Shown: positions 1 to 32,654 of the stretch, in pieces | Layout of the letters: each line of letters starts with the position of its first letter | Position numbering within the stretch: the stretch's first letter is position 1 | Source of the DNA: an uncultured Bacteroidales bacterium | GTDB taxonomy: Bacteria; Bacteroidota; Bacteroidia; Bacteroidales; UBA932 | Length of the DNA stretch: 32,654 nucleotides | Reading direction: 5' to 3' | NCBI GenBank assembly: GCA_905235775.1 | Contig: CAJOMY010000003.1 | Span: forward strand, 1 to 32,654 | The notes under the pieces: model-generated | Seen by the model: only the letters and a program-made list of their open reading frames with translations | The model's database searches: none | What the model was told of the DNA's origin: nothing | Position numbers and translations under genes: made by a program

Positions 1-1
1 G

Positions 2-1093
2 GACAACGGAAGAAGTGATTTGCTCTATCTCGTGGCCACTCTCGGCTATGACGAAGAGACTGGCAAGTGGAACGACTGCGGATATGACTGGGGGCGTAGT
101 GTCAACTTCAGCGTTGAAGCCGGAGAGACGTATTATGTTTCGCTTTGCACGTGGAATTATGTCGTAAACGGGTTCGCCCTGTCTTGGCAGCGTCTGCTGC
201 CGCCCGCCAACGACGACTTCGCCGACGCCGCGGCGCTGGCAGGCATGTCCGGCGAAGCGACGGGCACCAACGTCGGGGCGACGACGGACGACGGCGAATG
301 TTCATACGCCCGCGGCAGCGCCTCCTGGGACGATTGGCGGAATGTCGGCGAGGTGTGGTGGAAGTGGACGGCGCCGCAGAGCGGAACCGTTGCTTTCGAC
401 ACGCACGGCTCCGACTACGACACCACTGTCGCCGTCTATACGGGTACGGCGCTCGAAAATCTCGAACTGGTTGCAGATGACGACGACTACTACGACGACT
501 ACACGAGCCGCGTCGAGTTCGGGGCCGTGTCCGGAACGACCTACTACATCGCCGTAGGCGGATATGAAATCGGCAACATACGGCTGAGCTGGAGCATGGA
601 AGGCGACGAGGGGGTCGGCGTGACGGTCGTCGTCGACGAGTGCAAGGCGATTGTTGAGCGGCAGGGCAACGCCTACCTCGTTTCGGCGGTGACCGCGACG
701 GATCCGCTGCTGGCGGGCGACATCTCCGTCACGGCCAGTGTGGACGGCGAAACGGTCGACGTCACGGACGGGTTCGAGATCGTCATCGCGCCGAAAGGCC
801 TGACGGCGACCGTCAGCCTCAGGAAGCCGGAAATCCTCGCCGCCGCGTCCGGTGAAAAGGTCGAGGACGATCCGACCGGCCTTCTGGTGTATGTCCAGGA
901 AGGCGGCGAGAGACATCCCGCTCTGCCGGTCAAAACCGTCCGCGGACTCTACTACCAGGCGAGCTGGGGCGACGACCTCGAGCACATGACGCCCGGCGAA
1001 AAGGTGCGGGCGACGGGCGGCACGCTCTGCCTCGGCGTCATCAGGCAGACGGGCGGAAGAGGCTTCTACAAGGTTTCCGTCAGCGAGAGATAG
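2..1093 (+). CDS. Secreted repeat protein with PPC-like beta-sandwich domains, 5'-partial
   Basis: The reading frame is open from the first bases of the window, so the true start lies upstream and only the C-terminal ~364 residues are visible. The visible part holds the end of one beta-sandwich repeat, then the linker PPANDDFADA and a second repeat with a VGEVWWKWTAP core, a DYDTTVAVYTG strand and an Asp-rich turn (ADDDDYYDDY) that could bind calcium. A beta-rich tail of about 160 residues follows. PPANDDFADA-type repeats resembling bacterial pre-peptidase C-terminal domains are frequent in large secreted proteins of Kiritimatiellota, Lentisphaerota and other PVC bacteria; that is recalled knowledge, not a search. 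Function is unknown, probably adhesion or extracellular binding. This gene appears to belong to a different organism from the genes after ~1.28 kb. Confidence 0.7.
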   Translation, partial: DNGRSDLLYLVATLGYDEETGKWNDCGYDWGRSVNFSVEAGETYYVSLCTWNYVVNGFALSWQRLLPPANDDFADAAALAGMSGEATGTNVGATTDDGECSYARGSASWDDWRNVGEVWWKWTAPQSGTVAFDTHGSDYDTTVAVYTGTALENLELVADDDDYYDDYTSRVEFGAVSGTTYYIAVGGYEIGNIRLSWSMEGDEGVGVTVVVDECKAIVERQGNAYLVSAVTATDPLLAGDISVTASVDGETVDVTDGFEIVIAPKGLTATVSLRKPEILAAASGEKVEDDPTGLLVYVQEGGERHPALPVKTVRGLYYQASWGDDLEHMTPGEKVRATGGTLCLGVIRQTGGRGFYKVSVSER

Positions 1094-1116
1094 TCGCCGA
1101 AACTTCCGCCGCCGCC

Positions 1117-1146
1117 TTGACTTTTCAGGGCCAAAAACGATATAAT
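1117..1146 (+). promoter_or_regulatory. Canonical sigma70-type promoter
   Basis: TTGACT (1117-1122) and TATAAT (1141-1146) are separated by 18 nt. The TATAAT lies 27 nt before the ATG at 1174. This is a textbook housekeeping promoter and differs from the TAnnTTTG elements used by genes further right, which supports a foreign origin for this segment. Confidence 0.65.
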
Positions 1147-1162
1147 TACCATATTATATCGT

Positions 1163-1167
1163 GGAGG
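1163..1167 (+). promoter_or_regulatory. Strong Shine-Dalgarno site fixing the start at 1174
   Basis: GGAGG sits 6 nt before ATG 1174. It decides the start of the short reading frame; an upstream TTG at 1117 lies inside the -35 box. Genes in the Bacteroidota part of the window lack such a site. Confidence 0.7.
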
Positions 1168-1173
1168 AAAGAC

Positions 1174-1347
1174 ATGGCTGAAGATTTGCAGAGTCTCTTG
1201 GAGAAGATCAACCGCGAGGGGGTCGAAAAGGCCCGCGCCGCAGCAGACGAAATCGTCGCCGCCGCCAAGGCCGAGTTCACCCTGAAGTTCGGCCACGCCC
1301 CGAAGATCTACGACGTCGTCATCTCCGACGGCGCACGAAAGCTGTAG
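1174..1347 (+). CDS. Chimeric 57-aa frame: V-type ATPase subunit E N-terminus joined to galactokinase C-terminus
   Basis: Residues 1-34 begin MAEDLQSLLEKINREGVEKA and continue with an Ala/Lys-rich helix. This matches the start of V/A-type ATP synthase subunit E, the peripheral-stalk protein, as found in PVC bacteria, which is normally around 200 residues. The expected long helix stops abruptly. Residues 35-57 instead read as the extreme C-terminus of a galactokinase, ending IYDVVISDGARKL. The two halves have no functional relation. Promoter and ribosome-site style also change across the join. I judge this an assembly artefact that happens to be in frame. A real fusion is possible but unlikely. 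Confidence 0.75.
   Translation: MAEDLQSLLEKINREGVEKARAAADEIVAAAKAEFTLKFGHAPKIYDVVISDGARKL
1262..1285. other. Probable assembly misjoin between two genomes
   Basis: Protein similarity switches here from V-ATPase subunit E to galactokinase. To the left are a PVC-like secreted protein, a sigma70 promoter and a Shine-Dalgarno. To the right are Bacteroidota genes with TAnnTTTG promoters. The exact breakpoint cannot be fixed by eye because GCC/GAG-type codons suit both sides. Confidence 0.7.
1276..1347 (+). CDS. galK: Galactokinase, C-terminal fragment only
   Basis: The last ~23 codons (FTLKFGHAP then IYDVVISDGARKL) match the conserved end of GHMP-family galactokinases; the human enzyme ends with a comparable FYLSQAADGAKVL. 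Galactokinase phosphorylates galactose in the Leloir pathway. All catalytic regions are missing, being replaced by the foreign segment. The real genome probably carries a complete galK immediately upstream of ychF. Confidence 0.65.
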   Translation, partial: FTLKFGHAPKIYDVVISDGARKL

Positions 1348-1356
1348 GGAATTTAT

Positions 1357-1364
1357 TATCTTTG
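1357..1364 (+). promoter_or_regulatory. Bacteroidota -7 element for ychF
   Basis: TATCTTTG fits TAnnTTTG exactly and lies 22 nt before the ATG at 1387. No clear TTTG -33 box is visible. Confidence 0.6.
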
Positions 1365-1386
1365 CATCCCCAAACAAAGATGCTCT

Positions 1387-2490
<1,104 letters not shown>

Positions 2491-2518
2491 CGTCATTGAA
2501 AAGAAAATGCAACGTTCA

Positions 2519-2538
2519 TTGAGGGGCGAACCCCTCAA
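2519..2538 (+). terminator. Short GC-run hairpin after ychF
   Basis: TTGAGGGG and CCCCTCAA pair around a CGAA loop (8-bp stem). No long T-run follows. It may reduce read-through into the next gene or form part of a repeated intergenic element resembling the one at 6917-6936. Confidence 0.4.
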
Positions 2539-2582
2539 ACTCCCCCGGTCGGCGAGGCCTTCGAAACCAACAACCAGCAGCC

Positions 2583-3161
2583 ATGATTCAAACCCAGTGC
2601 ACCCGGTGCGGTGCGGCCTTTGAGGCGGACGTGCCGCAGAGCGTGAACGTCGCCAAGGATCCGGACTTGAAAGAAAAGGTCCGGAGCGGGGCGTTGTTCA
2701 CTTGGACCTGCCCCCGTTGCGGGGCGCCCAACCTCCTGTCCGTTCCGTTCTTGTATCACGATCCGGACGCGCATCTGATGTTGGTGCTGAGTACGGCTCC
2801 GCTGGCCGCCGAAGGCCTGCCGGAGGGCTATACGGGCCGGCAGGTGCGCAGCGTGGGCGACCTGGTCGAGAAGATCAAGATCTTCGACGCCGGGCTGGAT
2901 GACCTCACCGCCGAGCTGTGCAAGTTCGTGACCTGCCAGGAGCTGAAGAAGGACGTGGCGCTGCGTTTCGCCGGCCTGGACGGCGCCGACGGCGAGATGA
3001 CCTTCACCTATCCGGAGAACGGTGAAATGGAGCTCGTGGCGGTCGGATTCAACGTTTACGAAGATTGCGCCGGCATCCTGCGGCGCAATCCCCAGATCCG
3101 GGACTCCGTCCAGGGTCTCGCCTGCATCGACCAGGCCTGGCTCGCCCGGTTCTTCCGGTAG
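2583..3161 (+). CDS. CpXC-domain zinc-ribbon-like protein
   Basis: The 192-aa cytoplasmic protein has two cysteine pairs: C6/C9 in CTRCG and C43/C46 in CPRCG. These probably form one zinc ribbon, as in the CpXC domain family (PF14353). The remaining ~130 residues are mixed alpha/beta and end with IDQAWLARFFR. No signal peptide or membrane segment is seen. The molecular function of CpXC proteins is not established. It follows ychF after 92 nt containing two hairpins and converges with the small membrane-protein gene on the minus strand. The start is the first ATG (2583) and leaves the first cysteine pair intact. Confidence 0.8.
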   Translation: MIQTQCTRCGAAFEADVPQSVNVAKDPDLKEKVRSGALFTWTCPRCGAPNLLSVPFLYHDPDAHLMLVLSTAPLAAEGLPEGYTGRQVRSVGDLVEKIKIFDAGLDDLTAELCKFVTCQELKKDVALRFAGLDGADGEMTFTYPENGEMELVAVGFNVYEDCAGILRRNPQIRDSVQGLACIDQAWLARFFR

Positions 3162-3171
3162 GCCATTGTCG

Positions 3172-3474
3172 TCATTCCGGGCTCGACCCGGAACCCCGAT
3201 CCTTCCGGTCGATCCGCTTCCAGATCCAGTACATCAGCGCCCCCCAGGCGAGAAAGAGCAGCCCATACACCCAGAAAGGCAGCTGCGCCTGATAGACATC
3301 CCAGTCAAGCGCCTTCTCGTACTCCGGGATGTCGGCATAATAATAGGCCCCGGCACCGAAATCCAGCTCGGGATTGAGGCCGATGCGGCGGACCATGATA
3401 TAGACGGCAGCCGCCAGAATGGCTCCCCCCACGACGAGGAGGGCCACCCTGGCGGCTGTCTTCTTTCCGGCCAT
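3172..3474 (-). CDS. Small two-helix membrane protein downstream of the YeiH-type transporter
   Basis: The 100-aa protein has two hydrophobic helices (about residues 9-28 and 66-86). The soluble loop between them is rich in Tyr and acidic residues (FGAGAYYYADIPEYEKALDW). A charged tail follows. The ATG at 3474, giving MAGKKTAARV, is preferred: it lies 5 nt after the transporter stop, whereas the in-frame upstream start at 3528 would put a basic non-helical extension inside that gene. It is almost certainly cotranscribed with the transporter and may be an accessory subunit. The last codons and stop lie in a repeated hairpin (3175-3193). No family is recognised. Confidence 0.7.
   Translation of the reverse strand: MAGKKTAARVALLVVGGAILAAAVYIMVRRIGLNPELDFGAGAYYYADIPEYEKALDWDVYQAQLPFWVYGLLFLAWGALMYWIWKRIDRKDRGSGSSPE
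3175..3193. terminator. Repeat-type hairpin between convergent genes
   Basis: TTCCGGG and CCCGGAA pair around a 5-nt loop, preceded by GTCA. It separates CpXC (+) from the small membrane-protein gene (-) and could stop transcription in both directions. A degenerate relative (GTCATTCCC...GGGGAAT) follows the SGNH gene near 28088, so this looks like a dispersed intergenic repeat. Confidence 0.45.
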
Positions 3475-3479
3475 CGCCC

Positions 3480-4832
3480 TTAGGAGAGGTGCGGGACCGG
3501 GAAGAGCACGCCGCTGAGCAGCAGCCACACCGCGAAGAAGGTCAGCGCGATATTGAAGGTCTGCCCCACCAGATAGAGCCAGAGCGGCTTGCCGCCCTGC
3601 ATCTGCTTCACCAGGTCCTTGAAGTTGGTGTCCAGGCCGATGCTGACGAAGGCCAGCACGAAGGCCCAGTTCTTATACTGGTCGAGCACGCCGTTGATGG
3701 CCTTGACCTGGTCGGCGCCGGCGAGCGGCTGCACGAGGAAGGAGGCCACGAGCGACGCGACGAAAAAGCCGATGATGAACTTCGGGAAGCGGGTCCAGAT
3801 CTCGCCGGCGCCCACCTTCTGCCCGTCCTTCCGGCCCACGCTGGTCGCGAAGAAGAGGGCCACGAAGAAGGCAATGAAGCCGATAAGGATGTTCTGGATC
3901 ATCTTGACCAGCACGGCGGCCTGCTCCGCCTCGCCGCCCAGCACGGATCCGGCCACGGCCACGGCGCCGGTGCTGTCCACCGTGCCGCCGATGAGCGCGC
4001 CGCCCATGATGGCGGACATCCCCGTCACACGGATGAGAACGGGCTCCAGGGCCATCATTAGGACCGTGAAGATGATCGAGATGGAGATCGTCATCGTCAG
4101 GTCGTCCTTCTTGCAGTTCGAGGCCGCGCCCGTGGCGATGGCGGCGGAGGTGCCGCAGACGCTCGTCGCGGAGGCCATCGTGATCACGAGCGGCTTGTTG
4201 TCCATCTTGAGCACGCGCGTACCGAACCACCACATGAACAGGATCACGACCGGCGTCACGATCCAGGCGATGCCCAGACCGTAGAGGCCGAACTTGGCGA
4301 TGTTGGAGAAGAGCACGGAGAAGCCCATGATGACGAGCCCCGTCTTGATGTAGAACTCCGTCCTGACGGCCGGTTTGAGCCACCCGGGCGTGCCGACCGT
4401 GTTGGACACGAGCATGCCTACGATGAGCGCCCAGAAAGCCCATTCCAGATAGCGGTTGAGGGTGAATTCGGCGCTGATCAGGCGCACGAGCACGGAGAGC
4501 AGGAAAACGGCGAGGAAAGCCGGGACGAACTTCTTCACCTTCTCGCCGGTCAGCACCGCGCCGACGGTAAAGAGGACGCCGAGCACGAGCACCGTGCGCA
4601 GGCACTTGAGCCAGAAGGCGCCGGAAGAGAGCTGCTGCCCGAGGGGCACTACCTTGGCCAGTTGGGCGTTGGACAGGCCCTCTCCCCAGGTCCAGGTCTT
4701 GAAAGTCAATGCAGAGAAATCGAATCCTCCGGTCAGCACGGCCACCATGCCGATGGCGATGACGATAAAGCCGATCCAGACGGCCAGCCAGTCTTCCGTC
4801 GTCCAGAGTTTGGAGATGTTCTTGTTTGCCAT
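3480..4832 (-). CDS. YeiH-family putative sulfate exporter
   Basis: The 450-aa polytopic inner-membrane protein belongs to the YeiH/UPF0324 family (PF03601), annotated as putative sulfate exporters without firm biochemical proof of substrate. About ten hydrophobic segments are visible. The glycine-rich ITMASATSVCGTSAAIATG stretch and the later GGTVDSTGAVAVAG segment are hallmarks of the family's repeated transport core. The start at 4832 (MANKNISKLW) is chosen because a -7 element (4863-4870) lies just upstream; a longer start at 4883 would sit upstream of that promoter element. It is divergent from uxuA and followed 5 nt later by a small membrane-protein gene. Confidence 0.9.
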   Translation of the reverse strand: MANKNISKLWTTEDWLAVWIGFIVIAIGMVAVLTGGFDFSALTFKTWTWGEGLSNAQLAKVVPLGQQLSSGAFWLKCLRTVLVLGVLFTVGAVLTGEKVKKFVPAFLAVFLLSVLVRLISAEFTLNRYLEWAFWALIVGMLVSNTVGTPGWLKPAVRTEFYIKTGLVIMGFSVLFSNIAKFGLYGLGIAWIVTPVVILFMWWFGTRVLKMDNKPLVITMASATSVCGTSAAIATGAASNCKKDDLTMTISISIIFTVLMMALEPVLIRVTGMSAIMGGALIGGTVDSTGAVAVAGSVLGGEAEQAAVLVKMIQNILIGFIAFFVALFFATSVGRKDGQKVGAGEIWTRFPKFIIGFFVASLVASFLVQPLAGADQVKAINGVLDQYKNWAFVLAFVSIGLDTNFKDLVKQMQGGKPLWLYLVGQTFNIALTFFAVWLLLSGVLFPVPHLS

Positions 4833-4862
4833 TTTTACAGGTTTTGGTACATATGCAGAGAG

Positions 4863-4870
4863 CAAAGATA
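4863..4870 (-). promoter_or_regulatory. -7 element for the YeiH-type gene
   Basis: On the minus strand the sequence reads TATCTTTG, a perfect TAnnTTTG, about 30 nt before the ATG at 4832. It lies 12 nt from the oppositely oriented uxuA element. Confidence 0.6.
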
Positions 4871-4882
4871 CGGTTTTTTTCA

Positions 4883-4890
4883 TAACTTTG
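4883..4890 (+). promoter_or_regulatory. -7 element for uxuA
   Basis: TAACTTTG fits TAnnTTTG and ends 24 nt before ATG 4915. The two divergent promoters are close enough that RNA polymerase binding at one may hinder the other. Confidence 0.55.
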
Positions 4891-4914
4891 TCTTGGGTAT
4901 AGATTATTGCGAAC

Positions 4915-6078
4915 ATGGAGAAAACCTGGAGATGGTTCGGCCCTGCCGACAAGGTCACGCTGGAGATGCTGCGGCAGATCGGCGTGGAAGGGGTGGTAAC
5001 GGCCCTGCACAACCACGCCCCCGGCGAGCTGTGGCCCGAAGAGGAGATCCGCGCCATGCAGGCGCGCATCGCGTCGGCCGGTCTGCGCTGGTCGGTGGTG
5101 GAGAGCCTGCCCGTGAGCGAGGAGATCAAGTATGCAGGCCCCCGGCGCGACGCCCTCATCGAGACTTACCGGGAGAGCCTGGCGAACCTGGGCCGCTGCG
5201 GCATCCATACCGTCTGCTACAACTTCATGCCCGTGATCGACTGGGTGCGCACCGACCTGGAGCGCCCCCTGCCCGACGGCACGCTTTCGCTCTATTTCGA
5301 CTACGTCCGCTTCGCCTGGTTCGACATCAAGATCCTCGGCCGCGAAGGCGCGGAGCGGGATTTCCCGCCGGAGGTGGTGGAGCGGGTGGAAGCGCTGGAC
5401 CGCACGGCGACGCCCGCGGACCGCGCGCAGATCATCGACACCATCATCACCAAGACGCAGGGCTTCGTGAACGGCCCGCTGGGCGGCGAGGGCTCGCCCG
5501 TGGAGAAATTCCGCGCCCTGATGGCGCCCTACAAAGGTATGACGAAGGCGCAGCTGCGCGACAACCTGCGATATTTCCTCGAGGCCGTCATGCCCGTCTG
5601 CCGGGAATGGGACATCCGCCTGTGCATCCATCCGGACGACCCGCCCATGCCCGTGTTCGGCATGCCCCGCCTGTGCTGCGATGCCGAGGATATCCGCTGG
5701 ATCCTGGGCGCGGTGGACGACTTCCACAACGGCCTGACCTTCTGCGCCGGATCGCTCTCCGCCGGGGCGCACAATGACGTGGAAGCCATGGCGCGGGAAT
5801 TCGCACCGCGCACGCACTTCGTGCACCTGCGCAGCTGTGACCTCCTGCCCGGCGGCGACTTCGTCGAAGCGCCGCACACCGCCGGAAGGGTGGACCTCGT
5901 GGAGCTCGTCCGCATCTTCGAGGCCGAGGGCCGCGACCACGGCAAGACGATGCTCGGAGACGAGCGCATCGGCTACAACCCGGGCTACAGCTTCCATGGC
6001 CGCATGCTGGCCCTGGGGCAGGTGGAGGGCATGATGGCGGCCGTCCGCAACGAACACAATAACAACAGAAAGATATGA
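4915..6078 (+). CDS. uxuA: Mannonate dehydratase
   Basis: The 387-aa protein catalyses D-mannonate to 2-keto-3-deoxygluconate plus water in the cytoplasmic hexuronate pathway. The N-terminus MEKTWRWFGPADKVTLEMLR and the segments HTVCYNFMPVIDW, SLYFDYVRFAWFDIKIL and HPDDPP (from H239) are characteristic of the UxuA TIM-barrel family, which needs a divalent metal bound by conserved His/Cys/Asp residues. Length is normal. The stop overlaps the start of the following SDR gene by 4 nt, indicating translational coupling. The context with two alpha-glucuronidase genes suggests it consumes glucuronate released from xylan side chains. Confidence 0.96.
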   Translation: MEKTWRWFGPADKVTLEMLRQIGVEGVVTALHNHAPGELWPEEEIRAMQARIASAGLRWSVVESLPVSEEIKYAGPRRDALIETYRESLANLGRCGIHTVCYNFMPVIDWVRTDLERPLPDGTLSLYFDYVRFAWFDIKILGREGAERDFPPEVVERVEALDRTATPADRAQIIDTIITKTQGFVNGPLGGEGSPVEKFRALMAPYKGMTKAQLRDNLRYFLEAVMPVCREWDIRLCIHPDDPPMPVFGMPRLCCDAEDIRWILGAVDDFHNGLTFCAGSLSAGAHNDVEAMAREFAPRTHFVHLRSCDLLPGGDFVEAPHTAGRVDLVELVRIFEAEGRDHGKTMLGDERIGYNPGYSFHGRMLALGQVEGMMAAVRNEHNNNRKI

Positions 6079-6890
6079 ACGAACTCTATTCCGTAGCCGG
6101 CAAGGTGGCCGTGATCAGCGGCGCTGCCGGAGCCCTGGGCGGCTCGCTCGCCCGGCATTTCGCCTCGCAAGGCGCCGACGTGGTGGCGCTGGTCCACCGC
6201 CCTGAACAGGTCGAACCGACCGTCTCCGCGCTGCAGGCGCTCGGCGGCAATCCCGTCGGGTACGCCTGCAACGTGATGGATACCGACGAGGTGGCGCGCA
6301 TCGCCGACGAGGTGGTCGCCCGCTTCGGCCGCGTGGACATTCTGATCAACGTGGCCGGCGGCAACGTGCCCGGCGCCACGGTCATGCCCGACCAGAACTT
6401 CTGGGACATGAAGCTGGAGGACTGGACCAAGGTGCTGGACCTCAACCTCAACGGCACCGTGTACCCCTGCCACGTGTTCACGAAAATCTTCGCGAAGCAG
6501 GGCTACGGCTGCATCCTCAACATCTCCTCGATGGCCGCCTACGATGCCCTGTCCCGGGTGGCGGGCTATGGCGCCGCCAAGGAGGGCGTGTCCAACTTCA
6601 CCCGCTGGCTGGCCGCCGAGATGGCCATCAAGTACGGCGAGAAGATTCGCGTGAACGCGCTCGCGCCGGGCTTCTTCATCGGCAAGCAGAACCGCGCCGC
6701 GCTGCTCAAGGAGGACGGTTCCTTGACCGAGCGCTCAGTCAAAGTCATCGGCAAGACCCCGATGCGCCGTTTCGGCGACCTGACGGAGCTCAACGGCGCC
6801 GCGCAGTTCCTCTGCTCCGACGCCGCCTCCTTCGTCACCGGCGTCATCCTGCCGGTGGACGGCGGGTTTAGTTCGTTCAGCGGAATCTGA
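6075..6890 (+). CDS. SDR oxidoreductase, probable fructuronate reductase (D-mannonate oxidoreductase)
   Basis: The 271-aa classical short-chain dehydrogenase has the nucleotide motif SGAAGALGG at residues 15-23, NVAGG at 92-96, Ser152 and the YxxxK pair Tyr165/Lys169. The C-terminal VTGVILPVDGGFSSFSGI is also typical. Its 4-nt overlap with uxuA implies it supplies or uses mannonate. In many Bacteroidota an SDR enzyme replaces the unrelated UxuB for NAD(P)H-linked reduction of fructuronate to mannonate. The fold is certain; the substrate is inferred from linkage, and gluconate or another polyol/keto acid is the main alternative. The gene end lies in a perfect palindrome and its last codons are part of a direct repeat. 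Confidence 0.85.
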   Translation: MNELYSVAGKVAVISGAAGALGGSLARHFASQGADVVALVHRPEQVEPTVSALQALGGNPVGYACNVMDTDEVARIADEVVARFGRVDILINVAGGNVPGATVMPDQNFWDMKLEDWTKVLDLNLNGTVYPCHVFTKIFAKQGYGCILNISSMAAYDALSRVAGYGAAKEGVSNFTRWLAAEMAIKYGEKIRVNALAPGFFIGKQNRAALLKEDGSLTERSVKVIGKTPMRRFGDLTELNGAAQFLCSDAASFVTGVILPVDGGFSSFSGI

Positions 6891-6903
6891 ACGAACTAAA
6901 CCC
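6864..6903 (+). repeat. Perfect 17-bp palindrome spanning the SDR stop codon
   Basis: Arms 6864-6880 and 6887-6903 are exact reverse complements with a 6-nt loop. The TGA stop is at 6888-6890, at the start of the right arm. There is no T-run. It parallels the palindrome over the ychF stop. Confidence 0.85.
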
Positions 6904-6914
6904 AGGCTCCGCCA
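6874..6914 (+). repeat. 41-bp direct repeat, copy 1
   Basis: This copy covers the last codons of the SDR gene and the sequence after them. It matches 6962-7002 at 39 of 41 positions by eye; differences are at offsets 11 and 36. Confidence 0.85.
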
Positions 6915-6916
6915 TG

Positions 6917-6936
6917 TAGGGGGAGGGTTCCCCCTA
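6917..6936 (+). repeat. G/C-run hairpin between the two direct repeats
   Basis: TAGGGGG and CCCCCTA pair around AGGGTT, and a pyrimidine-rich stretch follows. It resembles in layout the GAGGGG/CCCCTC hairpin after ychF and may be a small dispersed intergenic element. Confidence 0.5.
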
Positions 6937-6961
6937 ACCCCCTCTGTCGCTTTGCTCCGAC

Positions 6962-7002
6962 CGTTCAGCGGGATCTGAACGAACTAAACCCAGGCTTCGC
7001 CA
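6962..7002 (+). repeat. 41-bp direct repeat, copy 2
   Basis: Second copy of the 6874-6914 sequence, 88 nt downstream. It is non-coding here and keeps a 7-bp version of the hairpin (CGTTCAG/CTGAACG). Confidence 0.85.
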
Positions 7003-7005
7003 AAT

Positions 7006-7039
7006 GAGGGCGATTAATCAGTACGCATTAATCGCCCTC
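7006..7039 (+). terminator. Likely transcription terminator after the uxuA operon
   Basis: A perfect 13-bp stem (7006-7018 with 7027-7039) and 8-nt loop are followed by a T-rich but interrupted tail (TTCTGTGTTGT). It separates the uxuA-SDR operon from the promoter at 7077. Confidence 0.65.
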
Positions 7040-7076
7040 TTCTGTGTTGTGCGGCTAAAAAAACGAATGCAAATTA

Positions 7077-7106
7077 TTTGATTATAAAGAATAATTCGTA
7101 TATTCG
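7077..7106 (+). promoter_or_regulatory. Bacteroidota-type promoter for the 7128 operon
   Basis: A TTTG -33 box (7077-7080) and a near-consensus -7 element TATATTCG (7099-7106) are spaced by 18 nt and end 21 nt before the ATG at 7128. It is the only promoter in the window where I see both boxes. Confidence 0.5.
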
Positions 7107-7127
7107 GCAAATTAAACCATCTTTAAT

Positions 7128-7742
7128 ATGAAAAAGATAGCGCTCTTTTTGGCCGCAATTCTGCTTGCTGGAAGCGGGATGGCCTCGGCTCAGCAGAATA
7201 CTCTTTCTGCGAAACAGATGAAGGAAATCACGAAGGATGCAAAAAAACAGGCCAAGGAACTCGCCCGTCAGGGCTGGCAGATATCCGGCCCGGTGTCCAT
7301 GGAACGGGCGATCGAGGATGCCCTGGTGCGCATCGCCAACGGTGCGGAGCCGATTACGGGAGAAGTGACCGGCCGGCGCGACATCGTCGTGGCCAGGACT
7401 GCCGCCCGCAATGCCGCGATCAACCAGTACGTAGAAACTTCCCAGTCCATGGTCAAGGCCCATATCGAAACGGAACTGGGAGCCGTCAACGAGGAGGATA
7501 TCAATAATTTGGTTGCCGGATACGAACGTGTAGCTGTCAAAGAAATCGACGGGGAATTCAAACATGTCTATTCGCTGACCCGCAACGTAGGGGGACGTTA
7601 TGATGTCCAGAGCCTCTTTGTTGTAGATCCCGATGCGGCCGCCGCGGCCCGGCGCCGTGCGCTCAAGAGCGCTGCGGAAGAAGCGGATCTCATCAACAAA
7701 TACGGAGACAAGATCAAGGACTTCATCAATTCCGGGTTTTAA
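7128..7742 (+). CDS. Exported LPP20-like protein
   Basis: The 204-aa protein starts with a clear signal peptide (MKKIALFLAAILLAGSGMASAQ), so it acts in the periplasm or at the envelope. A Lys-rich helix containing KELARQGWQISG follows. An alpha/beta segment has the pattern of repeated helices with ARNAAINQYVETSQSMVKAHIE. The C-terminal helix is Ala/Arg-rich. Similar exported proteins of Bacteroides share the KxxGW segment and resemble LPP20-type lipoproteins; this is recalled, low-certainty homology. No catalytic motif is seen. It is first in a three-gene run, 14 nt ahead of the next gene, and visibly more A/T-rich than the PUL genes. Confidence 0.75.
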   Translation: MKKIALFLAAILLAGSGMASAQQNTLSAKQMKEITKDAKKQAKELARQGWQISGPVSMERAIEDALVRIANGAEPITGEVTGRRDIVVARTAARNAAINQYVETSQSMVKAHIETELGAVNEEDINNLVAGYERVAVKEIDGEFKHVYSLTRNVGGRYDVQSLFVVDPDAAAAARRRALKSAAEEADLINKYGDKIKDFINSGF

Positions 7743-7756
7743 CCAGCCATAGCACG

Positions 7757-8611
7757 ATGAAACGGATTCTAACTTGTTGTCTGGTCCTGCTTCTTGCCAG
7801 CCTGGGAGCCCAGGCCCAGCGGGCCCGGTCGGAAAGCATCCGGCCGGCGTGGCTCAAAGCCCAGCCCGTCCCGTCCAACGGTACCTTCCATTATGTCGTG
7901 AAACAGGACTTCGCCGCCAGCCTTGAAGAGGCGCGGCGGAAATGCTTGAACGACCTGGTCTTGGAAAGCGGCTTGGAGGGAGGCATGGTGGTTGTGACCG
8001 ATATCAATTCCCGGGTTTCCGATGAAATGGTGTGGGAAAATGGCCGCCTGGTCAACCGGGGAGGCGACAGCTTCGACGCCACCACGCGGATGACGGGCAG
8101 CGAGCATACGCTGGCCGTCAAGAACATCGCCGAGTACTGGGAGCGCGACGCGACAGGCAACTATCATCTTTATAACCTGTTCGCGCGGTCCAATTCCGGG
8201 CAGACCGCCCGATTTGACGAAGTGGCGCTGACGACCCGATACGGCGCACGCGGTGTCTGGCGTTCGGCAATCGTCCCCGGTTGGGGTCAGATGTACAAGG
8301 GCTCCACCGGCAAGGGTATTGCCATGCTTGCCGGCGTGGTTGTATCCGCCGGAGGAATTGTTTTCTGCGAAAACGTCCGGAGTTCGTACATCAAGCAGAT
8401 GAACAACGCCATGCATGACGAATCCAAAGCCCGCTCCTATTATACGACAGCACAGAATTATGCGGTGTACCGGAATATCTGTATCGGTGCGTGTGCCGCG
8501 ATTTATCTTTATAGCCTGATTGATGCTGCCGTGGCTCCCGGAGGCACCAGGATTGTTCCGATAATCACCTCAGACGGGGGCGCCGGCCTTTCCTATCGGA
8601 CGAATTTTTAA
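7757..8611 (+). CDS. Exported protein with LPP20-like N-terminal and DUF5683-like C-terminal region
   Basis: The 284-aa protein has a signal peptide (MKRILTCCLVLLLASLGAQAQ). Residues ~25-155 begin RPAWLKAQPVPSNGTFHYVV and resemble the domain of the preceding gene product. Residues ~170-270 contain SAIVPGWGQMYKGSTGKG, the signature of DUF5683-type membrane regions, followed by two hydrophobic helices (around 192-208 and 240-258). It may be an envelope protein anchored in the inner membrane with a periplasmic N-domain. Biological role unknown. It lies 14 nt after one gene and 9 nt before the lipoprotein gene, so the three are probably translated from one mRNA. Confidence 0.75.
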   Translation: MKRILTCCLVLLLASLGAQAQRARSESIRPAWLKAQPVPSNGTFHYVVKQDFAASLEEARRKCLNDLVLESGLEGGMVVVTDINSRVSDEMVWENGRLVNRGGDSFDATTRMTGSEHTLAVKNIAEYWERDATGNYHLYNLFARSNSGQTARFDEVALTTRYGARGVWRSAIVPGWGQMYKGSTGKGIAMLAGVVVSAGGIVFCENVRSSYIKQMNNAMHDESKARSYYTTAQNYAVYRNICIGACAAIYLYSLIDAAVAPGGTRIVPIITSDGGAGLSYRTNF

Positions 8612-8620
8612 GTTGTTACC

Positions 8621-10201
8621 ATGATGAAACTGAGACCTTTTCTTGCCGCCGCCGCGGCGATGCTGTTTTTATTCGGATGTAAACCCATCGGAGAAGAGCC
8701 GGATTTCAAGGGGAATATCGCCGGGACGGTGTATTCCGCCGGCACGCCGCTTTCCGGCGTGAATGTCGTATTGTCCCCCGGGGGCAATTCGTTTGTGACC
8801 AAGGCGGACGGCTCCTATCTGTTTTCGTCCCTGTCGCCGGGGCAGTACACGGTGTCGTTCTCCCTTCAGGGATACAAAGGGCAGACGAAGACGTTCAACG
8901 TGACGGCAGGGTCCACGACGACCGGGGATGTGACCCTGGAGAAGGATGCCGAGGTCCTGTCTGTGGACAAAACGGTCCTGGATTTCGGCACAGGAACGAC
9001 ATCCCTTTCCTTTGTCCTCACCAACAAAGGGGCGGGCAGCGTGTCTTGGAGTATCGATGTAAACAAGAAGCCGGACTGGCTGACTGTTTCCAAGACAAGT
9101 GGCTCCCTGCAGATGAACGGGACCGCGTCCATTTCGATAGAGGTGGACCGTTCGAAGGTGAGTCTGTCGTCCACCACGGATTCCTGGACGCTGGGAGTCA
9201 GCGCCGATACAGGCCAGAGCGTTTCCGTCAAGATAGAAGTGACTGCCGGCGTCCCTGCCACCCTCACGACCGTTCTGGTCAAGCGGGGGCCGCACGAACT
9301 GAGCATCAAGTGTACGCCCTCCGAGAATACCAGCAAATATGGTGTCCTGCTCAGCAAGAATAACGGTTTCACGCAAGAGCAGCTCATAGATAGAGCAGCA
9401 TACTACACAAAAGAGACAACGATCACCGGATATAATCTGGATGCGGATACGCGTTACACCTTTTATTACATCACCTATAATGAATTCGGACAGTGTGCGG
9501 AGATGGTCAAACAAGGCGCACAGACCGCAGCGGAAGAGAATGAGCCGGCGCCCAAGACGGTGGCTGATTTCATCGGAACGTGGAATATGACCGGCTACGA
9601 CTGGGAAGCCGAAGAGGAAGGATCCTGGTCCGGGTTGGAGATATCCACCTTTACGGAAGACGGAGAAGAATGGGTCAAGGTGTCCAGGTGGGAGGAGCAG
9701 AATTTCTTAAATGCCTTTGGACGTTTCAACGCAGACCGGCAGTGCATCGACCTGTACTCCGGTTATGGTTCCGGTTCCTTCCACTTTAATTCCGCTCCGG
9801 ATGTCAGCTATCGGGCATACTTTTACCCGGTGTATGTGGAAGACGAGGAAAACGCATATTACATCGTGGACGGCAAAGGTCCGGATGACGGGGCGATCGC
9901 TTCGCTTGTCATGGCCGAAGACGGCACACTTTCCCTGACGGGCGCGGCTGACAAGGATTCGCAAGGCCATTATGCCAATGCGTATATGTTCGAATACTAT
10001 AATCTGGAGACCGAGGCTTATGGTGGACACTTCAACATCAAAACGCAGGTCAGGATGACCCGCGCCTCGGCGACTTCCGCCGCCCCTGCGGCCAAACCGG
10101 CTTCCGCCGGGAGACCCGGACCCGCCAGGCCGGCCCGGGTCGGGACAAAGCTTTCGACCGGGCAGGAAGCCGCAATCCTGCAGGCAGTGGAGAATAACTG
10201 A
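8621..10201 (+). CDS. Multidomain lipoprotein: CarboxypepD_reg-like, BACON-like, FN3-like and C-terminal beta domain
   Basis: The 526-aa protein has a lipobox (LFLFGC, Cys20), predicting outer-membrane anchoring. Residues ~30-93 form a carboxypeptidase regulatory-like fold (GTVYSAGTPLSGVNVVLSPG). Residues ~95-210 resemble a BACON/Ig-like domain (PDWLTVSKTSGSL). Residues ~212-300 look FN3-like. Residues ~308-490 form a beta-rich domain starting VADFIGTWNMTGYDW, a pattern common at the ends of Bacteroidales lipoproteins. The tail is Ala/Pro-rich (SAAPAAKPASAGRPGPARPA), possibly a flexible linker. No catalytic motif was found, so a binding or scaffold role is likely. MM at the start leaves 8621 or 8624 possible. 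A shared terminator follows. Confidence 0.8.
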   Translation: MMKLRPFLAAAAAMLFLFGCKPIGEEPDFKGNIAGTVYSAGTPLSGVNVVLSPGGNSFVTKADGSYLFSSLSPGQYTVSFSLQGYKGQTKTFNVTAGSTTTGDVTLEKDAEVLSVDKTVLDFGTGTTSLSFVLTNKGAGSVSWSIDVNKKPDWLTVSKTSGSLQMNGTASISIEVDRSKVSLSSTTDSWTLGVSADTGQSVSVKIEVTAGVPATLTTVLVKRGPHELSIKCTPSENTSKYGVLLSKNNGFTQEQLIDRAAYYTKETTITGYNLDADTRYTFYYITYNEFGQCAEMVKQGAQTAAEENEPAPKTVADFIGTWNMTGYDWEAEEEGSWSGLEISTFTEDGEEWVKVSRWEEQNFLNAFGRFNADRQCIDLYSGYGSGSFHFNSAPDVSYRAYFYPVYVEDEENAYYIVDGKGPDDGAIASLVMAEDGTLSLTGAADKDSQGHYANAYMFEYYNLETEAYGGHFNIKTQVRMTRASATSAAPAAKPASAGRPGPARPARVGTKLSTGQEAAILQAVENN

Positions 10202-10203
10202 AA

Positions 10204-10236
10204 AAAGAAGGCGACCATTTTGGGGTCGCCTTCTTT
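10204..10236. terminator. Bidirectional intrinsic terminator
   Basis: A perfect 13-bp stem (10204-10216 with 10224-10236) with a 7-nt loop is flanked by AAAAAA on the left and GGTTTT on the right. The minus-strand transcript therefore ends in a U-run after the GH43 gene, and the plus-strand transcript ends after the lipoprotein gene. The two genes are convergent. Confidence 0.85.
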
Positions 10237-10259
10237 GGTTTTAGTACAGTTATTATTGT

Positions 10260-11258
10260 TTAGTCATCGAGGCCTTCGATGGTCTCGATGGTGCCGTCTT
10301 CGCGGTAGGTCAGTTCGCAGACCTTGAGGCTGCGCAGGCGGTTGATGCCCTTGGAGGGGACGCTGTCGTGGTGGAAGAGCCACCACTTGCCGCCATACTC
10401 CACGATGGAGTGGTGGGTGGTCCAGCCGTACACCGGCGTGAGGATGACGCCCTTGTAGGTGAAGGGGCCGTACGGATTGTCGCCGATGGCGTAGCAAATC
10501 TTGTGCGTGTCGCCGGTGGAGTAGCTGAAATAGTACTTTCCGTTGTATTTGTGCATCCAGCTGGCTTCGAAGAAGCGGCGCTCGTTGTCCTCCACCTTGA
10601 CCGGGGTGCCGTCCCCGTCCAGGAGGACGACCGGTTTCGGCTCCTCGGCGAACTGGAGCATGTCCTTGCCGAGCTTGACGACGCGGGCCGGAATGGCCGG
10701 CTGGCCGTCGGCGGGGTAGGAGGTGCCGTTGTCTTTGGCGAGGTTGTCCTCGTAGCGCTGGAGCTGGCCGCCCCAGATGCCGCCGAAGTACATGTAGTAC
10801 TCGTCGTCGGCGTCGTCGTGCAGGATGGCGTAGTCGATCGAGTAGCTGCCGCGGACCGGGTCTGGCTGGGCCTTGAACGGGCCGGTCGGGCTGTCGGAGA
10901 TGGCGACGCCGCAGCGGAAGATGTCAGTCTTGTCCTTGGCGGGGAAGTACATGTAGTACTTGCCGTCGCGGCCTTTGACGACCTCGTTGTCCCACAGCTG
11001 GCGGCGGGCCCAGGGAATGTTCTTGATGTCGAGGGCGACGCCATGGTCCTTGATCGGGGAAGTCATCGGATCCGGGCCTTCCAGGGACAGGACGTGGTAG
11101 TCCTTCATGTCATATTCGCTGCCGAAGTCGTCGTCCGGAGCGGCGGACTCCCAGTCATGGGAGGGGTAGATGTAGAGCTTGCCGTCGAACACGTGCACGG
11201 ACGGATCCGCCATGTAGTCGGCGGGGAGGAGGTAGCGTTTCTGAACTTTCTTTGCCAT
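10260..11258 (-). CDS. Cytoplasmic GH43 xylosidase/arabinofuranosidase
   Basis: The 332-aa enzyme is closely similar from memory to the Bacteroides ovatus xylosidase/arabinosidase Xsa (GH43 subfamily 1). Both share PxDYMADPxVHVFDGKLYIY and RRFFEASWMHKYNGKYYFSY. The five-bladed propeller catalytic set is visible: base Asp18, pKa-modulating Asp142 and acid Glu231. The residue after Asp142 is Tyr where Pro is usual (SIDYAI versus SIDPAV). There is no signal peptide, so it should cleave xylo- or arabinoxylo-oligosaccharides inside the cell. It is 13 nt downstream of the sugar-transporter gene, an obvious uptake-plus-hydrolysis operon. Confidence 0.93.
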   Translation of the reverse strand: MAKKVQKRYLLPADYMADPSVHVFDGKLYIYPSHDWESAAPDDDFGSEYDMKDYHVLSLEGPDPMTSPIKDHGVALDIKNIPWARRQLWDNEVVKGRDGKYYMYFPAKDKTDIFRCGVAISDSPTGPFKAQPDPVRGSYSIDYAILHDDADDEYYMYFGGIWGGQLQRYEDNLAKDNGTSYPADGQPAIPARVVKLGKDMLQFAEEPKPVVLLDGDGTPVKVEDNERRFFEASWMHKYNGKYYFSYSTGDTHKICYAIGDNPYGPFTYKGVILTPVYGWTTHHSIVEYGGKWWLFHHDSVPSKGINRLRSLKVCELTYREDGTIETIEGLDD

Positions 11259-11271
11259 AACTTATTGGTTA

Positions 11272-12720
11272 TTATGCGTTAAGGTGTCTTGCTTCGATGG
11301 CCTGGTTGATCTCGTCCATCTTCTCGTCGCTGAGTTCATACTTGCTGATGATCCAGATGGCGAGCAGGAGCAGGATGGCGGGGATCACGCAGACCAGCCA
11401 GAGGATGCCCTGCAGGGCCAGCGGCGTCTGCGTGGCTGCTTCGGCGTTGAAGCCGACCCAGGCGAGCACGAGTCCCGGAACCACGCCGCCGAGAGCCATG
11501 CCGGCCTTGAAGAAGATGCCGGTCAGGGCGTTGACGATGCCGGCGATGCGCTTGCCGGAGGTATATTCACCGTAGGCGATGACTTCGGGGACGAGGGCCC
11601 ACATGTAGCCGGTGGCGGTGATGATGCCGGTGGACTTCACGAACTGGGCGATGCACAGCAGCACGAAGTTGCTCTTGGTGGCCGGGATGGACACGAAGGT
11701 GTACATCAGGGCCATGCCCACGACGGCGACGCCGAGGAAGAGGTAGAACATGCCTTTCTTGCCGATCTTGCGCTTGATGGCGGGCACGAGCGGCATGAAG
11801 ATGAAGGCCGGGATGGTGCCGAGCCACATGAACAGGGTGGTCAGCAGCGGGGTGGCCTCGACGTTGTAGCTCATGAAGTAGGCGTCGGCAGCGTTGCTCA
11901 CGCTCATCATCGCGAAGGCGGTGATGAAGAAGAAAGCCACGACGCGCAGCGGCTTATTGCGGCCGAACTCCATCCACAGGTCGCTGACCTTGACGTTGGC
12001 GGACTCCTTGGCGTCCATGACGATCTTCTCCTTGCACTGCGTGAAGCAGAAGACCAGCAGGGCGAGGCCGACGGCGGCGAAGATGGCGTAGGTGATGAAC
12101 CAAGCGCTGCCGGCTTCCGGGGTGTTGTACACGGCGACGGACTTGCCGGTCGCGGGGTCCAGGACCTTCGGGGCGAAGATGGCGATGATGATCGGCAGGG
12201 ACTTCACGCAGAGGGCGCCGAGGTTGGCCATGAACATGCGCGTGGAGGTCAGGATGGTGATCTCTTCGGTGTCGCGGGTCAGGGAGGCGTTCAGCGCGCC
12301 GTACGGGACATTCACGAGGGTGTAGCACATGGACATGCCGACGTAGGTGACGTAGGCGTAGATCAGCTTCACGGTGTCGGACGAGGCGGCCAGTCCGTTC
12401 CAGAAGCACAGGATGGCCAGACCCACCAGCGGAATGCCGCCCAGAATGAGCCAGGAGCGGTATTTACCCCACTTCGGGTTGCCTTTGTCGACGATGGTGC
12501 CGACCACCGGGTCCCAGAGCACGTCCACGAGGCGCACGACCAGGAACATCAGGGCGGCGGGACCGGGCTTGAGCCCGAAAACGTTGGTGTAGAAGAAGAG
12601 AAGCCAGATGCTGACGGTCTGATAGATGAGGTTCTGCGCCATGTCGCCGGCGCCGAATCCGATGCGCTGCATCCAGCTCAGTTTGTAGAAGCCCTTGGCT
12701 TCGTTGGGATTGTTGGCCAT
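11272..12720 (-). CDS. GPH-family (MelB/XynT-like) MFS sugar transporter
   Basis: The 482-aa inner-membrane protein has about twelve hydrophobic segments. The GPH-family signature is present in RLVDVLWDPVVGTIVDKGNP followed by KWGKYRSW. Members are cation symporters for glycosides, pentosides and hexuronides. Pairing with a cytoplasmic GH43 makes xylobiose, small xylo-oligosaccharides or aldobiouronic acids the likely cargo; the substrate is inferred. It has its own -7 element at 12756-12763 and is the first gene of a two-gene operon. Confidence 0.9.
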   Translation of the reverse strand: MANNPNEAKGFYKLSWMQRIGFGAGDMAQNLIYQTVSIWLLFFYTNVFGLKPGPAALMFLVVRLVDVLWDPVVGTIVDKGNPKWGKYRSWLILGGIPLVGLAILCFWNGLAASSDTVKLIYAYVTYVGMSMCYTLVNVPYGALNASLTRDTEEITILTSTRMFMANLGALCVKSLPIIIAIFAPKVLDPATGKSVAVYNTPEAGSAWFITYAIFAAVGLALLVFCFTQCKEKIVMDAKESANVKVSDLWMEFGRNKPLRVVAFFFITAFAMMSVSNAADAYFMSYNVEATPLLTTLFMWLGTIPAFIFMPLVPAIKRKIGKKGMFYLFLGVAVVGMALMYTFVSIPATKSNFVLLCIAQFVKSTGIITATGYMWALVPEVIAYGEYTSGKRIAGIVNALTGIFFKAGMALGGVVPGLVLAWVGFNAEAATQTPLALQGILWLVCVIPAILLLLAIWIISKYELSDEKMDEINQAIEARHLNA

Positions 12721-12755
12721 AGGTTATTGTTTTGAATACGTATTATCGAGTCTAA

Positions 12756-12763
12756 CAAATATA
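12756..12763 (-). promoter_or_regulatory. -7 element for the transporter-GH43 operon
   Basis: The minus strand reads TATATTTG, a perfect TAnnTTTG, 35 nt before ATG 12720. No TTTG -33 box is visible, which would suit activator dependence. Confidence 0.6.
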
Positions 12764-12818
12764 GGAATAATCCGGAACATTGTGTCCCGGATTCCATCCA
12801 AAAAGCACCAAGAATCCG

Positions 12819-15356
12819 TCATTCGGCGGCGCGGACGGCCGCGGACTCTTCCCCGAAGAGGAATTGCGGGGTGTAGCCGCCGTAGTCGACCACGATTTTC
12901 TCAAACACGATGCCCGGGTCCAGCGGGCGCAGCGAGAGGGTTGCCCAGCCGCCCCGTGCAGGCAGTTCGGACACGGTCTCGACCACGCGGCGCGCCACGG
13001 TCGGGTAGTAGACGGAGTAGATGTTGGCCGGGTCTTCGTTGAGGCGTTCGTTGAAGAACTGCACCTGCGAGGCGCCGTCCAGCTCGACTTCATAGCGGTG
13101 GCCGCTGTTGTTGAAGGCCAGGGTGGACTTGGTCACGACGTGCACCTTCACGGATGTCGTACCCTCCGGCAGTTGCACGCGGTAGCGCAGGACGCCGCCG
13201 TCCGTCGCCACGGTGTAGGGCATGAGTGCGACGCCGCTGAGGGTGCGGCCCATGTGCGGAATGACGGTCCAGGCCGCGTCCGCAGCGCTCTCCGCCGCGA
13301 ACCAGTGCTCCGCTTCGATGGCGGTATAGCCGTGCGGGTCGGACCCGAAGGAGAATCCGCCCGGGGCCGCATCGCCGATGCGGCGGATCTCCGGCAGGCG
13401 GTCGGCGGGGAAGTTGTCGTTCCAGCTGCGGTAGCCGATGTGCTTCTGGGTCATCATGCCGTTCCACTTGCCGCCGGACATCTCCTGGTTGTACTGCCGC
13501 ATCAGGAAGGCATCGCGCGCGAAGCATTTCTCCACGAGGTCCGCCCAGCGGTCTGCGGCCGGGTCGCCCTTGGCATGGAGGTCATGGTTCATCGCCTGCG
13601 CGTAGTACATCTCATAAAGGTTGGAGAGGGCCTGCACCGGGAAGAGGACAAGCTGCCGGTAACTGTCGCGGCGGGCGGGGTCGAGCGAGAGGAACTGCCG
13701 CAGGGCCTCGGCCTCGAGGCGGGCGAAGTCGTCGCTGACGCGCTTGAATTCGCCGGAGGCGAGGTCGTAGGTGGTGCGGTCCATCATTTCGGCCGTGGTG
13801 CGGCCGCTGTACTTGCAGTAGAGGTTGAGGATGCGCGCCGCCTCGTCGGCCTGGTCTTCGCCGAAGGCTGCGGCGCAGAAGGCGCGGGTGTGCTCCTGAA
13901 GCCTGTCCACGGTGAAGGTCTCCGGGCGGCGGGCCATGGCCAGGAAGAGGTCGATCGGGTATTCCATCGGCTTGAGGTCGCCGACATTCAGCACCCAGAG
14001 CCGGTCCACCCCGTAGGCCCAGGTCAGCTGGAGCTGCTCCCACATGTTCTGGATCGGCGTGACGTTCAGCCACTTGGAGTTGCGCGGGGCGCCCACGTAG
14101 TCCACGTGGTAATAGATGCCCCAGCCGCCCTTGCGCTTGCGTTCCTCTGCGGTCGGAAGCTTGCGCACGTCGCCCCAGTTGTCGTCGCTCAGCAGGATGG
14201 TCACGTCGTCGGGCACGCGCAGCCCCAGGTCGTAGTACTGCTGGACCTCTTTGTAGAGGGCCCAGACCTGCGGCCGCTGCTCCGCGGGCTTCCCGGTGAT
14301 CTTACGGATGATCTGGCGCTGGTTCTTGATGATGGTCTCGAGGAGTTTGATGTACCTCGCCTCTTCGCCTTCCTTGGCCATGGCGGCGTCGCCGTCGCCC
14401 CGCATGCCGATGGTGATCAGATCCTCCGTATCCTTGGCGCGCTCCACGCCTTCGGTGAAGAATCGGTCCAGGACCTTGCGGTTGGTCGTATAGTCCCAGG
14501 GGCCGTCGGCGCCGCGCCGGCGGACCCATTCCTGATGGTTGCGCGCCATGGGTTCATGGTGCGAGGTGCCCATGATGATGCCCATATCGTCGGCCGTCCG
14601 GCTGTTCTCCGGGTCGTCGGCATAGAAGGCCCAGTCCCACATGGCGGGCCAGAGGAAGTTGGCGCGCAGGCGGAGCAGAAGCTCGAACACGCGGGCATAG
14701 AAGCGGTGGTCGCCGTAGTCCGTGCCGTAGGTGTTCTTGACCCAGCCGGTCAGGCAGGGGGCCTCGTCGTTGAGGAAGATGCCGCGGTAGCGCACGGCCG
14801 GGGAGGCGACGGAGTAGGTGCCGGGGGCCATCGAGAGGTCCTCACGGTACTCCACGGCCACGTCGGCCCAGTCGTACCAGGGCGAAACGCCGATCTGCTC
14901 GGAGATCTCGTAAATGCCGTAGATGGTGCCGCGCATGTCGGCGCCGACGATGACGAGCGCGTCGTCATAGCCCGGGACGGCGCTGCCGAGCGTCTGGATG
15001 AAGTAGCTCTCGAACTGCCCCTTCAGGGGGGAGGGGTCGATCAGCCCCCGGGCGGCGAGGGCGCGGACGAGCGGGCTGTCCACGCTGCCGGCGAGGATGG
15101 CGCGCGGGCCGGCATCCGGGGCGACCGAGCCGCAGACGCGGCCGAAATCGGCCCGGAGGTTCCCGGCGGCGATCTGGATGCCCTTCGCGTCGGCGGGGTC
15201 GGTGACCACGGCGGCGGGGACGCCCCGTTCAATCAGGGAAAAACGGCCCGGGGCCGTGCGGGTTTCGGTGATGCCGGGGTGGTCGATGGCGCCGGCGGAC
15301 AGGCAGATCAGCATCGGGGCTGCCAGCAGGAGGGTTCGTTTCAGGATATTCATCAT
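12819..15356 (-). CDS. GH115 alpha-glucuronidase
   Basis: The 845-aa enzyme has an N-terminal signal peptide ending near AGAID. GH115 enzymes remove (4-O-methyl-)glucuronic acid from internal and terminal xylose units of glucuronoxylan. Family features include DALVIVGADMRGTIYGIYEI, the RGIFLNDEAPCLTGW segment with MWDWAF nearby, MGTSHHEPMARN and DDNWG at residues 391-395. The C-terminal ~150 residues form a beta-sandwich domain starting around GYTAIEAEHW. Length is normal. The catalytic acid is not assigned because I cannot align to the solved structures here. The gene starts 3 nt after the HTCS stop, so it is probably cotranscribed with its regulator. Confidence 0.95.
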   Translation of the reverse strand: MMNILKRTLLLAAPMLICLSAGAIDHPGITETRTAPGRFSLIERGVPAAVVTDPADAKGIQIAAGNLRADFGRVCGSVAPDAGPRAILAGSVDSPLVRALAARGLIDPSPLKGQFESYFIQTLGSAVPGYDDALVIVGADMRGTIYGIYEISEQIGVSPWYDWADVAVEYREDLSMAPGTYSVASPAVRYRGIFLNDEAPCLTGWVKNTYGTDYGDHRFYARVFELLLRLRANFLWPAMWDWAFYADDPENSRTADDMGIIMGTSHHEPMARNHQEWVRRRGADGPWDYTTNRKVLDRFFTEGVERAKDTEDLITIGMRGDGDAAMAKEGEEARYIKLLETIIKNQRQIIRKITGKPAEQRPQVWALYKEVQQYYDLGLRVPDDVTILLSDDNWGDVRKLPTAEERKRKGGWGIYYHVDYVGAPRNSKWLNVTPIQNMWEQLQLTWAYGVDRLWVLNVGDLKPMEYPIDLFLAMARRPETFTVDRLQEHTRAFCAAAFGEDQADEAARILNLYCKYSGRTTAEMMDRTTYDLASGEFKRVSDDFARLEAEALRQFLSLDPARRDSYRQLVLFPVQALSNLYEMYYAQAMNHDLHAKGDPAADRWADLVEKCFARDAFLMRQYNQEMSGGKWNGMMTQKHIGYRSWNDNFPADRLPEIRRIGDAAPGGFSFGSDPHGYTAIEAEHWFAAESAADAAWTVIPHMGRTLSGVALMPYTVATDGGVLRYRVQLPEGTTSVKVHVVTKSTLAFNNSGHRYEVELDGASQVQFFNERLNEDPANIYSVYYPTVARRVVETVSELPARGGWATLSLRPLDPGIVFEKIVVDYGGYTPQFLFGEESAAVRAAE

Positions 15357-15359
15357 GGT

Positions 15360-18300
15360 TTATTCGTATAATTTCTTGAGATCCGCATCGTCGGGATGAT
15401 TCTGCAGACGCGCCACGAACTCGCGCGGGGTCATGCCGAAATACTCTTTGAAAGAGCTGGAGAAGTAGGAATGGGAGGAGAATCCCACCCGGTAGGCCAC
15501 TTCGGACACATTGACCTGGCTGTCCGCCAGCAGATGCGCCGCCTGTTTCATGCGGCAGGTCCTGATGAGCACGCCGGGGGATTCCTGGCCGAAGGCTTTG
15601 AGCTTGCGGTTCAGGTGTACGCGGCTGATGCCGACGTCCTCGCAGAGCGCGGCCACGCCAAAGTCCGGGTCTTCGAGGTGCTTCTGGATGCTCTCCACGA
15701 TGCGCCGGAGGAGCCGCTCGTCGGCCGAACCCATCTGGATGCCCGAGTAGTCGTAGTTCATCGCCACGCCGTAGCGGTCCTTGACCGCCTCACGGGCGGA
15801 AATGGCCTGGGCGACGCTGCTGAGCAGCAGCTCGACGGAGATCGGTTTGGACAGGAATTTGTCCGCGCCGCTGTCGCTGGCCGCCTGCTCCTCCTGTTCG
15901 TCGTTCTGGCCGGTCAGGATGATGACCGGGATGTGGCGCGTGGCGTCGTTCGCCCGGATGCGGGCGCAAAACTCGCTGCCGCTCTCGCCCGGCATCACGA
16001 GGTCGGTGATCACGATGTCCGGCAGCGTTCCGGTCACGACGGGCCAGGCCGCCGCCGCATCCGCGCAGGCGGTGACGTTGTACGGGCCGCGCAGCAGGGT
16101 CTTGAGGTATTCGCGGGTGTCCTCGTCGTCATCCACCACGACGACGTTCTTCTTGGCCCGGACGGTGCGCTCGGCGGGGCTTTCTGCCGGCGCGTGGGTC
16201 TGGTCCTCGTGCTCGTCGGCGGAGTTTTTGGTGTAAAGGTCCTTGTGGTGCGAGGTGTAGGAGAGCTCTTCGGTGGTGAGGTGCTCCTTGCCGGCGGGCA
16301 CAAGGACGCGGAACACCACGCCGTCGTCCTCATTCTCGGCGAAGATGCGGCCGTGGTGCAGCTCGACGAGCATCTTGGTCAGGTTCAGGCCCACGCCGGA
16401 GCCGGAATTCGCGTCGTGCGGGTTCACCTGCACGAATCGGTCGAAGATGCGGCTGATCCAGGCCTCCTCGATGCGGCTGCCGGAGTTGAAGATGCGCACC
16501 TGCACGAAATCCCGGATATCGGGGCGCAGTTCGTCCCGGTTGGGGATGAGACCGGACACGTTCACGCGGATGCGGCCGCCTTCCGGCGTATGCTTGAAGG
16601 CGTTCGAGAGAATGTTGTAGACGATCTTGTCGAAGTTGCCCTGGTCGATCCAGAGGAGTTCCTCGGCATGCGTGGACGTCAGCGAGAAGTCGATCCGTTT
16701 GCTCTGCGCGAGTTTGTCGAAGGACTTCATGATGTCCTGGATGAAATAGATGATGTCCGTCTGCCGGAAGTGCAGCTGCATCTGTCCGGCATCGATCTTG
16801 CGCAGGTCCATGAACTGGTTGACGATGCGGTTGATGCGCAGACAGTTGCGGTACATCAGGTTGTAGGTGTCCTTGCGGGCGGCGTCCAGCTCGGCTTCGC
16901 GCATGGCGCCCAGCGGCGCCATCACGAGGTTGAGCGGGGTGCGGATCTCGTGGGTGAGATTGGTGAACAGGCCGAGACGCAATTCCATCATCTCCGCTTC
17001 TTTCTTTTCCTCGGTGCGCCGCCGCTGCTGCCGTATCATCCGGAACAACAGCGCTATCAGGCCGGTCAGCAGGATCAGGTAGCAGGCGTAAGCCGGGCCG
17101 GTGCCGTACCAGGGGGCTGCCACGCGAAGTTCCACGCTGTGTTCGGAGCAGTCCTCAGGCGCACCGGCGAAAAAGGCTCTCACTTCGAAACGGTAACGTC
17201 CCGGCGGCACATTGGTATACGTGGCTGCGCGCAGGAGCGCGGGTGCGGTCTTCCAGTCGGTGTCGAATCCCGCCAGGCGGTAGGCATAGACGATGCGCTG
17301 GGGGTTGGTGTACTCCGGGACGGAGAATTCGAGCGAGAACAGATTGGCGCCCCGCGGAATTTGGATCCGGGAGGCCTCGGAGATATGCTTGTCGATCAGG
17401 TTGTCCTTGCCTGCCGCCGGGTCGAAGGAGACGTCCTGGCCGAGCACCGTCAGCCGCGCCAGGGAGACTTGCGGGATGCGGTGTCCGCTGCCGTCCACGA
17501 GCATCGGGAAGAAATGGGTGACGCCGCCGGTCCCGCCGAAATAGAGCCGGCCGGATGCGGCCTTGCAGGCGGCGCCGGAGCGGAATTCATTGCCCTGCAG
17601 GCCGTCGTAGGAGCGGAAGCTGTCGATCTTGCCGCTGCGGGGCGACAGCCGGGACAGCCCGCCCAGCGAGGAGGCCCAGACATCGCCGGTGGCGGTGACG
17701 AGGATATCGCGGATCACATTGCTCGCCAGGCCGTCCTGATCCGTGTAGAGCCGGACTGCGCGCGTGTTCTCGTCCACGCGGAGCAGACCGTCTTCCGTGC
17801 CGAACCACATGGTTCCTTCCGGGCCGCTGCCGATGCTGTAGATGCGCTGCGGGGTGTTGCCGTCGGCCGGAATGGCATATGGCACGACGCGTCTGGCCGC
17901 CGGGTCGTAGCACCAGGGACCGTTGTAGGTGCCCACCCAGAGCATGCCGTTGGCATCCAGGTGCAAAGAGCTGACCCAACGGTATTGATTCTCGACCTGC
18001 CGGTCGACAATCCGCTTCGATCCGGCGTTGATGACGACAAGTCCCTCCCCGTAGGTGCCCGCATAGACGAGGTCGCGCACGGGGTCGTAAACCAGGGTGC
18101 GGATGCGTTCGGTGCCGATTTCGCCGTTGACGGCGAAATGAGTGATCGAGCCGTTCCGGTCCAGGCAGAACAGGCCGTCCAGGTAAGTCCCGATCCAGAG
18201 CGTGCCATGGTTGTCTCCCGTGATGGCCATGATCGAATTGTTGGTCAGGGCGGAATTGTCCCGTGTATATGTCCGCTCCCGGGGGGTTCCCGCCCTTCCC

Positions 18301-19499
18301 GGTACCGCTTTGCAGAACAGTCCGGCGCCGTCCGTGGCGACCCACAGGTTCTGGCCGTCTTCGTAGATGGCAGTGACGCAGGCGCTGTTTTCTCCGGGCA
18401 GTCCGCGGCTGCTGCACCCGAGATAGGAGAAGCCGTACATGGACTGCGGCGCCACGATCACGCCGTGCTGGTGGAGGGTCAGCCAGATGTTGCCCTGGGC
18501 GTCGAGGGTGCCGCTCGTGATCTTCCAGTTGCCCGTGTCCTGACGGATGGAAGACAGGACGGCCGGGTGGACTTCTTCCGTGGCGCAATCGAATCTCAGC
18601 AGGCCGCCGTTTTCGTTCCCGACCAGGAAGGCGCGGCCTTCGCCGGCGTCCGCCTGGCTGTTGAAAATGATGGACGAGGCGACGGTCGCTGCGGCTTTCC
18701 GGCCTTTCGCGCGCTGAATGATACCGGTGCCGCCCTTGCAGTACAGCAGGCCCAGGTTGCTGCCGATCAGAAGGTCACCCGTGAGCGGATCTTCGTCCAG
18801 GGAGCCCAGCCGGATCTGGTCCGACCTTCGAAGCAGGTCGGGACTCCAGCCGATCTCGGGGGCCGGCTCCAGCGTGCTCGGATCCAGGATGGCGGGAAGT
18901 CCCGTCCCTTCCGGGAAAATCCACAGGCGCTTGGCCGAATCGTAGAAAAACCGACGTATGTAATCCGCCGGGAGCTGGTGGTAGATCTGCTCGCGGGGAT
19001 CGGGCAGCAATTCGCGAGTATTGCAGTCGATGACGTACACGCCGGCGCCGCTCGTGCCCACGTACAGGCGGCAGCCGCCGCTGCGGCCCGGCACTTCCTG
19101 CAGCCAGCTGATATAGGGATTGATGATCTCGTTGCGCTCGTTGACCAGCTCATAGCGGGAGAACTCGCTGTGCTCGGGAATAAAAATGTTGAGCCCGGCG
19201 GCGGTCGCCACCCAGGTGGTCCCGCGGCTGTCCTCCAGCATGTCCTGGACGGACGAGCTGGAGATGGCGTTCTCCCGGCCGCGCTCATGGCGGAAGGTTT
19301 CGAAACGCATGCCGTCAAAGCGGACGAGCCCGCCTTCCGTGCACATCCAGATATAATTGCGACGGTCCTGGCAGATCCGGTTCACCTGCGAGTTGGGCAG
19401 ACCGTATTCCGGCGTGTACACCCGCGCGTTCTGGGCAAGAACACCCCCTGCGAGCCCGGCGGCCAGGACGAATAGTAGAAAAAATCGCTTCATTTTCAT
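15360..19499 (-). CDS. Hybrid two-component system regulator (HTCS) of the xylan locus
   Basis: The 1379-aa protein combines sensor kinase and response regulator. In order: a signal peptide (1-22); periplasmic two-propeller sensor made of Reg_prop repeats (~23-700); a Y_Y_Y-type domain (~710-790); a transmembrane helix (~800-820); HisKA with phospho-acceptor His850 in LTHEIRTPLN; HATPase with DKIVYNILSNAFKHTPEGG and SGSGVGLNL; a receiver with DDDED and phospho-Asp1166 in ITDLVMPG; and a C-terminal AraC-type HTH (~1262-1370). HTCSs bind an oligosaccharide in the periplasm and activate the adjacent susC promoter. The start at 19499 gives the signal peptide and follows a -7 element. A longer frame to 19679 would run through the promoter region. 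Confidence 0.96.
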   Translation of the reverse strand: MKMKRFFLLFVLAAGLAGGVLAQNARVYTPEYGLPNSQVNRICQDRRNYIWMCTEGGLVRFDGMRFETFRHERGRENAISSSSVQDMLEDSRGTTWVATAAGLNIFIPEHSEFSRYELVNERNEIINPYISWLQEVPGRSGGCRLYVGTSGAGVYVIDCNTRELLPDPREQIYHQLPADYIRRFFYDSAKRLWIFPEGTGLPAILDPSTLEPAPEIGWSPDLLRRSDQIRLGSLDEDPLTGDLLIGSNLGLLYCKGGTGIIQRAKGRKAAATVASSIIFNSQADAGEGRAFLVGNENGGLLRFDCATEEVHPAVLSSIRQDTGNWKITSGTLDAQGNIWLTLHQHGVIVAPQSMYGFSYLGCSSRGLPGENSACVTAIYEDGQNLWVATDGAGLFCKAVPGRAGTPRERTYTRDNSALTNNSIMAITGDNHGTLWIGTYLDGLFCLDRNGSITHFAVNGEIGTERIRTLVYDPVRDLVYAGTYGEGLVVINAGSKRIVDRQVENQYRWVSSLHLDANGMLWVGTYNGPWCYDPAARRVVPYAIPADGNTPQRIYSIGSGPEGTMWFGTEDGLLRVDENTRAVRLYTDQDGLASNVIRDILVTATGDVWASSLGGLSRLSPRSGKIDSFRSYDGLQGNEFRSGAACKAASGRLYFGGTGGVTHFFPMLVDGSGHRIPQVSLARLTVLGQDVSFDPAAGKDNLIDKHISEASRIQIPRGANLFSLEFSVPEYTNPQRIVYAYRLAGFDTDWKTAPALLRAATYTNVPPGRYRFEVRAFFAGAPEDCSEHSVELRVAAPWYGTGPAYACYLILLTGLIALLFRMIRQQRRRTEEKKEAEMMELRLGLFTNLTHEIRTPLNLVMAPLGAMREAELDAARKDTYNLMYRNCLRINRIVNQFMDLRKIDAGQMQLHFRQTDIIYFIQDIMKSFDKLAQSKRIDFSLTSTHAEELLWIDQGNFDKIVYNILSNAFKHTPEGGRIRVNVSGLIPNRDELRPDIRDFVQVRIFNSGSRIEEAWISRIFDRFVQVNPHDANSGSGVGLNLTKMLVELHHGRIFAENEDDGVVFRVLVPAGKEHLTTEELSYTSHHKDLYTKNSADEHEDQTHAPAESPAERTVRAKKNVVVVDDDEDTREYLKTLLRGPYNVTACADAAAAWPVVTGTLPDIVITDLVMPGESGSEFCARIRANDATRHIPVIILTGQNDEQEEQAASDSGADKFLSKPISVELLLSSVAQAISAREAVKDRYGVAMNYDYSGIQMGSADERLLRRIVESIQKHLEDPDFGVAALCEDVGISRVHLNRKLKAFGQESPGVLIRTCRMKQAAHLLADSQVNVSEVAYRVGFSSHSYFSSSFKEYFGMTPREFVARLQNHPDDADLKKLYE

Positions 19500-19511
19500 T
19501 TTTGAACCATC

Positions 19512-19521
19512 TGTTACAAAA
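19512..19521. repeat. TGTTACAAAA box 1, candidate HTCS site
   Basis: This is an exact decamer repeated at 19553-19562, 41 nt apart (about four helical turns). This copy overlaps the HTCS promoter element. A shorter TGTTA occurs at 19599, just upstream of the susC -7 element. Its role as an operator is inferred from position. Confidence 0.4.
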
Positions 19522-19524
19522 ATA
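19517..19524 (-). promoter_or_regulatory. -7 element for the HTCS gene
   Basis: The minus strand reads TATTTTTG, a TAnnTTTG match 17 nt before ATG 19499, implying a very short leader. It overlaps TGTTACAAAA box 1, which would permit autoregulation. Confidence 0.5.
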
Positions 19525-19552
19525 CAAAAATCTTTTGGCTTATGAAAGGGTA

Positions 19553-19562
19553 TGTTACAAAA
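19553..19562. repeat. TGTTACAAAA box 2, candidate HTCS site
   Basis: Second exact decamer, 48 nt upstream of the susC -7 element, a plausible place for an activator. Confidence 0.4.
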
Positions 19563-19610
19563 CTGACAACATATGGCACCAATTCGATGCCGGGTCCCTG
19601 TTAAATATGG

Positions 19611-19618
19611 TACATTTG
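19611..19618 (+). promoter_or_regulatory. -7 element for the susC operon
   Basis: TACATTTG fits TAnnTTTG and gives a leader of about 50 nt before ATG 19674. No -33 TTTG is present, as expected for an HTCS-activated promoter. Confidence 0.6.
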
Positions 19619-19673
19619 CAGCACAACACATGCTGAAAATCAACCAAACAAACCATTTTAAACATTGTTCACT

Positions 19674-22600
19674 ATGCAATTAAACCTTAAAAAAACGCTC
19701 GCGGTCGTGGCCGCAAGCCTGATGGTGCCGCTGTTCGCCTTCGCACAGACCATCACTGTCAGCGGCACGGTCACGGACAAGAGCGGAGAGACCGTCATCG
19801 GCGCAGCCGTGATGGTCGCGAATTCAACCATTGGCGCCGTCACCGGCGTTGACGGTACTTATTCTCTTCAGGTCAGCCCCACCGCCACCCTCGAGGTCTC
19901 CAGCATGGGCTACACCACACAGCGCATCCCCGTGCAGGGACGTACGCGCATCGATGTGGTGCTCAGCGACGACGCCCAGGCCCTGGACGCCATCGTGGTG
20001 GTCGGTTATGGTACGGCCCGCCGCCAGGATGTCACCGGATCCATCGTCTCCGTGGGCGGTGAGAACCTTCGCGCCGTTCCGGCCGGGGACGTCACCCGCG
20101 CCCTCGAAGGCCGCGTGGCCGGTGTCGAGATGACGCAGACCAACTCCAAGCCGGGCTCCTCGATGCAGATCCGTATCCGCGGACAGCGCTCGCTCTCCGC
20201 GTCCAACGATCCGCTCATCGTGCTCGACGGCATGCCGTTCATGGGCTCGCTCACCGATATATCCACAAATGATATCAAGAGCATGGACATCCTCAAGGAC
20301 GCCGCTTCCACGGCCATCTACGGCTCCCGTGGCGCCAACGGTGTCATCCTCATCACTACGTACAAGGGTGTCGAGGGACAGGCTCCGAAAGTGTCCTTCA
20401 ACAGCTACGCCTCCTTCAAGAAGGCCGTGAAGTACCGCATGATGCCGCAGGACAAATACATCCAGATGCGCACGATGGCCGGAATCTACCAGAACTCCCT
20501 GGACGAGTCCGACAATGTCTATACCGACTGGCAGGACCTCTTCTACCGCACCGGCTACACCCAGAACTATGATCTCAACGTGGTCGGCGGCACCAAGTCC
20601 GGCAGTTACCGCTTCGGCGTGACCTACTACAACGACGAAGCCGTGGTCCCGACCCAGGGCTACAACCGTCTCGCCCTCAACGGCAGCGTGGACCAGCAGA
20701 TCGGCAAATGGTTCCGCATCGGTTTCACCACCAACACCAGTTACTCCGCCAACAAGGGCAACCAGGTGGACATGTACGCCGTGCTGTCCAAGGGACCGCT
20801 CGTGAACCCCTATAACGCCGACGGCAGCCTGAAATGGCGAATCAACATGCCGAGCGACAACGACCAGTATGTCTTCACGCGCGAGCGTGTCGAGGAGCTT
20901 ACCCGGCAGGGCGTTTACGTCAACGAATCCGCGTCCATCGCCACCTACAACACTGGCTATGTGCAGATCAACGTTCCCTGGGTCGAGGGTCTCTCCCTCA
21001 AGTCCAGCATCGGTCTGAACTACCGCAACTCCAAGGCTGGCTCCTTCACCGGCATCGGTGTCAACGGATCCGCCTCCTCGCCCAACTCCGCTTCCTGGAG
21101 TTTCAACGACAGCTTCAACTGGACGGTGGAGAACCTCATCACCTACGACCACACCTTCGGCAAGCACCGCGTCAACGTGGTCGCTCTCCAGTCCGCCGAG
21201 CAGACCACCGGCACCGGCCAGTCCTTCTCCGGCAAGAACATCCCCAACGAACTCTTCCAGTATTACAACATCGGCAGTGCGGTGGCTTCCGACATTACCG
21301 TGAACGGAGGCAGCTACACGCAGACCGGACTGGTCTCCTACATGGGCCGTGTCATGTACAGCTATGACGACCGCTACATGCTGACCGCCGCCGTCCGTTC
21401 CGACGCCTCTTCGCGTCTGGCCAAGGGCCACCAGTGGCACACCTACCCGGCCGTCTCCGCCGGCTGGAACATCCACAACGAGGCCTTCATGGCAAACACC
21501 CGCAGCTGGCTGGACGAACTCAAGTTCCGCGTCGGTTACGGAGAGACCTCCAACCAGGCCATCGCCGCCTACGCGACCCTCGGCTCGCTCGGCACCCGCG
21601 TCTACAACTTCGCGGACGAGAAGTATGCCACGGGTTACTACGTGTCCACCCTTCCTAACGAGGAACTTGGCTGGGAATACTCCCAGACCTGGAACTTCGG
21701 TCTCGACTTCGGTTTCTTCCGGGGCCGTCTGCGCGGTACCCTCGAGTACTATATGGTTGACACCAAGGACATCCTCCTGAACCTCGGGCTGCCCGCCACC
21801 TCCGGTGTGAACTCCTATACCGCCAACATCGGCGCCACGCAGAACCGCGGTATCGAACTCACCCTCAACGGCACCATCATCGATACGGACGACTGGCGCT
21901 GGGATGCCGGCATCAACATCTACGCCAACCGCAACAAGCTGGTCGCCCTGGCCGACGGTTCCGAGCGCGACGAAGGCAACGCCTGGTTCGTGGGATACCC
22001 GCTGAACTGCCTCTATGACTACGAATATGACGGTCTCTGGCAGCCCGGCGATCCCTACATGGACATCCTCGAACCCAGCGGCGAGGTCAATGGCATGAAG
22101 CAGGCCGTGGGTTCCATCAAGGTCAAGTATCATGGCGAGTACAACGAGGACGGTTCCCCGAAACGTGCCATCGACTCCAACGACCGTGTGCCCATCAACG
22201 CGGAGGCCCTCTTCCAGGGCGGTTTCAACACCACCGTGTCGTGGAAGAACCTCGAACTCTCCGTGATCGGTTCCTTCCAGGCGGGCGGCATCCTGCTGTC
22301 CTCCCTGCACAGCGGCAACTCCTACCTGAACATGCTCACCGGCCGCCGCGGCCAGATCGACGTGGATTACTGGACGCCGCAGAACACCGCCGCGCACTAC
22401 CCGCGCCCGGGTTCCCTGCTGAGCGGCGACAACCCCAAGTACGCCTCCACCCTGGCCTACTTCGACGGTTCCTACCTGAAGATCCGCACCATCACGCTCG
22501 GCTACCGCTTCCATAAGCTGCCGGCCCTGCGCCGCGCCGGCATCGACAACCTGCGCGTCTATGCCACCCTTCAGAACCCGGGCCTCGTGCTCTTCTCCGA

Positions 22601-22751
22601 CTTCACCCGCCAGACGGGTCTCGATCCGGAGCCGAACGCCAATGGTGGTTCCACCGCCACCGGCCGTCCCGGTCCGGGACGCCTCTCCTACGTGGGTTTC
22701 AACACGCCGAACACCCGCAACTTCCTCATCGGTGTCAATTTAACTTTCTAA
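19674..22751 (+). CDS. susC: SusC-family TonB-dependent outer-membrane transporter
   Basis: The 1025-aa protein has a signal peptide (cleavage near Ala24) and a carboxypeptidase-regulatory-like domain (~27-100, VSGTVTDKSGETVIGAAVMV). The SusC hallmark VVVGYGTARRQDVTGSI is at ~108-124. The plug domain has PLIVLDGMPF and IYGSRGANGVILITTYKG. A long C-terminal beta-barrel ends in Phe (LIGVNLTF). SusC forms the barrel through which oligosaccharides captured by SusD enter the periplasm using TonB energy. ATG 19674 is preferred over TTG 19665. susD follows after 12 nt. Codon use is strongly C-ending, suggesting high expression. The substrate is predicted to be glucuronoxylan oligosaccharides from context. 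Confidence 0.97.
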   Translation: MQLNLKKTLAVVAASLMVPLFAFAQTITVSGTVTDKSGETVIGAAVMVANSTIGAVTGVDGTYSLQVSPTATLEVSSMGYTTQRIPVQGRTRIDVVLSDDAQALDAIVVVGYGTARRQDVTGSIVSVGGENLRAVPAGDVTRALEGRVAGVEMTQTNSKPGSSMQIRIRGQRSLSASNDPLIVLDGMPFMGSLTDISTNDIKSMDILKDAASTAIYGSRGANGVILITTYKGVEGQAPKVSFNSYASFKKAVKYRMMPQDKYIQMRTMAGIYQNSLDESDNVYTDWQDLFYRTGYTQNYDLNVVGGTKSGSYRFGVTYYNDEAVVPTQGYNRLALNGSVDQQIGKWFRIGFTTNTSYSANKGNQVDMYAVLSKGPLVNPYNADGSLKWRINMPSDNDQYVFTRERVEELTRQGVYVNESASIATYNTGYVQINVPWVEGLSLKSSIGLNYRNSKAGSFTGIGVNGSASSPNSASWSFNDSFNWTVENLITYDHTFGKHRVNVVALQSAEQTTGTGQSFSGKNIPNELFQYYNIGSAVASDITVNGGSYTQTGLVSYMGRVMYSYDDRYMLTAAVRSDASSRLAKGHQWHTYPAVSAGWNIHNEAFMANTRSWLDELKFRVGYGETSNQAIAAYATLGSLGTRVYNFADEKYATGYYVSTLPNEELGWEYSQTWNFGLDFGFFRGRLRGTLEYYMVDTKDILLNLGLPATSGVNSYTANIGATQNRGIELTLNGTIIDTDDWRWDAGINIYANRNKLVALADGSERDEGNAWFVGYPLNCLYDYEYDGLWQPGDPYMDILEPSGEVNGMKQAVGSIKVKYHGEYNEDGSPKRAIDSNDRVPINAEALFQGGFNTTVSWKNLELSVIGSFQAGGILLSSLHSGNSYLNMLTGRRGQIDVDYWTPQNTAAHYPRPGSLLSGDNPKYASTLAYFDGSYLKIRTITLGYRFHKLPALRRAGIDNLRVYATLQNPGLVLFSDFTRQTGLDPEPNANGGSTATGRPGPGRLSYVGFNTPNTRNFLIGVNLTF

Positions 22752-22763
22752 CAGGATCCGAAT

Positions 22764-24689
22764 ATGAAAACCATAGCAAAAATCGCATTAGCCTTCGCCG
22801 GAGCGGCCGTGCTTGTGAGTTCCTGCGCCAAAGTGCTGGAAGAGAATCCCAAGACCCGCTACACGCCGGACTTCTTCACCACGGAGCTCGGCATCGACGG
22901 CGGCCTGACCGCCCTCTACGCCCATCTGCGTTACCTCTACGGCCAGGCCTATTACTACAACAGCCTGGTCACCGGCACGGATGAGGCCACCTGGGGCCAG
23001 TCCGCCGACGGCAATTTCAAGGATGCCGACATGTCCGGCGCCGGCACGCTGAATGCCAACACTTCCCGCAGCGACGTGCTCTGGAACACGGTGTACACCT
23101 ATATCAACACCGCCAGCGGCATCATCGAGAACGCCGAATCCGTCAACCTGGCGCCGGCTTCAATCGCCGAGGCCCGTTTCTTCCGCGCCTTCGACTACTT
23201 CCAGCTGGTCCAGACCTTCGGCGGCGTGCCCCTCGACCTGGGTGCCGGCGAACTGGCGTTCAACACGTCTCCCGTCCGCGAGTCCACACGCAACACCGTG
23301 CCCGAGGTGTACACCCGGGCCATCTTCCCGGATCTCCAATACGCTATGACCTATCTGCCCGACGAGATGCGTCTGCCCGGCGCATTGACCAAGAATGTCG
23401 CCCGCCTGTTCCTTGCGAAGGCCTACCTGACCTACGCCTGGTGGCTGGAGAACCCGGGCGACATCCCGACCTATCCGGAGTGCCCCCGCACCGATCCGGA
23501 CGGCAAGAGTGCCGCGCAGTACTTCCAGCTGGCCTATGACCTTTCCCTGGAGGGCATCAACAACCCCGGCCCCTACGGCCTGGAGGAGAATTTCTACAAG
23601 GTCAGCCTCGGCGCCAACGACCGCAACAAGGAGATCATGCTCTACGCCGACCACACCGAGAATTCCGAGCAGTACAACGGCTCCAGCCTCACTTATGGCG
23701 GCGGCGGCGCCCCGGACAATTTCTCCGGCTGGATGCTCACCTGGAACTATCCGAACATGACCGCCAAGTCCAACACCGGCGCCAACATCAACCCGGTGCT
23801 GCGTACCGACGCCCAGTCCAACGGCCGTCCCTGGACCCGCATGGCCCCCACGCACGAGGCCCTGGCGACCTTCAACGAGCGTGACAAGGATTCCCGTTTC
23901 GACGGCACCTTCACCTGGATCTTCCACACCAACTGGGCCCTGGGCGGCAACCCGGCCGAGTACGTGGAAGGCCCCAACGGCAACCAGATCAAGATGAACG
24001 AGCCGTTCCTGACCTTCATCGCCGAGGACGACCCGACCGTACAGTATACCTTCAATGCCTCGCAGGAGGTGCTCGGTGTCTCGCCGAACTATGATTCCTA
24101 TGTGATTACGCCGAGCGGTGTGAGCCGCAACGCCTATCCGACGATCTGGAAGCTCGGCCCCTACCGCACCAACACGACGGGCACCGGCCAGCCGAACGCG
24201 GCCTCCACGCGTCCGTATAACATCGCCAAGTTCTCCGAGTTCTACCTGATTGCAGCCGAGGCCGCCGTGAAGGGAGCCTCCGGGGCCCGGTCCGCCCGCG
24301 ACCTTGTCAACGTCCTGCGTGCGCGTGCCGGCAAGTGGAGCTACCAGAACAACGCCCGGAAGGAGTATGTGGCCGATTTCAGCGATGAGCTGACCGCCGC
24401 CACCCCGGCGACCATCACAATCGACTACATCCTCGACGAGCGCATGCGTGAGTACTACGGCGACGGTTTCCGTTGGTTCGACCTCGTCCGCACCCAGACC
24501 TGGGCCGAGCGTGCCGGCACGTTCACCATCTGCGGCGTCAACCCGTCGGACCACACGCCCGAGACCTTCCACCGCGACATCCAGAAATACCATTATCTCC
24601 GCCCGATCCCGCAGGGTCAGCTGGACAACATGAAAATGGACAAAGCCGCGAAGGACGCCTACCAGAACCCCGGTTACCCGACTGAATAA
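22764..24689 (+). CDS. susD: SusD/RagB-family glycan-binding lipoprotein
   Basis: The 641-aa surface lipoprotein has a lipobox (LVSSC, Cys21). It shows the SusD pattern: an N-terminal helical TPR-like region with EARFFRAFDYFQLVQTFGGVPL, a variable middle with a Gly-rich loop (LTYGGGGAPDNFSGW), and a C-terminal segment with YYGDGFRWFDLVRT and HYLRPIPQGQLDN. SusD forms the hinged lid over SusC and binds glycan at the cell surface. It is 12 nt after susC. A hairpin (24726-24755) follows and probably lowers expression of downstream genes relative to susCD. Confidence 0.97.
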   Translation: MKTIAKIALAFAGAAVLVSSCAKVLEENPKTRYTPDFFTTELGIDGGLTALYAHLRYLYGQAYYYNSLVTGTDEATWGQSADGNFKDADMSGAGTLNANTSRSDVLWNTVYTYINTASGIIENAESVNLAPASIAEARFFRAFDYFQLVQTFGGVPLDLGAGELAFNTSPVRESTRNTVPEVYTRAIFPDLQYAMTYLPDEMRLPGALTKNVARLFLAKAYLTYAWWLENPGDIPTYPECPRTDPDGKSAAQYFQLAYDLSLEGINNPGPYGLEENFYKVSLGANDRNKEIMLYADHTENSEQYNGSSLTYGGGGAPDNFSGWMLTWNYPNMTAKSNTGANINPVLRTDAQSNGRPWTRMAPTHEALATFNERDKDSRFDGTFTWIFHTNWALGGNPAEYVEGPNGNQIKMNEPFLTFIAEDDPTVQYTFNASQEVLGVSPNYDSYVITPSGVSRNAYPTIWKLGPYRTNTTGTGQPNAASTRPYNIAKFSEFYLIAAEAAVKGASGARSARDLVNVLRARAGKWSYQNNARKEYVADFSDELTAATPATITIDYILDERMREYYGDGFRWFDLVRTQTWAERAGTFTICGVNPSDHTPETFHRDIQKYHYLRPIPQGQLDNMKMDKAAKDAYQNPGYPTE

Positions 24690-24725
24690 GCATTTCGCTT
24701 TTTGGTTATAAAATTTGGTTGGACG

Positions 24726-24755
24726 GAAAGGGCGGCCCGTGAGGGACGCCCTTTC
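24726..24755 (+). terminator. Hairpin between susD and the GH67 gene, possible attenuator
   Basis: GAAAGGGCG and CGCCCTTTC form a 9-bp stem around a 12-nt loop, 36 nt after the susD stop. There is no T-run. It could partially terminate transcription or stabilise the susCD mRNA. Confidence 0.45.
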
Positions 24756-24781
24756 TCAAATTGGAAAAGTGTAAAAAAAAG

Positions 24782-24793
24782 CGCAAATTTGCG
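24782..24793. promoter_or_regulatory. 12-bp palindrome and possible -7 element before the GH67 gene
   Basis: CGCAAATTTGCG is a perfect palindrome. It contains CAAATTTG, one mismatch from TAnnTTTG, 26 nt before ATG 24819. It may be a weak internal promoter or a protein site; evidence is slight. Confidence 0.3.
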
Positions 24794-24818
24794 TACAGAA
24801 GAAAACCCCTATCCTGAT

Positions 24819-26843
24819 ATGCGGAAATCATTTATTCTGACTCTCCTGGCAGGCGCGGTGCTAATGTCGGCCTGCAGCCGTCCCGTGCCCGTCGCGCAGG
24901 ACGGCACGGATCTCTGGCTGGCCGCCGGCCGGCCGTATGCCGAGGTGCTCGCTTCCGTCGAGGCGGCCATCGACCCCGCCCTTCCGGCGGAGGCGTATCA
25001 CATTTACGACCAGGACGGACGGCGTCACATCGCCGCCGGCTCCGAAGCCGGCCTGCGCTATGGCGTCTATGCCCTGCAGCGGGCGGAGGTGCTTGGCAAT
25101 GCCGGCCCGGGCATGGACGTGCAGGAACAGCCGGCCTATGACCTGCGCCTGCTCAACCACTGGGACAACCTGGATGACACCGTGGAGCGCGGCTATGCCG
25201 GCGAGTCGATGTGGGAGTGGACCTCCCCGGCCATCCCCGAGGCGCGCATCCGCCGCTACGGCGAGCTCTGCGCCTCCGTGGGCATCAACGGCTCGGTGCT
25301 GAACAATGTCAATTCGAATCCGCTCATCCTGGACGCCGAGCACATCGCCCGCGTGGCGAAGATTGCGGATATCCTCCGCGAATACGGCATCAGGACCTAT
25401 CTTTCCATCAAGTGGACCAGCCCCATCTCCCTGAGCGGGCTGAAGAGCGGAGACCCGCTGGATCCGAAGGTCCGCCGGTGGTGGAAGGACAAGGCGGCCG
25501 AGATCTATGCGGCCATTCCCGACTTCGGCGGCTTCCTGGTGAAGGCCAATTCCGAGGGCCAGGCCGGCCCGCAGGACTATGGCCGCACGCACGCGGACGG
25601 CGCCAACATGCTGGGCGAGGCCCTCGCCCCGTACGGCGGCATCGTGATGTGGCGTGCTTTCGTTTACAGTCCCACGAGTCCCGACCGCGCCAACCAGGCC
25701 GTCGAGGAGTTCCTGCCGCTGGACGGCAAGTTCGCGGACAACGTGATCGTACAGATCAAGAACGGTCCCGTGGACTTCCAGCCGCGCGAGCCCTTCAGCC
25801 CCCTCTTCGGCCGGCTCAAGGACACGAAGATGATGATGGAATTCCAGGTCACGCAGGAGTATCTCGGCTTCTCCAACCACCTTGCCTACCTGGGCACGAT
25901 GTGGGAGGAGTGCCTGAAGTCCGACACCTACCGCGACGGCCCCGGCACGCCCGTGTCCAGCACCATCACCGCCATCGCCGGCGTGGCCAATACCGGACAG
26001 GACCCGAACTTCTGCGGCTACGTCTTCGCCCAGGCCAACTGGTACGCTTTCGGCCGTCTGGCCTGGGACCCGGAACTGGGCGCTGAGCAGATTGCCGACG
26101 AGTGGATACGCCAGACCTTCCTCAAGCCCGACGGCGTGTCCGACAAGGCCTTTGCCGCGAAGTTCATCGCACCGGTGCGCGGCATCCTGATGGCCTCCCG
26201 CGAAGCCGTCGTGAACTACGAGATGCCGCTCGGCTTCCACCACCTCTTCGGGGGCACCCACTACGGCCCCGCACCATGGGACCGCGTCGGCCGTCCCGAC
26301 TGGACGCCGGCCTACTATCACCAGGCGGACGTGCAGGGCGTCGGCTTCGACCGGACCCGTGGCGGCTCCGGCAACGTGGACCAGTACAACGAGCCCCTCG
26401 CTTCGACTTTCAACGATCTCGCGAGCTGCCCGGAGAACCTGCTCCTGTGGTTCCATCACCTGCCGTGGGATTACGAGCTGCGTTCCGGCCGTACCCTCTG
26501 GGACGAGATATGCCTGCACTACGACGCCGGCATCCGCCAGGTGGAGGAGTTCCGCCGGACCTGGGCGGAGCTGAAACCTTACGTGGCCCCGGCCCTCTGG
26601 GCGGAAGCCGCCGCCAAGCTGGAGATCCAGCAGCACGACGGCGAATGGTGGCGTGACGCCATCGTGGGCTATTTCCATCAGATCAACGGCCTGCAGCTGC
26701 CCGCCGACGTCCGTCCGCTCGGTGCGCCCATCGATTCGCTGATCTTCCGGCACATCCAGTCCGACCGGCTCGGCATGCCGGTCCATGATGACCAGCGCCG
26801 TCCCGTCCTGCCCGTCCCGCGCATGCCGCGCCGCCCGCAATAA
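24819..26843 (+). CDS. aguA: GH67 alpha-glucuronidase, lipoprotein
   Basis: The 674-aa enzyme releases (4-O-methyl-)glucuronic acid from the non-reducing-end xylose of xylo-oligosaccharides. The acid Glu246 lies in VKANSEGQ, and the bases Asp319 (VDFQPREP) and Glu347 (FQVTQEYLG) follow. Spacings of 73 and 28 residues match those of the Cellvibrio japonicus enzyme catalytic residues. The N-terminal domain (~20-110) is the GH67N region and the C-terminal part has GTHYGPAPWDR and HHLPWDYELRSG. The signal ends in a lipobox (LMSAC), predicting membrane anchoring, probably facing the periplasm or surface. ATG 24819 is chosen for its signal peptide. It is downstream of susCD and 36 nt before an esterase gene. 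Confidence 0.96.
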   Translation: MRKSFILTLLAGAVLMSACSRPVPVAQDGTDLWLAAGRPYAEVLASVEAAIDPALPAEAYHIYDQDGRRHIAAGSEAGLRYGVYALQRAEVLGNAGPGMDVQEQPAYDLRLLNHWDNLDDTVERGYAGESMWEWTSPAIPEARIRRYGELCASVGINGSVLNNVNSNPLILDAEHIARVAKIADILREYGIRTYLSIKWTSPISLSGLKSGDPLDPKVRRWWKDKAAEIYAAIPDFGGFLVKANSEGQAGPQDYGRTHADGANMLGEALAPYGGIVMWRAFVYSPTSPDRANQAVEEFLPLDGKFADNVIVQIKNGPVDFQPREPFSPLFGRLKDTKMMMEFQVTQEYLGFSNHLAYLGTMWEECLKSDTYRDGPGTPVSSTITAIAGVANTGQDPNFCGYVFAQANWYAFGRLAWDPELGAEQIADEWIRQTFLKPDGVSDKAFAAKFIAPVRGILMASREAVVNYEMPLGFHHLFGGTHYGPAPWDRVGRPDWTPAYYHQADVQGVGFDRTRGGSGNVDQYNEPLASTFNDLASCPENLLLWFHHLPWDYELRSGRTLWDEICLHYDAGIRQVEEFRRTWAELKPYVAPALWAEAAAKLEIQQHDGEWWRDAIVGYFHQINGLQLPADVRPLGAPIDSLIFRHIQSDRLGMPVHDDQRRPVLPVPRMPRRPQ

Positions 26844-26850
26844 CCCATTC

Positions 26851-26868
26851 TGCCCGGTCCGCCGGGCA
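26851..26868 (+). repeat. Intercistronic hairpin between GH67 and SGNH genes
   Basis: TGCCCGG and CCGGGCA pair around TCCG in a 36-nt gap. There is no T-run, so it is more likely an mRNA processing or stability element than a terminator. Confidence 0.4.
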
Positions 26869-26879
26869 TCCCTTCCGAT

Positions 26880-28082
26880 ATGAAAAAGATTGTTCTATTC
26901 GCCATTTCGCTGGCCGCTGCGTTTTGTCTCAGCGGCTGCGCCCAAAGCCCGGACTGGGTCACCACCTGGGCCACGGCCCTGCAGATTGCCGAGCCGCACA
27001 ACAATCCGCCCGAGCCCGGCCTGGAGGGCAATTCCTTCCGCCAGATCGTCCAGGTGTCGATCGGCGGCAAGACCCTCCGCCTGCACCTGTCGAACCTCTT
27101 CAACGAGGACGAGACCGAGATCCTCGGCGTGGAAATCGCCCGTGCCGCGACGATGGGCGACAGCCCCGAGATCGTGGAAGGCTCCACCGTGGAGCTGACT
27201 TTCGGCGGACAGCGCGCCTTCACGATGGCCCCCGGCGACGAGCTTGTCTCCGACCCGGCCGACTTCGCGCTCGCCGAACGCGAGAACCTCGCCGTCACCA
27301 TCCATTACGGCAAGATCTCCGCCACGCGCCTGACCAGTCACCCCGGTTCCCGCACGACCTCCTACATCGCCGCGGGCAACACCACGGACTTCTCGGAGCC
27401 GGTGGCCAGGACCGACCACTGGTACACCATCAGCGCCATCGACGTGATCCCGCTGCGCCCGAGCGCCGCGATTGCCGTGCTCGGCGACTCCATCACCGAC
27501 GGCCGCGGCACGACCACCAACGGTCAGGATCGCTGGACCGACCAGTTGTCCCGTTCCCTGCTCTCCGATCCCCGGACCCGCGACCTCGCCGTGCTGAACT
27601 TCGGCCTGGGCGGCAACTGCATCCTGCGGGGCGGCAACGGCCCCACGGCGCAGAGCCGCTACCAGCGTGATCTCTTCGGCCCGTGCGGCGTCAAGTATGT
27701 CATCCTTTTCGAGGGTACGAACGACCTCGGCGGCAGCCGGGACGGTGAGAAGACGGCCGAAGAGATCAAGGCCGTCTACCGGGACATCATCCGGGAGGCG
27801 CACAGCCGCGGCATCCAGGTATTCGGCGCCACCGTGACTTCCGCCGTGGGCAGCTTCTATCAGCGCGCCGGCGAGCACGAAAAGGGCCGTCAGGCACTGA
27901 ACGCCTGGATTCGCGAAAGCGGGGAATTCGACGCCGTGATCGATTTCGACGCGATCACCGCCGGTCCGGACGATCCGACCCGCATCAACCCGGCCTTCCT
28001 TTTCGAGAACGACTGGCTGCACCTCAACGCCGACGGCTACCGCCTGATGGGGACGAGCATCGACAGGAAGCTGTTCTATTGA
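26880..28082 (+). CDS. SGNH/GDSL-family esterase lipoprotein
   Basis: The 400-aa protein has a lipobox (CLSGC, Cys20). Residues ~25-190 are a beta-rich domain (DWVTTWATALQ, FRQIVQVSIGGKTLRLHLSN). Residues ~196-400 are the SGNH hydrolase, with block I GDSITDG (nucleophile Ser204), block II Gly in NFGLGGN (~242-246), block III GTND (Asn281) and block V DWLHLN (Asp378/His381). All four catalytic blocks are intact. It lies directly behind GH67 in a xylan locus, so acetyl-xylan or glucuronoyl ester removal is plausible, but the family is broad and the substrate is unproven. It is probably the last gene of the susCD operon. Confidence 0.88.
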   Translation: MKKIVLFAISLAAAFCLSGCAQSPDWVTTWATALQIAEPHNNPPEPGLEGNSFRQIVQVSIGGKTLRLHLSNLFNEDETEILGVEIARAATMGDSPEIVEGSTVELTFGGQRAFTMAPGDELVSDPADFALAERENLAVTIHYGKISATRLTSHPGSRTTSYIAAGNTTDFSEPVARTDHWYTISAIDVIPLRPSAAIAVLGDSITDGRGTTTNGQDRWTDQLSRSLLSDPRTRDLAVLNFGLGGNCILRGGNGPTAQSRYQRDLFGPCGVKYVILFEGTNDLGGSRDGEKTAEEIKAVYRDIIREAHSRGIQVFGATVTSAVGSFYQRAGEHEKGRQALNAWIRESGEFDAVIDFDAITAGPDDPTRINPAFLFENDWLHLNADGYRLMGTSIDRKLFY

Positions 28083-28126
28083 CCTCCCGTCATTCCCGGC
28101 TTGAAGGGGAATCTGTAAATATTTTG

Positions 28127-28134
28127 TATTTTTG
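28127..28134 (+). promoter_or_regulatory. -7 element almost touching the 28141 start codon
   Basis: TATTTTTG fits TAnnTTTG and ends only 6 nt before ATG 28141. If used, the mRNA would be leaderless or nearly so. Confidence 0.45.
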
Positions 28135-28140
28135 CAGACG

Positions 28141-31062
28141 ATGAAACGTCTGCGGACTATATGCTGCGGCGGGCTGCTCCTTCTGGGAACGGCCCTGCCG
28201 CTTTCCGCCCAGTTCTATACCCAGGGTGCAGATCCCGGCGCCCTGCGCTGGAACAGCATCGACACGCCGACCTGGCGGGTGATCTATCCCCGCGGACTGG
28301 ACTCGCTGGCGCGCGCCTATGCCGCGACGCTGGAACGCGTGTCCGGCCCGGTGGCGGGCACGATGGGCGTCCGCCCGAACGCCGCCTACGGCAACAGGAT
28401 GCCCGTCGTGCTGCACGCGCAGACGGCCTACGCCAACGGACTCGTGAGCTGGACGCCCCGGCGCATGGAGCTGCTGACCACGCCGGACGCCTTTCCCGAC
28501 AACTCGACCCCGTGGATGAGGCAGCTGTCCGTCCATGAGTCGCGCCATGTCGCGCAGATGCAGGCCGGCGCCATGAAACCCTACCGCTGGCTGAACGTCC
28601 TCGCGGGACAGCTGATTCCCGGGGGTATCGCCGCGATCTACGGCGGCCCGGCCTTCTTCGAAGGCGACGCCGTGGCTGCGGAGACGGCGCTGACGGCCTC
28701 CGGACGCGGGCGCACGGCCGATTTCCTCGAATACTACCGCGTGAGTTTCGCCGCCGGCGACTACCGCGACTATTGGCGCTGGCGCTATGGTTCGCAGCGC
28801 TGGTACACACCGGATTATTATCGCGCCGGCTACCTGGCCGTCGCCGGCATCCGGACGACCTTCGACGTGCCCGACCTGAGCGCACGTTTCTATCGCCGCA
28901 TCGCCGACCACGGCGGCGTCGCCTTCCTGAACTGGGACAAGACCGTCCGCGAAGCTACCGGGCTGCGTTTCAAGGACGCTTTCGCCACGGTGTGCGACAG
29001 CCTGCAGCGCTTCTGGGCGGCGGATGAGGCGGCCCGCGGGCCGTTCATGCCCGCGCAGACCGTCACCGCCGTGCCGCGTCGTTTCACCTCATACACCGGC
29101 TTGGAAAGCGTCGGGGACGACCTGTACGCCATCCAGTCCGGGCTCACGCAGCCCGACCGCCTGGTGCGCATCGGCCCGGACGGTCAGGTGCATCCGCTCA
29201 GGCTGCTGGGCGGCCAGATTTCCGAGCTCAAGTACAGTGCGGTCGTGGGCGGATTGTATTGGAGCGAGGTGGTGCGCGACGCGCGCTGGCCGCTTCGCTC
29301 CTGGTCGGTCATCCGCAAGTACGACGGATCGTCCGTGAGGACGTTGACACGCAAGACGCGCTACTACAACCCCGTTCCGGCACCGGACCGGCCGGTGCTG
29401 TCCGCGACCGGATATTCCGTCGAAGGCATCAGCCGCGTGGTCCTGCTGGACGCCGGGACCGGCGAGCCCCTTCGCGAGTGGGCCGCGCCCGCAGGCCTGC
29501 AGGTCGTCGAAACCGTCTGGCTGGGCGACGAGATCTTCGCCAGCGCCATCTCGGATGAGGGTTTCGGGCTCTACCGGGTCGCAGATTTCTCTCCGGTGCT
29601 TGCGCCCCGTCCGGTCCAGATTCATTCCCTGAGGGAGCAAGACGGCCGGCTGCTCTTCTCCAGCGACCTGACGGGCGTGAAGGAACTCTATGCCCTGGAT
29701 CCCTCCGACGGGCGGACGGAACGCCTGAGCTCGACGCGTTTCGGCGGCGACGATTTCCTGATCGTGCGGGACACCCTGTTTTACAATACCCTGCAGCCGG
29801 AAGGACGCCTCGTCCGCAAGACCGCCCTGCGCGACCTGGAGCCGCAGGAGGCCGATTTCTCGCAGCTGCCGCGTTACCCCTTCGCGGAGGAGCTCAGCGC
29901 CGGCGAGCCGGATCCGGTCGACTGGGACGCTCCCGTGGAGGTCGGCGACCCGCAGCCGTACAGCAAGCTGGCGCACCTGTTCCGCTTCCACTCGTGGCTG
30001 CCGTTCTACCTGGACTTCGACGGCGTCGAGTCCCTGTCGCTGGACGTCCTGACCCGGGATGCCGGCCTGGGCGCGACTGCCTTCTGGCAGAACGACCTGG
30101 GGTCCGGCTACGGCTTCGCCGGCTACCATGCCGCCCCCGTCGACGGCGTCTGGCGGCACTCCCTGCATGCCGATTTCACTTACACGGGCCTGTATCCCGT
30201 GATCGAAGCCCGCGTGGACTTCGGCGACCGGAACGCGTTGGACTATTACCTCGAGCGCAATGAGGAGCAGAAGACCCTTGCCCTGAAGAGCAACCCGCGC
30301 GGGACGCCTTCCGTGTCCGGAACCCTGCGCAGCTATATCCCCTGGGTGTTTTCTTCCGGGGGGTGGCAGCGCGGCGTCGTGCCCACGGTCGCGCTCTATT
30401 GGAACAACGACCGCTTCTCGGACGGCAGTCCCATGCACCGCACGACCGCGAGCCTGCGCGCTTACACCATCCAGCATACGCCGCCGTCGCGGGTCTATCC
30501 GCGTTTCGGACTCGGTGCCGAGCTGGGCTACAGTTTCCGCTGGACCTCCTCGCTCATCGCCCCGTCGGCGTACGCCTACCTGTACGGCTACCTGCCCGGC
30601 CTGCACGAGACGCACGGCCTGCGCTGGAGCGCGCTGCTGTCCCACCGCTTCGACGGTTTGTTCAGCGAGACCTACGCCAACGTGGCACCGCGCGGCTTCC
30701 CGTTCGCGGTCGCGTCCCGCCTCGCATCCTACCCGAACCAGTTCAAAGCGGCGGCGGACTACAAACTCCCCTTGATTCCCGTGGACCGTGCCGTGCTGGG
30801 CCCCGTGGCCTACCTGCGCAATTTCGAGCTTACGCTGCACGGCGACTGGACCGCTTTCTCCTCGCAGCAGCGGAAGGGTTCCCTGTTCAGCGTCGGGGCC
30901 GATCTGGCCGCGGTGCTGGGCAATCTCCTCTGGGTGCCGTACCCGACGCGCATCGGCGTGTCGTACAACTACAACGGCGGCCCTTCCTACACAGACCTCG
31001 CCGCGCAGGAACTGCCGGTGCAGCGGCACGTTTTCTCGCTGATCTTTTCCGTGGAAATGTGA
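28141..31062 (+). CDS. Putative outer-membrane zinc peptidase with propeller and beta-barrel regions
   Basis: The 973-aa protein has a signal peptide (cleavage near Ala23). Residues ~40-280 form a gluzincin-like domain with HESRH (His132, Glu133, His136) and a downstream FFEGDAVAAE whose Glu174 or Glu181 is the probable third zinc ligand; this layout recalls peptidase MA-type enzymes. Residues ~305-590 contain short repeats such as LESVGDDLYAI and DGRLLFSSDLTGVKELYAL, suggesting a TolB-like propeller. The last ~330 residues alternate aromatic and polar residues and look like an outer-membrane barrel. The role is unknown: surface or periplasmic peptidase, or an inactive scaffold. A few nt separate its start from a promoter element, so it is probably independent of the PUL. 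Confidence 0.75.
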   Translation: MKRLRTICCGGLLLLGTALPLSAQFYTQGADPGALRWNSIDTPTWRVIYPRGLDSLARAYAATLERVSGPVAGTMGVRPNAAYGNRMPVVLHAQTAYANGLVSWTPRRMELLTTPDAFPDNSTPWMRQLSVHESRHVAQMQAGAMKPYRWLNVLAGQLIPGGIAAIYGGPAFFEGDAVAAETALTASGRGRTADFLEYYRVSFAAGDYRDYWRWRYGSQRWYTPDYYRAGYLAVAGIRTTFDVPDLSARFYRRIADHGGVAFLNWDKTVREATGLRFKDAFATVCDSLQRFWAADEAARGPFMPAQTVTAVPRRFTSYTGLESVGDDLYAIQSGLTQPDRLVRIGPDGQVHPLRLLGGQISELKYSAVVGGLYWSEVVRDARWPLRSWSVIRKYDGSSVRTLTRKTRYYNPVPAPDRPVLSATGYSVEGISRVVLLDAGTGEPLREWAAPAGLQVVETVWLGDEIFASAISDEGFGLYRVADFSPVLAPRPVQIHSLREQDGRLLFSSDLTGVKELYALDPSDGRTERLSSTRFGGDDFLIVRDTLFYNTLQPEGRLVRKTALRDLEPQEADFSQLPRYPFAEELSAGEPDPVDWDAPVEVGDPQPYSKLAHLFRFHSWLPFYLDFDGVESLSLDVLTRDAGLGATAFWQNDLGSGYGFAGYHAAPVDGVWRHSLHADFTYTGLYPVIEARVDFGDRNALDYYLERNEEQKTLALKSNPRGTPSVSGTLRSYIPWVFSSGGWQRGVVPTVALYWNNDRFSDGSPMHRTTASLRAYTIQHTPPSRVYPRFGLGAELGYSFRWTSSLIAPSAYAYLYGYLPGLHETHGLRWSALLSHRFDGLFSETYANVAPRGFPFAVASRLASYPNQFKAAADYKLPLIPVDRAVLGPVAYLRNFELTLHGDWTAFSSQQRKGSLFSVGADLAAVLGNLLWVPYPTRIGVSYNYNGGPSYTDLAAQELPVQRHVFSLIFSVEM

Positions 31063-31080
31063 ATCGTGGCGAATTTTCGC

Positions 31081-31088
31081 TAACTTTA
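31081..31088 (+). promoter_or_regulatory. Weak -7-like element before the thioredoxin lipoprotein gene
   Basis: TAACTTTA differs from TAnnTTTG only at the last base and ends 9 nt before ATG 31098. It may allow separate transcription. Confidence 0.3.
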
Positions 31089-31097
31089 TGCCCCGGT

Positions 31098-32060
31098 ATG
31101 AAACGCTCGACCCTCATATTGCTCTTGCTGCCGCTCTTGCTGGCGGGCTGCCGGGCACGCGGTCCGCAGACCCCTGCGGCGTCGCAGCTGCGCGACTTTC
31201 CGGTGCCCGAAATCCCGACGGTCTATGTCGATCCGGACGAGCGGCGGGAGTGGCTCCTGGACCACTACTGGGACGCCTTTCTCGCCGGAGACGGCCGTTG
31301 CGACAGCGGAGCCGTGCTGGGGGTGCGACGCGCCGACGTGGAAGGGCAGGTGGCCGCATACGCCCAGGTGCTCGAAATGATTCCGCTCCCGGAGGCGCAG
31401 CGGAAGATGCGGCAGTTCTTCTCGAAAGTGGAGGCGCGCCAGGCCGCCGACACGGTCTCGCACGTCTTCCTGCTGATGGAGGAGATCGTCTCCAAATATC
31501 TCTACGACCCCAATTCCCCGGTGCGTGACGAAGATCTCTATCTTCCTTATGTCGAAGGACTTGCGAATTCTCCCTACACCCGGGAGGCAGCGCGTCCCGG
31601 CTATGCCTACGAAGCCCGCATGTGCGCCCTCGCGCCGGTCGGCTCCGTGGCCCCGGACTTCCGCTTCACGGATGCGCGCGGCCGTACCCGCAGCCTGCAC
31701 GGCGTGAAGGCCGGCAGCACCCTGCTCTTCTTCAGCAACCCCGGCTGCCATGCCTGTCTGGACATCATCAACACCCTGCTCTCCGTGCCCGGGCTGGACA
31801 GCCGCATCGCCCGCGGCGATTTCGCGGTGGTCAACGTTTACATCGACGAGGACCTCGACGCCTGGCGCGCCTATGAGCCCAACTACCCGCGCAACTGGCT
31901 GTGCGGCTACGATCCCGACGGTCTCGTGCGCTCCGACCGGATCTACAACGTCCGGGCGATTCCGTCCTTGTACCTGCTGGATGCGGAGAAGCGCATCCTC
32001 ATGAAAGACGCCCCCGTGGAGCGGGTCGTCTCCTGGCTGCAAAACCAACAAAATCAATAA
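31098..32060 (+). CDS. Thioredoxin-fold lipoprotein with N-terminal helical domain (DUF5106-like)
   Basis: The 320-aa protein has a lipobox (LLAGC, Cys18). An N-terminal helical domain (~35-170) resembles the DUF5106 region seen in Bacteroidales thioredoxin-like proteins. A TlpA/AhpC-type fold follows (~180-320), with APDFRFTDARG, the redox pair Cys217/Cys220 in NPGCHACLD and cis-Pro289 in RAIPSLYL. It should act as a membrane-anchored thiol-disulfide oxidoreductase in the periplasm. Start 31098 is chosen for its signal sequence; the frame is open far upstream only because it overlaps the preceding gene out of frame. It is 35 nt after the metallopeptidase-like gene and 4 nt before galM. Confidence 0.88.
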   Translation: MKRSTLILLLLPLLLAGCRARGPQTPAASQLRDFPVPEIPTVYVDPDERREWLLDHYWDAFLAGDGRCDSGAVLGVRRADVEGQVAAYAQVLEMIPLPEAQRKMRQFFSKVEARQAADTVSHVFLLMEEIVSKYLYDPNSPVRDEDLYLPYVEGLANSPYTREAARPGYAYEARMCALAPVGSVAPDFRFTDARGRTRSLHGVKAGSTLLFFSNPGCHACLDIINTLLSVPGLDSRIARGDFAVVNVYIDEDLDAWRAYEPNYPRNWLCGYDPDGLVRSDRIYNVRAIPSLYLLDAEKRILMKDAPVERVVSWLQNQQNQ

Positions 32061-32064
32061 CATC

Positions 32065-32654
32065 ATGGCTATCAACAGAAAACTCTGGGGCAGGACCCCC
32101 GACGGCAAGCCCATCTACAAGTACACCCTGACCAACGCCAGCGGCGCCTCCGTGGTGCTCGGCAGCGTGGGCGCCGCGATCGTGAGCGTCAATGTGCCTG
32201 ACAAGAACGGCAAACTGGGCGACGTCGCCCTCGGATACGGCAAGGCCGGGCAGTATTTCCACGACGGCCCGTACCTGGGCAAATGCCCGGGCCGCTTCGC
32301 CAACCGCATCGCGAAGGGCCGCTTCACCCTCGACGGCAAGACCTACACGCTCCCGGTCAACAACGGTCCCAACCACCTGCACGGTGGTCCGGAGGGCTTC
32401 TCGGAGCAGGTCTGGGACTCCCGCAAGCGCAAGGGCGGCGTGGAGTTCAAGTACGTCTCCGCGGACGGCGAGATGGGCTATCCCGGCCAGGTCGTCGTCG
32501 TGGCGCGCTATGAGTGGAGCGAGGAGAACGAGCTCCGCCTCACCTTCAGCGCCAGGACGGACAAGCGCACGGTGATCAACCTGACGAACCACGCCTACTT
32601 CAACCTCAACGGCGGCGGTTCCATCCTGCGCCAGTTCCTGAAGCTGAACTGCTC
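32065..32654 (+). CDS. galM: Galactose mutarotase (aldose 1-epimerase), 3'-partial
   Basis: The first ~196 residues are present; the window ends inside the gene. Features of the GalM fold include GPYLGKCPGRFANRIAKG with the conserved Arg, NGPNHLHGG with the catalytic-site His, and the NLTNHAYFNL segment with the second conserved His. It interconverts alpha and beta anomers of galactose and related sugars. There is no signal peptide, so it is cytoplasmic. The 4-nt gap behind the thioredoxin lipoprotein gene suggests cotranscription. In many Bacteroidota a galactose transporter and galK follow. Confidence 0.93.
   Translation, partial: MAINRKLWGRTPDGKPIYKYTLTNASGASVVLGSVGAAIVSVNVPDKNGKLGDVALGYGKAGQYFHDGPYLGKCPGRFANRIAKGRFTLDGKTYTLPVNNGPNHLHGGPEGFSEQVWDSRKRKGGVEFKYVSADGEMGYPGQVVVVARYEWSEENELRLTFSARTDKRTVINLTNHAYFNLNGGGSILRQFLKLNC

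What the first reader, a model, noticed from the sequence alone, without database searches (positions are those of the whole stretch)
1174..1347. In-frame chimera of V-ATPase subunit E and galactokinase marks a cross-phylum misjoin
The short frame starts as a V-type ATPase subunit E and ends as a galactokinase. Left of it are a PVC-like secreted protein, a TTGACT-N18-TATAAT promoter and a strong Shine-Dalgarno; right of it everything is Bacteroidota in style. The simplest explanation is a metagenome assembly error. Anyone using this window for gene transfer or fusion claims would be misled.
Basis: partly seen in the sequence, partly recalled or inferred. Interest (0 to 1): 0.7.

Follow-up and report, generated by a model that had tools for sequence, protein, structure and literature searches.

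The report
Assembly misjoin splits a galactokinase gene
The short 'fusion gene' is not real: the first ~1.25 kb of this contig come from a different gut bacterium (Kiritimatiellae) and were wrongly joined, across about 20 shared letters, to the broken end of a Bacteroidales galactokinase gene whose other part ends another contig of the same draft genome.

Summary
The 57-codon frame at 1174-1347 exists. Its first ~33 codons, with promoter and Shine-Dalgarno, are the start of a Kiritimatiellae V-ATPase subunit E gene: 81-82% DNA identity over 1114-1271 in several Kiritimatiellae or uncultured rumen MAGs. Its end (from 1253/1255) is the 3' end of the galactokinase gene of the window's own Bacteroidales genus (94% identity to a congener). 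In three congeners an intact galK runs straight into ychF. In the window's own genome the rest of galK (1,016 nt) stops dead at the end of another contig, C40. C40's 1,016 nt + 43 missing nt + the window's 93 nt make exactly 1,152 nt, the length of an intact congener gene. The foreign 1-1250 has no substantial match in 399 other sampled congeners and sits at the contig's very start. Both parents encode a VAAAKAE-like stretch at the switch point (1255 to about 1275), which accounts for the join and the preserved frame. From 1276 to about 6 kb, the stretch compared here, the window is Bacteroidales. Not a biological feature. Reads were not available, so a real insertion into galK is very unlikely but not formally excluded.

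The parts
1..1254 (+). foreign end of the contig, from a Kiritimatiellae bacterium: 3' part of a secreted protein gene (2-1093) plus promoter, Shine-Dalgarno and start of its V-ATPase subunit E gene
   Evidence: 81-82% DNA identity over 1114-1271 to Kiritimatiellae/RUG MAGs; secreted-protein homologs in the same group; no substantial match in 399 other congeners
1117..1146 (+). conserved sigma-70-type promoter TTGACT-N18-TATAAT of the Kiritimatiellae V-ATPase E gene
   Evidence: the same -35/-10 lies at the same place upstream of V-ATPase E in L045, L055, L056, L061, L066 and others
1174..1347 (+). chimeric open reading frame (57 codons), artefact of the join
1255..1275 (+). switch zone GTCGCCGCCGCCAAGGCCGAG: homologous to both parents, encodes VAAAKAE
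   Evidence: Kiritimatiellae homology runs to 1271, galK homology starts at 1253/1255; that an identical ~17-21-mer existed in both true parents is inferred
1255..1347 (+). last 93 nt of the Bacteroidales galK; the preceding 1,016 nt end contig C40 of the same genome
   Evidence: 1,016 + 43 (missing) + 93 = 1,152 nt = length of intact galK in congener G224
1387..2490 (+). ychF GTPase gene, directly downstream of galK also in congeners G104, G224 and G332

Best explanation
The 57-codon 'fusion' is a metagenome assembly artefact. The assembler (or scaffolder) passed from a Kiritimatiellae V-ATPase subunit E gene into a Bacteroidales galactokinase gene through a short stretch identical, or nearly so, in both (1255 to about 1275, both encoding a VAAAKAE-like motif in the same frame). 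The true upstream part of galK was left as the end of contig C40. Shown: the ancestry of both halves, the split galK, the intact gene and gene order in congeners, and the absence of substantial matches to the left part in the sampled genus. Inferred: that a shared k-mer in the graph caused the join, and that no real DNA molecule carries it.
For: C40 ends at its last base inside galK, and its 1,016 nt + 43 nt + the window's 93 nt = 1,152 nt, exactly the intact galK of congener G224. Congeners G104, G224 and G332 carry galK-ychF uninterrupted across the point. The left flank, promoter included, is 81-82% identical to Kiritimatiellae DNA up to 1271 and has only chance-length matches (about 23-38 nt) in 4 of 399 other congeners. 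The genome's candidate V-ATPase E gene lies on contig C87, beside a V-ATPase catalytic subunit gene, and is a different sequence. The foreign DNA occupies one extreme contig end of a 199-contig draft genome. Chimeric contigs at stretches of sequence shared between species are a documented failure of de Bruijn graph metagenome assembly (PMC8171044; PMC7881036).
Against: No reads, depth or assembler record could be inspected. The exact Kiritimatiellae donor was not found (best about 82%), so the exact identity of the overlap in the donor is not shown. Tetranucleotide composition is only weakly deviant.
Confidence: 0.96

Rival explanations
1. Real horizontal transfer: a fragment of Kiritimatiellae DNA inserted into galK of this Bacteroidales strain, breaking the gene and deleting about 43 nt, with the contig break at C40 marking the other edge of the insert.
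For: The same galK is split at this point in the genome, which an insertion would also give.
Against: The junction lies within a stretch that both parents share in the same reading frame; the foreign DNA ends at a contig end with no mobile-element or integrase gene visible in 1-1254; it is absent from the sampled congeners; a gut or rumen metagenome would plausibly contain both lineages (inference).
Confidence: 0.03
2. A functional fusion or regulatory peptide made of V-ATPase E and galactokinase ends.
For: The frame is open and has a promoter and a Shine-Dalgarno.
Against: Promoter and Shine-Dalgarno belong to the Kiritimatiellae gene; no genome among those searched shows the fusion; the piece holds no complete domain.
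Confidence: 0.01

Closest known systems
Interspecies chimeric contig of short-read metagenome assembly (chimeric node of a de Bruijn graph)
   Same: Two unrelated lineages joined at a short stretch homologous to both, with the displaced true flank left as an end of another contig
   Different: The join happens to stay in frame and close to a promoter, so it looks like a small fusion gene; the assembler and its k are unknown
V-type ATPase subunit E (PF01991) of Kiritimatiellae
   Same: N-terminal ~33 residues, promoter and Shine-Dalgarno
   Different: Most of the 199-position family domain is missing
Galactokinase (GHMP kinase) of the window's Bacteroidales genus
   Same: Last 30 residues, 93 nt
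   Different: The first ~339 residues are on contig C40 and about 14 lie in the missing 43 nt

Membership tests
Metagenome assembly misjoin | The two sides come from different organisms | tested here: met
   left Kiritimatiellae; right Bacteroidales congeners
Metagenome assembly misjoin | Sequence shared by both parents at the switch point | tested here: met
   homology to both over 1255-1271; exact identity in the true donor not testable, donor not found
Metagenome assembly misjoin | The displaced true partner sequence exists elsewhere in the same assembly as a contig end | tested here: met
   galK 5' part ends contig C40 at its last base
Metagenome assembly misjoin | Depth change or missing paired reads across the join | not testable with these tools
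   no reads available
V-ATPase subunit E | Complete PF01991 domain | tested here: not met
   no PF01991 match to the 57-aa frame
Galactokinase | Complete GHMP kinase domains | tested here: not met
   only the C-terminal ~30 aa are present

The most novel reading that the evidence does not exclude
A real insertion of Kiritimatiellae DNA into galK of this one Bacteroidales strain, i.e. a cross-phylum transfer that broke the galactokinase gene.
Probability: 0.03. Interest if true: 0.35.

Novelty: not a real feature. Interest (0 to 1): 0.07.

Why it matters
It matters only as quality control. Bases 1-1254 should be trimmed from this contig, and no claim of gene transfer, fusion or a V-ATPase E/secreted protein in this Bacteroidales genome should rest on them. 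GalK should be scored as present but split over contigs C40 and C3, not as lost. The case also shows that GC and tetranucleotide checks can miss such joins, whereas looking for the missing gene half at another contig end finds them.

Tried and rejected
GC and tetranucleotide contrast: not decisive, 1-1250 ranks among the 6 most deviant of 49 stretches. Pfam on the chimera and its halves: nothing above cut-off. Suspicion of a second misjoin between galK and ychF, because in many congeners the galK end lies elsewhere relative to ychF: rejected after finding the same galK-ychF order in G104, G224 and G332. Search for the left protein in viral contigs and genome contigs by peptide patterns: no relative. 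Plasmid collection: no match. The exact 21-mer of the switch zone was not found in any other held locus within one mismatch, so its presence in both true parents is inferred. C40 end and window share no exact 15-mer, so the two galK pieces do not overlap; 43 nt are missing. The V-ATPase piece alone was too short for the search for related loci.

Full report
Observation. The frame ATG 1174 - TAG 1347 is present and reads MAEDLQSLLEKINREGVEKARAAADEIVAAAKAEFTLKFGHAPKIYDVVISDGARKL. The promoter TTGACT-N18-TATAAT begins at 1117 and a GGAGG Shine-Dalgarno precedes the ATG. Pfam sees nothing above cut-off in the 57 residues or their halves, so relatives had to decide.

Right half. In 53 of the 61 genomes searched (the window's own included; 36 others are of its genus), parts of 900-2500 match. 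The region from about 1253 matches the 3' end of a galactokinase gene, and nothing before about 1246 matches in any other of them. In congener G008 the complete galactokinase ends VAAAKAEFTLKFGHAPKIYDVVISDGARKL, identical in protein to the window's end. In a 400-genome sample of the genus, G104 (87%), G224 (87%) and G332 (80%) match the window from 1255 through the start of ychF without a break. In all three the galactokinase is intact and is followed directly by ychF. So the galK-ychF junction at 1347-1387 is genuine for this lineage.

The missing piece. In the window's own assembly (199 contigs, 92% complete, 2.6% contamination) the galactokinase N-terminal ~339 residues lie on contig C40 and stop at its end, base 16077 of 16077. 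Against G104 the end of C40 aligns up to position 3303 of L079, and the window resumes at 3345-3347. The sum 1,016 + 43 + 93 = 1,152 nt equals the intact gene of G224 to the base. One gene has been split over two contigs, and the foreign DNA sits where 43 nt of it should be.

Left half. A degenerate DNA pattern for EKIxREGVEKA found 28 loci. Most are annotated Kiritimatiellae or Verrucomicrobia MAGs, many from ruminant guts, or unnamed RUG bins; the Bacteroidales hits are clearly more distant. Window 1114-1271, which includes the promoter, the Shine-Dalgarno and the start of subunit E, is 81-82% identical to L045, L055 and L056, and 1109-1271 is 81% identical to L066. The -35 and -10 boxes are conserved in place. 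Seventy-three of 114 genomes of the same family as L055's match the left 1271 bases somewhere, including homologs of the secreted protein. By contrast, apart from the window's genome itself, only 4 of 400 sampled genomes of the genus show any match to 1-1250, each about 23-38 nt long, i.e. chance. The window's genome has a candidate V-ATPase E gene of its own, a different sequence (weak Pfam match, below the curated cut-off), next to a V-ATPase catalytic subunit gene on C87.

Join. Kiritimatiellae homology runs to 1271 and galK homology begins at 1253-1255, so the switch lies in GTCGCCGCCGCCAAGGCCGAG (1255-1275). There both proteins carry a similar helical A/K-rich motif in the same frame, which also explains why the chimera stays open. 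A shared k-mer of about 17-21 nt is the likely cause; this is inferred, since the exact donor was not found and the assembler is unknown. Chimeric nodes arising from sequence stretches common to two species are described in PMC8171044, and the tendency of low to intermediate coverage species to enter chimeric contigs in PMC7881036.

Alternatives. A true insertion of foreign DNA into galK would also split the gene. It would have to hit a point where donor and target are homologous in frame, remove 43 nt, and leave the insert at a contig end, without any mobile-element gene in the 1.25 kb visible. I give it about 3%. Composition does not settle the matter. Reads would.

Verdict. The boundary is now placed at 1255-1275. 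The left 1,254 bases should be assigned to Kiritimatiellae and trimmed. The compared stretch from 1276 to about 6 kb stands as Bacteroidales, matching congeners.

Noticed in passing
G000 contig C40:15062-16077 (L036:5063-6078): 5' 1,016 nt of the window organism's galK, cut off by the contig end; the gene should be scored as present.
   Followed up: yes
window 1387-2490 and loci L022, L026-L031, L079-L081: The position of galK relative to ychF differs among congeners (directly upstream, downstream on the same strand, or divergent about 2 kb away), so this gene pair is rearranged often within the genus.
   Followed up: partly
G000 contig C87:5000-7656 (L037): The genome has its own V-ATPase operon (E-like, a further subunit, catalytic A-like), whose E-like protein scores below the Pfam cut-off (19.8 bits against 24.2).
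   Followed up: no
window 924-1093; L089, L090, L094, L098, L100, L103, L105, L107: The C-terminal ~50-residue segment of the foreign secreted protein recurs in several copies per Kiritimatiellae genome (e.g. three in G431); it may be a shared C-terminal domain or sorting segment.
   Followed up: partly
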